A stretch of DNA of 64,000 nucleotides from contig JAPPBX010000087.1 in assembly GCA_026702755.1 (NCBI GenBank), positions 1 to 64,000 on the forward strand, read 5' to 3'. Numbering within the stretch: the first letter of the stretch is position 1; each line of letters begins with the position of its first letter. Both the position numbers and the translations under genes were made by a program. The DNA is from Candidatus Poribacteria bacterium. GTDB lineage: Bacteria; Poribacteria; WGA-4E; WGA-3G. The notes under the pieces were generated by a model. It ran no database searches. It was given only the letters and a program-made list of their open reading frames with translations, and was not told where the DNA came from. This document shows positions 1 to 64,000 of this stretch, one piece after another.

Positions 1-1758
1 CACGCATCAAACTCAACAAATTATATCCAGCAATATAAATGTGACAGACTACTAGAAGTCTGGGCTGGTAATGTTGTCTTTTCAACCGATAACCAATACA
101 TTGCTGCGGCTCGTAATGGAGAGGGAATGGTTTATCTCTGGGCTGCTGAAACCGGAAAACTAAGTGCAACGTTATCACCTGATCCTGAAATCACCACAGG
201 GCTGATTAGGGTTGTCCCCCGTCCACTCTGTTTTTCTTCTGATGGGCAGATGCTTGCTTGTGTAAGCGCGATAAACACAGACGGTACGACAGTCGGCACC
301 TCGGATTTCATCTCAGTATGGGATGTGAAGAGTGGCAAACAGATTGCCACTCTCAAAGGGCCTACGGCAGTTGTGCATGCCCTCGATTTCTCACCTTGTG
401 GGCAGTTGCTTGCCGCTGGCGATGCAGATGGGATTTTACACGAGTGGGATATTGCCACCGAAAAACAGGTTCAAATGTCCTCTAAATATGCTGAAAAACC
501 TCGAGAGACGTATGTCCCTTTACCGGTGGTCATCCCTGCCTATTCGCCATCAGGTGTCCTGCACAACATTGCGAGGAGTCAAAGTAAAACGCGAATCACC
601 TTATGGAATGTGGAACGCTCTGAAAAATTGAACACGCTCAAACACCATCAAGACATCCGGAACATCTACTTTGCAAAGGGCATCACTTGGAATAGAGATT
701 CCCAAAAACCAATTGTGGTTTTTACAAGTGTCAGGGACATCAACGTGTGGACTTTGGATAAACCAAATTCTATTGTTACGACTTCTATTGATACTGACAG
801 TGTAGAATCTGTTGCATTCTCACCGGATGGACAAACACTCGCCAGTGTTAGTCGCGGCGGTTTTTCCACCTGTTGGGAGGTTGCCAAAAAACAGGTACGG
901 CAGCAGCATCTTCCAGCAAAAGTGCATACGCATTTCTTCTTACCCAATGGAAATATACACGCATTGGGCAGCATCGAAAACAGGGTCTACATCTGGGATG
1001 TTGAAACCAGCGAAAGAATTGCTACCCTTTCAGAACATTCAAAAAAGGTAAATACCGCCGCGTATTCATACATAAGCAAGGTTTGGGCGACCGGCGATAT
1101 AGCGGGAAACTTATATGTGTCAGACGGAAAGGGAAAACAGATAACTTTGTCCGGACATAGGAATTCAATAGAATCTCTGGCTTTCTCACCGAATGGTAGT
1201 CAACTGGTGAGTGCGTCAGGAGACAAAACGGTGCGCGTATGGGACATTCCATCTGGCAAAAAAGTCGCCTCGCTCCCATTAAACCAGTTAGATCCAGAAT
1301 GGTATCTTGGTAACTCACATCAAAAACAGCGTCTTAGGAAAACACAACGTGCTAGGTCCGAAAGAGGAGATACAACACAGCCGCCTGTTGAAATTAAAGC
1401 TATCGCTTTTTCGCCTCGCGGGGACATCATTGCTGGTGGCTTAATTTGGGAGATTCGGTTATGGGATGCCGCCACCTATGACATCCGCGCGGCGATCCTT
1501 CTACCAAGGGAATGTCGGTGTCCGTATGCGTTGGCATTTTCACCGTGTGGTAGGTATCTTGCCTCCGGCTCCTGGTGGGCTGGAACAGAGAAAGTGTCCA
1601 TTCGGTTATGGGACATCGCCACTTGTGAAAATATCCACACGTTCTGGGGTCATCCCACCGATGTTCAAGATCTCGCCTTTTCACCGGATGGTGCGCTTTT
1701 GGCGAGTGGAAGTGCTGATGGTACCATCCTGCTCTGGGATATGAAACCTTATTTGTAA
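1..1758 (+). CDS. WD40 repeat protein, 5' end outside window
   Basis: The reading frame is already open at base 1 and its first codons read as a WD40 blade ending in LLEVW, so the gene starts upstream. The visible part (about 585 codons) is a run of WD40 blades: repeated FSPDG or FSPCG turns, about 40 residues apart, each closed by a W-D strand such as VWDV or LWDI. The protein is presumably a beta-propeller scaffold; its partner cannot be read from sequence. The C-terminal stretch (SPCGRYLASGSWW, then the LWDMKPYL end) is shared with the WD40 genes at 49222 and 51215, so these are paralogues. The annotation as WD40 is secure; the biological role is unknown. Confidence 0.9.
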   Translation, partial: HASNSTNYIQQYKCDRLLEVWAGNVVFSTDNQYIAAARNGEGMVYLWAAETGKLSATLSPDPEITTGLIRVVPRPLCFSSDGQMLACVSAINTDGTTVGTSDFISVWDVKSGKQIATLKGPTAVVHALDFSPCGQLLAAGDADGILHEWDIATEKQVQMSSKYAEKPRETYVPLPVVIPAYSPSGVLHNIARSQSKTRITLWNVERSEKLNTLKHHQDIRNIYFAKGITWNRDSQKPIVVFTSVRDINVWTLDKPNSIVTTSIDTDSVESVAFSPDGQTLASVSRGGFSTCWEVAKKQVRQQHLPAKVHTHFFLPNGNIHALGSIENRVYIWDVETSERIATLSEHSKKVNTAAYSYISKVWATGDIAGNLYVSDGKGKQITLSGHRNSIESLAFSPNGSQLVSASGDKTVRVWDIPSGKKVASLPLNQLDPEWYLGNSHQKQRLRKTQRARSERGDTTQPPVEIKAIAFSPRGDIIAGGLIWEIRLWDAATYDIRAAILLPRECRCPYALAFSPCGRYLASGSWWAGTEKVSIRLWDIATCENIHTFWGHPTDVQDLAFSPDGALLASGSADGTILLWDMKPYL

Positions 1759-1759
1759 A

Positions 1760-1894
1760 GTAATCGTGCCTTTTGCTGTTCGTATCGCGCTGTTAGTTCT
1801 CTTTTTAATTTTCATGGGTATCACTTTCGGAGTGTATCCTACTATACGGGCAGCACGGATGACACCCATTGACGCACTCCGAACGGATGCATAG
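1760..1894 (+). pseudogene. 3' remnant of an ABC transporter permease (FtsX/MacB type)
   Basis: In the +1 frame relative to the WD40 gene, directly after its stop, 44 codons encode one hydrophobic helix followed by GVYPTIRAARMTPIDALR and a TAG stop at 1892-1894. This is the typical C-terminus of FtsX/MacB-type ABC permeases (last helix, then P-x-x-x-A-A-R-x-x-P-I-x-A-L-R). No permease sequence lies upstream because the WD40 gene occupies that DNA, and no RBS or start codon is placed for it. I read it as the stump of a deleted or recombined permease gene. Confidence 0.7.
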
Positions 1895-2047
1895 GCGTGT
1901 CTAAATTGCTTTCAAACCTGAGATTGGAAGGGTGGAAAATTGGAAGGGTGGAAGATTAGAAAGGGAAGTTTTTTCGGTTACGCAACTCAAAAACATAAGG
2001 AGGCTCCTCCTCGGTTGGCAATACGCCTTCCGATTGTAATCAACACA

Positions 2048-4525
2048 ATGAACTTTTACCAAAAAATCCTTTTATGTGCCATTGTGCTACTTGCCTGTTG
2101 GATACGCGTCCAAGGCGTATCCAGACTTCCCGATGGGCAGTTCACCTCTAACGATGCCTATCTCTTCGCTTCACAAGCACAAGAGATTGCCGAGCACGGA
2201 GTCCTCTCCGCACGCGATATGCAGCGTTGGCTGCCACACGGCAGAGATAACGGACAGATATTTCCACTCTACGCCTACGCCATCGCCTACACCCACAAAG
2301 CCATCGGTTGGGTGTCTCCAAAACTCACGCTTTATCATATCCAAGTCTATATCTCCGCTATCTGTTTCACACTCGGACTCGGTGTGTTGTGTTTCTTCCT
2401 TGCTCGCGTCTACGGTGTCACCTTCGCAGCAATTGCTGCGCTCCTTCTGGCAACGCTGCCGGGGAGTATAGAACGGAGCGCGGCGGGTTTTGGCGACAGG
2501 GATGCATGGTGCTGGATGCTCGGCATATTTGCCGTCATCAGTTATCTCTGGAAAGAAGGTATGGCACCTGGGCGACGTAGATGGATTGCGACCGCGATCG
2601 CTGGCTTTACCGTTTTCTTGGGTGGGCTGAGCTGGGAAGGCTTCGGGTTTTTCGTTCTGATGATTGTCGGGATAGAACTCTGGAAATTCTGTAGCACGGA
2701 CACGGAACACGATCCAACTATGGACGGAAACCGAACGGAGTCTGCTTATTACCTTAAAGTGAACGGAAACCGAACGGAGTCTGCCTACTACCTTAAAGAA
2801 TATCTCCTTTGGATGCTGATGTTCGTTCCGTGGCTTTATCTCATCAGTCCTGCCTATCGAAGCGGGTCGGGTTTCTCAACGCATGTCGCCTCGCTGATGC
2901 TACTTCCACCCCTGATGGTCTTTGTCCTACGCGGGGTTCGGTATCTGCTTCTCAAGTACGTTGAACAACTTCGTCCACATCCCCGAAAACTCGCGTGGGG
3001 ACTAACGCTGTTGAGCATTACTGTGGGAGTCGGGTATATCTTCATGCAAGCCGGTACCTTTGCTGAGACAGCCTACCCATTCCGTGAAAGTCAACTCATG
3101 CAGGGTATCGGAGAATTAGGAGACCCGAATTTCAGATATTGGGCAGGGCGATACGGGGCAGTGTTTGTGTTAGGGAGCCTTGGCTTGATAACTACCTGCT
3201 TGTACTTGTGGAAGTGGAAGAGCCTCCCTCTGGTCATCTCACTTGTGCTGTTTGTTGGCACAACTTTCTTTCGCACGCAGGTCAACGGGTGGATAAGTGA
3301 GGACACGTGCAATACGTTATTCTTCATTTCGTTAGGGTTAACAGTTCTATCAATCGGTATTGCCTGCCTCCAAAAAGAGATAACAGAAAATGAGTTGGTG
3401 ACACTCGCGATGCTCACATGGTTTCTTTTATGGGTGGGACTCGCGCGCGGCGGCAAACGGCACGACTTCTTTATCGGGCTGCCGATCGCTTATGGCACCG
3501 CGTGGCTCCTCTATTTTTCTCCTGTACATCTCATACAGAGACTCAAGGACGTAAAGATTCTTTATCCATCCGTTAGGGAAAAATGGGCGACTGCTACCTT
3601 TGCTATTATTGTGTTGGTCCCCGTTCTTTTTTGGACACCGATCGGCGGACATGCGAACAGGTCTATTCACGCTGCTGCACGCATGCGCCCACCTATCCCA
3701 GGACAAAATAGCAGGTCAGAGGCGTTTAAATGGATGCACGATACGCTTCCCAGAGAATCCGTGATTGCAGCAAATTGGGACTATGGCACACAACTCAATG
3801 TTCTCAGCGGTGTCAGGACTGTTGTTGATTCCGACCATTTTCTGCCGCACTGGATACACCTCTATTACCGACACGTCTTCAGCGCACAAGACACACGCGA
3901 GGCACTTGGATTTCTCAAAACACACAACGCCACGCATCTGATGCTAACGGAACGGGGTGTGACATCCAGTGCTCGGAGATATTCAAGCATGGGTAGCGAT
4001 GAAAACGCTAATAGGCAGTTTGAACTCTATCAACTGACGCGAACGGAGACACCTATTGGTAAGCCCTACCGCATGCAACCGCGGGGGACAGGTACACCGT
4101 TAGACTTCATTGAAATCATCCGTACCACACCTGACACATTATCTATCACCGCGCACTTTAAAGACGAAAATGAGGGAGTCGATGTAGGAGAGTTGGAAAA
4201 AATCTTGCCAGATATAACGGTAGAAAGAACTGTTAACACTCCGACTTCTCAAATATCGGTGGATATTGAAAAGGGTGGACTCGTTTTGGACTTTGACGCT
4301 GAAAGCCGTTTGAACAGAACCTATTACATCCCGCCGATAGGTTGGAACAGTCTTGCTGTCAAGTTGTTCCTGCGCGGTGAGCACACGGATATCTTTGTCC
4401 CTGTTTATTCGACAGATGACAGTGCCGCGAAAGACATCAAAGTGTGGGAGATTCGCTATCCGCCTGATATACAGACTGATGAGAAATATCTGGCAACGGA
4501 GCCAGAGGTAGCGGGTAAAAAGTGA
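2048..4525 (+). CDS. STT3/PglB-type oligosaccharyltransferase-like membrane protein
   Basis: This 825-residue protein resembles the STT3/AglB/PglB (GT66) family, which transfers lipid-linked oligosaccharide to Asn of exported proteins. It has an N-terminal helix, an external acidic motif SNDAY (D36), a second motif GFGDRDAW (D150, D152) placed like the STT3 metal-binding motif, about 11-13 membrane helices to residue ~540, and a soluble C-terminal domain. NWDYG at residues 576-580 matches the family's WWDYG signature with Trp replaced by Asn. I chose ATG 2048 because the longer frame begins with TTG 1940 inside a low-complexity repeat. A 39-bp tandem duplication sits in a loop at residues ~226-251. 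A glycosyltransferase of the related GT39/GT83 type is the alternative, but NWDYG favours STT3. The O-antigen ligase at 6118 may act in the same glycan pathway (inference). Confidence 0.75.
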   Translation: MNFYQKILLCAIVLLACWIRVQGVSRLPDGQFTSNDAYLFASQAQEIAEHGVLSARDMQRWLPHGRDNGQIFPLYAYAIAYTHKAIGWVSPKLTLYHIQVYISAICFTLGLGVLCFFLARVYGVTFAAIAALLLATLPGSIERSAAGFGDRDAWCWMLGIFAVISYLWKEGMAPGRRRWIATAIAGFTVFLGGLSWEGFGFFVLMIVGIELWKFCSTDTEHDPTMDGNRTESAYYLKVNGNRTESAYYLKEYLLWMLMFVPWLYLISPAYRSGSGFSTHVASLMLLPPLMVFVLRGVRYLLLKYVEQLRPHPRKLAWGLTLLSITVGVGYIFMQAGTFAETAYPFRESQLMQGIGELGDPNFRYWAGRYGAVFVLGSLGLITTCLYLWKWKSLPLVISLVLFVGTTFFRTQVNGWISEDTCNTLFFISLGLTVLSIGIACLQKEITENELVTLAMLTWFLLWVGLARGGKRHDFFIGLPIAYGTAWLLYFSPVHLIQRLKDVKILYPSVREKWATATFAIIVLVPVLFWTPIGGHANRSIHAAARMRPPIPGQNSRSEAFKWMHDTLPRESVIAANWDYGTQLNVLSGVRTVVDSDHFLPHWIHLYYRHVFSAQDTREALGFLKTHNATHLMLTERGVTSSARRYSSMGSDENANRQFELYQLTRTETPIGKPYRMQPRGTGTPLDFIEIIRTTPDTLSITAHFKDENEGVDVGELEKILPDITVERTVNTPTSQISVDIEKGGLVLDFDAESRLNRTYYIPPIGWNSLAVKLFLRGEHTDIFVPVYSTDDSAAKDIKVWEIRYPPDIQTDEKYLATEPEVAGKK
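2723..2798 (+). repeat. 39-bp in-frame tandem duplication
   Basis: Two near-identical copies of a 39-bp unit lie inside the STT3-like gene and encode GNRTESAYYLK twice. The copies differ at only a few third positions, so the duplication is fairly recent. Each unit contains N-R-T, an N-glycosylation sequon. Confidence 0.85.
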
Positions 4526-4542
4526 GAATAATGTTTCAAAGA

Positions 4543-4563
4543 GGCGAGGATACAATCCTCGCC
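4543..4563. terminator. GGCGAGG hairpin between convergent genes
   Basis: A perfect 9-bp stem (GGCGAGGAT / ATCCTCGCC) with a 3-base loop lies between the convergent ends of the STT3-like gene and the sulfatase gene, followed by AGCAG. It is one copy of a dispersed repeat (others at 7594, 23932, 28914 and near 35501). The position suits a bidirectional terminator, but there is no clear U-tract. Confidence 0.5.
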
Positions 4564-4583
4564 AGCAGCAGTACGGACATTAA

Positions 4584-5942
4584 TTAATATTGCCACCGAT
4601 TTTGGAATTGGGTGACCATGGCTTCGGGTGCGCCGTGTTGTGCTAAGAAGTCCAAAAATGCTTGGTAAAGCCGACGCGCTTCTGCTGTGTCCGATTCAAA
4701 TCGGTTATTCATCTGTTCGGGATCGGAAGGTAAATGGAACAATTGCTTCGGTGCTCCCTTGTTTTCTAAAAGCAAAGACCAAGTGCCATCGGTGATGTTA
4801 CCGTGTGGACTTCCGCCGTCAGGGCTCCATCCACCGACCCACGCACCGTGCGTCACAGTATATTCACGTCCTGTGTCGGTATCTCCCATAATAATTGGGA
4901 GAAGACTGTTGCCTTCCACTTGTGCCCCTCGGTCTGCGCCGAATACGTCAATGACAGTGGGCGGGATATCGACGATACTCGCAAGCGCATCCGTCCGACG
5001 CGGGGTCGCCTCTGGATGATAAACCAGCAGCGGAATGTGGATAATCTCTTCATACATGCTAAGATTCTTGGCGAGCAGTCCGTGTTCACCCAATAGGAAG
5101 CCGTGATCCGCCATGAAAATCACCATCGTGTTTTCCATCAAGCCCATGTAGTCAATTTTCCGAAGAAGCTGCCCGATCCAATTGTCAACCAGCGATGCTT
5201 CTGCCCGGTAGAGCGCGTTGAGACGTTCCGTCTCGCGTTCATTCATCGGATTTGGACCGTAGGGTGGATAGATCGGTTCCGGTCCGTCGTAATCGCTCGA
5301 ATCGAAACGCTTTAGATACCATTCGGGTGCATCCCACGGTTCGTGCGGATCGAAGGTGTCTACCATCAAGTAGAAGTTTTCGTGCTGATAGTTCCGCTCT
5401 AACCAATCGCAAGCCGTCTGCACAGTCTGTGCGACGAAGGTATCCGCCTCTGTCTGCCGAAAGTCGGTATTTCTAATGTGGTTGCCGAGTCCAGAGGGTA
5501 ACTTATTCGGATGGGTTCGTGTATACTCACGATACCGCAATGAATCCTGTGATTCATAATCGTAAGGATGGGTTTCTAAGCAATCGCCTTCCTGCCCGCG
5601 AATCCATTTCCACCCGGTGAACCCACGATTGTAAAAAAAGCCGTTGTTGATATGGTGGGGTGTATCTGCAATCATCATGCTGACAACACCCGCGTTCGTT
5701 AAATCGGTTGCGATGACCGGTACATCTCGTTTGAGGGGCTCCCATCCGCGTCGACAGATGCCGACCTGACCTGTCACCAAATCTCCTCGGATCGGCACAG
5801 TTGGATAACTACATACATACGCCTTGTCGAAAATGACACATTTTTCTGCGAAAGCGTTTAGGGACGGGGTGTACCCTTTGCCTCCATAGAGAGTGAGGTT
5901 ATCGCGTCGAAACGTGTCTGAAATAATGTGGATGATGTTCAT
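4584..5942 (-). CDS. Sulfatase-family hydrolase with Thr in place of the catalytic Cys/Ser
   Basis: The 452-residue protein has the alkaline-phosphatase/sulfatase fold: N-terminal metal site IISDTFRRDN (D9), a signature region, DPHEPWDAP in the middle, and ADHGFLLGEHGLLAK with conserved D-H and Lys. In formylglycine sulfatases the signature is C/S-x-P-x-R followed by xxLLTG. Here the aligned residues are T48-V-P50-I-R52 followed by GDLVTG, so the formylglycine precursor is replaced by Thr. Other superfamily members (nucleotide pyrophosphatase/phosphodiesterases) use Thr directly as nucleophile, so a phosphoesterase activity, or loss of activity, is plausible. No signal peptide is visible, so it appears cytoplasmic. 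The start is supported by GGAGAT 6 bases upstream. Confidence 0.85.
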   Translation of the reverse strand: MNIIHIISDTFRRDNLTLYGGKGYTPSLNAFAEKCVIFDKAYVCSYPTVPIRGDLVTGQVGICRRGWEPLKRDVPVIATDLTNAGVVSMMIADTPHHINNGFFYNRGFTGWKWIRGQEGDCLETHPYDYESQDSLRYREYTRTHPNKLPSGLGNHIRNTDFRQTEADTFVAQTVQTACDWLERNYQHENFYLMVDTFDPHEPWDAPEWYLKRFDSSDYDGPEPIYPPYGPNPMNERETERLNALYRAEASLVDNWIGQLLRKIDYMGLMENTMVIFMADHGFLLGEHGLLAKNLSMYEEIIHIPLLVYHPEATPRRTDALASIVDIPPTVIDVFGADRGAQVEGNSLLPIIMGDTDTGREYTVTHGAWVGGWSPDGGSPHGNITDGTWSLLLENKGAPKQLFHLPSDPEQMNNRFESDTAEARRLYQAFLDFLAQHGAPEAMVTQFQNRWQY

Positions 5943-5979
5943 TTAATATCTCCATTGGAATTGGGCGATGAAACTCATT

Positions 5980-6117
5980 TATACCAAACGTTGGACAATT
6001 TTAAGATGCTTCTGAGCGGACTCTATCTTTTGTTATATAGGAGGCCAACAGTCTCCTATGCTACGATGCCACAGGCTAACGGTTTCCTATGCTACAATTT
6101 GTCCAAAGTTTAGTATA
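5980..6117. repeat. MITE-like element with ~22-bp imperfect terminal inverted repeats
   Basis: The left end reads TATACCAAACGTTGGACAA and the right end, reverse-complemented, reads TATACTAAACTTTGGACAA; both continue for a few bases. The 138-bp interior holds repeated CCTATGCTAC words. A 34-base internal block (6064-6097) is identical to 27317-27350. Related ends occur near 21800-21832 and 28994-29014. No ORF lies inside. The element abuts the stop codon of the O-antigen ligase-like gene. Confidence 0.75.
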
Positions 6118-7515
6118 TTATACACCGTCTTCAGTTTCTGATGTATTCTTTTCCCGGGCAGCCATCTGCACGACAGCTGGCAACAACCCATAAATGCCCC
6201 AAAAAGGAACACCAATGGCATCGCCGTTCAGGAGGTTGTTCACCGTGAAATGCACCATAAGCGAAATTTCTGCTGCCATCAACCCAATAACAATAGCACG
6301 GTAGAAACCATCGCTTAGCGTTTCGAGTGCACGGAAGCCGTAGCGCAAGAAGGCAAAATTCAGCCAGACCCACACGACTAACCCAACGATCCCCAATTCC
6401 GCCATAACCTGAAGATATTCGCTATGTGCACCGAGTTGATATTGCGCTGTATAACTCCCTACAAGCGCGACATCCTCTTCATACAGCATCGCAAATGCCC
6501 CATAGCCCTTCCCCAAAATAGGGTTTTCAACGAACATCACGAATGCCTGTCCCCACCGCAGGAGGCGCGCCCGGTTTGAAGCATAGCTGAGATCCACCGT
6601 GGACGAAATCCGTTCAACAAAGATGTTATAGATACTGGGTAAACTCAGACAGGCTAATAAGATGAGACACGCCGCGCCAACAAACAGAACCTTTTTATGT
6701 GTGACACCTCGTCCGAGTTGCAACAGCATAAAGCCGAGCGCGACAATAACAGAGAGCCAAACGCCGCGTGAAAAGCACATGAGGAGTCCTACACCGAAGC
6801 AGGCGAACCATACCGTCCATAACACGCGATCGTACTGACCATTGTCAAAGAGGAAGCGACTGAGGCACACAAGAAAGAAAAGTGCGGTGAATGCCCCGTA
6901 GACAGAGTAATTCGTAAACGGCGCGCTCCGATAAGCACTCGTCCACTGCCATGCATCAATGTGATAGACTAAGACAATAACTGTCCAAATAACGGCAACC
7001 GCTGCAGATGGAAAACTCGCAATAAAAAGTCGTTTCAGTGTAGTCCTATTTTGAACTACAGTGTACACGACGACACTAAACAGCACGTAAACTGTCGCCC
7101 GGAGTGTCCCTTTAAGTGTGCCAAACAGATCCGGTGTGTTGATTGCCGAGAGGAACATAACGAAGATATATAAGCAGATTGGTAAGAAAAAAGGGAAGGT
7201 GTTTTCCGGTTTATCCTTCTGGAGTGTCCGGTCAATTATTTTTCGCACACAATAAACGGCGGCAAGCATGCCTAATAGGGGTTCTGTCGGTGTTTGAATC
7301 TCAAAAAGACGACCGGGGAGAATGTAGCGAAATGAAAACGGTAGGGCAATCAACAGCAGATAAACTGCAATCTCCATGCCGAGGAAGACGAAAGCCCCCG
7401 TTGCGATCAATAAGCAGAGAAACAGGAGTGGTGTGTCCGAATAACCGCCGATAACGCAGCCGAACACGAGACAGACAACAAAGGGGAAAAATCGTTTGCC
7501 ATGCTTTAAGAACAT
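6118..7515 (-). CDS. O-antigen ligase/polymerase-like membrane protein (Wzy_C family)
   Basis: A 465-residue polytopic protein with about 11-12 hydrophobic helices. Between the later helices it carries the family's large periplasmic loop (about residues 290-380) with NPILGKGYGAF and AHSEYLQVMAELGIVGL; the His-Ser-Glu-Tyr segment followed by a helix beginning ELGIVGL is characteristic of O-antigen ligases and related polymerases. Such enzymes move undecaprenyl-linked glycans to lipid A core, protein or another chain at the periplasmic face. Members of the family cannot be told apart (WaaL, Wzy, PglL) from sequence alone. The gene is close to the STT3-like gene but convergent to it, so they are not co-transcribed. 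Confidence 0.8.
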   Translation of the reverse strand: MFLKHGKRFFPFVVCLVFGCVIGGYSDTPLLFLCLLIATGAFVFLGMEIAVYLLLIALPFSFRYILPGRLFEIQTPTEPLLGMLAAVYCVRKIIDRTLQKDKPENTFPFFLPICLYIFVMFLSAINTPDLFGTLKGTLRATVYVLFSVVVYTVVQNRTTLKRLFIASFPSAAVAVIWTVIVLVYHIDAWQWTSAYRSAPFTNYSVYGAFTALFFLVCLSRFLFDNGQYDRVLWTVWFACFGVGLLMCFSRGVWLSVIVALGFMLLQLGRGVTHKKVLFVGAACLILLACLSLPSIYNIFVERISSTVDLSYASNRARLLRWGQAFVMFVENPILGKGYGAFAMLYEEDVALVGSYTAQYQLGAHSEYLQVMAELGIVGLVVWVWLNFAFLRYGFRALETLSDGFYRAIVIGLMAAEISLMVHFTVNNLLNGDAIGVPFWGIYGLLPAVVQMAAREKNTSETEDGV

Positions 7516-7527
7516 TCCTGAAGTGGT

Positions 7528-7654
7528 TATCGGTTTGTTAGTTATTAGTGGTCAGGCATAGTAAAGCCCACAATTACTTGGATTCCGACAGTGGGCGAGG
7601 TTACAAACCTCGCCAGCGGTTTGCGGACTGACAACCGATAACTGACGACTATTT
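7528..7654. repeat. AGTTATCAG-family intergenic element with nested GGCGAGG hairpin
   Basis: The left end (GGTTATCGGTTTGTTAGTTATTAG) and right end (CTGACAACCGATAACTGACGAC) are imperfect inverted copies of each other. A hairpin GGCGAGGTT-ACA-AACCTCGCC lies inside at 7594-7614. The element fills most of the gap between two minus-strand genes and may end transcription of the beta-barrel gene. Confidence 0.6.
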
Positions 7655-7655
7655 T

Positions 7656-8339
7656 CTAAAATTTCATTTTGACACCCAGTCCGACAGCAGTCCCGTCTAA
7701 AATTACGTCAAGCGGGGTATCGCCTGTTGTTTCCACCGTTTTAAGTATCCGTTTCAACTCAAAGCTGAGTGAAAGATTATGGTCCCATTGGAAGAGTTCT
7801 GCCCCGATGAAGGCAAACCCGGTCGCACCTGAAGAACCGTCATCGAAACTGATGCCCTGCTGTTCAACCAAATCGACTGCACTACCGCTAAAACTCGCTC
7901 CTAAAAAGCCGATACCGCCGCCCACATAGATCGGTAGATATTCCGACAGAAGGACGGGACGATAGATAAACTGATAGGAAATTGGGATAAGGGTTGTAGA
8001 GAGATTTGCCGAGACAGGTGATGGGAGGTCAAGTTCCATCCGCCAATAGCCAAGTTCTAAACGTGAATCCAACGCCGGGCTATGTTCAAATACAACCGAA
8101 AACGTAGGTAACATTGCCCCTGGAACGTGCGATACCCCAACGCTCTGAAGGATATCAACCAAACCGCCTAACTCCGGTTTGTATGAAAATAGAGAGAGTT
8201 GGAAAGATGGGAATTGAAGGTACTCCGCTAAAAAATCTCGGACAGGTGATGGACGTAAGGGTTGCACATCAGTGGTATCCGCAAGTGTTAGACAGGGAAT
8301 CAACAACAGAAGCAAGAAACTGGCAAATACCAAACGCAT
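7656..8339 (-). CDS. Putative outer-membrane beta-barrel protein
   Basis: The 227-residue protein begins with a signal peptide (about residues 1-20, hydrophobic LLLLLIPCLTLA, cleavage likely after ALA-D or LTLA). The rest alternates polar and hydrophobic residues in strands and ends LGVKMKF, with the C-terminal Phe typical of proteins handed to the BAM complex. Gly-rich strand turns such as YVGGGIGFLGASF fit an OmpW/OmpA-like small barrel. No specific family is recognised. AAGGAC lies upstream of the ATG. It precedes the O-antigen ligase gene on the same strand, but a repeat separates them. Confidence 0.65.
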   Translation of the reverse strand: MRLVFASFLLLLLIPCLTLADTTDVQPLRPSPVRDFLAEYLQFPSFQLSLFSYKPELGGLVDILQSVGVSHVPGAMLPTFSVVFEHSPALDSRLELGYWRMELDLPSPVSANLSTTLIPISYQFIYRPVLLSEYLPIYVGGGIGFLGASFSGSAVDLVEQQGISFDDGSSGATGFAFIGAELFQWDHNLSLSFELKRILKTVETTGDTPLDVILDGTAVGLGVKMKF

Positions 8340-8502
8340 AACGATAATGTCCTTATCCGACCTGTACTATGACAACGATAGGCGGGTTCAGTGACCCGCC
8401 TCAACGTTGATACGACAATACTTGGGCTGCGTGCATTGGGTCAGGGGAACTCAGATAACTGCGACCCAATGAATCGTCAGGAATTAATGTGGGTGTTTAT
8501 GA

Positions 8503-9372
8503 CTATTTACGTTCAGGAACCAGAATGATTTCGGCTCGGCGATTCATAGCTCTGCCTGCAGCGGTATTCTGCGGGGCAACAGGATCGGTGTGTGCCTTAC
8601 CAATTGTCTCAATTCTACCGGCATCAATCCCTTTCGATTGTAGATACTTTGAAGCGGAGTTCGCGCGTGCCTGTGAGAGATCCCAATTGCTTCTGTAACT
8701 TCCGCGCAGTACTGGCATGCCATCAGCGTGTCCAATAACCATGACTTTAGCATCTGAAGCTTCCATGAGCTGTTCAACGATACCATCAATTGTCTGTTTC
8801 GCGTCGCTGTCTAACGAGGTTCGTCCACTGGCGAAAGTGACGGTAGCCAGCGTTGTCGGCATTGAGGAGACTTCTTCCACCACCATTGACAATCCTTCCT
8901 CTATAGCCATCACTTTGGACGCGAGCTGATTTATCGCTTCATTTTGCGCCTTGTCGGTATCTTCAACAGCCATGAGCTGTTTTTGGACTTTTGCGTTTTC
9001 GCTTTTCGCGAAATCCATCGACTTCTGCCCTTGCATATCAATAGCCTTCGTCAGGTCGGCGCGGAGCTGCGCGTCCTGTTCTTTGGCTTTTTGTTCGGCA
9101 GCAGCCATAGTGTCAGCATCACCTTGCTGAGAAACGGCAATCGCCTCGTCCTTCGCTCTGGAGATTGCTTCTGTCGCATCTTTATTATTCTGATCGACTT
9201 TGCCCTCTAACATCGTGATTTTGTTTGACACGTCAGAATTGGTCTGCTCCATCTTCGAGACATGTTCATTCTTCCACATTTCAAACTCTTCCTGATTCAA
9301 CTTACCGCAGCTACTCATAACAAGCGCAACGCCAAGAAGAGCGATAATTGTGAAAGCGGTTCTACTTAACAT
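8503..9372 (-). CDS. OmpA-family lipoprotein with coiled-coil linker
   Basis: A 289-residue envelope protein. The signal peptide ends in a lipobox (VMSSC, Cys about residue 22), predicting lipid attachment. Residues ~30-165 are Glu/Lys/Gln-rich and helical, a coiled coil that could span the periplasm. The C-terminal domain (~170-289) is OmpA/Pal-like, with TVTFASGRTSLDSDAK, VIGHADG and a late NRRAEIIL, the region that binds peptidoglycan diaminopimelate. It probably tethers outer membrane to cell wall. The start is firm: AGGAGG lies six bases upstream of the ATG. Confidence 0.88.
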   Translation of the reverse strand: MLSRTAFTIIALLGVALVMSSCGKLNQEEFEMWKNEHVSKMEQTNSDVSNKITMLEGKVDQNNKDATEAISRAKDEAIAVSQQGDADTMAAAEQKAKEQDAQLRADLTKAIDMQGQKSMDFAKSENAKVQKQLMAVEDTDKAQNEAINQLASKVMAIEEGLSMVVEEVSSMPTTLATVTFASGRTSLDSDAKQTIDGIVEQLMEASDAKVMVIGHADGMPVLRGSYRSNWDLSQARANSASKYLQSKGIDAGRIETIGKAHTDPVAPQNTAAGRAMNRRAEIILVPERK

Positions 9373-9838
9373 GGATTCCTCCTAAGTTTTAAACAACAAT
9401 TTAGGGCATTGCTTGTGAACCGGTTTAAGGAGCCGGTCTTCAAGTTACGCCAAAAAAATTAATATACTTTATTTTCCACGGAATTCTTCTTAAATCCCGC
9501 CTTAAACGCATGTATGCAAACGCAATAACTAACTTACCCACGCAGAAAACAGTTTTTCAATGCCCGAAACTGCCTTGCGAACTTGTAAAATATGGGAAAC
9601 CTGTAAGCAATTTATTCTCACAGGTACTTCTAATATCAATTATATCACTTTTCCGTAAAAAAAGTCAAAAGTTTTTTCACGTCCGCCTGAACAACGGGAT
9701 TAGATTTCAAAACACCCTTGATTTTTGATGTGAGATGCGGTAAAATTCAGTACGCACGCTTCTCAGAAACCGGCGCTGATAGACGTATCGTTTAAGCACA
9801 CCGAAATCACTGACTATGAATCAAGGATTATTGACGGT
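9373..9838. other. Divergent intergenic region
   Basis: This 466-base AT-rich gap separates the minus-strand OmpA-like gene from the plus-strand M48 protease. It contains a short ACCGG/CCGGT inverted repeat near 9420-9440, T-rich runs near 9640-9680 and the candidate promoter at 9718-9746. I see no coding sequence. Confidence 0.6.
9718..9746 (+). promoter_or_regulatory. Candidate sigma70 promoter for M48 protease
   Basis: TTGATT (9718-9723), 17-base spacer, TAAAAT (9741-9746), about 85 bases before the annotated start. Matches by eye are 4/6 and 5/6 to consensus. Confidence 0.45.
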
Positions 9839-11197
9839 ATGGGACAGATAAGCATTATCTTAATCACAGGACTACTCTTTCTTTTCTACTTTGAACCGCC
9901 GCAAGAAAGCACAAATGTCAGCGACATGCAGGTGGTTCTCTGGACAATTGTATTGACAGGTCTCCCTGTGCTCATCACATGCTTTGTGACCTCGTACGTC
10001 GCGCGAACCTTTTCTGCAAACAAAGAGGAAAACCTACCGAAACTTTATTCTTTACGACGCTTCATGGTTGTTTTCGAGTGTATTAGCTTAGCAGCGTATC
10101 TATGTAATCTATATCTATTGAATTTGCCTGCCCTGATTAATAAACACTTCGCATTCTTCCCGATGGAAAATCTACGCCAAATGCTCGCTTTGCTCCCGCT
10201 CCTGATTGGGCTCATCTGTATTCGGCTCGTGTTTTACCGGGTGAACCAATACCAACAAGGACACTATCGAGAAGTTGCCACGCTTCAATTCAAGTTTCTG
10301 CTCTTTCCGCTGCTGCCGATGTTTATTTACCTTATGACAATGGACGCTGTTTATTGGCTCCCGTATTCCGCGAAACTGTTCATTGTCGAACACCCGTACG
10401 TTCTGATCGGATTGATTTTACCCGTGATCGCATCCGCCTATGTTCTTGCCCCCTTACTCATGCAGTTTCTATGGAAAACCAAACCGTTGGCGGCGGGTTC
10501 AGCCCTGAAGGAAAAATTGGATCTGCTAACAAAACAGAGTGGTCTAAAATACCGGGATATTGTCGTGTGGCAAACAGGTTCACTGTCAATAGCCAACGCT
10601 GCAGTTGCGGGGACCTTTCCGTGGAACCGCCGAATTTTTCTGACAGATGCACTCCTTGAGTATTTTACAGATGAAGAGATCGAAACTGTGGTCGCTCATG
10701 AACTCGGACATATCCGCTACAGACACATTCCGACATACATGCTCTTTGCGCTCTTTTATCTGTTGAGTTATTGGTTTTTCTATGTCCTTGTTGAGGCACC
10801 GTTAGTCGCGCACTTCGGAGAATCACAAATTTTGCCAACGTTATGTTCGTTAGTTTTTCTAATCGTTTATTTCGTTTTCATCTTCCGATACTTGTCAAGA
10901 CGTTGCGAACATCAGGCAGACCTATATGCGGCTTCGCTCACGAAGAAGCCGGAAGCATTCAAAAACGCCTTGATGAAACTCGCTGTGCTAAATTCAGTGC
11001 CAAAATCGATTCGAAGGTTTTTTGAAATCTTCAACACACACCCGTCTATTCACCGACGGATTGATTTCATCAACCAATGGATAGCGCACAACTTAGCAAT
11101 TCAACGCTATAAAAGTTATCTACTTGAAGTCAAAATCTTAATCGTCTTGCTTCCAATATTTGGCATTCTCGCATTGTACGTCGCAAAGGTATTTTAA
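9839..11197 (+). CDS. M48-family integral membrane zinc metalloprotease
   Basis: The 452-residue protein has several N-terminal helices, then a zinc-protease core: H287-E-L-G-H291 inside VVAHELGHIRYRH, two further helices, and E357 in CEHQADLYA, the usual third zinc ligand with the downstream Asp. This is the HtpX/Ste24 (M48) arrangement, used for membrane-protein quality control or processing, with the active site on the cytoplasmic side in HtpX. It is longer at the N-terminus than HtpX. The frame stays open upstream to 9734 without an ATG, so ATG 9839 (AAGGA 11 bases before) is the best but not certain start. It is transcribed alone. Confidence 0.88.
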   Translation: MGQISIILITGLLFLFYFEPPQESTNVSDMQVVLWTIVLTGLPVLITCFVTSYVARTFSANKEENLPKLYSLRRFMVVFECISLAAYLCNLYLLNLPALINKHFAFFPMENLRQMLALLPLLIGLICIRLVFYRVNQYQQGHYREVATLQFKFLLFPLLPMFIYLMTMDAVYWLPYSAKLFIVEHPYVLIGLILPVIASAYVLAPLLMQFLWKTKPLAAGSALKEKLDLLTKQSGLKYRDIVVWQTGSLSIANAAVAGTFPWNRRIFLTDALLEYFTDEEIETVVAHELGHIRYRHIPTYMLFALFYLLSYWFFYVLVEAPLVAHFGESQILPTLCSLVFLIVYFVFIFRYLSRRCEHQADLYAASLTKKPEAFKNALMKLAVLNSVPKSIRRFFEIFNTHPSIHRRIDFINQWIAHNLAIQRYKSYLLEVKILIVLLPIFGILALYVAKVF

Positions 11198-11261
11198 TAA
11201 CGTGAGGCGTGACGATTTGAAGATTGCTCCGCCGGTAAACGCTTCAATCGGAAGTCTACCG

Positions 11262-11296
11262 CTGTGTAGGGGCGAGGTTGCCTCGTTCCTACACAG
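11262..11296. terminator. Bidirectional hairpin between convergent genes
   Basis: CTGTGTAGG (11262-11270) pairs with CCTACACAG (11288-11296), and the interior GCGAGG/CCTCG pairs too, giving a long stem. It lies between the M48 gene and zapA and overlaps the zapA stop codon. Confidence 0.55.
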
Positions 11297-11591
11297 TTGG
11301 GGTTTCCGCCCTTGTATCATCTTCAATCGCAAACTGTAGCCGCTCCACTATTCGGTATAATGGCAATTCATATTTTTCTTGAAGACGACGCTTTTCATCA
11401 GCAATGTGGAAAGCGACAAGCAGGGGAACCCTTTGCTCGTCAAAACCCTTTCTGAGATAGGACTCAACTAAACTTTTGACATAGTCAACGAGTTCGTTAA
11501 TGGCTTCCGCTGTCAACTCCTCAGTTGGTTTGATGGTATAAGGTGTTCCGAGTATAACGAAGCGAATCGGCTTAGATTCTTGTTGTTCCAT
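11289..11591 (-). CDS. zapA: ZapA-like cell division protein
   Basis: This 100-residue protein fits the ZapA family in length and plan: a short N-terminal beta unit (IRFVILGTPYTIKPTEEL), then a long helix with VPLLVAFHIADEKRRLQEKYE, which matches the family's conserved AALNIADEL..L helix and a C-terminal coiled coil. ZapA crosslinks FtsZ filaments at the division ring. Motif-level similarity is good but the sequence is divergent, so the symbol is provisional. It stands alone on the minus strand. Confidence 0.7.
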   Translation of the reverse strand: MEQQESKPIRFVILGTPYTIKPTEELTAEAINELVDYVKSLVESYLRKGFDEQRVPLLVAFHIADEKRRLQEKYELPLYRIVERLQFAIEDDTRAETPTV

Positions 11592-11820
11592 TATATTGTT
11601 ATTGACCCCTTTCGTATTTTATTTAAGGGTTAGCAGTTGTCAGTTATCAGAATTGATCCTACGCGGTAAGTCCGGTGTGTAAACGTATCATAGATGTCAA
11701 TTTTAGAAGAAAATGACAGCCTCGGTCCCAGGTCCGGTAAGCACAGTTTGAAACTGCACCGAATTTTAGGCACATACTTTGTATCGCCTAAAACCTTTTA
11801 GTCCGGTAGGAACGATATGT

Positions 11821-12675
11821 TTATAGTGCCTGATGCATTGTCTCCGTACACGGCGCGACCCCCGTCCATTTCTCAAAAGCGATCGCCCCCTGATGCACTA
11901 ACATCCCGATGCCGCCAAGGGTTTGGCATCCGCGCTCGGCGGCGGCTTGCATCAAGGGTGTCACCGGAGGCGTATACACAATGTCGTAAACGATAGTATT
12001 CGGTTGAAGCCAATCGGCAGAAACCAGCAGAGGGATGTTTGTATCCATACTTGCTGTCGCCGTATTAATGAGAAGTGCGCTTTGAGCGACAGCAACAGGC
12101 AATCGAGTATCTGTAAGTCCCATTCCGTGCATGGAAACACCTGTCTTTTGACACATCTCTTCCGCTAAGGAAACGGCTTTTTCCACCGTACGATTGGCGA
12201 TTGTAATTGATGCCACACCGGCAAGTGCCAATGCAACGACGACGGCTCTCGCGGCACCACCGGCTCCTAAGACGACAACACCTTCATCAACCGGTACAGA
12301 CATGTCGCCACTCTCTTCCAGTGCCCTTAAGACTCCTGGAGCATCCGTATTATCGCCGTGTATACCTTCATCAGTAAAGGTGAGTGTGTTCACAGCACCG
12401 ATAAGTTCCGCTTCCCGCGAGATGGACGTAAGGGACGGAATGACTGCCCGTTTATGGGGAAGTGTTACATTAATGCCAACGACGTTAATAGCTTTAAATC
12501 CAGCGATCGCCTGTGCCAAATCATCAGGACGGACATGAAAGGGGACGTATACATAATCAAGTCCTGCCTTAGCAAAGGCGGCGTTGTGCATCTGAGGTGA
12601 ACGGCTGTGTTCAACCGGGTCACCAATAACGCCGACAACGCGGGTATGTCCTGTCAGTAAGTGTCGTGTGTGCAT
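11821..12675 (-). CDS. aroE: Shikimate dehydrogenase
   Basis: A 284-residue AroE, the usual length. It catalyses NADPH-dependent reduction of 3-dehydroshikimate to shikimate in aromatic amino acid synthesis. The N-terminal substrate domain has GDPVEHSRSPQMHN and NVTLPHK (catalytic Lys), then D in DNTDAPG. The NADP domain has VVLGAGGAARAVV and the NRT motif that selects NADPH. The C-terminal segment GIGMLVHQGAIAFEKWTG is also diagnostic. It lies downstream of the indolepyruvate oxidoreductase on the same strand. Confidence 0.95.
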   Translation of the reverse strand: MHTRHLLTGHTRVVGVIGDPVEHSRSPQMHNAAFAKAGLDYVYVPFHVRPDDLAQAIAGFKAINVVGINVTLPHKRAVIPSLTSISREAELIGAVNTLTFTDEGIHGDNTDAPGVLRALEESGDMSVPVDEGVVVLGAGGAARAVVVALALAGVASITIANRTVEKAVSLAEEMCQKTGVSMHGMGLTDTRLPVAVAQSALLINTATASMDTNIPLLVSADWLQPNTIVYDIVYTPPVTPLMQAAAERGCQTLGGIGMLVHQGAIAFEKWTGVAPCTETMHQAL

Positions 12676-12794
12676 TGTTTTAATGGCTTTTGACGTAATG
12701 GCTGTCAGCCATCGGCAATCGGTTTCCAGAGACTCTTGTATGAAGGTATGCGCATTTTGCGTGCCACATACTGATGGTTTCCGATAGCCGACGG

Positions 12795-15700
12795 CTATCT
12801 CCCAAGTAGTTCTTCAACTGTCTGTTTCGCCACTTCCATTTTCGGATAGCGAATTTCTCGATAACCGCGGACTTCCTCCACACACTCTAATGCGTGGAGA
12901 TGTTTTTTGTATGCTTCCGCATCGGTTGGTGCGAAGGTGTCAATCACACGGGTAATATACCACTCTCGGAATTCCTTTTCCTTCGCGTGCCATTTGGAGA
13001 GCCATCGTCTTAGAAACTTCATCCGTTTCATTAAGTTTAGTTGCCAGTTACGTGCGTCAATATCTGCCTCAAAGTCAAGTCCCATGACAGTGAAATGCGG
13101 TCGATTGAGATGGACATATTTAATCTTGTCGCCGTTTTTCGTATCAATCTTGTATAATTCCTTGTCGCGCGCTAACTTTTCTTCGCTCGTTAGCAAGTGT
13201 GCGACGTAAACCTCATCCTTAATCAGCATCACCTTATGAAGATACCTAACCGCTGCCTTTGTGGCGCGATAGTTGTAGGTTTCTGAATCACGGGCATTAA
13301 CCTGTTTTATCTTTTCAACATATCGCCGCGCATAATTTATATCCTCGAACTGAACAAGATCGTATATATAGAGGGCTAACAGCCGATGGATGTCATCGGC
13401 ATTAATGCTCAATGTCTCCACAATTTCGTCAACGAGTGCCACATACTTCTGTGATAAACGCTTTCCACCGCGTTTTCGTTCCAAAATTTGTCGTTTTGAC
13501 TTGAGCATTTCGGCGTAAGTCCCTGACGCGCCTACGGTGGACTCAGACAGTTCAAGAGCAAGACGACGACCAACAGTGAATGCCTTCATGTTGGTATCCA
13601 AATCAGCGTGCGGTACCATCTGTTTGAGTGCCAATTGGAGTGGTTCCAATTCAACAGGTATCAACTGTCGTTGGAAGGCAGTACCGAGGAGCATCATGTT
13701 CGCATACAACTTATTGCCAAACAATTCCTCAGAGATCGCAAATAAATCAACGCCGAAATATGCGTCGGCGTTGGTATGTGTCTGAAGTGCTTCTTCAAGT
13801 GTGTCCGGGTCGAAATCGTCCTTACCGATAAGGGTGGATATCGTTTCAGTTTTCGCGGTATTCACCATAGCAGCGGTTCGATCAGGTGATGCGACACGGA
13901 AAAGCGATTGTGCTGTGATACCGCGGACTGCCTCTAAAATATCAAGCCCCAACAGAAGATCCGCCTTGCCATACGGAATCATCGGGGAAGCGTGAACATC
14001 GGGTTGGGCATAAGTGATGTGTGTATAGACACCACCGTTGCGAATCGCCAATCCTTTCCTGTCACAGAACGCCACATTGTAGCCTTGCAGATACCCCGCA
14101 ACGACGAGAACTTTTGAAATCGTCCCAATACCCATACCACCGACCCCTGCAGCGTACATGTTCCAGTCCCGCTCAAACGTTAATGGTGGTGGCGGTGGTA
14201 AAGGTTCATCGCTCAAAAGTTTTCGATTACCGGATGCGATCACTTGCTCCTGAGGGGGACGCTTACGCGTTACGATAACCTCTTCAAAAGCAGGACACGC
14301 GTATTTAATCCTTGCACAGGCACCATCAGAAACGCAATTTGATTGATCAATGGCGATCTTCTCACCGTAATCGGTATCAACAATTTTTAGACCGGGACAT
14401 CCCGTCGCAGTGGTGCATTCTCGACAAAATTCGCAGACTTCAGGGGTTATGTTGATATGCTTTTCATATTTAAGGAAACCGTCTTTGGCTATCGTTTTTC
14501 GCTGTTCACGACGGATACGACGATGATAGGTAATAGCGCACTCTTTATCAGCAATGACAATTTTGACCCCCGGTTTGAGAATCGTTTTTTCCAGATATTT
14601 TTTGTAGTTGACCCGGTCTTCGGGGTTGGTGCGCACAATGTCTATTTCAGAATCGCCAACGAGTCCTTGGGCAACTTCCTCGATGTCCTGTGCAAACGTC
14701 GGGTTGCCGAGGAGATCCAGTTCACCAGCAGGGGTCGGTTGGTGCCCTGTCATTGCTGTCGTTTGGTTGTCTAAAATGATGTAGGCAATGTCTTGATTGT
14801 TTTTGATTGAATCCGAAATCGCTGCCATTCCACCGTGAAAAAAGGTTGAATCCCCCATGAAGACAACCTGTTTATTTTCGATAAACGGATCGATGCCAGC
14901 ACCTGACCCACCCCCTAAAGCCATCGCGGAGAGGTTGTGCATCAAACGAGGAAACGGTTCATATTTGAGCATCGAATAGCAACCAATATCCCCATGAAAG
15001 ACGAGATCTACCGGACCTAAATCGTGATGCTTCTTCATATAATCCGCATCCATAAATTGCTCTGTGATTTCAAGAAAGACGCTCGAAGAATCACGGTGGG
15101 GACAGCCGGGACAGAAGGTAGGTGTGCGTTGCGGAATGTCAATTTGCTGTTCAGACACCTGCTTTTGGAGTGCCTCTTCACGCTCGAAGTGTTCCAAATC
15201 CACAGGCGTGCCATTTGCGCTAAAGCGGTGTTTGAGCAGTGGAATGAGTTTCTGAATGAGAATAGAGGCATCTAAACCGGAAACTGTCGGGATTCCTGCC
15301 AGATCGTCGGGAAATTGTTTTCCCCAGACGTTTACATACCGCTTAAGATCTCCATTCTGATAGGCATGGGTGAGGAGTGCTTTGATTTCGTTTTCTAAGA
15401 GCGGACGTTTCTCTTCAACGACGTATATCTCGTCAACTTTTTCAGCGAACTCCATGACCCTGTCCGCATCAATCGGATGGGTCATACCGAGTTTGAGAAT
15501 AGGGATGTCGCCGTATAGGTTCAATTCTCCAAGTGCATGGAGGAGGCAGCTGTGTGCCAAGCCTGCACTGACAAATCCGAGGGCGTGACGCTTTTTGCTT
15601 GACGTTCCGTCTACAAACTGAATTTCGTTGAGTCCGAGATCTCTTGCCATCTCAAGAGCAGTGGGAAACCGTTCCCTCAACGTCTCCGTCTCAATCTGAG

Positions 15701-16358
15701 CAGTATGCGGCGGTAAGACAACCCGCTTATCGGCATTAATGAGTTGGGTATCCAAGTTAACCTGCTTCAAACCGGTAATATCAGGATAAATGTTCGGTTG
15801 AAGTTCAACGTTACCACCACCGCTCGCTTGATTTTCAGTTGTTAAATAGCAAACATAGAGGTCGGCTGCAGCGGAAATTTGGAAGGCGCAGTTAATCCAA
15901 TCTTTGAGTTCCTGAAATGTACTCGGTTCAATAAGCGGCGTATAGACATGCCGTGCGAGAAATCGGGAATCGGCAGGGACTTGCGTGCTGTGGGACCACG
16001 TATCATCACCGACAACTACAACAGCACCACCGGTTGTGCCTGCGAGATTGCTAATCGCCAATGCATCAGATGCAACATGGAAGCCGACACTCTTCATAAA
16101 CGTAATCGCCCGGACATCCGCCATCTGCGAACCGTTGAGACGTGCAATACTCAACGCCTCATTATTGGCTATCTGAGCGACAATGCCGTTAGTTTTTAAC
16201 AACTCCGCATTGCGTTGAAGTATGTCAAAGACTTCAGCAATAGGAGAGCCGGGATAACCTGTAAGCAGACTGACCCCACTCTCCAAGGCACCCTTGACTA
16301 ACAATTCACACCCAGTATAGACATGCGTCCCGCTGGCTTGTGTAAACCTTTCATCCAT
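12795..16358 (-). CDS. Indolepyruvate ferredoxin oxidoreductase, single-chain form
   Basis: This 1187-residue protein joins all domains of the 2-oxoacid:ferredoxin oxidoreductase family specific for aryl pyruvates: an N-terminal pyrimidine-binding domain (GYPGSPIAEV, ~residues 35-200), a ThDP domain with GDIGCYSM and GDSTFFHGG..NN (~residues 450-590), a ferredoxin-like segment with CEFCRECTTATGC and a second Cys cluster (~640-690), and a gamma-like domain starting GVGGMGIGT (~740). The last ~250 residues form a helical C-terminal extension known from the long single-chain forms. It oxidatively decarboxylates indolepyruvate and related acids to acyl-CoA with reduced ferredoxin. The TAG stop lies in the end of an intergenic repeat, and a further repeat begins 8 bases before the start. 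Confidence 0.93.
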   Translation of the reverse strand: MDERFTQASGTHVYTGCELLVKGALESGVSLLTGYPGSPIAEVFDILQRNAELLKTNGIVAQIANNEALSIARLNGSQMADVRAITFMKSVGFHVASDALAISNLAGTTGGAVVVVGDDTWSHSTQVPADSRFLARHVYTPLIEPSTFQELKDWINCAFQISAAADLYVCYLTTENQASGGGNVELQPNIYPDITGLKQVNLDTQLINADKRVVLPPHTAQIETETLRERFPTALEMARDLGLNEIQFVDGTSSKKRHALGFVSAGLAHSCLLHALGELNLYGDIPILKLGMTHPIDADRVMEFAEKVDEIYVVEEKRPLLENEIKALLTHAYQNGDLKRYVNVWGKQFPDDLAGIPTVSGLDASILIQKLIPLLKHRFSANGTPVDLEHFEREEALQKQVSEQQIDIPQRTPTFCPGCPHRDSSSVFLEITEQFMDADYMKKHHDLGPVDLVFHGDIGCYSMLKYEPFPRLMHNLSAMALGGGSGAGIDPFIENKQVVFMGDSTFFHGGMAAISDSIKNNQDIAYIILDNQTTAMTGHQPTPAGELDLLGNPTFAQDIEEVAQGLVGDSEIDIVRTNPEDRVNYKKYLEKTILKPGVKIVIADKECAITYHRRIRREQRKTIAKDGFLKYEKHINITPEVCEFCRECTTATGCPGLKIVDTDYGEKIAIDQSNCVSDGACARIKYACPAFEEVIVTRKRPPQEQVIASGNRKLLSDEPLPPPPPLTFERDWNMYAAGVGGMGIGTISKVLVVAGYLQGYNVAFCDRKGLAIRNGGVYTHITYAQPDVHASPMIPYGKADLLLGLDILEAVRGITAQSLFRVASPDRTAAMVNTAKTETISTLIGKDDFDPDTLEEALQTHTNADAYFGVDLFAISEELFGNKLYANMMLLGTAFQRQLIPVELEPLQLALKQMVPHADLDTNMKAFTVGRRLALELSESTVGASGTYAEMLKSKRQILERKRGGKRLSQKYVALVDEIVETLSINADDIHRLLALYIYDLVQFEDINYARRYVEKIKQVNARDSETYNYRATKAAVRYLHKVMLIKDEVYVAHLLTSEEKLARDKELYKIDTKNGDKIKYVHLNRPHFTVMGLDFEADIDARNWQLNLMKRMKFLRRWLSKWHAKEKEFREWYITRVIDTFAPTDAEAYKKHLHALECVEEVRGYREIRYPKMEVAKQTVEELLGR

Positions 16359-16365
16359 TTCTTTT

Positions 16366-16518
16366 TAGTTATCAGTTGTCAGTTGTCGTAGGGGTTGGGA
16401 ATGTAATACAAGGAATGGATTTGGTCTATTCAAAGACCAAATCCCCCAACCTGTGCGGACGAGGTGATCTCGCCCCTACAAAAACCGAGAACCGATGACT
16501 CCTCCGCTGATAACTATT
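16366..16518. repeat. AGTTATCAG-family element filling the recN/IOR gap
   Basis: The left end TAGTTATCAGTTGTCAGTTG and right end ...CCGCTGATAACTATT are inverted relatives. The right end contains the TAG stop of recN (16514-16516); the left end lies 8 bases from the oxidoreductase start. The interior holds a CCCCAACC segment and GCGGACGAGG. Confidence 0.7.
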
Positions 16519-18256
16519 CCACTGACAACAACTCACGGGCATGGGCAAGCCCTATTTCGGTTTCTTTGCCGCCGTGCATTCGGGCGATCTCGTTAACCTG
16601 TTCTTCTGCTGTCAGCGGTTTTGCTGTAATTAGCGTGCGTTCGCCGACGACATCTTTATCGACTCGGAAATGGCTATCGGCAAAACGGGCAATCTGCGGG
16701 AGATGCGTAATACAGATAACTTGTGCAAATTCTGAAAGTTCCTTCAACTTCTTGCCGACGACATCCGCAACCTTGCCGCCGATGCCGCTATCAACTTCGT
16801 CAAAAAGCAGTGTCGGAACCTCATCAACCTGAACCAGTACTGTTTTTAACGCAAGCATAATGCGTGAAATTTCACCGCCTGACGCAATTCTGGCAATTGG
16901 ACGTGCTTCGGAACCGACATTTGGTGCAATCAAGAACTCAACATCGTCCATTCCGTCGGAACGGAACGCATAGCGTTTCCCATCTATCTGAAATGGCCCG
17001 CGTTCGTCAGGTATATGCTGGACGGCTGCCTGAAACTCTGCCTTATCCATGCCGAGTGTCCGCAGTTCCTTCTCAATCCGTTCTGAAAGATGCTTCGCGA
17101 CGTGAAGCCGTTTCGCAGAGAGCGCAGTAGATAAACGCTGCGCTTCTTGGATCGTTTTGTGAATTTCCTCTTGAAGCGCGCCCTGCTTCTCAGAACCGAG
17201 TTGTAGGGTCTCCAATTTCTGCTCGGCTTCGGCGTGGTAGGCTAATATCTCTGGAATAGAATTGCCATAACGCCGTTTGAGCTTCCCAATCAACGCCAAC
17301 CGGTCCGTAATCTCTTCCAACCGCATCGGGTTGGATTCCACGGACTCTGCATAGTGACGGACCTGTAATGCAATGTCTTCCAATTCATAGAGTGATGATT
17401 CCAACCGATCTTGCAATTCAGAGAGGCTGTCATCAAATTCCGACAACTTTGTAAGTTCTTTCGCGGCAGCTTTTAAGCGTTCAACGGGACTACCAAAACC
17501 AGCTCCCCCATCGTCATCAAGTTGTCGATACGCAATGTTCGCCGAGTCACGCAATGCCTCTGCGTTTTTGAGGATCCGAGATTCATCCGCCAGTCTTTCG
17601 TCCTCACCTTCCTCCAGATTTGCTGAGGTGAGTTCTTTAATCTCAAACTCAAGGAGTTCCTTTTCCCGTTCCGATGCTTTCAACGTCTCTGTGAGAGCGG
17701 CTGCTTCTTGTTGCGAGGCTCGCAGCTGCGTGTATACTTTTCCAACGTGTTGACGCGCCTCACTGCTGCCCCCGAAATCGTCCAAAAGTTTGAGATGCGT
17801 CTGCGTCCTGAACAACGATTGATGTTCATGTTGGCCATGGATGTCAACAAGTAATGTACCGAGTGCTTGCAACTGCTTTAAATTCACCAAACGCCCGTTG
17901 ACAAGGCAGCGGCTCCTACCGCTCGCCGTAATTCGTCTGGAGAGAATCACGACATCCGATGGATCTAATACGTCGCTCAAAGCGTCTGCCAATAAGGGAT
18001 CATCAGTCTCATTCTGTGCCGTGTGCCAGATTGGATGCTTATCGTCAGGGGCGACACTCACCTCGACCTCTGCAAAATTGGCACCTTCGCGCACAACGTC
18101 GGCAGAGGCTCTCTCACCTAACACCAATCCGATCGACTTGAGGATGACTGACTTACCAGCACCCGTCTCACCGGTGAAAATATTCAATCCCGGCGCGAGT
18201 TCTAAGTCAAGTTCATCTATGAGGGCAATGTTGCGGATAGAGAGTGTTTCAATCAT
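16514..18256 (-). CDS. recN: DNA repair protein RecN
   Basis: A 580-residue SMC-like ATPase of normal RecN length. The Walker A motif GETGAGKS is at residues 29-36, followed by VLGERAS. The middle is coiled coil (~150-370). The C-terminal half has ASGGEISRIMLALK (ABC signature) and LLFDEVDSGIGG (Walker B), then the late CITHLPQIARFADSHF. RecN binds broken DNA ends and supports recombinational repair. It is downstream of NAD kinase on the same strand, a common recN-nadK neighbourhood. The ATG is separated from a repeat by a single base or two, so no Shine-Dalgarno site is visible. Confidence 0.97.
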   Translation of the reverse strand: MIETLSIRNIALIDELDLELAPGLNIFTGETGAGKSVILKSIGLVLGERASADVVREGANFAEVEVSVAPDDKHPIWHTAQNETDDPLLADALSDVLDPSDVVILSRRITASGRSRCLVNGRLVNLKQLQALGTLLVDIHGQHEHQSLFRTQTHLKLLDDFGGSSEARQHVGKVYTQLRASQQEAAALTETLKASEREKELLEFEIKELTSANLEEGEDERLADESRILKNAEALRDSANIAYRQLDDDGGAGFGSPVERLKAAAKELTKLSEFDDSLSELQDRLESSLYELEDIALQVRHYAESVESNPMRLEEITDRLALIGKLKRRYGNSIPEILAYHAEAEQKLETLQLGSEKQGALQEEIHKTIQEAQRLSTALSAKRLHVAKHLSERIEKELRTLGMDKAEFQAAVQHIPDERGPFQIDGKRYAFRSDGMDDVEFLIAPNVGSEARPIARIASGGEISRIMLALKTVLVQVDEVPTLLFDEVDSGIGGKVADVVGKKLKELSEFAQVICITHLPQIARFADSHFRVDKDVVGERTLITAKPLTAEEQVNEIARMHGGKETEIGLAHARELLSVE

Positions 18257-18405
18257 TATAGTTATCAGTTGTCAGTTGTCGGTAGCCATCAGTAGTCAGC
18301 CATCAGCAGTCAGGAGGTTGTCGTCTACAGGATGCTTTCTCAAGCAAGCAGATTGTCGCGCGACACAACACTGAAAACCGATTGCTGATAGCCGACGGCT
18401 ATCTC
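18257..18405. repeat. AGTTATCAG-family element filling the nadK/recN gap
   Basis: Begins TATAGTTATCAGTTGTCAG immediately after the recN start codon and ends CTGATAGCCGACGGCTATC two codons before the nadK stop. The right end resembles the sequence at 12770-12800. Confidence 0.7.
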
Positions 18406-18406
18406 T

Positions 18407-19285
18407 CTATGTGTGTTTGATTCTTTCACCCAACATTAGTTTTTCGCGCAAGGCTCTGTAGTAACTATGGTGTTGTGACCGTATCAGTTGAATTGTCCGT
18501 TCTGCTCTCTCCACTTTTATGACAGCACCTGCGGTGAGACTGTGTGTCTCCCGTTGACCGTCTACGAAAACATCTACATTCTGATATGCGGCGCGCATCT
18601 TAACGGTTATCTCCGCATTGCCATCTGCGATAAATGGACGCACCGTTAAACTATGTGGCGCAATCGGCGTTAGCAGAATCGCCTCCAATTGTGGTGAAAT
18701 GATAGTGCCAGCACACGAAAGCGAATAGCCGGTCGAACCGCTCGGCGTTGCGATGATTAACCCATCGGCGTTATACGGTATAAAGAGTTCCCCATCAACA
18801 TACGCATCTAATTCTATGAGACGTGTATAGTGCCGAATGACAACGTCGTTGAGTGCAAAAGCCCGAAAGGGTTGTGGAAACCCTTGCCTATCCACAACCA
18901 CTTCTAACATCATCCGGTGTTCTACTCGATACGCTCCTGCCAAGGTCGCCTTCAAAGTCGGATAGAGTTCATCAAGGGAGGCGTCCGTCAGAAACCCAAG
19001 TGTCCCGATATTGATCGCCAAGATAGGCACATTTTCAATCTGTGGCGTATGGGCTGCGCTCAACAGTGTCCCGTCTCCACCAAGAACGAGAATCACATCT
19101 GCCTGTTCTACCATCGCCGTTTTGGAGATACCAGTTTGAGGATGCCCTAATTCAACGGCTTGTTCCTTGGGTAGAAGTGGCGTAATACCGCGCTCCTTCA
19201 GCCATACAGACACACCTTCGACGACACCCGCTGCGTTCTCTTTGGTGGTATTGACAAATAAGCCGACGTTTTTTATTTTTTTCAT
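18407..19285 (-). CDS. nadK: NAD kinase
   Basis: The 292-residue protein phosphorylates NAD to NADP using ATP or polyphosphate. The invariant GGDGT motif is at residues 69-73, followed by the NADGLIIATPSGSTGYSLSCAG region and SLTVRPFI, all diagnostic of NAD/diacylglycerol kinases of the bacterial NAD kinase type. Length is normal. It is the first gene of the nadK-recN pair on the minus strand. Confidence 0.96.
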   Translation of the reverse strand: MKKIKNVGLFVNTTKENAAGVVEGVSVWLKERGITPLLPKEQAVELGHPQTGISKTAMVEQADVILVLGGDGTLLSAAHTPQIENVPILAINIGTLGFLTDASLDELYPTLKATLAGAYRVEHRMMLEVVVDRQGFPQPFRAFALNDVVIRHYTRLIELDAYVDGELFIPYNADGLIIATPSGSTGYSLSCAGTIISPQLEAILLTPIAPHSLTVRPFIADGNAEITVKMRAAYQNVDVFVDGQRETHSLTAGAVIKVERAERTIQLIRSQHHSYYRALREKLMLGERIKHT

Positions 19286-19398
19286 TTTTTTAATGGGTCG
19301 CCAAGCGTGAATGAAAGCATTTTGTATGATAATGTTTTTTGATTAAGTTCCGCCTGCCGCCGTTGTTGGCAGGCTACCAGCATTGATTTTCCACTTTG

Positions 19399-20427
19399 CT
19401 AATTCTCCAAACGGGTAAACAGAAAAATCACACCACAACCGATCAGAAAAGCCCCCATCGTAATCAGTAGATTCATGTCGAGGTGCGGTAAGATGTGGGC
19501 GGTATCTATCCGTTCCCCATCAACCATCGCAAATTCGCGAAAGGGCCATAACCCGTAAAGTGAACCGACCATCAAACCGATGAGAAAGGCGATCGTCAGG
19601 TTCCGGTAACGTTCCAGTAGATAGTTGAGTAACCGTGTGAATGCGAGAAGCCCGAACAAGCACCCAATCGCGGCGAAACCGAGTATCAGTAAACTTCCTA
19701 ACATCGATTGGGATAAAACGCCTCTGAGTAATTTCGGCACACCCTCTATTAGCGTATTTATCGCCGTTAAGAGCGGAAAATAGACCCCCAATGCGAGCAT
19801 CAGGAAAGAACCACTGATGCCGGGTAGAATCATCGCTGAGACAGCCAATGCCCCGCTTCCAAAAAAGAGTCCAAGTTCCCAATATGTTGGAAATCCAGTT
19901 GCGCTTTCGGCAGGACTCTCCATTGCTGCCGCGTCTCCCGACTTATACGCAACCCGCTCCAACTGTTTTTCACCCATACCGAGAGACAAGCCTAATATCA
20001 GCGCAACGGCAATTAACAGGACAATCGATTCCTTGACCCCAAACCCTTTCAGCATTCGCGCCGGTATCAGAATGGATGTCAAAATCAACCCGCTAAAGAA
20101 ACCGTAAGTCGCATCGTGCTGATTGTTCAGCAGATAGACAATCAGTTTTGACGTAAGCAACAAGGCAGCGATCGCGCCAATTCCTAACAGTGCCAGAAAG
20201 CCGAAATCGATACGGCGAAGTTCGTCTCCTGCTTCCGTGAAGGCATGTTTCTTTAGTCGGACGACCCCAAGCAATTTTTTAACCGTTGAAAATCCGATAC
20301 GCCGTAATGCGCCGATGAGTCGTTCATAGATGCCCAAAACGAGTGCGAGGGTCCCGCCACTCATGCCGGGGATAATATTAGCAATGCCTATCAGAAAACC
20401 GTTAACAAAAAGCCGGAGTGAATTCAT
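19399..20427 (-). CDS. DUF368 family protein, probable undecaprenyl-phosphate translocase
   Basis: A 342-residue membrane protein with about 9-10 helices. It has the family's duplicated Gly/Pro-rich re-entrant motif: NIIPGMSGGTLALVLGIYERL near the N-terminus and ILPGISGSFLMLALGVYFPLL in the second half. DUF368 proteins (PopT) have been reported to return undecaprenyl phosphate across the cytoplasmic membrane so it can be reused for wall and glycan synthesis. The adjacent GT2 gene of polyprenyl-phosphate type fits that role. The start codon is seven bases from an intergenic repeat and has no clear RBS. Confidence 0.88.
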   Translation of the reverse strand: MNSLRLFVNGFLIGIANIIPGMSGGTLALVLGIYERLIGALRRIGFSTVKKLLGVVRLKKHAFTEAGDELRRIDFGFLALLGIGAIAALLLTSKLIVYLLNNQHDATYGFFSGLILTSILIPARMLKGFGVKESIVLLIAVALILGLSLGMGEKQLERVAYKSGDAAAMESPAESATGFPTYWELGLFFGSGALAVSAMILPGISGSFLMLALGVYFPLLTAINTLIEGVPKLLRGVLSQSMLGSLLILGFAAIGCLFGLLAFTRLLNYLLERYRNLTIAFLIGLMVGSLYGLWPFREFAMVDGERIDTAHILPHLDMNLLITMGAFLIGCGVIFLFTRLEN

Positions 20428-20433
20428 GTATTA

Positions 20434-20520
20434 TATTAGTTGTCAGTTACCAGTTATTAGTTGTCAGTTAAGAGGTGCTTTGGTTCGTCAAAACTCTCGT
20501 TTAACTGAAAACCAATAACG
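20434..20520. repeat. Short AGTTATCAG-family element
   Basis: Starts TTAGTTGTCAGTTACCAG and ends TAACTGAAAACCAATAACG. It lies between the DUF368 gene and the glycosyltransferase gene. Shorter (87 bases) than the copies at 16366 and 18257. Confidence 0.6.
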
Positions 20521-20540
20521 CATGCCCCTCGTCCGACTCT

Positions 20541-21203
20541 TTATAAACTCCGAAGTAACAATTTTGTAAAGAGCCATATCTCTCGAAGCGGTTTAATATG
20601 GCTGACTTCATCACCATACCGTGTTTGAATTGGTAAACTCTCAATCCGAAATCCGAGTCGTCCAGCTTTTATCAGAAGCTCGGATTCCGTTTCATAACGC
20701 TCGGTCTCCAGATGAACTTGCCGCAAAACATCAGCACGAATAAGCCGATACCCCGATTGGAAATCCGGTACCTGTTGCCCACACAACTTGGAGCCGACAT
20801 AAGAAATTAGGCGGTTATTGACACGTCTATGAAACGGCATCAACACCCGCGAGTCACGCTTTGTCCTTACCCCGATGAGTATATCGGGACGTGTGTTATG
20901 AAAGTGTTCCAAAAAGCGCGGTATATCCGCGGGTTCATGCTGGCGATCACTGTCCATCGTGAATATTAATTCATAGCCGTGCGCGAGGGCATAAGCGAAG
21001 CCTTTTCGTAAGGCACTACCCTTACCGCAATTTGTAATGTTTGACAAACAGACAGCACCAGACGTTATCGCAATCTCACCTGTTTCATCTGACGAACCGT
21101 CGTCAATGACAACAATTTCGCTGATAAATTCAGATGATTCCTGAATTATCGCCCCAATTGTTTTGGATTCATTGTAAGCCGGTAGCAGCAGACATGTTTT
21201 CAT
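20541..21203 (-). CDS. Family 2 glycosyltransferase, DPM1/polyprenyl-phosphate sugar synthase type
   Basis: A 220-residue GT-A enzyme. It begins CLLLPAYNESKTIGAII, with VVIDDGSSDETGEIA (UDP/GDP-binding Asp), then FTMDSDRQHEPADIPRF holding the DSD metal motif, and FQSGYRLIRADVL. It lacks C-terminal membrane helices. This is the compact dolichol-phosphate mannose synthase-like form, which usually charges a polyprenyl phosphate carrier with a single sugar. A neighbouring DUF368 lipid translocase supports a lipid-carrier role. The exact sugar is unknown. Confidence 0.88.
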   Translation of the reverse strand: MKTCLLLPAYNESKTIGAIIQESSEFISEIVVIDDGSSDETGEIAITSGAVCLSNITNCGKGSALRKGFAYALAHGYELIFTMDSDRQHEPADIPRFLEHFHNTRPDILIGVRTKRDSRVLMPFHRRVNNRLISYVGSKLCGQQVPDFQSGYRLIRADVLRQVHLETERYETESELLIKAGRLGFRIESLPIQTRYGDEVSHIKPLREIWLFTKLLLRSL

Positions 21204-21679
21204 ATTTTTTAATTAGTATACTACAGAAGCGATTTTCTGTCAAACGATTATGTGCATCGGGGTGTATAAATATTTTGGCAGCGATTCGTCCGTTGATGCG
21301 GTTTATCAAATATATTAAAGCCTCTCGGATCGGGAGAAGAATTTTCTGCCCCTACAAAAACCCTTACGATCGCGTCTCAGACCGCATCGCGACTGATGTG
21401 TCTGTCCATTTCGGATAATCGAGAATTCTTCTCCTTTCTTCTCCTAAATCGTTGTTTCTGTGCCGAGTTGATTGATGAAAAGTCTCGTCAAGGCAGATAG
21501 ATATATTGCTTGGGGAGACTTTTATGAGTCTCGCCGCCGGGTTGTGTGAACCATTCCTTGTCCTTTTTTGAAATTTTCAGCGTTTTCATTTTTTATCTCT
21601 TTAGATTTTCTGAGGCGTTGGGCATAATAACTATAAAAGTTTAGTTTCGATGAGAAGTGTTTGAAGAATCGTGTCCAGT

Positions 21680-21832
21680 CTCATATCCTACGATGCATGC
21701 CATAGGAAACCAACAGCCTATGCTACTATGACACAGTCTAACAACCTATGCTACAAAAGGAACATAGGAAACTAACGGTCTCATATCCTACGAAATGATC
21801 ATCTTAAAATTGTCCTAACTTTAGTAGGTTAT
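21680..21832. repeat. Degraded copy of the CCTATGCTAC MITE-like family
   Basis: Contains repeated ATCCTACGA, CCTATGCTAC and AGGAAAC words and ends in a segment whose reverse complement reads CTACTAAAGTTAGGACAATT, like the left end of the 5980 element. The opposite end is not clear. Confidence 0.5.
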
Positions 21833-21969
21833 TATAGCATATCTATCAACATTAGTAAAGTTAAAATAAATTTAGTTGTTAAGTTGGGTTTTTTGGCTTC
21901 AATGCGTTTTCTGGTTTCATGGGCGTTTTTCTATTCCGTTCAATCTAATCTGAATGTCAAAATATTTAC

Positions 21970-22089
21970 AGGACTTACGCAAATTGAGAAAATATCGGAC
22001 ATTCAGACGCAAAAAATCGATAATTTCCGTATTGAAACCCCCTAAATCCCCCTTATCAGGGGGACTTTAAAAGGGAATGCGTAAGTCCT
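21970..22089. repeat. 120-bp MITE-like element with perfect 12-bp terminal inverted repeats
   Basis: AGGACTTACGCA (21970-21981) is exactly inverted as TGCGTAAGTCCT (22078-22089). The interior contains a hairpin CCCCCTTATCAGGGGG. Too small to encode protein, so it would depend on a transposase elsewhere. Confidence 0.8.
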
Positions 22090-22126
22090 AATTTATATAC
22101 CCTTATGTGAGATTCCTAATTTTCAC

Positions 22127-22155
22127 TTGCAATCTATTGCCAGTTTGTGTATAAT
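22127..22155 (+). promoter_or_regulatory. Strong candidate sigma70 promoter of the RM gene
   Basis: TTGCAA (22127-22132), 17-base spacer, perfect TATAAT (22150-22155), 45 bases before the start codon. Confidence 0.65.
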
Positions 22156-22200
22156 AAATATACTTCACATAAATTGACGCATTAGGGAACTCACACAAGG

Positions 22201-25200
22201 ATGCGAAACATCAAACCGACACATAAACCTATAAAGACCTTTTACGCAGAACTCAAACAATACGAAAGCCTGGGTGCGACAAATGAAACCGAAATCCGAC
22301 TCGCCTTTGCAACACTCTTCCAACACTACGCCAGACAAAATAATCTGACGCTTATCTGTGAAAAATCGCTCCGAACACCGCAAAATACCACAATTTACGT
22401 CGATGGCATGCTGCCTGATAACGTCTTCGGCTTGCCGCGCGGTTATTGGGAAGCGAAGGACCTCCACGACAACCTCGCTATAGCGGTTAGGCAGAAATTT
22501 GACGCAGGCTATCCGCAGGATAATATACTCTTTACAACGCAAGAACGCGCCATCCTCTATCAAGATGGACAAGAGGTGATGGATGTCGGTATCGCTGACG
22601 CGGAGGCGTTTATTCGGGTGCTTCACGCCTTCTTCAGTTACGAACAGGCGGACGTTGCTAACTGGGAACGCGCTGCTGTTGAATTCAAGGACAAAGTGCC
22701 TGCTCTCGGTGAACGCGCAGCGATATTAATCCAAAACGAAGAGGCAACCAACGCTCGGTTTCAGGAGGCGTTTGCGGACTTCTATCGCCACTGTCAAGCG
22801 GCGATTAATCCGAACCTTTCAAAGTCTGCTGTCGAAGAGATGCTCATCCAACATCTCTTGACGGAACGGATTTTCCGCACTGTCTTTGATAATCCAGATT
22901 TCACTCGTCGAAATATTATCGCACGTGAAATTGAAAATGTGATTGATGCCCTCACATGGCAGGCTTATAACCGTTCCGAGTTCCTCCGCGAACTCAATCC
23001 GTTCTATGGTGCGATTGAACGCGCTGCTGCAACCTTTATAGACTTCTCGCAGAAACAACATTTCCTCAATACTGTGTACGAGCAGTTTTTTCAAGGCTTC
23101 TCGGTTAAGGTCGCTGATACACACGGCATCGTTTATACGCCGCAGCCGATCGTTAATTTCATGGCGAAAAGTATCTCACATCTACTTGCGACCGAGTTTG
23201 GACGTTCACTCTCGGATACAGGCGTTCACATCATCGACCCGTTCGTTGGCACGGGTAACTTCATCGTGCGGCTCATACAAGCGATTGATAAAACCGCGCT
23301 CAAGGCGAAATATAGCGATGAACTCCACTGCAATGAGGTGTTGCTGATGCCTTACTACATTGCGAGTATGAACATTGAGCATGAGTTTTATGTTGCTACA
23401 GAGCAGTATCAGCCTTTCGATAACCTCTGCCTTGTGGATACGTTTGATTTGACGGCGGAGCGTCAGTTGTCCTTGTTCGCGCCAGAGAATACGCGGCGGG
23501 TTGAGCGGCAGAAGGAGACAGAGATGTTCGTGGTTATTGGGAATCCGCCCTATAATGCACGGCAGATGGATGAGAACGATGCCAATAAGAACCGTAAGTA
23601 TCCTGAGCTGGATAGGCAAATTCAGGAAACGTACGCCGAAGCCTCCACCGCGACGAACAAAACCGCGCTTTACGATCCGTACGTCAAAGCAATCCACTGG
23701 GCATTGGATAGAATTGAAACAGATGGGATCGTTGCGTTTGTGACGAACCACAACTTTATCGACGGTCAGGCGTTCGATGGAATGCGGAAACATCTGTCGG
23801 ATGCGTGTGATAAGATTTATCTGCTGGATTTGGGTGGCAACATCCGTAAAGGTCACGCTGGGGATGCCAATGTCTTTGATATTCAAGTGGGGGTGAGCAT
23901 TAACCTGTTTGTGAAAAAGGATCAGGATAGGGGCGAGGTTTTAAACCTCGCCAGCGAAGCGGTTGCAAACCCCGCCAGCGAAGTGAGAGCACCTGCCGAT
24001 ATTTTTTACAACGGTGAGACTACGGAGATGCCGAAAGAGGCAACGTTTGAATTTTTGGACACGTGCGAACACATCGGCAATGTCAACTGGGATTCTATCC
24101 AACCCGACGCGCGCCATACCTGGCTCACCGAAGGACTACGCGAGGATTTTGAGACCTTTGTGCCGATGGGGAGTAAGCAGGCAAAAGCAGCGAAGGGTGA
24201 GGTTTCGGGTGTGATTTTCCACCAGTTTAGCAACGGTGTAAAAACGAATCGCGACGCGTGGACTATTAACTTTGACCGAGAGGCACTCGCGGCGAACGTT
24301 CAGGGAATGATAGGATTCTATAATACACAAGTATTTAAGTGGCAAGGAATCGCGGATAAATCAAGCATAAACATTGATGATTTTGCAGAGTATGACAACG
24401 CGAAAATTAGTTGGAGCCGCGATTTAAAAGCGAAGTTGCGGACAGGTAGAATTGCTGAATACGATGAACGCAAAGTGAGAACCTGCCTCTATCGTCCATT
24501 TGGAAAAAGAAATATCTTCTTTGACAGAATTCTCAATGATGTTGTATATGTGTTTCCATCTATTTTCCCCACATCCGAGACTGAAATTGAAAATCAGGTA
24601 ATTTGTGTCAATATATCACGAGAAAAACCATTTACTTCTCTCATGACTAATTGCATTCCTGAACATATTATGACAGGCGGTTTTGGCTCAGCTGGGCAGT
24701 ACTTTCCTTTCTACATCTATGATGAAGATGGCACGAACCGACGGGAAAACATTACGGATTGGGCATTGGTACAGTTCAAAGTGCATTACAAAGACGCGAG
24801 CATCACCAAGTGGGATATTTTTCATTATACTTATGCGCTCCTGCATCATCCTGCGTATCGGGAACGGTATCAGGTGAATCTCAAACGGGATTTGCCGCAT
24901 ATTCCTTACGCACCCGAATTTTGGGAATTTGTTGAGGCGGGCAGACGGTTGGCAGATATCCACGTTCATTATGAAGACCAACCTCAGTATAAATTAGATC
25001 TGATTGAAGCACCGGATATGCCGCTGGATTGGCGTGTGACACAGATGAAATTCTCTAAAGACAAAACAGAGATAAAATACAACGATTTCTTGACGTTGGC
25101 GGGAATTCCTGCGGAGGCGTTTGCGTATCGGTTGGGGAACCGCTCGGCATTGGAGTGGGTGGTGGATCAGTATCGTGTGAAGACGGATAGGCGGAGCGGT

Positions 25201-25338
25201 ATCAAGAACGATCCAAATCGCTTGGACGATGAAACGTATATCGTGGATTTGATTCGGAAGGTCATCGGTGTGAGTTTGGAGACGGTGGGGATTGTTGAGG
25301 GGTTGTTGGGGTTGAAAATCTCTGAGGAGAAATCATAA
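22201..25338 (+). CDS. Single-chain restriction-modification enzyme (type IIG / type ISP-like, N6-adenine methyltransferase)
   Basis: The 1045-residue protein combines an N-terminal PD-(D/E)XK nuclease-like region (D68, then E84-A-K86 in GYWEAKD), a helical linker, an N6-adenine methyltransferase core with the SAM motif DPFVGTG (346-352) and catalytic NPPY (448-451), and a C-terminal target-recognition region. The methyltransferase part resembles type ISP enzymes (LlaGI/LlaBIII), but no helicase motifs are present, so a type IIG-like enzyme that cuts without translocation is more likely. A GGCGAGG repeat copy sits in frame at about residues 578-598. The next gene starts at the stop (TAATG). 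A promoter with perfect -10 precedes it. No Shine-Dalgarno spacing is good at ATG 22201. Confidence 0.87.
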   Translation: MRNIKPTHKPIKTFYAELKQYESLGATNETEIRLAFATLFQHYARQNNLTLICEKSLRTPQNTTIYVDGMLPDNVFGLPRGYWEAKDLHDNLAIAVRQKFDAGYPQDNILFTTQERAILYQDGQEVMDVGIADAEAFIRVLHAFFSYEQADVANWERAAVEFKDKVPALGERAAILIQNEEATNARFQEAFADFYRHCQAAINPNLSKSAVEEMLIQHLLTERIFRTVFDNPDFTRRNIIAREIENVIDALTWQAYNRSEFLRELNPFYGAIERAAATFIDFSQKQHFLNTVYEQFFQGFSVKVADTHGIVYTPQPIVNFMAKSISHLLATEFGRSLSDTGVHIIDPFVGTGNFIVRLIQAIDKTALKAKYSDELHCNEVLLMPYYIASMNIEHEFYVATEQYQPFDNLCLVDTFDLTAERQLSLFAPENTRRVERQKETEMFVVIGNPPYNARQMDENDANKNRKYPELDRQIQETYAEASTATNKTALYDPYVKAIHWALDRIETDGIVAFVTNHNFIDGQAFDGMRKHLSDACDKIYLLDLGGNIRKGHAGDANVFDIQVGVSINLFVKKDQDRGEVLNLASEAVANPASEVRAPADIFYNGETTEMPKEATFEFLDTCEHIGNVNWDSIQPDARHTWLTEGLREDFETFVPMGSKQAKAAKGEVSGVIFHQFSNGVKTNRDAWTINFDREALAANVQGMIGFYNTQVFKWQGIADKSSINIDDFAEYDNAKISWSRDLKAKLRTGRIAEYDERKVRTCLYRPFGKRNIFFDRILNDVVYVFPSIFPTSETEIENQVICVNISREKPFTSLMTNCIPEHIMTGGFGSAGQYFPFYIYDEDGTNRRENITDWALVQFKVHYKDASITKWDIFHYTYALLHHPAYRERYQVNLKRDLPHIPYAPEFWEFVEAGRRLADIHVHYEDQPQYKLDLIEAPDMPLDWRVTQMKFSKDKTEIKYNDFLTLAGIPAEAFAYRLGNRSALEWVVDQYRVKTDRRSGIKNDPNRLDDETYIVDLIRKVIGVSLETVGIVEGLLGLKISEEKS
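23932..23952 (+). repeat. GGCGAGG hairpin repeat inside the coding sequence
   Basis: A perfect 9-bp stem GGCGAGGTT/AACCTCGCC with loop TTA, followed by AGCG and a degenerate second copy to about 23993. It is in frame and adds residues such as GEVLNLASEAVANPASEV. Elsewhere the same repeat is intergenic. Confidence 0.85.
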
Positions 25339-26963
25339 TGGATAGGAAAATAAGGATTATAATGCTTGTAATGGCATTAGGCATGATGTGTGCCGAAGAG
25401 TTGATGATATTGTCTGCACAGGATTCAACGGGATCTGCAACTCAACAAACGCAAATTCCAAACGACACATCAAAAGAGCAAGTATCAACACACACTCCTC
25501 AGGATCCCCTTACCCAGCAAACGCAACCTTCAAATGATACAACAGGAGAAAATCCATCTACTGGTATCCGTATATTCGGTATCCATTTCGATCCAACACT
25601 TAGATTGGACATGTCCCTTAGTATTTTTCTTATGCTCCTTGTTTTCATTTTTGGCAGTAAAACACGATCCAAATCCCCTCCAGAATTGACAAGTGAAGAA
25701 GTAAGCAAACCGGAGAACGCCAGTGAGGTCGAGGAATACATCAAAGCAGTTGATCGGAATCCTAAAGCCACTCTTGTAGAAAAAGCTATCGCCGATGCTT
25801 ATATGTTGCAACGAGGTGAAAGGATTGAGGAGGCAATCGAAAAGTGGCGTTCCATTGCTAACATTACTGAGGGTAACGATAATAGACTTGCTTCTCGTGG
25901 TTTGGTTTCAGTTGGTTACCTCTGTGTAAAAGAAGGCATGGGAGAGGACGCATTATTGGCTTTAAACAAGGCAATTAACTTGGAACCAGATTTCGTTGAA
26001 GCTTACAACAATCGGGGTGCAGCGAAGAACCTCCTTGGAAAACATCAGGATGCTATTGCTGATTATGATAAGGCGATTCGACTAAAACCCGAATATGCTG
26101 GAGCCTATGATAGTAGAGGTTCGACAAAGTACTTGCTTGGAAGGAGCCAGGATGCCATTGCTGATTACAATGAGGCAATCCGGCTAAAATCAGATGATGT
26201 CCAAGCGTATTATCACCGAGGACAGGCGAATAAAGCCGTTAAAAAATATGAGGAAGCTCTCGCTGACTATGATAAGGTGATTGATTTACAACCGAATTGT
26301 GCCGAGGTCTATAACCATCGGGGTTCTCTACAGGTTATGCTTGGACACTATAGGAAGGCCATCACCGATTACACCAAAGCAATTCAACTAATAAAATCTG
26401 GCGAGGTAAAACTTAACAACAGTCAAGAAAACTCCATTTCTTTCACTCTTAAAGAAAACACAAAATTTGGTGAGGCAGAAGTCTACTACAACCGCGGAGT
26501 CACAAGAGCTAGGATCGGAGAATATGAGGAGGCTTTTGCTGATTTCAATGAGGCACTTCGACTAAAACCTGATTATGCAGAAGCATACAATAATCGCGGT
26601 CAAATCAACACTCTGCTTGGGAAACACGAAGACTCTCTGACTGACTATAACGAAGCAATTCGGCTAAAACCCGATTATGTTGAAGCCTATAGCAACCGAG
26701 GTCCCACAAATCTTATCTTTGGTAAATACGCGGAGGCTCTTATGGATCTAAACGAAGTCATCCACCACCAACCTAATTCTGTGCTTGCTTTTGTCAATCG
26801 GGCGGAGGCAAAGGTGAATTTGAATCGCATAGACGAAGCGAGATCAGATTTCCAAACCGCTTTGGAATTGGCAGAGCAACAGCAGAACACTGATCTTAAA
26901 GCCTCTATTGCGACACGATTTCAGCAACTTGACAATTCAACATTACAAACCGATGAAACATGA
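25338..26963 (+). CDS. Membrane-anchored TPR protein coupled to the RM gene
   Basis: A 541-residue protein whose ATG overlaps the RM stop by one base (TAATG), indicating translational coupling. It has a hydrophobic N-terminal signal or anchor (residues ~5-25), a Thr/Gln-rich spacer, a transmembrane helix at about 90-110 (SLSIFLMLLVFIFG), then 9-10 TPR units with repeated AYNNRGxxxxLLGKxxDAIADYxxAIRLKPDY. TPR arrays bind protein partners. The role is unknown; linkage to a restriction enzyme is suggestive but TPR genes of this kind are common in this genome type. Confidence 0.85.
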   Translation: MDRKIRIIMLVMALGMMCAEELMILSAQDSTGSATQQTQIPNDTSKEQVSTHTPQDPLTQQTQPSNDTTGENPSTGIRIFGIHFDPTLRLDMSLSIFLMLLVFIFGSKTRSKSPPELTSEEVSKPENASEVEEYIKAVDRNPKATLVEKAIADAYMLQRGERIEEAIEKWRSIANITEGNDNRLASRGLVSVGYLCVKEGMGEDALLALNKAINLEPDFVEAYNNRGAAKNLLGKHQDAIADYDKAIRLKPEYAGAYDSRGSTKYLLGRSQDAIADYNEAIRLKSDDVQAYYHRGQANKAVKKYEEALADYDKVIDLQPNCAEVYNHRGSLQVMLGHYRKAITDYTKAIQLIKSGEVKLNNSQENSISFTLKENTKFGEAEVYYNRGVTRARIGEYEEAFADFNEALRLKPDYAEAYNNRGQINTLLGKHEDSLTDYNEAIRLKPDYVEAYSNRGPTNLIFGKYAEALMDLNEVIHHQPNSVLAFVNRAEAKVNLNRIDEARSDFQTALELAEQQQNTDLKASIATRFQQLDNSTLQTDET

Positions 26964-27399
26964 TATAGTAGAGCCCGTAATTATTTGCCCATGCAGGAAC
27001 CGTAGGGATTGGGGAACCTTGGAGAAACACCATAGTCCTTACAAATGCCGCCCCTACGGGGCTTGGTTCCTGTCGGAGACATGTTTCTACACAGAGGCCG
27101 TCCCTACGGGACTAAAGAGGGTTGCTGGGGTGTACGAAGTTTATGGCTAAAACCCGGCGCAGTTGGAATGCAGGTCGCATTTGGGCGTGTACGCCGCAAA
27201 ACAGCGCCTACCGGACCTGGGCCTACGACGGTTATTTGCTCTAAAATTGACACTTATGGGGAACCTTGGAGAAACACTGTACGAGCGTGTCGTGTGAACT
27301 GTGAAGTTGTATGTTCCGATGCCACAGGCTAACGGTTTCCTATGCTACAAATATAAACTTACTTTCGGAATTTACTATAAACAGAGGTAGGCGTAAATA
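26964..27399. repeat. Intergenic palindromic repeats
   Basis: A 436-base gap with CCCCTACGGGG palindromes (near 27050 and 27100), a 20-base direct repeat (27011-27030 and 27258-27277) and a 34-base block at 27317-27350 identical to 6064-6097 of the MITE-like element. No gene is supported. Confidence 0.7.
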
Positions 27400-28464
27400 A
27401 TGTTAACATTCAGATTTGCGAAAAATAATCTTTTGCTCACGGATATGGTGCCGAGTATGCCCCAATTGTTGGATAACTCTAAACCGGTACAAACGCGCAC
27501 ATTGGAACCTGCTGTATGTCCCCTGTATCCCGAAACTGCCTACCAGTGGTTAGTAGAAGTATTAGATGGATTAATCGACTTCGGACAACGGCACGGACAT
27601 TACGGTGTTATCAAGTTGAGTGAAGACGAGTATCAATGGCTTTTTGATGATGTATTGGAAGAATTAATCTGTTCCGTTGGTGAAGATGAAAACCACCCGT
27701 TAGACCCGCTGATGACCTGTATTTTTCGGATTATTGACAATTATGAGGATAAATATGTACCAGAACTGACAGAACTGTTTCCAGAATTGGCAGAGGAAAC
27801 ACCCGTAGAAATTGCAAGCGAAAACAATAACCTACCACCTTACGCCTCAGAACTGAGCGATGGCGAACTTGCTGCGCACGCCTTTTTCTCGATCGGTTGT
27901 CTCCTCTGGGAAGGAGGCAAGGCAGAAAAAGCACTCTCTGCTTACGACACGGCAATTCGGTTGCAACCGGATTATGCCGAAGTTTACAACAACCGAGGCA
28001 ATATCAAAAATGAATTAGGTTCTCGCGATGCTGCCCTTGACGATTATGATGCTGCAATTCGCCTCAATCCACATTTCCCCGAAGCCTACTACAACCGAGG
28101 GGTTCAGAAAATCATAAGTGAAGAATTTGACACTGCTATTGTAGACTTTACCGAGGCGATTCGCCTAAATTCTAACTATACTGAAGCGTACGCTCATCGT
28201 GGTGTAGCAAAGACTGAGTTGGGAAATATTGATGAAGCAAGATCGGATTTCCAGACTGCCTTGGCATTGGCAGAAAAGCAAGGTAACCCTGATTTCAAAG
28301 CCCTCGTTGAAAAGTGGCTACAACGACTCGATCCAATAGTCCCAAAACAAGACAGCAAGCAACCACGGCGCGGTGGGCAGTGGAAGGGGAAAGTAAAGAT
28401 AGCGGATGATTTTGATGGGCTCCCTGAATCCTTTACGGAAGTCTTCCGCGGGGACAAAGAATAA
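27400..28464 (+). CDS. TPR-repeat protein
   Basis: A 354-residue soluble protein. Residues ~1-140 are a helical N-terminal domain of unknown type, rich in acidic residues. Residues ~145-300 hold four TPR units (AFFSIGCLLWEGGKAEKAL, AYNNRG-like helices, EAYYNRGVQK, EAYAHRGVAK). The tail is basic (KQPRRGGQWKGK). There is no signal peptide. The last TPR and DEARSDFQTALxLAE segment closely match the end of the 25338 gene, so the two are paralogous in their C-terminal halves. AGAGGTAGG lies upstream of the start. Confidence 0.8.
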   Translation: MLTFRFAKNNLLLTDMVPSMPQLLDNSKPVQTRTLEPAVCPLYPETAYQWLVEVLDGLIDFGQRHGHYGVIKLSEDEYQWLFDDVLEELICSVGEDENHPLDPLMTCIFRIIDNYEDKYVPELTELFPELAEETPVEIASENNNLPPYASELSDGELAAHAFFSIGCLLWEGGKAEKALSAYDTAIRLQPDYAEVYNNRGNIKNELGSRDAALDDYDAAIRLNPHFPEAYYNRGVQKIISEEFDTAIVDFTEAIRLNSNYTEAYAHRGVAKTELGNIDEARSDFQTALALAEKQGNPDFKALVEKWLQRLDPIVPKQDSKQPRRGGQWKGKVKIADDFDGLPESFTEVFRGDKE

Positions 28465-28565
28465 ATTCGCTATTGGATCCTACTGTGCTGCTGGAGGTAC
28501 AACTAACTATACACATATCGCCCCGCTGGGGCTAAAGAGGTGGGACATCGTATTGCTATAGACAT
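28451..28565 (+). repeat. Direct repeat, copy A (with copy B at 29017-29119)
   Basis: About 100-115 bases, starting in the last codons of the TPR gene (GGGACAAAGAATAAAT) and running through CTATTGGATCCTACTG and CCCCGCTGGGGC to GCTATAGACAT. Copy B repeats this order with small changes and a short deletion. Confidence 0.8.
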
Positions 28566-29016
28566 TCCGCCCCGCTGGGGCTAAGATGTGAGCCGAAAAT
28601 GTCTTTACTATAAACATACCACCCCCACAAGGCTGATGCTTCGTCACTAAGCGTCTACAATCCTGAAAATCCCGGTTCAGACAATCAATACCTATCATTA
28701 CCCGATTAAATTCTTAACCTTCGTCAAACTTTATTTACCGAATAATTCTACACAGATACCGCCCCTACGGGGCTGCAGCTCTTGGAAACCGATGAGATGT
28801 TTTTTCTACGAGTTACGCTCGCGTAGAAACTCGAAAAAAATATCAAAGGTTTGAACATTGTGCATCAAACACACTTATGGTAAAGGGAGCGTATTATTTG
28901 GCGATTACGGGAAGGCGAGGATACAATCCTCGCCAGCGGCGATGAGCGTTTGCATTCCTGAAAACCTGTATACATGTTTCGATCCTTACTATAAATTGTC
29001 CAAACCTTAGTATAAA

Positions 29017-29119
29017 GGGACGACGAATAAATCCGCTATTGGATCCTACTGCTCTGCTAACTACACACATATCGCCCCGCTGGGGCTAAAAGATGGGGAT
29101 ATCGCGTTGCTATAGACAT
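29017..29119 (+). repeat. Direct repeat, copy B
   Basis: Copy of 28451-28565, including the terminal codons of the TPR gene, immediately after a MITE-type end at 28994-29014. Confidence 0.8.
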
Positions 29120-29170
29120 CCTGAAGAAATTTGCAGAAACACCCAAGCAAAGACACCCAGCAAAAACACT

Positions 29171-29236
29171 CTCGCCAGCAGCGGTGAGGTGTTTTGTGTT
29201 TTCCAAAGTGCCCTTTTATTTTCCTGTTTTACTATA
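29171..29236 (+). repeat. Left arm of 66-bp inverted repeat
   Basis: Inverted, with about 80 percent identity judged by eye, at 30733-30798. The shared core includes GTTTTGTGTTTTCCAAAGT and the end TTTTACTATA. Confidence 0.75.
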
Positions 29237-29441
29237 AAAACCTAAGTTGCCACCTGTTTGTGCACATAGCACTCCGCTGGAGCAAGAGGTTGTGGACCCC
29301 GGTTTCTATAGATATACCACCCCGCTGGGGTGGGGAAAATACCTAAACCCCTCGTTGGAACGTTCAAAATTTGTTAGTAGCAACTTGGGTTATAAAACGT
29401 CCTAATATTTGTTAGTAGCAACTTGGGTGAGGTATAGGTTT

Positions 29442-30251
29442 TTATTCAAGCGTGTCGAAGGGGATTCGACAGACTCCGATTAAGTCTAAACCTGTGTAGA
29501 GTTGTACCTCGGTGACCTGAAAATCGGCGGTCGTGATGCTATGCGTCAAGTCGTCATGCGTGGCACTTATGAACGATTTTAATAACGTCCCCCCGACATC
29601 AGAACTCAGTCGTAAGAGTGGCTTGGGGAGCCAATACCGCATTTTTAGGATATCATAGTTGAAAATCTGTTGGAGGTGCTGTGCCCGGATCTCTTGAAAT
29701 TGCTGCACTTTTGAACTCCCTTGGAGTGTATAGAGCGTCACATCTCTAAAATTCATTGAAAGAAGATTTCGGAACTCGCTGGCGTTGTATTCGCATTCGT
29801 GATGGGGCGATTGGAGACCTGTAGACTCCCGAAGTGGAGAATATCGATTCGGTGTTGAAATGAGAAGCACTGCTGCGGGGTGGACCAAGCGTTTGGCGAC
29901 TTCCTCCAAGAAATACTCGGGAGTTCTTAGGTATTCAATGAGATGAAAACAGCAGACGACATCAAACGTATAAGGAAAATATTTGTGAAGTTGTGAGACA
30001 TCTTGGATGTAGAAATCGAGATTGGGGAGATTGTATTTCTGCTTTGCTTGTTGGATGGTCTTTTTGTCTTTGTCAACGGCGACGACCTGTTTTGCGTGTT
30101 GTGCCAATAGGTGTGCGCCGTATCCTTCGCCACATCCGAGGTCCAAGACGCGCTGCGCTTGTGTGAATTGCGTTGCGTATTCATAGACGGCGCGATACTG
30201 ATAGTAGAATGGATGATTCGCTTTTTGGGTTGGATCTGTTGTTTCTGCCAT
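29442..30251 (-). CDS. Class I SAM-dependent methyltransferase
   Basis: About 269 residues from the preferred start. It has motif I RVLDLGCGEGYGAHLLA, an acidic residue ending strand 2 (VVAVDKD), then FYIQDVSQLHKYFPYTFDVVCCFHLIEY and VLLISTPNRYSPL. This is a Methyltransf_11/UbiE-like fold; the HLIEYL and STPNRYSP segments are typical of glycan- or lipid-associated methyltransferases. The substrate is unknown. I prefer ATG 30251 (MAETTD) over the start at 30308, whose extra 19 residues look non-coding. The gene lies between the arms of a 66-bp inverted repeat. Confidence 0.85.
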   Translation of the reverse strand: MAETTDPTQKANHPFYYQYRAVYEYATQFTQAQRVLDLGCGEGYGAHLLAQHAKQVVAVDKDKKTIQQAKQKYNLPNLDFYIQDVSQLHKYFPYTFDVVCCFHLIEYLRTPEYFLEEVAKRLVHPAAVLLISTPNRYSPLRESTGLQSPHHECEYNASEFRNLLSMNFRDVTLYTLQGSSKVQQFQEIRAQHLQQIFNYDILKMRYWLPKPLLRLSSDVGGTLLKSFISATHDDLTHSITTADFQVTEVQLYTGLDLIGVCRIPFDTLE

Positions 30252-30909
30252 GAGAAAAGGTCTTAGGCACTCCTTCTGTAGGGGCTGGTCCCCATAAATA
30301 ACACACAACGGAAACCCGTTATTTGCTATAATAGAAACCAGCGCTGCTATAGTGTACTTATGGCAGTGTTACGCGTGGCAGGTGCTTGGAACGCCTGCTG
30401 CGCACCCCGAAAACGGGGAGCTGCCCCTGACGCGATTCACACGATATTAGCAGATGTGCTTCAGCATGAAATCAGCGTCATATAAAATTTACCATAAAAT
30501 GCAAAAATTGTCAAATTTTTTTAATAGGACTTTTAAATAGGACTTACTATAACCGTTACCGCGCGATTGGCGAAACACTTTCCAAATCCTGCCCAATCTT
30601 ACCACTTTTTCAGGGGTACCTAATGAAGTTGCGCAAGTAAATCAGTCCTGCAGTGAACCCCAACGCTTTTCTGTGCGCTTCCTTGAGATGTAGCAGATGA
30701 CGTGGATCCATTGATAACCGATAACTGAAAACTATAGTAAAACCCAAAAGTAAGAGGGGACTTTGGAAAACACAAAACGCCTCACCCCCGCTGGCGAGGT
30801 TTGATGAAGTTTCAATAAATAGCCCTGACTTGGGCTAATAATCAATTCCTATCTTTTTGTGGATGTGATATACTAAGGCAAATATGTATTTCACAAGGTC
30901 ACATTGCTT
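30252..30909. other. Gene-free region upstream of methyltransferase and nucleoside hydrolase
   Basis: The 658 bases between divergent genes contain an AT-rich stretch (30480-30540), a CTGATAACC-type repeat fragment (30712-30735) and the right arm of the inverted repeat (30733-30798). TATACT at 30869-30874 is a possible -10 for the nucleoside hydrolase but its -35 is poor. No gene is supported. Confidence 0.6.
30733..30798 (-). repeat. Right arm of 66-bp inverted repeat
   Basis: Reverse complement of 29171-29236 with few mismatches; ends in CTGGCGAG, related to the GGCGAGG repeat. Confidence 0.75.
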
Positions 30910-31833
30910 ATGAATTTTCCAACGCTGTCGGAGTCGAGACGTATTGAGATGCTCCAACCGCCGACGGGGCAAGTGCGCATGGTGCTTGACACTGACACCT
31001 ATAACGAAATCGACGACCAATTTGCTGTCGTTCACGCGCTGCTCTCGCCTGAACATCTCAACGTTGAGGCACTCTACGCCGTACCTTTCCATAATAACCG
31101 CTCAAATAGTGCGGAAGATGGGATGGAGAAAAGCTACGATGAAATCCTGCGGCTTTTAGAGTTCCTCGATGTCTCCGCCGACGGCTTCGCCTACCGTGGC
31201 TCCAGAGCGTTTATTTCCGATAGAGAGACCCCTGTTCCGAGCGATGCAGCGACTGATATGATCGAACGGGCAATGGCAAGTAGTACAGAAGAGCCGCTTT
31301 ACGTCGCCGCTGTCGGTGCAATAACAAATGTCGCCTCTGCTATTCTAATAGAACCCGAAATTATCGAACGCATTGTCGTTATCTGGCTTGGCGGCAATCC
31401 GTTGTACTGGCCACACACCCGCGAGTTCAACCTTATGCAAGACCTTCAGAGTGCGCAAGTGGTTTTGGACTGCGGTGTGCCTTTCGTTTGGCTACCAGCA
31501 CGCGGGGTCGTCTCACATCTACACACGACGGTTGCTGAGATGGAACGCTATGTGCAGGGTAGAGGCAAAGTCGGAGATTACCTCGTGGAAATCTTCAAAG
31601 ACTACTCAAGCGACCATTTCGCTTGGTCAAAAGTGATATGGGATATATCTGCGACAGCCTACCTCATCAATCCAACGTGGGTACCGACAGAAATCGTTCA
31701 CAGTCCCATCTTGACGGAAGCAGCGACATGGAGTTTTGATAACAGTCGTCATCTTATGCGTGTTGCGTCGAGTGTGAATCGGGACGCTATTTTCAGGGAT
31801 CTGTTTGAAAAATTGCAACACCATACCGCTTAA
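30910..31833 (+). CDS. Inosine/uridine-preferring nucleoside hydrolase
   Basis: About 307 residues. VLDTDTYNEIDDQFA near residue 25 is the nucleoside hydrolase calcium and ribose site (D-x-D-x-x-x-x-D-D). The later segments VAAVGAITNVASAI, VIWLGGNP and EFNLMQDLQSAQVVL hold the other conserved Asn/Asp residues. The enzyme cleaves ribonucleosides to base and ribose. ATG 30910 is chosen over TTG 30904. It is followed four bases later by a PhyH dioxygenase gene, so they are probably co-transcribed. Confidence 0.93.
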   Translation: MNFPTLSESRRIEMLQPPTGQVRMVLDTDTYNEIDDQFAVVHALLSPEHLNVEALYAVPFHNNRSNSAEDGMEKSYDEILRLLEFLDVSADGFAYRGSRAFISDRETPVPSDAATDMIERAMASSTEEPLYVAAVGAITNVASAILIEPEIIERIVVIWLGGNPLYWPHTREFNLMQDLQSAQVVLDCGVPFVWLPARGVVSHLHTTVAEMERYVQGRGKVGDYLVEIFKDYSSDHFAWSKVIWDISATAYLINPTWVPTEIVHSPILTEAATWSFDNSRHLMRVASSVNRDAIFRDLFEKLQHHTA

Positions 31834-31837
31834 AGAT

Positions 31838-32773
31838 ATGACAACATTGAATAAACCGAAAAAGATCCCAGCGGGAACATCCTTTGAATTCGGAGCGCAC
31901 CGTTTTCACTTTGGTGCGGAGATCGTCGAATTAGTAGATTCCAGCTCACTTCTCAACAATCCGAATGCATTGCACAGAAAGATGTGTGAGAATGGATACC
32001 TCTTTATTCGAGGGTTCCATCCGCGAAAGGATGCGGAGAAAGCAGCACATTGGACCTTGCAAGCGATTGCGCAAAACGGTGGGTTAAAGCCGGATACTTC
32101 GGTTGAAGAGGGTATCATCGGCAAAGCGAACCAGACATTTAGCTTCTTTCGGCAGACCGAGGTGGCGCATGCCAAACCGATTCTTGATGTTGTGGATAGC
32201 CAGCGAACGATGCAGTTCTACGAAGAATTTCTCGGGGGTCCCGTCATTACGTTTGATAAACGGTGGCTTCGCTGCATGGCGAAGGGTGGACATAACCATT
32301 TTCACTACGATAGCGTTTACGTTGGGCGCGGCACACAGAACCGGTACACGATGTGGAGCGCATTGACGGACATTGGTTTGGAAAATGGACCCCTCGTCAT
32401 CTGTCTCGGTTCCCATCGGCACGATCGGTTAAAGTCCACCTACGGCGCGACCGATATGGACCGCGATTTGACGGAAGCCGTGTTTAGCACCGATCCACGT
32501 GAGATGGTTGAGAAATTCGGATTCACGTTGGCAACAGCGCATTTTCAGCCGGGGGATGTTATTATCTTTGGACTTTACATGATGCACAGCAGTGCCCCGA
32601 ATCGCTCTGACCGCTATCGTATCAGCATCGATACGCGATACCAACTCGCTCGCGAAGAGAAAGATGACCGCTTCTTTTTCCGTGAAGACGGCAGTTGGCT
32701 CGGTAATTTCTACAACAAAGGCGCAAGTTACAAACCGATAGAGGAACTCCGCCAGGAGTGGGGATTGGAATAA
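31838..32773 (+). CDS. Phytanoyl-CoA dioxygenase (PhyH) family protein
   Basis: About 311 residues. Fe(II)/2-oxoglutarate dioxygenase motifs are visible: HFHYD supplies the first His and Asp, MMHSSAPNRSDRYRISIDTRY gives the distal His and the 2-oxoglutarate-binding Arg. An N-terminal ENGYLFIRGF strand is typical of PhyH. The substrate is unknown. The start is the ATG five bases after the nucleoside hydrolase stop; the longer frame begins inside that gene. The third gene of the likely operon starts 22 bases downstream. Confidence 0.88.
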   Translation: MTTLNKPKKIPAGTSFEFGAHRFHFGAEIVELVDSSSLLNNPNALHRKMCENGYLFIRGFHPRKDAEKAAHWTLQAIAQNGGLKPDTSVEEGIIGKANQTFSFFRQTEVAHAKPILDVVDSQRTMQFYEEFLGGPVITFDKRWLRCMAKGGHNHFHYDSVYVGRGTQNRYTMWSALTDIGLENGPLVICLGSHRHDRLKSTYGATDMDRDLTEAVFSTDPREMVEKFGFTLATAHFQPGDVIIFGLYMMHSSAPNRSDRYRISIDTRYQLAREEKDDRFFFREDGSWLGNFYNKGASYKPIEELRQEWGLE

Positions 32774-32795
32774 TGGGATTACAAGGAGGATTGGC

Positions 32796-34430
32796 ATGGT
32801 TTACAAACAGTGGAGATTTGTGGCTTTAATCGCCATTTTGATTTTTTACGCAATTGGAAACAGTGTCGCAGAAAAGGCAACCGCAACTGGTACTGTGTTT
32901 CTGGATACAAACGGAAACCAAGTGAGGGACGATACCGAGAAGGGATTGCCTGGGGTTCGCGTCTCCAATGGACAGGATGTTGTCCAAACTGATGCTAACG
33001 GGCAATACTCGCTCGCAGTCAGTGACGACACCATTCTCTTTGTCATTAAACCGCGTGGATTTATGACACCGGTGGATGAAAATCGTCTGCCGAGATTTTA
33101 TTACATTCACAAACCGCACGGTTCACCAGAAGGACTGAAGTATGCTGGCATCGCACCAACCGGTCCATTACCCGCATCAATTGATTTTCCACTCACTGAA
33201 CAGCCCGAACCGGATACCTTCAAGGCACTCGTCTTCGGGGATACACAGCCCTATAATATGCAAGAGATTGAGTGGTTAGCACATGATGTCGTTGAGGAAA
33301 TTATTGGAACTGATGCGGTGCTCGGAATCAGCCTTGGCGATTTGGTAGGCGACGATTTAGATTTATTTCACCCACTTAACGCAGTGATGGCTACCGTTGG
33401 GATACCGTGGTACAACGTCCACGGTAATCACGATATGAACTTTCTCGCTACGGATGACCGGTACGCCGATGAGACCTTTGAACGTGTTTACGGGCCGGCG
33501 TGCTACTCGTTTGACTGGGGACCTGTACATTTCATCAACATCGACAATGTGTACTTTCACCGCGATGAAGAAGACAACCCTCGCTACTTGAGTGAGGTGG
33601 GAGAACAGCAGTTGACCTTCATTCGGAACGACCTCGCTTTTGTGCCGAAGGATCAGCTTATTGTTATATCCCTACATATTCCGTTGACCGAGATGCGTGA
33701 CGTGAAGCAATTGATGAATCTACTCGGCGACCGTCCCCATACGTTATCCCTGTCAGCACACACGCACATCCAACGGGATGACTTCGTTGGACCGGAGCAC
33801 GGTTGGCACGGGGACACCCCACATCATCACCACAATCATGCGACGACATCAGGGTCTTGGTGGCGGGGCGCGCTTGATGAAATCGGGATTCCGCACACAA
33901 CCATGCGAGATGGTGCGCCGAATGGATATGGTATTTTCACATTCAGTGGCAATCAGTATTCAATTCGGTTCAAAGCCGCCCGTCGTCCAGCGGATTATCA
34001 GATGAATATCTGGTCACCTTGGGAAGTTGCGTCAGCAGAAACCGGCGAAACAGATGTCATCGTTAACGTTTTTGGAGGCACCAAACGCTCAACAGTTGAA
34101 ATTCGCTTGGGTGAAGTTGGGGAATGGAGACCGATGACCCATACGCCTCAGGAAGACCCCTACTATAAAGCACTCAAGGCACGGGACGATACGAACCAGC
34201 TTGAGCGGAGACTGCATACCGCCCTTCGAGAAACAATGAAGGCGCAGTTGAAGGAAGAGGGTGAACTGCCACAAAGGGGACGAGGGATTAGCGGAATCGT
34301 AAAGTCAACGCATATCTGGCAAGCGAAGCTCCCAACGAACGTTCCGAAAGGAACGCATGTTATCTACGTCCGTACAACTGATATGTTCGGTCAAATTTTC
34401 ATAGGACGCAGAATCATCCGAGTGCAGTAG
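32796..34430 (+). CDS. Secreted calcineurin-like metallophosphoesterase
   Basis: A 544-residue protein with a signal peptide (~1-24). Residues ~28-75 form a small CNA-B/SdrD-like beta domain (GTVFLDTNGNQVRDDTEKG). The catalytic domain has the metal motifs GDTQPYN, GDLVGDD, GNHD, HIPL and HTHIQ in order, defining the calcineurin-like superfamily. The C-terminal beta-rich domain ends TTDMFGQIFIGRRIIR. This three-part layout (MetallophosN-core-MetallophosC) is known in secreted bacterial phosphoesterases. AAGGAGG six bases before the ATG fixes the start. Together with the nucleoside hydrolase it could serve nucleotide scavenging (inference). Confidence 0.9.
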   Translation: MVYKQWRFVALIAILIFYAIGNSVAEKATATGTVFLDTNGNQVRDDTEKGLPGVRVSNGQDVVQTDANGQYSLAVSDDTILFVIKPRGFMTPVDENRLPRFYYIHKPHGSPEGLKYAGIAPTGPLPASIDFPLTEQPEPDTFKALVFGDTQPYNMQEIEWLAHDVVEEIIGTDAVLGISLGDLVGDDLDLFHPLNAVMATVGIPWYNVHGNHDMNFLATDDRYADETFERVYGPACYSFDWGPVHFINIDNVYFHRDEEDNPRYLSEVGEQQLTFIRNDLAFVPKDQLIVISLHIPLTEMRDVKQLMNLLGDRPHTLSLSAHTHIQRDDFVGPEHGWHGDTPHHHHNHATTSGSWWRGALDEIGIPHTTMRDGAPNGYGIFTFSGNQYSIRFKAARRPADYQMNIWSPWEVASAETGETDVIVNVFGGTKRSTVEIRLGEVGEWRPMTHTPQEDPYYKALKARDDTNQLERRLHTALRETMKAQLKEEGELPQRGRGISGIVKSTHIWQAKLPTNVPKGTHVIYVRTTDMFGQIFIGRRIIRVQ

Positions 34431-34459
34431 TCCGGTATCAGTATTCAACCATCATTATA

Positions 34460-34487
34460 GTGGGCACCCACAAGGGGTGTCCCTACA
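34460..34487 (+). repeat. GTGGGCACCCACAAGGG repeat, single copy
   Basis: One copy of the 29-base unit found twice at 46783-46856, here with two changes. It contains the palindrome GTGGGCACCCAC. Confidence 0.7.
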
Positions 34488-34517
34488 CATTTTGATAATT
34501 CACCGATTGCGATGCCT

Positions 34518-35354
34518 TCATAGAAGTGGGACATTCCAGTCGTCAGCGCAAATAACTTCAAGCTGATCGTGCGGTTTGAAGTAATCGGTTGGATGGTGGT
34601 CTTCACCCATGTCGCCGAATAGCCTTCGGCGGCGTGGTGTCATCCGTGCGAGAACGTCCGCGGGTAGTTTGTCGTAGTCGTAAGGGCGGGACCACATCTG
34701 CCCGTAACGGAAGGTGACGCTTTTGCGGATACGATCCGTCCGATTCGGACCGACACCGTGCCACATCGCCCATGGGAAGATGACCGCGTCTCCAGCCTCG
34801 GCAAGGACTTGAATCGCACCGTCGGGATACTCGCCTTTTTTAAACCCGTTTTCAGGGAAATCTATCTTGTGGCTGCCGGGTACACACATAAAATTCCCTT
34901 GATTTGGTTCGGTCAGATCCGTTAGGAAAAACTGGATTTTGAATTGGAGGGGTAGACTATCCGGATGCGGATGAATCCGTTGAAGTGAGGGACCCGCATC
35001 CGTATGAAATCCCATCAAAGCGTCAACATCTGGGTGCCGAACGTAGATTTGCGTTCCCATGATTTGGAGATAGGGTCCCATCAGCGAAAGGATCGTGCCG
35101 AAGGTGTGTGGATGATCGGTGAGTGGATCGAGAGCATCTGTTCGCTCAATCGCACGGATAATCGTATAGGCACCTTTTCCAAACGGATTATCGCCTTGTA
35201 GACTCGGTGTTTCTTGGACATACGTCTCAATTGCTGAATCCACAGCCGTCAAAAGTGTCTCAATTTCAGCAGACGAAAGCACGTTTTTGATGATCAGAAA
35301 TCCCTCTTTTTCCCATTCTTTTCGTTGGACATCCGTCAAGTATGGAGATACCAT
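34518..35354 (-). CDS. Phytanoyl-CoA dioxygenase (PhyH) family protein
   Basis: A 278-residue Fe(II)/2-oxoglutarate dioxygenase. It starts with the family's WEKEGFLIIKNVLS, has the HTD iron motif in MGFHTDAGPSLQRIHPHPD and the distal His and Arg in WAMWHGVGPNRTDRIRKSVTFRY. CVPGSHK is the usual small loop before the distal His. AAGGAG nine bases before the ATG supports the start. It is one of three PhyH genes in the window and is convergent with the phosphoesterase gene. The substrate is unknown. Confidence 0.9.
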   Translation of the reverse strand: MVSPYLTDVQRKEWEKEGFLIIKNVLSSAEIETLLTAVDSAIETYVQETPSLQGDNPFGKGAYTIIRAIERTDALDPLTDHPHTFGTILSLMGPYLQIMGTQIYVRHPDVDALMGFHTDAGPSLQRIHPHPDSLPLQFKIQFFLTDLTEPNQGNFMCVPGSHKIDFPENGFKKGEYPDGAIQVLAEAGDAVIFPWAMWHGVGPNRTDRIRKSVTFRYGQMWSRPYDYDKLPADVLARMTPRRRRLFGDMGEDHHPTDYFKPHDQLEVICADDWNVPLL

Positions 35355-35500
35355 TTTTTCTTGCTCCTTGTTAATAAGCCAAACGTAACACGTCCGTTAA
35401 TTTTAAGGAAATTATAGACAAATTGTGATACTGTGTCAAGCCCGTTTTGCCAATAAAACTCAACGTTTTCGCTGAATTTACGTCTAATATTAAAAAGGAT

Positions 35501-35523
35501 GAGGTTAGAAACCTCGCCAGCGA
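35501..35523 (+). repeat. GGCGAGG-family hairpin upstream of recG
   Basis: GAGGTT-AGA-AACCTCGCCAGCG, a copy with a shortened left arm, 33 bases before the recG start. The upstream extension of the recG frame would translate this repeat, which argues against the longer start. Confidence 0.7.
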
Positions 35524-35555
35524 AAATAACAATATTTAGCACCGATAGAGAAAGT

Positions 35556-38342
35556 ATGGATAACTTCACAAAAATTCTTACTACCATCCGTCGCCCCTTC
35601 CAACAAGAACTTCGGAAGGGATGCAAGGATGATGTCGTTGTTAACGGGTTGGGCAGTTATGTTCAACTATGGGTAAAAAATGGAGATGCGTTTGTTCTGG
35701 ACGCAACTCAGAAAGAGATGTTGAACGGTTTGGCGAACCTCTTTGAAAATTACAAAGGGTTATCGCCTACTGAACGGCAGCGCACACTTGAGGAGGCAAC
35801 GAAACGGATTAATGATGCCCTTGGGCAAGCATCCCGAATCTCCAGTCTTGAAGAAAATCCACCAACACGTTCAGAGCCGACGACCCAACGCACAAGTGGT
35901 AAAAAGAATGGGCAGCAAACCGAGATGCTGCCGCTCTTTAAAAAAATAGAAAACCCGCCAGAAAGATTACCGATACAACAGGAACAGACAGAAGAACAAG
36001 CAATTGATACAAAGCAAAGGGAATCCCTGCCCCTTTTTCAGAATGTGGAGACTTCCCCACAACACGTAGAGAGTACTCCCACGGAAGAAGCCACCGCATC
36101 TGTGCCGATCCCCGACACGCCTGTTGGAACAGACATCACTTCACTCGATTTCTTAGGTGAACCGCTCCAGTATCTCAAAGGTATCGGGCCCCGCCGCGCC
36201 AGTATGCTTCGGGAAGAACTCAATCTTCAAACGGTTGGTGAATTCCTCGCATACTACCCTCGCGATTATATTGACCGCTCCAAGATGATAGAGATTTACA
36301 GAGTGGGAAGACGGGAAGACGATGAACCGGAGACCATCCAAGGTAAGGTCGTCAGTCATACCTCTTCTCCAACTGCAAAGGGAAAACGCATCGGTAAGGT
36401 CTCAATTTACGACGGAACGGGTGTCGCCATGCTCGTCAACTTCGGGAGACGCATCGGCGTTATGAAGGGATTGCTTCCAGTGGATACCGAAGTTGTCGTC
36501 AGCGGCAAATTCACGCGTCGTTACAATGAAATCCAAGCGACCGATTACGAGTTTGAACTGTTCGAGGAAAGCGATGAGACACAGGGTCTGATTCACACCA
36601 AACGGATTGTTCCGAAATATCCACTCACAGCGAAACTTACGGCGAAAATGATGCGTATGTGGATGCGTACCGCGCTTGATGAATATGGACAACAGATCCC
36701 TGAGATTTTACCGCTCGCGCTCCGCCAACGTCAAGGCTTGATTGACAGGCAATCGGCTATCAATGAGATTCACTTTCCGACATCAGAAGCGCATCGAAAA
36801 GCGGCACAAAAACGACTCGCCTTTGAGGAGTTTTTTCTGCTCAGTCTCGGCATGGAGATGAAAAAGGAACACCGGACCTCGGAGGACGGTATCGCGTTCC
36901 AAGTTGGAACGGAAACAGGAGAAAATGTTCCGGCACTGTTACGTGATTTCGTCGCATCGCTTCCCTACGAACTCACCAACGCGCAAAAACGGGTCTTCGC
37001 TGAAATCCAGGACGATATGCGGAAGAAAAACGTCATGAATCGATTGATTCAAGGGGATGTCGGTTCTGGCAAAACTGTTGTCGCAGCGATGGCGTTGCTC
37101 TGTGCGATTGAAAACGGGTATCAAGGCGCACTAATGGTACCGACTGAAATCCTCGCAGAGCAGCACTATTACAATCTTTCGGAGATGCTTGAGCATCTGC
37201 ACAAAACAAACAAGGGGACTGCAGAAGAAGACGGTGGGAAAATAAACGTTGTACTTCTCAAAAGCGACCTCCCCAAAGCAGAACGTGAAGAGGCATTAGA
37301 AGCGATCACGAACGGTTCCGCTGACCTCATCGTTGGGACCCAGGCGTTGATACAGGAAGGTGTGGATTTTCAGAAACTCGGACTCGTCATCATAGACGAA
37401 CAACACCGGTTCGGCGTGATGCAACGGGCAACACTTCGTAACAAAGCGCAAGCGGGAAACGGCGATTTGAAACAGCAGGTTACCCCTCCGCCAGCCCCAG
37501 ATGTGCTTGTCATGACAGCGACACCAATCCCAAGAACACTCGCCTTGACACTCTACGGAGACCTGAATGTGTCCGTTATTGACGAGATGCCACCGGGTAG
37601 ACAGAGGATTAAGACCTACTGGATAAAGGAAAAGGACCGAGAAAAGTTATACGGTAACCTTCGGAAGGAGATCCAACGCGGCAGACAGGCATACATCGTC
37701 TATCCGCTCGTCGAAGAGTCCGAAAAATTGGAAGAACTCAAAGCCGCTACAGAAATGGCAACGCACCTTCAAAATGAGGTGTTCCCTAACTTACGCGTTG
37801 GACTTTTGCATGGGCAGATGAAATCTGTCGAGAAACAGGAAGTCATGGCGAACTTCAACGCACGGAACATTGACATCCTCGTTTCAACGACCGTAATTGA
37901 AGTCGGTATTGATGTGCCGAACGCAACGCTGATGGTAATTGAAAACGCGGAACGGTTTGGGTTGTCCCAGTTGCATCAATTGCGCGGACGCGTCGGACGT
38001 GGCGAGCATCAATCGGCGTGTTATCTCGTTGCTATACCGAAAGGGGACGATTCCTATCAGCGCATTCAGGCGATGATTCGGACCAACAACGGCTTTAGGA
38101 TCGCAGAAGCAGACCTAAATATCCGCGGTCCCGGAGAATTCTTCGGCACTCGCCAATCGGGTGTCCCGAACTTTAAGATAGCGAACATCATCCACGATGC
38201 CACACTTCTGGAGACAGCAAAAAAAGAGGCGGAATTATTAATCAAGGCGGATCCGGCGTTAGTCGCACCTGTACATCAATTGCTGAAACGGATGTTACAG
38301 AAACATTGGCGAGGGAATTTGGAGATAGCGTCGGTTGGTTAG
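35556..38342 (+). CDS. recG: ATP-dependent DNA helicase RecG
   Basis: The 928-residue protein remodels stalled replication forks and Holliday junctions. After a variable N-terminal ~200 residues (long acidic linker with repeated LPLFKK and LPLFQN), the wedge/OB domain begins LQYLKGIGPRRASMLREELN. The helicase core has Walker A GDVGSGKT (500-507), DEQHRFGV (motif II), TATPIPRTLAL (motif III) and QLRGRVGRG (motif VI), ending with the RecG-specific FGTRQSG segment. ATG 35556 is chosen because the 19 codons upstream read a repeat. Longer than E. coli RecG owing to the N-terminal extension, as in many phyla. Confidence 0.96.
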   Translation: MDNFTKILTTIRRPFQQELRKGCKDDVVVNGLGSYVQLWVKNGDAFVLDATQKEMLNGLANLFENYKGLSPTERQRTLEEATKRINDALGQASRISSLEENPPTRSEPTTQRTSGKKNGQQTEMLPLFKKIENPPERLPIQQEQTEEQAIDTKQRESLPLFQNVETSPQHVESTPTEEATASVPIPDTPVGTDITSLDFLGEPLQYLKGIGPRRASMLREELNLQTVGEFLAYYPRDYIDRSKMIEIYRVGRREDDEPETIQGKVVSHTSSPTAKGKRIGKVSIYDGTGVAMLVNFGRRIGVMKGLLPVDTEVVVSGKFTRRYNEIQATDYEFELFEESDETQGLIHTKRIVPKYPLTAKLTAKMMRMWMRTALDEYGQQIPEILPLALRQRQGLIDRQSAINEIHFPTSEAHRKAAQKRLAFEEFFLLSLGMEMKKEHRTSEDGIAFQVGTETGENVPALLRDFVASLPYELTNAQKRVFAEIQDDMRKKNVMNRLIQGDVGSGKTVVAAMALLCAIENGYQGALMVPTEILAEQHYYNLSEMLEHLHKTNKGTAEEDGGKINVVLLKSDLPKAEREEALEAITNGSADLIVGTQALIQEGVDFQKLGLVIIDEQHRFGVMQRATLRNKAQAGNGDLKQQVTPPPAPDVLVMTATPIPRTLALTLYGDLNVSVIDEMPPGRQRIKTYWIKEKDREKLYGNLRKEIQRGRQAYIVYPLVEESEKLEELKAATEMATHLQNEVFPNLRVGLLHGQMKSVEKQEVMANFNARNIDILVSTTVIEVGIDVPNATLMVIENAERFGLSQLHQLRGRVGRGEHQSACYLVAIPKGDDSYQRIQAMIRTNNGFRIAEADLNIRGPGEFFGTRQSGVPNFKIANIIHDATLLETAKKEAELLIKADPALVAPVHQLLKRMLQKHWRGNLEIASVG

Positions 38343-38357
38343 CGAAAGGAGAATCCA

Positions 38358-39053
38358 ATGACATACGACATAACAAAAATGACTCATGCAGAGTTCAGTG
38401 CTTGGCTTGTGCCGATAGTAGACCGTCCGCTCTTTGAATCCCGCGAACGACTTGTCACATTGCTTGCCGAGAATACAGATAGGGAGGCATTGGAAACTGA
38501 GTTCCAAGAGTTTTATGAAGGCTACTGTGGTCTGGCATTTGAGTTAGAGGAGCCTGAGGAGCAGCTGGTTTCAATATTGCGAGAGTGTGATACGTTTGCA
38601 TCGCTACAAGAGCGCGTCATAGTCGTCGAAGCGGTGCGAAAGACATCGCCTGCAGGACGGATAGCACGACGGATGAGCGACAGACCGCTGATCACCGATC
38701 CGCAACCGGAGATAAAGGTATCGGCACTATCGGATGACGAATTCCGTGCGCTGATGGAAACGCTTACGAATTGGGAACTTTTTGCAGCGCGCGAGCGAGT
38801 TGCAAAACTACAGAAGGCAGCACCATCGGTTGCCATGACAGATCAGTTGAAATCTGCGTTTTTTGAGTTTTTCGTGTGCTATCTGGAGTTAGAGCAGTTT
38901 CTTGAGGATTACTATTATGATCCCGATGAGGGATTGGAATTGCGTCCGGAGGTGGCTGAGAGGTTAGAACGGAGCGTGGCAGAATATGAGTCTGGTGAAG
39001 TCAAATCGATTCCGGTAGAGGAAGTAGCAAAAAAATTAGGACTGAAGTGGTAA
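38358..39053 (+). CDS. Antitoxin-like protein with an internal duplication
   Basis: A 231-residue acidic helical protein of no recognised family. Residues ~8-70 (THAEFSAWLVPIVDRPLFESRERL) and ~125-185 (SDDEFRALMETLTNWELFAARERV) are two copies of one ~62-residue domain; each continues with a helix ending near F-x-F-x-x-x-Y. The C-terminus ESGEVKSIPVEEVAKKLGLKW resembles the toxin-neutralising tails of ParD/Phd-type antitoxins. The downstream RelE/ParE-like gene overlaps its stop codon (TAATG). Typical antitoxins are 60-110 residues, so this one is unusually large. Antitoxin function is inferred from position and tail only. Confidence 0.6.
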   Translation: MTYDITKMTHAEFSAWLVPIVDRPLFESRERLVTLLAENTDREALETEFQEFYEGYCGLAFELEEPEEQLVSILRECDTFASLQERVIVVEAVRKTSPAGRIARRMSDRPLITDPQPEIKVSALSDDEFRALMETLTNWELFAARERVAKLQKAAPSVAMTDQLKSAFFEFFVCYLELEQFLEDYYYDPDEGLELRPEVAERLERSVAEYESGEVKSIPVEEVAKKLGLKW

Positions 39054-39310
39054 TGTACAGTTTGGAAATTATGCCAAAAGCGGAAGCAGATTTTGCCCGT
39101 TTAGATGCTACGATTGAACAGCGAATTCTCGACAAACTGAGGGTATTATGCGAAAATTGCGATACACATCGCCACGAGGCTCTCCGAGGCCCACATAGAG
39201 GTAAGTTCCGTTTACGCGTTGCTGGTGCTTATCGAGTTCTGTATACTTTCAATAGACAAACAAGGACAGTTGTTGTTCACGAAGTTAGACATCGGAGCAG
39301 CGTTTATTAA
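39053..39310 (+). CDS. RelE/ParE-family toxin-like protein
   Basis: An 85-residue protein with the family plan: strand MYSLEIMPKAEADF, two helices (RLDATIEQRILDKLRVL), then basic beta strands LRGPHRGKFRLRVAGAYRVLYTF and VVVHEVRHRSSVY. RVAGAYRVLY and the C-terminal HRSSVY are typical of RelE/ParE toxins (mRNA interferases or gyrase inhibitors). It starts at ATG 39053, overlapping the upstream stop by one base; GTG 39047 is an alternative. Final His/Tyr favours RelE-type, but activity cannot be decided. Confidence 0.82.
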   Translation: MYSLEIMPKAEADFARLDATIEQRILDKLRVLCENCDTHRHEALRGPHRGKFRLRVAGAYRVLYTFNRQTRTVVVHEVRHRSSVY

Positions 39311-39365
39311 CATAGACGTGAAATGTGTAATTTACTTCAGAACAATGACCCAACAAATAACCCAT

Positions 39366-40334
39366 TTACAGAGACGTAATTATCAAATGGTATAACTGCG
39401 GGACAGTCTCTGAGAAATCACCGGAGATGTGGTAGCCTTCACCGCCATCTTTCACTGTGCGGATGAGGATTGTCTTTTTGGGGCGGTGGTAGTAGTGGGC
39501 ATCGGTGGTCTCCCCCTCGTCTTGGAAATCGGGGAAATCAATCAGGTCGAAGTTTGCAGTCGTGAAACGCCGAATTTCTTCACCGCGCTGGATTGCGATG
39601 TTGCGTGCCATTGAGAGGCTTTTGAGATAAACTTCGGGTCCCATGACAGCGGAACCCAGATTCAGAAAAACCCCGCCTTCTAATTGTGAGACACTGTGCG
39701 CAAACCTGAGAAAATCTTCGCCTGTCGTCCACCCCATTGCGGCGTAATCAGCGGAAGGATGCTGGTCGATGATGTCATAGCCGATGCCTTTGTGAACGGT
39801 GAACGGCACACCCAACCGATACGCAGCGGCGAACATGCTCACATCGCGATGCGGAAAAGAGATACCCTGTTCACCTTCTTGGATTAATCGACCGACCGCT
39901 TCCCCGAAACCGAGTTTATCTCGATACCCTCGAACAATTGCCTCGTTCAGGTAGCGTCCCGTCTCTTCCCAATTGCCGAACTTACCGTCCCAGATATAGT
40001 CTTCAACATCTTCGAGCGTTGCCCCGATGTGCGCGAGTTCAAAGTCGTGGATGGCACACGCGCCGTTGGCGGCAACATGCGTGATAATACCACGTTCCAT
40101 CAAATCAATGATAAAGTGAGAGTTACCACGCCGCATGACGTGCGCGCCCATCATCCAGATGACCTGTTTTCCGGAGCGGTGTGCCTCAACAATACGATCA
40201 GCAACAGTATGGAGGTGTGGGTTTTCATGGGGTGGCGGTTCTGCATCTAACGCATAGACATCCGCCACCGTCATCTTGTGTCGGCGTTCAGTGAGCGGTA
40301 GGACTGTGAGTTGCTCACGATTCAGTTTGTTCAT
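39366..40334 (-). CDS. Conserved protein, weakly deoxyhypusine-synthase-like
   Basis: About 322 residues. A Rossmann-like core is suggested by VIWMMGAHVMRRGNSHFIIDLMERGIITH followed by VAANGACAIHDFELA and later VHKGIGYDIIDQHPSAD, FLNLGSAVMGPEVYLKSL. The order resembles the NAD-binding part of deoxyhypusine-synthase-type proteins, but the catalytic Lys loop of true DHS is not identifiable, and bacteria lack the eIF5A substrate. Function is therefore unknown. ATG 40334 is chosen because the longer frame translates a tandem repeat (40351-40413). Confidence 0.65.
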   Translation of the reverse strand: MNKLNREQLTVLPLTERRHKMTVADVYALDAEPPPHENPHLHTVADRIVEAHRSGKQVIWMMGAHVMRRGNSHFIIDLMERGIITHVAANGACAIHDFELAHIGATLEDVEDYIWDGKFGNWEETGRYLNEAIVRGYRDKLGFGEAVGRLIQEGEQGISFPHRDVSMFAAAYRLGVPFTVHKGIGYDIIDQHPSADYAAMGWTTGEDFLRFAHSVSQLEGGVFLNLGSAVMGPEVYLKSLSMARNIAIQRGEEIRRFTTANFDLIDFPDFQDEGETTDAHYYHRPKKTILIRTVKDGGEGYHISGDFSETVPQLYHLIITSL

Positions 40335-40350
40335 TTTAATAACGCAAGGG

Positions 40351-40413
40351 TACAGGGTAGGTACAAGACCTACCCCTACGGGATACAGGGTAGGCACAAG
40401 ACCTACCCCTACG
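40351..40413. repeat. Tandem repeat of a 30-base palindromic unit
   Basis: Two copies (40351-40380 and 40384-40413) of TACAGGGTAGG(T/C)ACAAGACCTACCCCTACG with one difference. Each contains GTAGG...CCTAC, a hairpin. Lies between smc and the 39366 gene. Confidence 0.85.
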
Positions 40414-40432
40414 TTTAATAGTGAAGAAACGG

Positions 40433-43400
40433 CTACTCGGCAAACTTGGCAGAGACAATTTTCGAGATACCTGCCTGTTCCATCGTCACACCGTACATCG
40501 CGTCAGCGATCTCCATCGTGCGGCGATTATGCGTGATAATAACGAATTGTGTATTCTCGGAATAGGCACGGATAAGGTTTGTGAAACGGAGGACGTTTGC
40601 TTCGTCAAGTGCGGCATCAACCTCGTCAAGGACACAGAAAGGACTCGGCTTAATTTTAAAGACAGCAAACAGGAGCCCAATGGCAACGAGTGAACGTTCA
40701 CCACCGGAAAGCTGCGTGATGCTCTGCGGACGTTTGCCCGGCGGACGCGCAATAATGTCAATCCCCGAGTCCAGCACTTCAGACGGATCTGTCAAAAGTA
40801 ATTCCGTTTCGCCGCCGCCGAAGAGTTGTGCGAAAACCTCTTGGAAGTTCGCCTGCACCTTTTCAAAGGTCTCAAGGAATACATCCTTTGAGGTCTGGTT
40901 AATTTTCTGTATCACCTGATAGGTGGCTTGCATGGATTTTTCGAGGTCGGTGCGCTGGGAAACAAGGAAATCTTGGCGTTTCTTATGTTCTTCGTAAGCC
41001 TCGATCGCCTTGAGATTTACTGCGCCCATCGCGGAGATTTCAGCTTTCAACTTTTCGACGCTATCCAACAGATCAATCTCGTCCATTGCCTGTTCATTAT
41101 CCGCCAAAGGTGGCAGTGCATCAATTGAAACCTGATATTTATCGTGGATTCGGGTTGAAACTGATTTTATACGCATTTCCAGCTGGGTCGTTGCGACCTC
41201 AAGTTTATGCCGCTCTCGGTTCTGTTTCTCGAAGTTTCTACGGGTTGCGCGCATTTCTTTTTGGAGAACGGTTACCTCTTGAAGGAGCGTCTCGCGTTCT
41301 TGCGTTAATTGATCAACGTGTGCTTCTGCTTCGGCACGGTCGCCCTCTAAACTAAGGAATTTGCGTTGCGCTGCGGCGACCTGTTCTCCAAGGTCAATCT
41401 TCGTCTGTTCATCGGAGTCAATAATTGCCTGCTGTTCAGCAATATCCTTTGTTGCGCGTTGGTATGTATCCTCAATCGTTTCTAACTCGGACATCAAACC
41501 CTGCAATTTCTGATGCTGCCCTGCCAAAAAGACTTCCATCTCTTGGCAGCTCCCGGCGACTTCAGCATGTTTCTTGTTTTCGCTCTCAATCTGTTCGGAT
41601 ACGCGCTCAATCCAGCGTTGCGTGCGAGTACTCTTCTGCGTCAATTCGGTGATTTCAGTCTCAAGTGCCTGCTGTTCCTCTCGTGATGCATCGACGGCTT
41701 TGCTTAAGTTTCGGTTTTCTGTCCGAACCCCGGCAAGTTGCTGTTCAAGTCGGACAACCTGAAGGTTCGCCTGCTCCATGTCCTTCGTCAGCGATGCTTT
41801 CTCAACGCGCTTATCTTGCCATTTTGCGGTGAGCGTCTGCCGCGTTTTTTGCAAATCCGCTATTTTGGCGGCGTACGCCTTACGCTTGTCAACCTTTCGA
41901 TTTGAGCTCTGTGTCAATTTCCCGATCTCATTTTCGAGCGTTTCGAGTTCACGGGCGCGACGGAGTAACCCACTCTGTCTCTGATTCGTTTGACCGCCGG
42001 TGATAGCTCCAGACGTATCAATGATATCTCCGTCTAAAGTAACGAGACGTGCCCTCGGGCGGAATTGGCGGGTAAGAGCGACAGCAACATCCAAATCCTC
42101 AATGACGAGTGTATTCCCCAACAGATGTTGCATGGCAGGTTCATATTCATTGTCATAGTCAATCAATTCCTGCGCGATGCCGATGACACCGGGTTCGTTG
42201 AGCAGTGCCTCATCATAGAATCTGCGTTCGCGTATAAAATCGAGCGGTAGAAACTTCACCCTACCCGCGCGATGCTTTTTCAGGAAAGCCACACTCCTTT
42301 GTGCATCCTCAGCAGTCTCAGTAATAACACTCTGAATATCGCTCCCGAGTGCGACCTCTATCGCGACTTCATACTCAGTGTCCGTGGCGAGCAATTCAGC
42401 AACAACACCACAGACCCCCTGAAACTGCTCGGGATAGCGGGTTTTTGCCTGCATTACCGCCCGAACACCAGCGTAGTATCCTTCATAAGCAGATTGCAAT
42501 TCCTGTAGCGATTTAAGCCGTGAGACGTTGCTGCCTAACGTATTCTGTAAACCTTGAATTTCGGTTTCAATCTTGCGGAGGGCATCCTGATTTTCCTGCA
42601 GATTCGTTTCGACGTGATTTCTCTCGGCTTCAATATGAACGAGTTCTGCTTTCAGCTGTGTTTCGGCGCGTTGGACCGCAGCGTGCACATCAATAGCAGT
42701 CTTGAGTTCGGTTTCCAAAGCCTCTGTATTTTCTTTGAGGCGATGGAGATTTCCCTCGTTACTATTCAAATCGTGCTCAATTGCGAGACGTTTGCGCTCG
42801 CGGTCTTCCAATTCGGTTGCGTTCTCCTGTAAGACAGTCTGCGCGTCTTGTACAGACTCTTTAGCGGCAGTGATACGTTCGGCGAGTTGTGTGAGCAGCT
42901 GCTGACGTGCTGTCAGTCGGCTTTCTTCTATTTTGTAGGATGCCTCAAGTTTTTGGTGCTCTTGGGTCCGCTCTCGCTTCTGTGTGAGCAGTGCGGTTTG
43001 CTGTGCTTTCAAGGACTCAAGCGTTTGCAGGGCGCGCTCGCGTTGCCTTTGGATGTTGAGTTGACGCTCTTTGTGAAGAACGATCTGACGCTCAATTTGC
43101 TCAATGTTGGTTTCAATCTCACGAAGTGCCGTCTGTCCGTCCCGGATGGCTTCATCCAATTCAGATTGGCGGTTTGTGGAATTTTCAATGCGTTCCTCGG
43201 CAGCTTTAAGCGTTTCAGAGGCACCGGCGACACTGGTGAGAATGTCATCCAAGTCCGCTTGGGCTTGGTTATAATCCATGCGGAGTTTATCGTATTCCCT
43301 GTGGGCAAGGTTTAACTCAAACTGCTTTAGTTGTGCTTGTTGTGTGTTATAGTGCTGCGCTTGTTCCGCTTGCTGTTTGAGTTCTTCAGTTTCACGCTGT

Positions 43401-44026
43401 AACTCCTGAATCACATCGTTGATACGGACGAGATTTTGCTCGGTCTGTTCAAGTTTACGGAGTGCTGTTTTCTTTCGGTGTTTATATTTCGTAATGCCAG
43501 CAACTTCATCAAATAGAAAGCGGCGTTCTTCCGGTCGCACGTTTAGGATTACATCAATCTTGCTCTGCTCCATGACGGAGTAGGCATCAACGCCGATCCC
43601 GGTATCCATAAAGAGTTCACTAATATCGCGGAGACGGCACGGGTTCTGATTAATCAGATAGCGGCTTTCGCCATCGCGTCCAAGGTGCCGACATACCTCA
43701 ACTTCGGGAGCCTGAAGGGCAACGTTGGGAGGGTCTTGTGCGAGTGCATCTGTATTGGCAAGCCCATTATTTGAAAAACGGAGTGCTACCTCTGTTTTCT
43801 GTGCGGGTGCAAAGTTGGCACCCCCGTTGAAAAGTAGGTCGCGCATAGAGGAACACCGAAGGGCGCGGGCACTCTGTTCTCCAAGTACCCACCGAATGGC
43901 ATCGGACACGTTGCTTTTTCCGCAACCGTTGGGTCCGACAATTGTAGTGACACCCGGTTCGAGTATCAATTCAACATCTTCGGCGAAACTCTTAAATCCA
44001 CGAATTTTGATGCTGTTTAAGTGCAA
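40433..44026 (-). CDS. smc: Chromosome segregation ATPase SMC
   Basis: About 1197 residues, the normal length for SMC. The N-terminus HLNSIKIRGFKSFAEDVEL leads to Walker A GPNGCGKS and VLGEQSAR. Two long coiled coils flank a hinge (about residues 510-670, QGVCGVVAELL...GAITGG). The C-terminal head has LSGGERSLVAIGLLFA and FCVLDEVDAALDEANV. SMC organises and segregates the chromosome with ScpAB. A longer frame starts at TTG 44059, but AAGGAGG (44035-44041) lies eight bases before TTG 44026, which gives the usual M-x-L-x-x-I-x-x-x-G-F-K-S-F start, so I place the start there. Confidence 0.97.
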   Translation of the reverse strand: MHLNSIKIRGFKSFAEDVELILEPGVTTIVGPNGCGKSNVSDAIRWVLGEQSARALRCSSMRDLLFNGGANFAPAQKTEVALRFSNNGLANTDALAQDPPNVALQAPEVEVCRHLGRDGESRYLINQNPCRLRDISELFMDTGIGVDAYSVMEQSKIDVILNVRPEERRFLFDEVAGITKYKHRKKTALRKLEQTEQNLVRINDVIQELQRETEELKQQAEQAQHYNTQQAQLKQFELNLAHREYDKLRMDYNQAQADLDDILTSVAGASETLKAAEERIENSTNRQSELDEAIRDGQTALREIETNIEQIERQIVLHKERQLNIQRQRERALQTLESLKAQQTALLTQKRERTQEHQKLEASYKIEESRLTARQQLLTQLAERITAAKESVQDAQTVLQENATELEDRERKRLAIEHDLNSNEGNLHRLKENTEALETELKTAIDVHAAVQRAETQLKAELVHIEAERNHVETNLQENQDALRKIETEIQGLQNTLGSNVSRLKSLQELQSAYEGYYAGVRAVMQAKTRYPEQFQGVCGVVAELLATDTEYEVAIEVALGSDIQSVITETAEDAQRSVAFLKKHRAGRVKFLPLDFIRERRFYDEALLNEPGVIGIAQELIDYDNEYEPAMQHLLGNTLVIEDLDVAVALTRQFRPRARLVTLDGDIIDTSGAITGGQTNQRQSGLLRRARELETLENEIGKLTQSSNRKVDKRKAYAAKIADLQKTRQTLTAKWQDKRVEKASLTKDMEQANLQVVRLEQQLAGVRTENRNLSKAVDASREEQQALETEITELTQKSTRTQRWIERVSEQIESENKKHAEVAGSCQEMEVFLAGQHQKLQGLMSELETIEDTYQRATKDIAEQQAIIDSDEQTKIDLGEQVAAAQRKFLSLEGDRAEAEAHVDQLTQERETLLQEVTVLQKEMRATRRNFEKQNRERHKLEVATTQLEMRIKSVSTRIHDKYQVSIDALPPLADNEQAMDEIDLLDSVEKLKAEISAMGAVNLKAIEAYEEHKKRQDFLVSQRTDLEKSMQATYQVIQKINQTSKDVFLETFEKVQANFQEVFAQLFGGGETELLLTDPSEVLDSGIDIIARPPGKRPQSITQLSGGERSLVAIGLLFAVFKIKPSPFCVLDEVDAALDEANVLRFTNLIRAYSENTQFVIITHNRRTMEIADAMYGVTMEQAGISKIVSAKFAE

Positions 44027-44198
44027 AGGTTCAGCCTCCTTCACTACAAATTCAGGCAATTAGCTAAATGATAAGCAGTTTTAGGGTGCAGCTTTCAAAG
44101 GCGATGACCGCCTCATGCAGAACAGGCACGCCAGCAAACTTCGTCCGAGGGCGGACATTGTATAAAACGCAGCATAGGTGAAAAAAGTTTCACGATTT

Positions 44199-44987
44199 TC
44201 ACGACCTTAGTGTTCTCGCCACTGTCAAAACGTCAATTTCAACGGGATCGGCAGTCCACAATTCGCTAACGGCTTCACGGATGGTAGCACCGGTCGTGAA
44301 AACATCGTCTATAATTAGAAGCCGTTTTCCACGGATAACCTCCGGGTTCCGGATGCCAAAAGCACCGATGATATTTCGCTGGCGGGCTTCTCTATCCAAA
44401 CTACTCTGTGCCGCCGTATGCCGATGCCGAACCAGTGTGTCCGTGAGAACCGGTACACCCGCTGCTCCCGCAATCGCGTTGGCAAGGAGTGCCGCCTGAT
44501 TAAAGCCGCGTTCTCGTAAACGCTTCTTATGAATCGGGATGGGCAGAACGAAGTCGTATTCTGCCATGTTACAGTCTGTAGGCATACGTGCGTTTATCAG
44601 TTGAATCAGATGTTGTGCAAGCACCTTCTTCTTCTCAAATTTGAAGAGATGTATTGCCTCTTGGAGCGTTGTCTGATAAAATGCTATAGACCTGAGTTTG
44701 CCGTAACGCGGCGGGGAGATCGCACACGGATCACAAAGCCCATCCACGCCCGGCGTGCCGCATATATCGCACCAAGGGGGTTCAAGGAATTGAATATCCT
44801 GCCAGCAGTCATTACAGATATAAGGCACGGATGTAACCCCAATAAATTCCTCACAGACCCGGCATTCCGCGGGGTAAAGGAAAACAACGGCAGTTTCAAA
44901 TATGTCTCGTAACAGGGAAGGTACCTGTAATCCTATCGGTTTCGATCTCATCAGATTCAACACCTGAATGAAATTAGAAGTTATCAT
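44199..44987 (-). CDS. ComF family phosphoribosyltransferase-like protein
   Basis: A 262-residue ComF/GntX-family protein. The N-terminal zinc-binding region has CRVCEEF, YICNDCWQ, CDICG and CDPC (~40-90). The C-terminal PRTase fold shows LPIPIHKKRLRERGFNQAALLA and RLLIIDDVFTTGATIREAV, the PRPP loop with double Asp. In naturally competent bacteria ComFC supports DNA uptake; here no competence operon is visible. It lies just upstream of smc on the same strand. Confidence 0.9.
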   Translation of the reverse strand: MITSNFIQVLNLMRSKPIGLQVPSLLRDIFETAVVFLYPAECRVCEEFIGVTSVPYICNDCWQDIQFLEPPWCDICGTPGVDGLCDPCAISPPRYGKLRSIAFYQTTLQEAIHLFKFEKKKVLAQHLIQLINARMPTDCNMAEYDFVLPIPIHKKRLRERGFNQAALLANAIAGAAGVPVLTDTLVRHRHTAAQSSLDREARQRNIIGAFGIRNPEVIRGKRLLIIDDVFTTGATIREAVSELWTADPVEIDVLTVARTLRS

Positions 44988-45045
44988 ACAATAAGTTTAA
45001 CATAAGTAGATTTTAATGTCAAGACAAAAGAGGAGAAAAAACAAG

Positions 45046-45822
45046 ATGGAAAGACCGGTTGTATTTTACAATCAAGAACAACAGATAAACGGGATACTGC
45101 ATTCACCAGTAGATTGCGATGCCCCGGGTCCAGCAGTTGCCTTCTTTCATGGATTCACTGGAACAAAGGTTGAACCCCACAGAATATTTGTTAAGACTGC
45201 ACGGGAACTCGCCTCTATTGGTTTTTACGTGCTTCGCTTCGATTTCCGTGGTTCCGGGGACAGTGAAGGCGATTTTTCAGAGATGACCATTGGGGGCGAG
45301 ATCTCCGATGCCATCAAGTCAATTGATGTCCTTAGTGCCATGCAAGGCGTAGACCCTGAACGCATCGGAATTTTGGGGTTGAGCATGGGCGGGTGCGTTG
45401 CGGCGTGTGTTTCTGGACAAGATGCACGCGTGAAATCGACGGTGATGTGGGCACCACTCTCGGACGACCCACCAGATCGGAAACAGGAAATCTTGGAGAG
45501 GTCCAAACATACACCAACACCAGAGGAGATCGCGCAGCTAAACCCAAATATCGTTGGGAAGGCGTTCTATGAAGAACTCCCCGAAATAAATCCTTCCACT
45601 CTCATTCAGCAGTTTAGGGGCGCGCTCCTCGTCATCCACGGTAGTGCTGACGATGTGGTGCCGGTCTCTCACGGCAAACGCTATTATGAACTCACGCGTG
45701 GACGCGACGCTCCGACAGCACTTGAGATTATTGATAAGGGCGACCATACCTTCAACACCGTTGCATCAGAGCAAACGGTCATCGCCAAATCGGTTGCGTG
45801 GTTTCAGCAGACGTTGGCATAG
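45046..45822 (+). CDS. Alpha/beta hydrolase
   Basis: A 258-residue hydrolase. It has the oxyanion loop FFHGFTGTK, FDFRGSGDSEG, nucleophile elbow GLSMGG (S113), VIHGSADDVVP with the Asp and KGDHTF with the His of the triad. This is the peptidase-S9-like/feruloyl-esterase-like branch; the substrate is unknown. AGGAG ten bases before ATG 45046 favours it over ATG 45016. The gene ends two bases before the convergent oxidoreductase. Confidence 0.88.
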   Translation: MERPVVFYNQEQQINGILHSPVDCDAPGPAVAFFHGFTGTKVEPHRIFVKTARELASIGFYVLRFDFRGSGDSEGDFSEMTIGGEISDAIKSIDVLSAMQGVDPERIGILGLSMGGCVAACVSGQDARVKSTVMWAPLSDDPPDRKQEILERSKHTPTPEEIAQLNPNIVGKAFYEELPEINPSTLIQQFRGALLVIHGSADDVVPVSHGKRYYELTRGRDAPTALEIIDKGDHTFNTVASEQTVIAKSVAWFQQTLA

Positions 45823-45823
45823 A

Positions 45824-46777
45824 TTATTCAGATGCAAGACTAATGCGGATCGCCTCAAGGGCACCCCTCGCGTCTTCCAAATTCGGGGGTTGATCAGCGG
45901 TATCTCGGATTTCAGAGAGCCACAATTCCTGAAGCGTCGGTTGTGCGGAATCCGGTATAGAGATTGGCGTTACACCAACGGGTGTTGTGCAGTGCCATTC
46001 GCCACCAGCATCGCTTATCGTGCCTTCGGTGAGGACGTATCGCTCGTGTTCTTCAGCGGCGTTAATGGCTATGCCCCCTGCCCATGTCCACTGTCCAATG
46101 CCACCACGCTTGAATTCAACGGTGAGCGTGTTGACAAATCGGTCGTATTGCCCATTCCGCTTTAGTCCTTCATAGACAGCATTTTTTTTAACAGACGCGG
46201 CTCCACCGAAGAAATCCACAATCGGATAGATATGGTAGATGAAGAAGTGAGCGGGTGTACCTGACACGGGTAAATTGAAGAGAATCTCAGGACGGGCACC
46301 GCGCCCCGGCGTGAGACGCACAAACGAGGTGAGGAGTAAGTCGCCGAGTTCGCCTATCTTTTGCTTGAGTGCCTTGTGGGTGTTGGAGACAACTTCTGGA
46401 TGTGAGACTCGCAGCACACGACCCCGCTCTTCAGCGATCCGAAGTGCTGCCTCTCCTTCACCGACATCACTGGCGAGCGGATATTCCACAAAGACGTGTT
46501 TATCCGCCTGTAACGCTGCGAGGATAATCTCACCGTGGCTGTCGTTGTGCGTACAGATAACGATGCCGTCTATATCTTCGCGTTGAATAAGGCGATGCCA
46601 TTCAGGGATAAATTCGGCGTTATGTGCTGCAGCAAGTTGTGTTCCTGTCTGCTGATTTCTGGAGGCGATCGATACGATTTCAGCGGTCTCCATTGTTGCA
46701 AATCGGGCGAAATGGTGCCGTGCCATCCCGCCCGAACCGACAATTCCGATTTTAATTTTCGTCATATTTTCCATCAA
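45824..46777 (-). CDS. Gfo/Idh/MocA family oxidoreductase
   Basis: A 317-residue NAD(P)-dependent sugar-type dehydrogenase. The N-terminal Rossmann motif is IGIVGSGGMARHHFARF, followed by VICTHNDSHGEIILAAL and HVFVEYPLA. The latter replaces the common EKP with EYP, so the usual catalytic Lys of the family is absent. The C-terminal domain follows the family. MTKIK (46765) is an alternative start. Its neighbour is a rhamnose-isomerase-like gene on the same strand, so it may act in sugar catabolism. Confidence 0.88.
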   Translation of the reverse strand: MMENMTKIKIGIVGSGGMARHHFARFATMETAEIVSIASRNQQTGTQLAAAHNAEFIPEWHRLIQREDIDGIVICTHNDSHGEIILAALQADKHVFVEYPLASDVGEGEAALRIAEERGRVLRVSHPEVVSNTHKALKQKIGELGDLLLTSFVRLTPGRGARPEILFNLPVSGTPAHFFIYHIYPIVDFFGGAASVKKNAVYEGLKRNGQYDRFVNTLTVEFKRGGIGQWTWAGGIAINAAEEHERYVLTEGTISDAGGEWHCTTPVGVTPISIPDSAQPTLQELWLSEIRDTADQPPNLEDARGALEAIRISLASE

Positions 46778-46782
46778 TGGTA

Positions 46783-46856
46783 GTGGGCACCCACAAGGGA
46801 TGCCCCTACAACAGGTCTACATATTTTGTGGGCACCCACAAGGGATGCCCCTACAA
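46783..46856. repeat. Direct repeat of 29-base GTGGGCACCCAC unit
   Basis: Two identical units (46783-46811 and 46828-46856) in the gap between the Gfo/Idh gene and the isomerase gene; a third copy is at 34460. Each contains the palindrome GTGGGCACCCAC and ends GCCCCTACAA. Confidence 0.85.
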
Positions 46857-46870
46857 TAGGTAATTCCTTG

Positions 46871-48085
46871 TTATGCCCAGCCTTGACTCTCGCCACCGAC
46901 GCGAGCAGCACTAATTTTTTCATAATAACCGCTTTTCCGATAAGCCACCAATGGGTGCGGGTCGCGTCCCATTTCTAAGCGGACCTGCTCTAAAAGTGGG
47001 TTCACATCCGTTTCATACGCGCGTTGGAGGATGGACTCCGCTTCAACGAGATCGGCGGCATCCTGCGCGGCTGCGAGTGCTTCACGGTCAACGAGCAGTG
47101 CCTTTGTGTATGCCTTTTGGAGATTACAAACAGATTGGATACTCGCTTCTACCTTTGGCTTCAGATTGTGGCTCTGATCAATCATGTACGCGATGTCGGT
47201 TTCCGTATCGGGGTCGAGTTCTGCGGCGACCAATTCGGTGTAAATCAGGAAGAGTTCCTGTGGATTGATAGAACCGACCGTCAGATCGTCGTCGGCGTAT
47301 TTCCTGCAGTTGAAGTGGAATCCACCGAGTTTTCCTTCGTCAATTAGGTAAGCAACGATGAACTCAATATTCGTGCCTTGCGGGTGATGCCCCAAGTCGA
47401 TGAGGACCTGTGCTTTCTCACCGAGTTTTGTTGCCATGAGGTAGGCGGTGCCCCAATCGGGGAGGTCGGTATGGTAAAACGCTGGCTCGAAGAACTTATA
47501 CTCAATGAGCATACGGGTGGCATCTGGAAGGGCATCGTAGACTTCAGTTAATGCTTCCTCCATCCACCGCTTGCGCTTCCTGAAATTCGACTGACCGGGG
47601 AAGTTAGTGCCGTCTGCGAACCACAAACTGAGCAGATCGGAGCCTGTTTTCTCCATGATGTCAACACACTCCAGCATGTGATCAATGGCGAGGCGACGGA
47701 TATCAGCATCCGGGTTGCAGACGCTCCCGAGTTTATACGCCTGATCTTGGAAGACGTTCGGGTTAATCGCGCCGATACCGATACCGACATCCGCGGCGTA
47801 CTGCTTCAAGGCACCCCAATCGTCGGTTTTATCCCACGGAATGTGGAGCGCGACTGTGGGAGCGATACCGGTGAAGCGGTGAACGGTGGCAGCGTCTTCC
47901 AAACGCTCTGCTGCATTTCGTGCCGCGCCGGGTTGTTCAAAGACCCCAAATCGGGTGCCGGAGTTACCGTAACCCCACGATGGCGTTTCAATGTGCTGCG
48001 TTTTGAGGTGGTCTTTGACGGTTTCTATCTGGATTCCCCGTTTTTCTAAGGTTTCGGCTAAAAGATCATAAGCGAGATTGCTCAT
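46871..48085 (-). CDS. rhaI: L-rhamnose isomerase-type sugar isomerase
   Basis: A 404-residue TIM-barrel isomerase. Visible family segments are [59 protein letters not shown] (metal Glu and His), [14 protein letters not shown] (Asp, His) and [15 protein letters not shown]. This pattern fits the RhaI type of L-rhamnose isomerase (broad-range aldose-ketose isomerase using Mn2+). Sponge- or algae-derived rhamnose polymers would supply substrate (inference). The symbol rests on motif order; a related sugar isomerase is possible. Confidence 0.8.
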
Positions 48086-48110
48086 TATGTTCGTTCCCTT
48101 CTTGGAGAGT

Positions 48111-48288
48111 GGTTGTCAGTTGTTAGTTATCAGTCTTCAGTTAAGAGGTTCCTATCAGCAGTCCCGAAGTTTGCAAGTATATCTAAAGTTGCGAAGTGTA
48201 CTAAAGTTGTTGACCACTTTACAGACTTTAGCACATTTTACGGACTTTAAAACTTTTCAACAACTGATAACTGATAACCGAAAACTAT
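48111..48288. repeat. AGTTATCAG-family element overlapping the HIT gene stop
   Basis: Starts GTTGTCAGTTGTTAGTTATC and ends CAACTGATAACTGATAACCG followed by AAAACTATA; that end supplies the TAG stop of the HIT gene (48285-48287). The interior has an AAAGT-rich repeat (48183-48255). Confidence 0.7.
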
Positions 48289-48779
48289 ATTGCCAATTCC
48301 TGAAAGATTTGTACAAGTTTTTCCTGCGTCGCGTTCGGATCCTCAATGATGATGCGTGCGCCGCCGATAACGTCCATGAATCCCAATTCACGCGGGTATC
48401 GCGGGACAACATGCAAATGATAATGCGGGATGCTCGCACCGGAGGCATCGCCCATGTTATAACCGACGTTGAAGCCGCGCGGCTGATAGGCACTCGTCAA
48501 CACTTCAAAACAGAGACACTGGAGTTCATGAAGGTCTTGAACCTCTTCCTGATTCAACTCCCGTACATCAACGATATGTCGATTCGGAAAGATTAAGAGG
48601 TGCCCCGGACTGTAAGGATAGAGATTAAGCGATATGGTAAAACGCTCGGTTCGATGGACCTCAAGTCGTTCGACTTTATCATTTTTTTCGACGATTGCAC
48701 ACAGAATACAGGGGACATCTGGGCGGTTTTTTCCTTTGGCATAAGGCATTTTATTCGGTACGAAGAGGTTGTGTCGCAT
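48285..48779 (-). CDS. HIT-family nucleotide hydrolase/transferase
   Basis: The 164-residue protein has the HIT signature HYHLHVVPRY (H-x-H-x-H), preceded by LNLYPYSPGHLLIFPNRH and FNVGYNMGDASGASI. These are Ap4A phosphorylase-like or AMP-lysine hydrolase-like enzymes with a His nucleophile. An N-terminal CILC pair suggests a small metal or structural site seen in bacterial HIT proteins. An internal start MPYAKGKN (48749) is possible. Confidence 0.9.
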   Translation of the reverse strand: MRHNLFVPNKMPYAKGKNRPDVPCILCAIVEKNDKVERLEVHRTERFTISLNLYPYSPGHLLIFPNRHIVDVRELNQEEVQDLHELQCLCFEVLTSAYQPRGFNVGYNMGDASGASIPHYHLHVVPRYPRELGFMDVIGGARIIIEDPNATQEKLVQIFQELAI

Positions 48780-49221
48780 GGAAGCGTTCCTATTTACAAT
48801 AATATACAGACAAATTATCAGTTTTCTTGAAAAAGATTAAATTTTTGATACATCTATGATATACTATTTCAGTAAAGCATGCAAGCAGATAATTATTAGC
48901 AGTCGGCTATCAGCCATCAGCCATCAGCAAAGAGCCTTTAGCAAAGTCGTCGGTACACTCCGCTAAACTTAATATTTTTTGAAGAAAGAAAACTGGCGCA
49001 GGTTATAATGAATGTGGCAGTGTTAAACGACCCACCAGTTTTTACAAGTTGCGACGAAAACCACAGATGAAAACCTGATAATTCTGCCCGTATCAAGCAT
49101 GTTCTGTTTCTTCTTATTTGTTTTTCCCATCAACAGTTTTGCCCACAACCTTCTTTCCAAATTATATAAATGCACCTTGCTCGCGATTTACAAATTGTGA
49201 GCATATTGTAGGAGATTTTTG
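48780..49221. other. Gene-free divergent region before the WD40 pair
   Basis: 442 bases between the minus-strand HIT gene and the plus-strand WD40 gene. It contains a GGCTATCAGCCATCAGCC repeat (48903-48930), an AT-rich segment (48830-48890) and a candidate promoter (48979-49009). No coding sequence is supported. Confidence 0.6.
48979..49009 (+). promoter_or_regulatory. Candidate promoter of the WD40 pair
   Basis: TTGAAG (48979-48984), 19-base spacer, TATAAT (49004-49009). The spacing is longer than ideal. About 210 bases of leader follow. Confidence 0.4.
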
Positions 49222-51195
49222 ATGGAAAATAGAAATTCCTTTGCTCCCGCGCCATGCAGTGTAGGGGGTGAAGATGTGACAACGTGGGCTCTTCCTGACG
49301 GGGCTGTTGTCCGATTGGGGCGGGGTAGTGTTCGGGATATGGCATTCTCACCCGACGGACAGTATTTTGCAGTTGGTACATCAATTGGACTCTGGTTATA
49401 TGAACTCCCGACACTCTCCCCGATTGCTCTCTGGAATACGGAACGCGGAATGACCAGTGATGTCACATTTTCACCGGATAGCCGTCGGATTGTGATGCGC
49501 ACGTTTGCTGGAAATTTAATAGTATGGAATATTCAAAGCGGTGCTTGTATAGCACAAATGGAGGAATTCGATAATCAAGAGATTTGCCCACCCGTTTTCT
49601 CTCAAGATGGGCAACACCTCATTGCTGCTGATTATCGCATGAAAAATAGGAAGATTTACGTTTGGAATTCATACACCGGCCAGCAAGTAAAAGAAACGGA
49701 AATACATCACTCCTACAATGTCTATTCGCTCTGCTTTTCCCCGGATTTAAGCTTGTTGGCAGGTAAAAACAGTGATCCAGATAACATCGGCAGAAATATT
49801 GGTGATGGCGATTCAATTACGGTCTGGCAGGTAGACACTGGAGAACAAATTGCCAACATCACAGGACATTCTGAGCAGGTGCGAAAGTTCTGCTTTTCGC
49901 CATGTGAACAGTTCCTTGCCGCCGGCGGTTGGCACGGCACAATACATGTATGGGACGTGGCAAGTGGACAACTGGAGACGAACTATACCGATTATGGGGA
50001 ATCCCAAATGTATCCATATTTTCTCCCAGAGGGTGCACTGATTACTGCCGCAGTTTCTGAACGCAAGATTGAGATTTGGCATGTAGAAAAAGGCGAGAAA
50101 CTGGATGAATTTGAACACCGCGGGAGCAGGAGCAAGGTTCATTTTTCTGATAGTGGAACACAATTGGCACTTGCAAACTCCTGCGAGATCCAAATCTGGA
50201 AAAAAGGTAATAATTCCGACGCGCACACGCCTTCAACCCTTCATGGACACATCTCCACGGTGGATACGTTAGTCTTTTCGGCAGACGAAAAGACGCTCGC
50301 CTCTGCGTCTTGGGGTGACAATGTTCTTTTATGGGACATCACAAGTAAACGCTCGTACCATCCACAGAGTGAGAAATTACCTGCAAGCTCACATAATGTC
50401 TACCGATCTCCGAGTGGAAGACTCATTTCCATCAACGTATATGGAGACAACTTAAATGTGTTGGAGGTTGGTAAACGTGAACCGCTTGCTGAACTGACCG
50501 GATTGGAAGGGCAGTTGGGACGCGCCAAAGCATTCGCTCCCACGGGACATCGGATCGCAAGCGCGGATCAAGACAACAACATACACATCTGGGAGTGCTC
50601 GGGCGGTGAAAGTTGGAAAAAGCATACCACGATCGTCAACGATGAGGAATTTACTTACGGGTTGTTGCACAGTCCAACTGGGTTGGCATTTAGTCCTGAT
50701 GGAAAACGACTTGCAAGTATATCACGGTCACGGGATTGGAAAGCCTGTTTGTGGGATGTTGACACCGGAAAACAGATTGCTGAACTCCCTTTAAAACCGC
50801 TAAGCGGCAGAACGTATCGTGGATATGACACCGGAATAGCGTTTTCACCGCGTGGCGACATCATCGCTGGTGGTAAATGGGGTGAGATTGTGTTGTGGGA
50901 CGCAACAGATGGTAAAACACTTAGAACACTCCCACAACCCGAAGAAAGTCAAAGACCGATTACTTTATGCTTTTCACCGTGTGGCGAGTATTTGGCTTCC
51001 GGTGCTTGGTGGCAAGGCGGTTTGCAAAAGGTGCCTATCCGCTTATGGGAGGTCGCAAGTGGTGAAAATATCGCAACTTTTTGGGGACATACTACTGATG
51101 TTCAGTGCTTCGCATTTTCGCAGGACGGCACCCTTCTCGTAAGCGGTGGACACGATGGGGCGATTTACCTTTGGGATCTGAAGCCTTATCTGTAG
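49222..51195 (+). CDS. WD40 repeat protein
   Basis: A 657-residue protein of about 12-14 WD40 blades (FSPDGQYF, FSPDSRRI, FSPCEQFL, AFSPRGDIIAG and so on, each ending LWD or VWD), probably two propellers. No signal peptide. The N-terminal DVTTWALPDGAVVRLGRG module recurs in the next gene and at 56194, and the C-terminus (AFSQDGTLLVSGGHDG to LWDLKPYL) recurs in the gene at 1. GGAG seven bases before ATG 49222 fixes the start. The next WD40 gene starts 19 bases downstream, so they are co-transcribed tandem paralogues. Role unknown. Confidence 0.92.
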   Translation: MENRNSFAPAPCSVGGEDVTTWALPDGAVVRLGRGSVRDMAFSPDGQYFAVGTSIGLWLYELPTLSPIALWNTERGMTSDVTFSPDSRRIVMRTFAGNLIVWNIQSGACIAQMEEFDNQEICPPVFSQDGQHLIAADYRMKNRKIYVWNSYTGQQVKETEIHHSYNVYSLCFSPDLSLLAGKNSDPDNIGRNIGDGDSITVWQVDTGEQIANITGHSEQVRKFCFSPCEQFLAAGGWHGTIHVWDVASGQLETNYTDYGESQMYPYFLPEGALITAAVSERKIEIWHVEKGEKLDEFEHRGSRSKVHFSDSGTQLALANSCEIQIWKKGNNSDAHTPSTLHGHISTVDTLVFSADEKTLASASWGDNVLLWDITSKRSYHPQSEKLPASSHNVYRSPSGRLISINVYGDNLNVLEVGKREPLAELTGLEGQLGRAKAFAPTGHRIASADQDNNIHIWECSGGESWKKHTTIVNDEEFTYGLLHSPTGLAFSPDGKRLASISRSRDWKACLWDVDTGKQIAELPLKPLSGRTYRGYDTGIAFSPRGDIIAGGKWGEIVLWDATDGKTLRTLPQPEESQRPITLCFSPCGEYLASGAWWQGGLQKVPIRLWEVASGENIATFWGHTTDVQCFAFSQDGTLLVSGGHDGAIYLWDLKPYL

Positions 51196-51214
51196 CACGT
51201 AAGGAGATGTCTTA

Positions 51215-53038
51215 GTGGAAGACCGAAAACTAACAATCCCAGCACCAGTCGGTGCCGGTGGAGATGATGTGACAACATGGGCACTTCCTGAAGGCGCGAT
51301 CGCCCGATTGGAGCGCGGGGGTGTAGGTGACAAAGAATTCTCACCGGATGGACGCTATCTCGCTGTCGCAACGAAGATAGGGCTCTGGTGGTATGAAGTG
51401 GCGACGATGTCGCCTGTAGCACTCTGGGAAACAGAACGGGGAATGGTCTCCGGTATTGCCTTCTCAGTTAATGAAAAATGGATAGCCATTAGCAATTGGG
51501 ATAAGGTTTTGAAGGTTTGGGACATTCAACGCGGGGTCAGTATTGTCCAGATAGAACTCTCGAACTTTCGGGATTCTTTTGCCTTTTCTCCCGATGCCCG
51601 TTGGCTTGCCATTAGCAACCGCGACACGGGTAACGTTGAACTCCGAGAGCCAGAAACTGGTAAGATCGTCTCAACGTTGATTAGTGAAGCCGAAAAAGGT
51701 GGTGTGTTTAGGGGGATTACCTTTTCGCCAGATACACGTCTGCTTGCGTCCACAAGTCGTGACGACGCAAATGACGAGGTTGAATTCATAACAGTGTGGG
51801 ATGTTAAAAGTGGTGAACGAATTGCCTGTCTCACAGGACACACCGGTTATATTTATAACCTCTGCTTTTCACCATGCGGTAGATTTCTTGCATCCGGTGG
51901 TGAAGAGGATGGTACAGTCCTCACCTGGAATGTTGGGAGTTGGGAACACATAAAAGCGTATACAGGTTACGGCAAATCTGACATGGTTCCCTCTTATTCG
52001 CCGGAGGGAGTGCTCCGCGTCGCAGCAGTATCTTATGACGATGATACCGTCACAGTGTGGAACCTGGAAAACAACGAAAAACTTTACACTGCCGATTCTG
52101 AAGCATCTGTGGCGTTTTCGAGTGGTTCTCAACTGGCTTACCAATACGGGCACGAATTTTTGGAAGTGTGGACGCTGGGTGACGCAAACCCACGCCGAAC
52201 CGTCCAGACGCATATTTCATTCGTGGATACCTCTGAATCGCTGATATTTTCGCAGGACGGAAAGATAATAGTGGCGGAGTACAGATACGGTAGCGTCCTA
52301 TTATGGGATATTGCAAGTAGACAGGCACGCCCAGCGATCCCAACAGAATCAGCAGCGAAGAATCAGCACATTCATGTCTCTTCCGCAGGAGAACTCTACG
52401 TTACCGGTATTCACAAAAACACCGTCACACTCTGGAAAGTTGGTAGTTGCGAGTCTCCAATTGCCGAATTTACCGGGAACAAACCTGCGCGTGTGGCTGC
52501 ATTTACACCGATAAACAGTAAGTTAGCATCAGCACACGAAGGCGGTAACTTAATAGTATGGGATGTGCGAAGTAGAGACAGGCTACATGCGTTCAGGCAT
52601 CCACTCCAGACACCAACCGATGATTCTGATCAGGTTGGGAAACTGATGTTCAGTCCAGATGGAAAACTCCTCATAAGTGACGCTCAATATGGACCAAATG
52701 TCCGACTCTGGGATGTGGAACGTGGCGAAGAGATACAAGAATTTCCAAGCGATGAATTCTGGGACATCGAAATGTTTTCTCCCTGTGGACGGTACCTTGT
52801 TGGCAGTGCCGGGAAAAACATTATCTTGTGGGATGTCAAACGTCGCGAGGTTCTGACGAAACTCCCTTTTCTGTGGGCATCTGAGTTCGCCTATTCTCCG
52901 TGTAGTTCATATTTAGCGTGTGGTGGGGAAGACCCGGAAGGTATTTTGTTATGGGATCTCAAACGCTGTGAAATCTATAAGCGATTACTACTGCCGGAGG
53001 GGGGTCAGGATGTGCATTCGTTGAGATTTTCGGACTGA
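51215..53038 (+). CDS. WD40 repeat protein ending at an in-frame UGA
   Basis: A 607-residue tandem paralogue of the preceding gene. It starts at GTG 51215 with AAGGAG nine bases upstream. It has the TWALPEGAIARLERGG module, then WD40 blades throughout. The frame ends at TGA 53036-53038 within ..HSLRFSD, exactly where the paralogues continue with a CG pair (FSPCG). The same frame remains open for 70 more codons that match the paralogues' ending. It is either a nonsense-mutated gene or one in which UGA is read through. Confidence 0.85.
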   Translation: MEDRKLTIPAPVGAGGDDVTTWALPEGAIARLERGGVGDKEFSPDGRYLAVATKIGLWWYEVATMSPVALWETERGMVSGIAFSVNEKWIAISNWDKVLKVWDIQRGVSIVQIELSNFRDSFAFSPDARWLAISNRDTGNVELREPETGKIVSTLISEAEKGGVFRGITFSPDTRLLASTSRDDANDEVEFITVWDVKSGERIACLTGHTGYIYNLCFSPCGRFLASGGEEDGTVLTWNVGSWEHIKAYTGYGKSDMVPSYSPEGVLRVAAVSYDDDTVTVWNLENNEKLYTADSEASVAFSSGSQLAYQYGHEFLEVWTLGDANPRRTVQTHISFVDTSESLIFSQDGKIIVAEYRYGSVLLWDIASRQARPAIPTESAAKNQHIHVSSAGELYVTGIHKNTVTLWKVGSCESPIAEFTGNKPARVAAFTPINSKLASAHEGGNLIVWDVRSRDRLHAFRHPLQTPTDDSDQVGKLMFSPDGKLLISDAQYGPNVRLWDVERGEEIQEFPSDEFWDIEMFSPCGRYLVGSAGKNIILWDVKRREVLTKLPFLWASEFAYSPCSSYLACGGEDPEGILLWDLKRCEIYKRLLLPEGGQDVHSLRFSD

Positions 53039-53251
53039 GGGCAATACCTGGCATTCGGGGCTGCTTGGAAAGCAGGGATGGAAAAGGTGCCTATCTGCTT
53101 ATGGGAGGTTGGGACCGGTAAGCATATTGTCACATTCTGGGGGCATACAACAGACGTGCAAGCAGTCGCCTTTTCACCGCATAATGAACTTTTGGCAAGT
53201 GCGAGTTTTGATGGATCTATTCTTCTCTGGGATTTGACACCATATCTGTAG
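53039..53251 (+). pseudogene. 3' continuation of the WD40 gene beyond UGA
   Basis: In the same frame as the upstream gene, 70 codons encode GQYLAFGAAWKAG, then VPICLWEVGTGKHIVTFWGHTTDVQAVAFSPH and a final LLWDLTPYL, matching residues 588-658 of the 49222 protein and the end of the 1-1758 gene. No start or RBS serves this segment alone. It ends TAG 53249-53251. Conservation shows the interruption is recent or that it is read through. Confidence 0.85.
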
Positions 53252-53601
53252 TCCATTTAGGAAGGTTAATATGAAATATAGTCACATCTACAATCATCCA
53301 CATACCAAAGAAAGCACGATTGCCTGAAGATTAATAACTTAATTGGGTAGTGTGTGGTGTTAATTGTCTGAACCAAGATTTACAGGATTAGAGGATTTAC
53401 AAGATTACAGATACGCCTTGATTGAAACTGTCCTTGATAGAATCATCAAAACCAGTCAGTGATAGAGGCATGACTAAATGTGTTTGGGTGTAAAAAACGT
53501 GACTTTTTTCTCGTTTCGGTGTATGCTATTATTTCAACGCCATAAAACCAACGCGTCCCGGTTAGATAATGACTGTGGCGCGCCCGATGAGGACATAAGA
53601 A
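53252..53601. other. Gene-free region before the kinase-like gene
   Basis: 350 bases. An 18-codon frame (53271-53327) has an AGGAAGG-like site upstream but no recognisable content. A GATTTACAGGATTAGAGGATTT repeat lies near 53383-53407. A weak promoter-like pair GTGACT (53499-53504), 17 bases, TATGCT (53522-53527) precedes the kinase-like gene. Confidence 0.5.
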
Positions 53602-54432
53602 ATGCCGAACCGGCACCCACTTCTGGATGTCAGAGAAATTGATGTAGATATTGAAGTATATTTAGAACAGATAGGTGAAATCACATATCGGTTTCCGGTG
53701 TATGACTCAAGGGATCAGTCATTCCAGACAGTGGTGGACTCCCAACGTTGGTTCGTCAAACACGGTAACACGGCACAAAATGTCCCGTGGCTCAAGCAAG
53801 CTGTTCGTTTTCATGCCGCTGTCCAGCACGAAGCAGTTCCTCAATTGCACAACGCTTTCACTACACCCGATGGATTCACACTGGTCTACGACTGGATAGA
53901 TGGCGAGGGGCTGCGTCCGGAAAGGGAACTCCGTGCCGATGAAGTCCATCCGCGGGACAGGTTTTGTGCGTTGCCAGCAGCTGAAATTATTGATGCGCTT
54001 AACGTCATATACGATGTCCACATCCTCATCGAAAAAAGAGGCTTCATCGCTGAAGACTTTTATGACGGCTCTATTATTTATAACTTTGAGAAGAAACAGG
54101 TCCATCTGTTCGATTTCGATTTCTATCATCCGGGACCTTTTATAAATGACCGAGGACGGTTATATGGCTCAAGCCGTTTTATGGCACCGGAGGAATTTCA
54201 GAAAGGCGAACGCATCGACGAAAGAACAAATGTCTTTATGTTAGGGCGTACAGCGTTCGTATTTCTTGCTAACAACAGCGATGTCCGAAATAATTGGAAG
54301 GGAAGCGATGCTATGTGGCACGTCGCGAAAAAAGCGACAAATGTAGACAAACAGTTGCGATACCCATCCGTCCAAGAATTTGCTTCGGCGTGGCACACCG
54401 CGATTGCTAATGACTCAATTCTGATGGCTTGA
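53602..54432 (+). CDS. Atypical protein-kinase-like protein
   Basis: A 276-residue protein with kinase-fold traits but altered motifs. RWFVKHG may hold the ATP-binding Lys; the hinge is LVYDWIDGEGL; the catalytic loop is IAEDFYDGSIIYN in place of HRDLKxxN (Asp kept, HR lost); the metal motif is FDFDFY in place of DFG; then GSSRFMAPEEF is a clear activation-loop/APE segment. This fits a divergent serine/threonine kinase or small-molecule phosphotransferase; pseudokinase is possible. No membrane helix. A PhyH and an epimerase gene follow within about 1 kb on the same strand. Confidence 0.7.
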   Translation: MPNRHPLLDVREIDVDIEVYLEQIGEITYRFPVYDSRDQSFQTVVDSQRWFVKHGNTAQNVPWLKQAVRFHAAVQHEAVPQLHNAFTTPDGFTLVYDWIDGEGLRPERELRADEVHPRDRFCALPAAEIIDALNVIYDVHILIEKRGFIAEDFYDGSIIYNFEKKQVHLFDFDFYHPGPFINDRGRLYGSSRFMAPEEFQKGERIDERTNVFMLGRTAFVFLANNSDVRNNWKGSDAMWHVAKKATNVDKQLRYPSVQEFASAWHTAIANDSILMA

Positions 54433-54544
54433 TTTGATCCAGACAGAATAAGAAACCGAGTAGATTCCCAGAGACACTGCGACTTCACCGAACACCATCA
54501 TGGAATGAAATGGAATGATGAACAGGAGGTCCATAGTTAAAAAA

Positions 54545-55405
54545 ATGAAAAAAATTACTGACAACGAAATCCAATTCTTTAACGAAAACGGTTATCTTAT
54601 TTTAAAACGGGTGATCCAGCCAGATGAACTCGCTGTTACACAAAGCGAAAGTCAACGGCTTATTGACGAAATTTTGGCAGGCGGACCGGCAGATGAATGG
54701 TGTAACCGTGGACCGGAACGGATTCCTTATTATCTGACCTATTTGCATTCCCATCCGAACGAATTCTCGCTGCGGTTACTTGGCCATCCGTTCATTGGGG
54801 ATCTGCTGCACCGGATCATCGGACCCGATTTTATCCCATGCTATGAATCCCTTGTTTTCAAACTGCCGAAACACGGTTCTTCCGTCCGGTGGCACAGGGA
54901 TGGCAACGCAATCCGTGAGAACCACCCGATCTTCAATGTTGACATATATCTTGATGATTCGACCGTTGATAATGGGTGCGTTTGGGTCATTCCGAAAAGC
55001 CATCTCTGGGGAATTGAAGAGGCACAGGAGGTTATTGAGAGAGGCGAAGTCAATTTTGAACGAGAAGACGCAGTGCCTGCAGAGGTGGAACCGGGTGATA
55101 TTTTACTTCACCATACTAAAGTCTTGCACGGCAGTAAAATCAACACGAGTGATACACTTCGCCGAGTTATTTATTTCGATCAGCGGACACCACGGTGGAA
55201 CGAGCAGTATAAATGGTGGCAATCGGAGTTTTTGACACAACGGTGCAAAATGTATCAACGCGCGCTTCATGAACGCCGCACAAACCCGTATTCCTCCGAC
55301 ACCGAGCAGTTCGCTTACGAGGTGCCATCCGACATGCCAACATGGGATCCAAACGACGATTTTGATCTGCGGATTCAGCACCGCGCTTATGCATATAAAG
55401 AATAA
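54545..55405 (+). CDS. Phytanoyl-CoA dioxygenase (PhyH) family protein
   Basis: About 286 residues from the preferred start MKKITDNEIQFFNENGYLILKR, a typical PhyH opening. RWHRDGNAI gives the H-x-D iron pair, VWVIPKSHLWG the usual loop, and LLHHTKVLHGSKINTSDTLRRVIYFDQR the distal His and Arg. ATG 54515 lies upstream of the only good Shine-Dalgarno site (AGGAGG, 54524-54529), so it is unlikely; the spacer to ATG 54545 is long (15 bases). Substrate unknown. It is followed after 11 bases by an epimerase gene. Confidence 0.88.
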   Translation: MKKITDNEIQFFNENGYLILKRVIQPDELAVTQSESQRLIDEILAGGPADEWCNRGPERIPYYLTYLHSHPNEFSLRLLGHPFIGDLLHRIIGPDFIPCYESLVFKLPKHGSSVRWHRDGNAIRENHPIFNVDIYLDDSTVDNGCVWVIPKSHLWGIEEAQEVIERGEVNFEREDAVPAEVEPGDILLHHTKVLHGSKINTSDTLRRVIYFDQRTPRWNEQYKWWQSEFLTQRCKMYQRALHERRTNPYSSDTEQFAYEVPSDMPTWDPNDDFDLRIQHRAYAYKE

Positions 55406-55416
55406 CAGAAAGGTCT

Positions 55417-56166
55417 ATGGTTAAAAATATGAACGTTCTACTGATAGGTGGTTCGGGACACGTTGGAACCATGACGCTTCCGTATATGAAGAGCCATCAC
55501 AATTTTCGGGTGCTTGACCTCAACCCGCCTAAAGATACCTCTGTAGATTATATCCAAGGATCCGTTACCGATCCGGACATCGTTCAGGAAGCGTTGAAAG
55601 GAATGGATACGTTTGTCTACATGGTGATGCTGCAACCGACGAGCGATCGCTCCTCTGCCGCGGATTTCAGCGACATCGTCGCAAACTACGAGGTAAACGC
55701 AAAAGGGCTGCATATCGTTCTACATGCAGCAAAGGAAGCTGGCATCCAACACGCTGTCTATACAAGCACTTTCACTGTGCATGAACGGACGCGAAACAAT
55801 TTTCCGTATGAAGATGTCGTGCCGCGGGATAATCCGGGTGTTTACGGATTAACCAAGGGTTTTGGTGAGCAGGTTTGTGAATACTTTGTGCGAGAACACG
55901 GCATGTCGCTCATCGCTTTGCGTATCACGGGTCCCTCTACACGTGAACAGTGGCTTGAGCGTTATAACCAACCGAAAGATTCGTCAGTGCATATCTGGTG
56001 GACGGATGAGGAAGACTTAGCGAATGCGTATCTCGCGGCTATCTCGGTCGAACATGAAGGTTTTGACGCTTTTTTCATTGCGGGAGATCATGAACAGAAG
56101 GAGATTAATCTCTCAAAAGCGAAACGCTTGCTCGGTTGGGAACCCTTGACGCATACACGTGTGTGA
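55417..56166 (+). CDS. NAD(P)-dependent epimerase/dehydratase (extended SDR)
   Basis: A 249-residue Rossmann protein: LLIGGSGHVGTMTLPYM at the N-terminus, VTDPDIVQEALKGMDTFVYM, and the catalytic YGLTKGFGE (Y-x-x-x-K). GGDD-like sugar specificity is not visible, so it is a general NAD-dependent epimerase/dehydratase. It begins 11 bases after the PhyH gene with AAAGG upstream and probably shares a transcript with it. A WD40 gene follows after 27 bases. Confidence 0.9.
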   Translation: MVKNMNVLLIGGSGHVGTMTLPYMKSHHNFRVLDLNPPKDTSVDYIQGSVTDPDIVQEALKGMDTFVYMVMLQPTSDRSSAADFSDIVANYEVNAKGLHIVLHAAKEAGIQHAVYTSTFTVHERTRNNFPYEDVVPRDNPGVYGLTKGFGEQVCEYFVREHGMSLIALRITGPSTREQWLERYNQPKDSSVHIWWTDEEDLANAYLAAISVEHEGFDAFFIAGDHEQKEINLSKAKRLLGWEPLTHTRV

Positions 56167-56193
56167 ACAGTTCTATAAATAGAGAGCCTCACA

Positions 56194-58083
56194 ATGAAAA
56201 CGAAGTTACTTTCCATTTTTCTGACGCTTATTGTCATCCCAATTCCGCTTTTACCTAACACTTTCGCTCAAGACTATACGCAATGGGAGTTACCTGAGGG
56301 TGCTATCGCGCGACTGGGTAAAGGTGGAATCAATAAGATTCAGTATTCTCCTGACAACAGGTTTTTGGCGGTAGCAAGTACTATCGGCATTTGGATCTAC
56401 GATGCAGTTACGCTTCAAGAGGCACTCCTCTTTGCAGGAAATACGAATGGGATTAATTGTGTGTCGCTGAGTCCGGATGGACGCATTTTTGCTGTCGGCA
56501 CCGGTCAGGTGCTCCAACTCTGGGATACCATCCTCGGCGAGCATCAGGCAACACTCACTGGGCATACGAATGGGATATTCGATGTCGTGTTCAGTTCAGA
56601 TGGACAGACTATCGTAACTGGCAGCAGCGATGGTACGATCCGCCTCTGGGACACACATACTGGAGAGCAGACAAAAACATTCGCAAAAGGTGTCAACTGG
56701 ATTAACCGTGTCGCGCTGAGCCCGGATGGAAAAATAGTTGCCGGTGGCACCAATGATGGCTCCCTTAACATCTGGAACGTAACGACTGATGAACACAAGA
56801 AAACACTCACAGGGCATGAGCACTGGATTAATGCTGTCGCATTCAGTCTGGATGGGCAGACCCTCGTAAGTGGCGGCTATGACGGGAACATCCGAATGTG
56901 GGATGTAAACACAGGTGCACACAAGAAAACACTGACAATGGATGGAATTGGCGATAGCATTGTGTTCAGTCCTTCTGGTCATATCTTCGCGACTGGAACT
57001 GCCGCTGGGAATATTCACCTCTGGGACGCAGAAACCGGTGAATACCAGAAAACACTCACTGGGCATCCCTGGGGTGCCAGTAGCGTCGCGTTTAGTCCGG
57101 ACGGCAACACTATCGTTAGCGGTGGGGCTGGTAACATCCGCTTCTGGGATGTAATGACCGGTGAACACAAGAAAACAATCTTCGGTCACAGTGGTATGGT
57201 AAGAAGCATCGCGTTCAGTCCCGATGGCACTATCCTCGCAAGTGGGAATTACGATAGTACGGTCCGCCTCTGGAATACGACGACCGGTGAACACAAAATG
57301 ACGTTCACTGGAAATACTTGGGACGTTCAGAGTGTGGCATTCAGTCCCGATGACACCATCCTCGCAAGTGGGAATTATGATGGCAATATCCGCTTGTGGG
57401 ACACGACGACCGGCAAACAGATAAGGATGCTTGAGGGTCATACTGAAGGCATTTATAGCGTGGTGTTCAGTCCGGATGGGAAAACAATTGCCAGCGGAAG
57501 TGAGGACGACACGCTTCGTCTGTGGGATGTCCATACCGGCGAACACAAATTGATCCTCTCTGGACATGATGTCCATATCGATAAACAGATGCAGGATCAC
57601 CCTGAACATGCTGAAGATGTTTACAGTGTAGCATTCAGCCCAGATGGAAAAACCCTCGCAAGTGGGCATCACGATGGAACGATACATCTTTGGGATGCCG
57701 ATACGGGCAAGCATCAGACGGCACTCATTGGGCATACATGGACGGTTTGGAGCGTTAGTTTCAGTCCCGATGGCAAGACCCTCGCAAGTGGGAGCGGGGA
57801 CGATACGATCCACCTCTGGGACGTAGCTACCGGCAAGCGTCGGGTAAAGTTTGAACCTTTCGCAGGGACAGTTTTCAGCGTGGCATTCAGTCCTGATGGC
57901 AAGACGTTGGCGCATGGAAACGACAACAATACGATACACCTCTGGAGTGTAGATACCCGCGAACCACCAAAGATCCTCACAGGGCATTCGCGGCGGGTCT
58001 GGCAGGTCGCGTTCAGTCCAGATGGAAAAACCCTCGCAAGTGGGAGTGGTGACGGCACGGTGCTGCTGTGGCGGCTGCGTTAG
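56194..58083 (+). CDS. Secreted WD40 beta-propeller protein
   Basis: A 629-residue protein with a clear signal peptide (residues 1-25, FLTLIVIPIPLLP, cleavage near FAQ). The remainder is about 14 very regular WD40 blades (VAFSPDGKTLASGSxDxTIHLWD), enough for two seven-blade propellers. The first segment TQWELPEGAIARLGKGG is the module seen in the 49222 and 51215 proteins. High DNA identity between blades creates a long false ORF on the other strand. Likely extracytoplasmic binding scaffold; ligand unknown. Confidence 0.95.
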   Translation: MKTKLLSIFLTLIVIPIPLLPNTFAQDYTQWELPEGAIARLGKGGINKIQYSPDNRFLAVASTIGIWIYDAVTLQEALLFAGNTNGINCVSLSPDGRIFAVGTGQVLQLWDTILGEHQATLTGHTNGIFDVVFSSDGQTIVTGSSDGTIRLWDTHTGEQTKTFAKGVNWINRVALSPDGKIVAGGTNDGSLNIWNVTTDEHKKTLTGHEHWINAVAFSLDGQTLVSGGYDGNIRMWDVNTGAHKKTLTMDGIGDSIVFSPSGHIFATGTAAGNIHLWDAETGEYQKTLTGHPWGASSVAFSPDGNTIVSGGAGNIRFWDVMTGEHKKTIFGHSGMVRSIAFSPDGTILASGNYDSTVRLWNTTTGEHKMTFTGNTWDVQSVAFSPDDTILASGNYDGNIRLWDTTTGKQIRMLEGHTEGIYSVVFSPDGKTIASGSEDDTLRLWDVHTGEHKLILSGHDVHIDKQMQDHPEHAEDVYSVAFSPDGKTLASGHHDGTIHLWDADTGKHQTALIGHTWTVWSVSFSPDGKTLASGSGDDTIHLWDVATGKRRVKFEPFAGTVFSVAFSPDGKTLAHGNDNNTIHLWSVDTREPPKILTGHSRRVWQVAFSPDGKTLASGSGDGTVLLWRLR

Positions 58084-58105
58084 CACTGCCGAACGGCTCC
58101 GTAAT

Positions 58106-58134
58106 TTGACAAAAACCTCATTGCATGATACAAT
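58106..58134 (+). promoter_or_regulatory. Candidate sigma70 promoter of the sdh locus
   Basis: TTGACA (58106-58111), 17-base spacer, TACAAT (58129-58134), about 115 bases before the anchor gene. Confidence 0.6.
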
Positions 58135-58248
58135 ATACTGAACATAAATCCAAGAAACTACACCAAAACAAGCGTGGTTACTTGTTGAACCACCTGTCCT
58201 AACCACAATCTTGTTCTATTTTTTTGTAAGGTAAGGAAAAAATCGTCT

Positions 58249-59061
58249 ATGACGCACGCAGAACTAACTTTAACGGAACGTCGCCCGTTTCAAACCCAAC
58301 GCCGAGATACTTGGTGGTTACAACCTTTAGCTGTATTTATCGGGTTGGGACTCTTCGTCCTTTACGGACTCTTTCGCGTTTTTGAAGGTGATCATTTCAT
58401 TCATGGCCCCTACCTGTCCCCTCTCTACTCACCGGTGCTTTTCGGGACTGAAGGTGTCGCGCATAGCGTTGAGCACAGTTGGTTTGGTAAGATGCCGTCT
58501 TGGGTGCCAGGTTTCATTACTCCGGCAGTCCTGATTATGTGGATGCCACTCGGATTTCGCTTTACCTGCTACTACTATCGTGGCGCGTATTACAAAGCGT
58601 TTTGGGCAGACCCACCCTCTTGCACAGTGTCAGAGCCTCGCAATAATTATAGGGGCGAACACTCGTTTCCCTTGATTATACAGAATATCCATAGATATTT
58701 CCTTTATATCGCGCTCATCTTTCTCGGTATCCTCGCTTACGATGTATGGAAAGCACTCTGGTTCGACGATGGGAATGGTGGAACGACTTTCGGTATTGGC
58801 ATAGGCACTATCATTTTGGCAGGTAATGTCGTCCTTTTAGGGGGTTACACGCTTGGATGCCACTCTTTACGACACTTAGTCGGCGGTGGTATTGATTTGC
58901 TCTCCAAAGCACCCATTCGTCGGGGGGCATATAACTGTGTCAGTTGTTTAAATCATCGGCACATGCTCTGGGCATGGATGAGTCTCTGTTGGGTCGGTTT
59001 TTCCGATGTATATGTCCGTTTTATAGCACCGGCAATAGGTCAAGACTGGATTACATTTTAA
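58249..59061 (+). CDS. Succinate dehydrogenase membrane anchor, mycobacterial Sdh1 type
   Basis: A 270-residue protein with five predicted helices (~25-45, 85-110, 145-170, 180-202, 238-262). Size and plan resemble the anchor of mycobacterial Sdh1 (Rv0249c type) rather than the small SdhC/SdhD pair. FRFTCYYYRGAYYKAFW and DPPSC are shared landmarks as I recall the family. Candidate metal ligands are C204, H205 and H209 (LGCHSLRH) and C230, C233, H236, H238 (NCVSCLNHRH). The mycobacterial Sdh1 structure carries a membrane-embedded Rieske-type 2Fe-2S cluster, so these may be its ligands. The gene precedes sdhA and sdhB on the same strand. It has a promoter and a plausible RBS, AAGGTAAGG. Confidence 0.82.
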   Translation: MTHAELTLTERRPFQTQRRDTWWLQPLAVFIGLGLFVLYGLFRVFEGDHFIHGPYLSPLYSPVLFGTEGVAHSVEHSWFGKMPSWVPGFITPAVLIMWMPLGFRFTCYYYRGAYYKAFWADPPSCTVSEPRNNYRGEHSFPLIIQNIHRYFLYIALIFLGILAYDVWKALWFDDGNGGTTFGIGIGTIILAGNVVLLGGYTLGCHSLRHLVGGGIDLLSKAPIRRGAYNCVSCLNHRHMLWAWMSLCWVGFSDVYVRFIAPAIGQDWITF

Positions 59062-59314
59062 TAGGAGTTACAAATTTCCTCTTAAAATCCGCTGATAAAG
59101 GAGATTTAGGAGGTTAAATAACTAAAATATCTACTGTTTTGATAATATATCTTGCTTGTGGAGACAATGTGCCTAAATCCTGTTGGCTTATGTAGAAAGT
59201 ATGTGCTACTGCTGTCACAAAGTCAATAAAAATGCAGGTTAAATTTACCATTAACATTTATTTTTAACATGAATTGTCCTGTTTACTTACAATTTTGAAA
59301 ATGATCATATCAGT

Positions 59315-60466
59315 ATGTATGGAGAATACATGTTACATTTTGATTATTTGAATCCCGGTTCTCGGATTAATTTGCCAGAAGTTGCAGCATGCCTGAATGT
59401 TCAAATTCCAGAATTTGAGATTCTTGCAAGTCATCCTGGAGGTATGGGTATATGTTTTCAACTCAAAAGTCTGTCCAATCTTGAAACTTATGCCCTTAAA
59501 TGTATTCGCCCCGACTTGCTTGGGGACCAAGATTCTTTTGAACGCTTCCACGAAGAATTAATTGAAGAAACTCAGACAGTTGCAATGCGCCGCCTTGCAA
59601 TCCGTAGGGATGTCCATAGCATTGAAGAAGCAGCTGCAGTTTTAAGAATACGGAGAGATCATCTACGGAATCGCGATTTACCCCGGGCAATGAGTCTTGC
59701 AGAAAAACAGTATAGCCTCATTAAGGAAGGATTGGTTTTAAACCCTCTTTTCCCTTCCTTACGAATTTCTGAAATTCAATTCCTTCGATTTGCTCTTAGT
59801 GGTGATAAAATTCTCAATGCTTGTCAAACAATGATGGACGATCAAAAAATTCACCGCACATACCGACAACTCGCTTTTTTGGAAGAGGTTGAGGAGATTA
59901 GTGAAGGTCAACATTTTAAATTTGCTCTGGAAATGATAGATAAAACCGTAAGTGAGGATGCATTTTCAACAAATTTTGACGCGACACTCCAAAAAAGACT
60001 ATTTTTTATCAAACACAAAATTTATGCCGAACGATACATGATAGGAAGAGACGACCAGTCAGGCAAACGCATATTCATCCGAGAAATTATTGATTACTTT
60101 CTTGAAAAGGAGGATGGGAAATATCCGCATCCTGTCATGACAGCGCTAGTGCTTGAATGGATGGGACACATTAACGAGGCGGAAGATCTATTTCGTGAGG
60201 TTATTAAAACTTCCGAAGATTCATGGGAATCAGGTAAAGAATTGGTATTACTTCTTCAGCGAGATGGACGTTTGAAAGAAGCTTTATCTGAAGCGAATCT
60301 TCTTGTTGAATCAGCCCCTTGGCGAGCTGAAAGTTTTGACGTGTTAAGTTACCTTGCTGAAAAAGTTGGTGATACTAAACTGGCAAATCACGCAAAAAAG
60401 AAGGGCAACCTGATCTTTGATAAAGAGAAAAAACTTTTCGAGAAATTAAGAACTCTTATATCGTAA
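59315..60466 (+). CDS. Kinase N-lobe fused to a helical-repeat domain
   Basis: A 383-residue protein not matched to a known family. Residues ~32-85 read like the N-lobe of a serine/threonine kinase: FEILASHPGGMG (Gly-loop G42-G43-x-G45), YALKCIRPDLL (K62 in the VAIK position) and RFHEELIEE (E81 could be the alpha-C Glu). The C-lobe is missing: no HRD, DFG or APE. From ~100 the protein is an alpha-helical repeat, with TPR-like pairs clearest at ~275-370 (EWMGHINEAEDLFREVI, LLQRDGRLKEALSEAN). Base composition looks AT-rich compared with the flanking sdh genes. It sits between sdh anchor and sdhA, suggesting insertion. ATG 59330 is an alternative start. Confidence 0.65.
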   Translation: MYGEYMLHFDYLNPGSRINLPEVAACLNVQIPEFEILASHPGGMGICFQLKSLSNLETYALKCIRPDLLGDQDSFERFHEELIEETQTVAMRRLAIRRDVHSIEEAAAVLRIRRDHLRNRDLPRAMSLAEKQYSLIKEGLVLNPLFPSLRISEIQFLRFALSGDKILNACQTMMDDQKIHRTYRQLAFLEEVEEISEGQHFKFALEMIDKTVSEDAFSTNFDATLQKRLFFIKHKIYAERYMIGRDDQSGKRIFIREIIDYFLEKEDGKYPHPVMTALVLEWMGHINEAEDLFREVIKTSEDSWESGKELVLLLQRDGRLKEALSEANLLVESAPWRAESFDVLSYLAEKVGDTKLANHAKKKGNLIFDKEKKLFEKLRTLIS

Positions 60467-60535
60467 CCCTATACTCTGCACTTCTGTAGTTCTCCGGGGC
60501 CGCTCACGTTTTAAATCTATAGAGAGGTATAAACC

Positions 60536-60892
60536 ATGGTTACTTTGGATGATATTTTAGTGGATCACATAACAACTAAAATTGAACAAGACAATTTGGT
60601 TCCACAACTCCTATATTTATGCAATGAAAACTTAATCAATGAAATCAAAGAAATCGGATCTAATATCGCATTAGATGTTGCTTCTAAAATGCAAGGCACG
60701 AATCCATACGATTTATCTATGCGAATAACTGCTGATCAAGAGAACGAATCTCTACTTTCTAATTCCAAGGCAGCACAAGAGGCTAACGCACGACATGATA
60801 CGACACTGAGAATATGTGATCGAATTGCAAGTGCTGAAGTTGCAATGAAGGTAATGGAAGACTTGAGAAGTAAATATGGGGAGCCTCAATAG
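60536..60892 (+). CDS. Small helical protein of unknown function
   Basis: A 118-residue protein, mostly alpha-helical and polar, with no recognised domain, signal peptide or membrane segment. It has a good site, GAGAGG, about 8 bases before the ATG. It shares the AT-rich composition of the preceding gene and lies 69 bases after it, so the two probably form one unit placed inside the sdh locus. No function is proposed. Confidence 0.6.
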   Translation: MVTLDDILVDHITTKIEQDNLVPQLLYLCNENLINEIKEIGSNIALDVASKMQGTNPYDLSMRITADQENESLLSNSKAAQEANARHDTTLRICDRIASAEVAMKVMEDLRSKYGEPQ

Positions 60893-61084
60893 AGCAATAC
60901 TTGAAATTAGAAGGATAGACACTAGAATTAGCGTTAACACACTGGATTATTCCTCGGAATTAAACAGTTTGTCAGTTCGGTAGAGCATAGCGAAACTTAA
61001 GAAAAAATGCATACTTCTACCACGGAAAGACAGCAATTTTAGACAATATAAATTACATGCTGGGGAAAGTGAGGGAATTTTAAT

Positions 61085-62917
61085 TTGGCATCTTACGAAA
61101 CCCATGAATATGATGTATTGATAATCGGAGCCGGTGGTGCCGGACTTCGTGCTGCGATTGAAGCCGCTGTAGGCGACCTTAAGGTAGGACTTGTCTGCAA
61201 ATCTTTGCTTGGTAAAGCACACACCGTTATGGCAGAGGGTGGTGTCGCCGCTGCTTTGGCGAATGTTGACGAAAGAGACAGTTGGCGTGTGCATTTCGCT
61301 GACACGATGCGCGGCGGCCAGTATCTCTCCGACGCACGAATGGCGGAACTTCATGCCCAAGAATCACCAGACCGTGTGCGTGAACTTGAAGCCTGGGGTG
61401 CACTCTTTGACCGGACACAGGATGGAGGTATCCTCCAGCGAAACTTCGGTGGACACCAATACCCGCGCCTTGCACACGTCGGTGACAGGACGGGATTGGA
61501 AATGATTCGCGCCCTACAAGATCACGGTATTCACCAAGGCATTGAGGTGCACATGGAGAATACGATCATTTCGCTCCTCAAAACCGGGGACAGAGTATCG
61601 GGTGCTTTCGGTTATGAACGCGAAAAAGGACGCTTCAAAGTCTTCACCGCAAAAGCCGTCGTTTTGGCAACGGGTGGTGTCGGAAAGGCATACAAAATTA
61701 CGAGCAACAGTTGGGAATACACCGGTGATGGACACTCTCTCGCATATCACGCTGGCGCAGAACTGATTGACATGGAGTTCGTCCAATTTCATCCGACCGG
61801 TATGGTATGGCCCCCCAGTGTTCGAGGTATCTTGGTTACAGAGGGGGTACGTGGTGAAGGCGGTATCCTTACAAACAGTGAAGACAGACGCTTCATGTTT
61901 GACGATATTCCCGAACTCTATGTAAATCAAACAGCAGATAATCCTGAAGAGGGCTGGCGGTATACACAAGGCGACCGAGAGGCACGTCGTCCCCCTGAAC
62001 TCCTCACACGCGATCACGTTGCACGCTGCATCGTCCGAGAAGTACAGGAAGGACGTGGGAGCCCACACGGTGGTGTGTTCTTAGATATTGCGTGGATAAA
62101 GGAGAAAATTCCAAACGCCCCAGAACATATCCGTAGAAAGCTGCCGAGCATGTACCATCAATTCAAAGAACTCGCCGACATTGACATCACGGAGGAACCG
62201 ATGGAGGTCGGTCCGACAACGCATTATATCATGGGCGGTATCCGTGTTGATGCGGATTCACAGATGACAGCGGTTCCAGGACTTTTCGCTGCGGGTGAAT
62301 GCGCTGCAGGTTTACACGGTGCGAACAGACTCGGCGGTAACTCACTATCTGATCTACTCGTTTTCGGTAAGCGTGCTGGCGAATATGCAGCGCAGTTTGC
62401 AACGGAAAACGAGGCGGTACCACTCGATGAAGCGCAAATTGATGAAGTCGCTGTGCACACCTTAAAACCGTTTGAGAATCCACCAGATGACGGCAACGGA
62501 GACAAGATGGGACCTTATGACATTCAGGCACAACTGCAAGAAAAAATGCAGGAACTGGTAGGGATTGCCCGAAGCCAAGAGAGTCTCACACAAGCGTTGG
62601 AGGAGATTCAGAACTTACGCGAAAAAGCCGAGATCGTCCACGCTATCGGCAATCGAGAATACAACTCCGGATGGCATACCGCGCTTGATCTCGATTGCCT
62701 ACTCACGGTCTCCGAGGCGATCGCGCTTGCGGCATTAGAACGTAAGGCGAGTATCGGCGCGCACTCACGGGACGATTATCCAGAAAAAGAGGAATCCGGT
62801 GCGGGGAAATACAACACAATCGTCAAGAAGGCAGACGACGGCACAATGGAAATCCGGCGGCATCCGGTTGCTGAACTTCGAGCCGACCTGCAGGAAATCA
62901 TAGACGAGATGGGATAG
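61085..62917 (+). CDS. sdhA: Succinate dehydrogenase flavoprotein subunit
   Basis: A 610-residue flavoprotein. The FAD-binding motif IIGAGGAG is at residues 13-20 and H46 in KAHTVMAEGG fits the His that carries covalent FAD. MEFVQFHPTGM, the catalytic-domain segment GGVFLDIAWI, HYIMGGIRVD and GLFAAGECAAGLHGANRLGGNSL are typical of SdhA/FrdA. It oxidises succinate to fumarate and passes electrons to SdhB. The start is TTG 61085 (GAGGG 12 bases upstream); no ATG fits. The sdhB gene follows on the same strand. Confidence 0.95.
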   Translation: MASYETHEYDVLIIGAGGAGLRAAIEAAVGDLKVGLVCKSLLGKAHTVMAEGGVAAALANVDERDSWRVHFADTMRGGQYLSDARMAELHAQESPDRVRELEAWGALFDRTQDGGILQRNFGGHQYPRLAHVGDRTGLEMIRALQDHGIHQGIEVHMENTIISLLKTGDRVSGAFGYEREKGRFKVFTAKAVVLATGGVGKAYKITSNSWEYTGDGHSLAYHAGAELIDMEFVQFHPTGMVWPPSVRGILVTEGVRGEGGILTNSEDRRFMFDDIPELYVNQTADNPEEGWRYTQGDREARRPPELLTRDHVARCIVREVQEGRGSPHGGVFLDIAWIKEKIPNAPEHIRRKLPSMYHQFKELADIDITEEPMEVGPTTHYIMGGIRVDADSQMTAVPGLFAAGECAAGLHGANRLGGNSLSDLLVFGKRAGEYAAQFATENEAVPLDEAQIDEVAVHTLKPFENPPDDGNGDKMGPYDIQAQLQEKMQELVGIARSQESLTQALEEIQNLREKAEIVHAIGNREYNSGWHTALDLDCLLTVSEAIALAALERKASIGAHSRDDYPEKEESGAGKYNTIVKKADDGTMEIRRHPVAELRADLQEIIDEMG

Positions 62918-63064
62918 ATAGTTTTCGGTTATCAGTTGTTGGTTAAAGAGGTTTCAGATGACGATAACCTAAACGGGAAAGGGAGGAAAGCAGTTGATGA
63001 TTGTCTGGGGATAGTCGCGTCACAACAGACGTAACCGATAACTCTCACTGCGAGGCAAACTATT

Positions 63065-63805
63065 ATGGCGAAAGCAACATTTAGAATCTGGCGTGGCAAT
63101 GCAGATGGTGCGGAATTTGTCGATTATGATACCGAGGTTTCTGAAGGCATGGTGGTCTTAGACGCTGTGCACCGTATCCAAGCTGAACAGGCGAATGACA
63201 TGGCTGTTCGCTGGAACTGTAAGGCAGGAAAATGCGGCTCCTGTTCCGCCGAAGTCAATGGGCAACCGAAGTTGATGTGTATGACGCGCCTCAACGACTT
63301 ACCCCTTGATGAACCTGTCACAGTCGAACCGATGCGGGCATTCCCACTCATTAAGGACCTCGTTACGGACGTGTCGTGGAACTTCAAAGTCAAAGAGAAG
63401 ATGAAACCCTTTACGCCACGGCCGCCTGATGCGGAAGATGGCACATGGCGAATGGAACAGGAAGACATTGATCATGTCCAAGAGTTTCGGAAGTGTATTG
63501 AGTGCTTCCTCTGCCAAGATGTCTGTCATGTTCTCAGGGAGCACGACTTGCATGATGAATTCATCGGACCCCGATTCTTTGTTTACGCCGCTTCTTTGGA
63601 AATGCATCCAATTGACACCGAAAACCGGCTGGAGGAACTGAAGGATTCGGATGGCATCGGGTATTGCAACATCACCAAATGTTGTACCAAGGTATGCCCG
63701 GAGCATATTACAATTACCGACAATGCCATCATTCCGCTCAAGGAGCGCGTTGTCGATCAATTTTACGATCCGATCAAAAAACTTTTTCGCGTCTTTAGTC
63801 GTTAA
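63065..63805 (+). CDS. sdhB: Succinate dehydrogenase iron-sulfur subunit
   Basis: A 246-residue protein. The ferredoxin-type cluster uses C52, C57, C60 and C72 (CKAGKCGSC, then MCM). The C-terminal domain has CIECFLCQDVC (C144, C147, C150, C154) and CNITKCCTKVCPEH (C201, C206, C207, C211) for the 4Fe-4S and 3Fe-4S clusters. It carries electrons from SdhA to the anchor. The length matches the SdhB of the mycobacterial Sdh1 type. An intergenic AGTTATCAG-like repeat (62931-62950) separates it from sdhA. Confidence 0.95.
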   Translation: MAKATFRIWRGNADGAEFVDYDTEVSEGMVVLDAVHRIQAEQANDMAVRWNCKAGKCGSCSAEVNGQPKLMCMTRLNDLPLDEPVTVEPMRAFPLIKDLVTDVSWNFKVKEKMKPFTPRPPDAEDGTWRMEQEDIDHVQEFRKCIECFLCQDVCHVLREHDLHDEFIGPRFFVYAASLEMHPIDTENRLEELKDSDGIGYCNITKCCTKVCPEHITITDNAIIPLKERVVDQFYDPIKKLFRVFSR

Positions 63806-63835
63806 GCATATTGCTTAGATTAACGAAAAAATGAA

Positions 63836-63864
63836 TTGACTTTCCTCAAAGTTTGTGGTAGACT
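63836..63864 (+). promoter_or_regulatory. Candidate sigma70 promoter for the last gene
   Basis: TTGACT (63836-63841), 17-base spacer, TAGACT (63859-63864), about 95 bases before the start codon at 63959. Confidence 0.55.
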
Positions 63865-63958
63865 TTCCACACCTTTGACGAAACCGATATACGAGTTTAC
63901 AAATTCGACATAATGATACCCATAGTTTCTTTTGACCTATTCCGGAGATCTGATAATC

Positions 63959-64000
63959 ATGAGAACCAGCAAGAATGATATTTTAAGAGTCGGCGTGATT
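63959..64000 (+). CDS. Start of a gene cut by the window edge, possible Gfo/Idh oxidoreductase
   Basis: Fourteen codons, MRTSKNDILRVGVI, are visible. The hydrophobic strand LRVGVI at this distance from the start is how Gfo/Idh-type Rossmann proteins begin, but the fragment is too short to assign. GGAG lies upstream. Confidence 0.45.
   Translation, partial: MRTSKNDILRVGVI

What the first reader, a model, noticed from the sequence alone, without database searches (positions are those of the whole stretch)
38358..39310. Toxin-antitoxin-like pair with an oversized, internally duplicated antitoxin
A RelE/ParE-like toxin overlaps the stop of a 231-residue partner. The partner carries two copies of a ~62-residue domain and only its tail looks like an antitoxin tail. 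Antitoxins of this toxin family normally have one small DNA-binding domain. The duplication could create a two-site regulator or a dimer in one chain.
Basis: partly seen in the sequence, partly recalled or inferred. Interest (0 to 1): 0.55.

Follow-up and report, generated by a model that had tools for sequence, protein, structure and literature searches.

The report
Toxin-antitoxin pair with doubled antitoxin
A sponge-associated bacterial lineage carries toxin-antitoxin gene pairs whose antitoxin is two whole antitoxin units fused head to tail, and whose toxin-gripping end appears to be swapped together with the matching part of the toxin, which makes it a natural test case for how such pairs change partners.

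Summary
Window 38358-39053 encodes a 231-aa protein; a RelE/ParE-superfamily toxin (39053-39310, 85 aa) overlaps its stop (TAATG). Copy 1's tail has diverged; copy 2's tail matches ordinary 70-76-aa antitoxins of a sister family. The window's genome has 4 such pairs, each with a toxin. Of 80 loci from named genomes, all Poribacteria, 51 have an intact toxin, 10 a broken one, 19 none. At the recG locus the last ~22 antitoxin residues and first ~29 toxin residues form two classes, A and B, that switch together at least 5 times on the tree of the body; body and toxin C-half do not follow. Best reading: a type II toxin-antitoxin module whose antitoxin is a one-chain double body carrying an exchangeable neutralising tail. 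Binding, toxicity and DNA binding are untested. The 'two-site regulator' idea is weakened: the upstream (recG) frame ends 12-23 nt before the antitoxin in 15 of 17 genomes and no convincing operator was seen.

The parts
38358..39053 (+). oversized antitoxin gene (231 aa + stop)
   Evidence: paralogues and homologues; dN/dS about 0.12-0.14 in copy 1 and in the copy 2 body among 14 orthologues
38358..38708 (+). copy 1 of the antitoxin unit (about residues 1-117), with diverged basic tail (RKTSPAGRIARRM)
   Evidence: hhalign copy 1 against copy 2 E about 1e-23, 109 columns; copies form two clades
38709..38942 (+). copy 2 body (about residues 118-195), ending in DPDEGLEL
38943..39050 (+). copy 2 tail (residues 196-231), the part shared with small antitoxins
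   Evidence: PF09720 weak; small-antitoxin profile E=5.5e-12 over 38907-39050
38986..39140 (+). cassette: about the last 22 antitoxin residues plus the first ~29 toxin residues, two classes A/B; the window is class A
   Evidence: all 22 fixed A/B differences among 14 genomes lie here; class needs 5 changes on the body tree, 1 on the cassette tree
39053..39310 (+). RelE/ParE-superfamily toxin gene (85 aa + stop), ATG overlapping the antitoxin TAA
   Evidence: PF05016 40.4 bits; nearest solved sequences 2khe and 3g5o; fold of a relative, TMt 0.80-0.85 to 2khe, 9g12, 3g5o
35499..38342 (+). recG-like helicase gene (947 aa) directly upstream, 15 nt gap; named recG from its sequence by recall

Best explanation
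This is a chromosomal type II toxin-antitoxin module of the RelE/ParE superfamily. Its antitoxin arose from an ordinary small RelB-like antitoxin that gained a helical hairpin of about 45 residues and was then duplicated in tandem and fused. Shown here: the duplication of the whole unit, the pairing with the toxin, purifying selection on both genes, and a mosaic 3' end. Inferred: the two units pack as one helical body (a dimer in one chain), the C-terminal tail of unit 2 wraps and blocks the toxin at a surface that includes its first two helices, and unit 1's tail has lost that role. The tail and the toxin's N-terminal helices act as a specificity cassette, replaced as a unit by homologous recombination while the body stays. 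At the recG locus the pair is probably transcribed with recG, so classical operator-bound autoregulation is unlikely there.
For: Pairing: 4 of 4 in the own genome; 51 of 80 loci with an intact toxin, 10 with remnants. Duplication; copy 1 and copy 2 halves of 16 representatives form two clades, support 100. Small relative: 70-76-aa antitoxins with the same tail and no hairpin in 5 genomes of a sister family; the toxin profile found a toxin in 2 of their 5 fetched stretches. Selection: median dN/dS 0.12-0.14 for the body and 0.095 for the toxin within class. Cassette: within body-orthologue groups, Spearman tail against toxin N-half 0.83, partial 0.82, 0 of 500 permutations; all 22 fixed differences at 38986-39140; 5 changes on the body tree against 1 on the cassette tree, AU p=2.4e-6. 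Toxin fold and conserved R61, R81, Y85.
Against: No binding or toxicity data. 19 of 80 antitoxin loci have no toxin. Over all 1431 pairs, not only near orthologues, the partial correlation of tail with toxin N-half is only 0.22. Tail and toxin start are adjacent DNA, so co-transfer may be linkage rather than function. In groups 3 and 4 the divergent stretch runs to the toxin's end.
Confidence: 0.72

Rival explanations
1. Two-site regulator: the duplicated domains are two DNA-binding units that bind two operator sites and autoregulate the operon.
For: Type II antitoxins are generally described as a DNA-binding domain plus a protein-binding domain (PMC2701414, passage read). The tail of copy 1 is basic and conserved: R94, R101, R104, R105.
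Against: No DNA-binding family above cut-off for the window protein (1 of 69 members hits a winged-helix model at E=0.0057). Helical bundle without an informative PDB match. Gap of 12-23 nt after the upstream frame in 15 of 17 recG-locus genomes and 11-38 nt in 10 of 10 group-4 loci. Promoter-like matches at the chance level, none upstream of the antitoxin.
Confidence: 0.12
2. The body is an independent protein with a function of its own that acquired a toxin-neutralising tail; the toxin is a passenger.
For: 19 of 80 loci keep the body without any toxin trace, and in 10 of these the tail is cut, lost or replaced while the frame stays open (my reading). The body has dN/dS about 0.12-0.14. It is constant where the cassette changes.
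Against: The unit including its tail is what was duplicated, and small antitoxins share the N-terminal DEFRxL helix motif as well as the tail. 61 of 80 loci have a toxin or its remnant.
Confidence: 0.2
3. The A/B classes are an old two-allele polymorphism kept across species, not repeated transfer.
For: Every class B genome has class A relatives, and 5 changes is as many as 5 B rows can need.
Against: Median dS within a class is 0.56-0.75 in tail and toxin N-half against about 1.0 in the body, as expected for more recent exchange; but the toxin C-half is also low (0.50), so this is not decisive.
Confidence: 0.25

Closest known systems
RelBE / ParDE superfamily type II toxin-antitoxin systems (RelE of Thermus thermophilus 2khe; M. 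tuberculosis RelBE1 9g12 and RelBE2 3g5o)
   Same: toxin family and fold; antitoxin gene first, overlapping toxin gene; RelB-like C-terminal tail
   Different: antitoxin of 231 aa made of two fused units with an extra helical hairpin; no recognised DNA-binding domain; tail plus toxin start exchanged as a cassette
Unstab_antitox PF09720 / TIGR02574 / NCBIfam RelB-like antitoxins (NF048017, NF046040)
   Same: similarity over the last 30 or so residues; 20 of 69 family members match PF09720 at E up to 0.01, best 2.9e-6
   Different: window protein below the cut-offs; these models are 54-70 positions long
Small 70-76-aa antitoxins of the sister Poribacteria family (L118-L122)
   Same: same tail and N-terminal DEFRxL helix motif; toxin of the same family in L120 and L122
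   Different: single unit, no hairpin, not duplicated

Membership tests
RelE/ParE-superfamily toxin (PF05016) | sequence match over the curated cut-off | tested here: met
   40.4 bits against 23
RelE/ParE-superfamily toxin (PF05016) | RelE-like fold | tested here: met
   on a relative's model (L068): 2khe, 9g12, 3g5o at TMt 0.80-0.85; the window toxin itself was not modelled
RelE/ParE-superfamily toxin (PF05016) | mRNA cleavage on the ribosome (RelE) or gyrase inhibition (ParE) | not testable with these tools
   R61, R81 and Y85 conserved in 52-54 of 54 toxins; that such residues mark RelE activity is recalled
Type II toxin-antitoxin module | two-gene unit, antitoxin first, overlapping or nearly so, recurring together | tested here: met
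   TAATG overlap; 4 of 4 in own genome; 51 of 80 loci
Type II toxin-antitoxin module | toxicity and neutralisation | not testable with these tools
   bench only
RelB / Unstab_antitox antitoxin (PF09720) | match over the family cut-off | tested here: not met
   window protein 15.3 bits against 23.3
RelB / Unstab_antitox antitoxin (PF09720) | small single-unit protein | tested here: not met
   231 aa, two units
RelB / Unstab_antitox antitoxin (PF09720) | DNA-binding domain and operator | tested here: inconclusive
   none recognised by profile or fold search; upstream only one 9-nt palindrome, inside recG

The most novel reading that the evidence does not exclude
The antitoxin is a fixed double body with a plug-in neutralising tail, and evolution switches the specificity of the pair by replacing, in one short recombination step, the antitoxin tail and the toxin helices it grips. 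This would be a natural specificity cassette cutting across two genes, flanked by conserved DNA that serves as the recombination arms.
Probability: 0.4. Interest if true: 0.65.

Novelty: new variant of a known kind. Interest (0 to 1): 0.5.

Why it matters
How a toxin and its antitoxin can change partner specificity without passing through a lethal mismatch is an open question. Here nature offers near-matched pairs at one locus in related genomes, with similar body and toxin C-half but a different tail and toxin start, so the question can be tested with ready-made chimeras. The doubled antitoxin also asks whether a type II antitoxin can do without a separate dimer partner and without operator binding.

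Tried and rejected
Chance repeat: rejected (0 of 1000 shuffles; profile E about 1e-23). Chance neighbours: rejected. Viral origin: one scan of viral contigs found no relative. Outside the order, 0 of 12 genomes of the phylum matched; other phyla were searched only through the one genome-contig scan, which rests on two short peptide patterns. Avoidance of cross-talk between paralogues in one genome as the reason for switching: 24 within-genome pairs are no more distant than label shuffles (mean 0.536 against 0.545, 76% of 2000 shuffles at least as large); no support. Operator and promoter search: nothing above chance. Structure of the complex: attempted with the joined chain, inconclusive. PDB fold search of the antitoxin: best VIA Z 5.3 (rmsd 3.3, 94 aligned) to four-helix bundles, which the tool warns is common; RelB-type or other DNA-binding folds did not appear among the rows shown, which does not exclude them. 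Extra N-terminal domain in some homologues: no convincing family hit. First complex alignment A3 misplaced the toxin rows and was dropped; tests of row choice, final A5.

Choices made after seeing data: classes A and B were named from tails, before the body tree was made; the orthologue threshold of 0.35 was chosen by me and no other was tried. Dropped before counts: the partial antitoxins of L104, L115 and L117 from the alignment of 81; L084 and L116 from the copy 2 profile; from the 14-row DNA analyses L054, because its record starts inside the gene, and L045, L048, L049 and L051, which lack an intact toxin. Alignment A4 used 69 sequences: the window plus 68 of the 73 antitoxin references listed.

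Papers: PMC2701414 passages read; all others only as search listings with the start of the abstract (one search found none). Nothing on this family was seen in those seven searches.

Full report
What is there. The window protein (38358-39053, 231 aa) is followed at once by an 85-aa toxin whose ATG shares a base with the stop codon (TAATG, 39051-39055). The toxin is over the Pfam ParE_toxin cut-off; its nearest solved sequences are RelE of Thermus thermophilus (2khe, E=2e-7) and, weakly, Rv2866 of M. tuberculosis (3g5o, E=0.063). The model of a relative's toxin matches 2khe, 9g12 and 3g5o at TMt 0.80-0.85. Conserved in 52-54 of 54 toxins are R61, H80, R81 and Y85; that such residues mark RelE-type mRNA cleavage is recalled, not tested.

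The antitoxin is a tandem of two whole units. Within the window protein alone, residues 5-70 and 121-193 align with score 53; 0 of 1000 shuffles reach it. With 81 near-complete homologues, the profile of copy 1 aligns with that of copy 2 over 109 columns, E about 1e-23. This includes the tail: RKTSPxGRxARRMG of copy 1 lies opposite K-IPxEEVAKKLG of copy 2. The first halves and second halves of 16 representatives form two clades with support 100, so the duplication most simply happened once, before the paralogue groups arose. Groups 3-5 keep a DPLEGL-like motif in copy 1, groups 1-2 have lost it.

Where it came from. A profile of the family over 84 genomes of the phylum hits 37 of 38 of the genus, 2 of 2 and 9 of 18 of two other genera of the family, 5 of 14 of other families of the order (tail only) and 0 of 12 beyond. 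The tail-only hits are ordinary antitoxins of 70-76 aa with the same tail and the DEFRxL start but no hairpin. In two of the five stretches the toxin profile also found a toxin next to them (L120, L122). Their profile finds complete small antitoxins only in those 5 genomes; in the window's family it hits the tails of the large proteins (one further marginal hit, G027:C191, was not looked at). In the named genome collection 80 loci were returned, all titled Poribacteria. No relative was found among viral contigs.

Pairing with the toxin. Own genome: 4 of 4. Of the 80 loci, 51 have an intact toxin directly downstream, 10 a broken or truncated one (L045, L051, L055, L062, L070, L091, L099, L102, L104, L115) and 19 none. 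Of those 19, L075 ends about 156 nt downstream and L049 has a transposase-like ORF there. In 10 of the 19 the antitoxin tail is itself cut, lost or replaced (L065, L069, L083, L084, L087, L088, L094, L095, L097, L116; my reading). Among 14 recG-locus orthologues, median dN/dS is 0.14 (copy 1), 0.12 (copy 2 body) and 0.095 (toxin within class).

The cassette. At the recG locus two tail classes occur: A (...KKLGLKW; the window) and B (...KELGVKLKCTR), each with its own version of the toxin's first ~30 residues. Mean protein identity between A and B is 0.80 in the body (same as within A), 0.70 in the tail, 0.47 in the toxin N-half and 0.88 in the toxin C-half. All 22 fixed nucleotide differences among 9 A and 5 B genomes lie at 38986-39140. 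On a tree of 1199 columns from the 3' end of recG and the body, the class needs 5 changes, all forced by well-supported branches; on the cassette tree 1 change, support 100/100; body data reject B as one clade (AU p=2.4e-6). Across all body-orthologue groups, tail distance and toxin N-half distance correlate at 0.83 (partial 0.82; 0 of 500 permutations), whereas body distances correlate with it at 0.16-0.22 (230 pairs). Over all 1431 pairs the partial value is only 0.22. In groups 3 and 4 a jump in divergence also begins about 555-600 nt into the antitoxin gene, just after the DPDEGL codons, but runs on to the toxin's end. Two recG-locus genomes have hybrid tails (L049, L051); one lacks the toxin and the other has a broken one, too few to conclude from.

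Structure. AlphaFold2 on 69 family sequences gives an almost all-helical model of the window antitoxin (pLDDT 89, pTM 0.79). Fold searches found only generic helical bundles (Foldseek no match at E up to 0.001; VIA best Z 5.3). Those alignments span residues 3-190, which suggests, without proving, that both copies share one bundle. A joined antitoxin-toxin chain of L068 gave pTM 0.52 with a tail at pLDDT about 65-76; no contact is claimed.

Regulation. The antitoxin starts 12-23 nt after the upstream frame in 15 of 17 recG-locus genomes (two have 142 and 169 nt; the upstream frame is 910-970 aa in 16 and only 104 aa in L079), and 11-38 nt after its upstream gene in 10 of 10 group-4 loci. Upstream of the window pair only a 9-nt palindrome inside recG was seen, and the promoter-like matches are at the chance level and not upstream. 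This speaks against a dedicated two-site operator there; groups 1 and 3 mostly have longer upstream gaps, so it is not excluded for them.

Judgement. A real, conserved toxin-antitoxin module, new in the architecture of its antitoxin and in its mosaic 3' end, within a known kind. The mechanism (tail of unit 2 neutralises; body is a one-chain dimer; cassette sets specificity) is inferred.

Noticed in passing
L063, L064, L068, L073, L074: In these homologues an extra N-terminal stretch of about 157 aa is fused in frame to the antitoxin; relatives of that stretch form the start of a separate gene of about 320-360 aa (29 of 58 genomes of the family match), which lies directly upstream of the antitoxin in L065 and L142.
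   Followed up: partly
L065:276-6065: The pair's group-1 relative (here without toxin) sits between an AAA-ATPase-like gene plus a 323-aa gene and a helicase resembling type III restriction Res subunits (names by recall): it looks like a defence-type island; PADLOC gave no hit for the antitoxin, the toxin or the N-terminal stretch.
   Followed up: partly
window 40348-40413: Two tandem copies of a 33-nt repeat (94% identical) near the start of the 343-aa ORF on the minus strand.
   Followed up: no
L126 and L127 (G028:C2, G027:C3): Two antitoxin genes in a row, each followed by a toxin match (one partial in L126), in the second genus of the family.
   Followed up: no
L123 (G063:C21:35400-37300): The antitoxin appears as two overlapping frames, copy 1 and copy 2 apart, with an intact toxin after them: a frameshift or a naturally split double antitoxin.
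   Followed up: no
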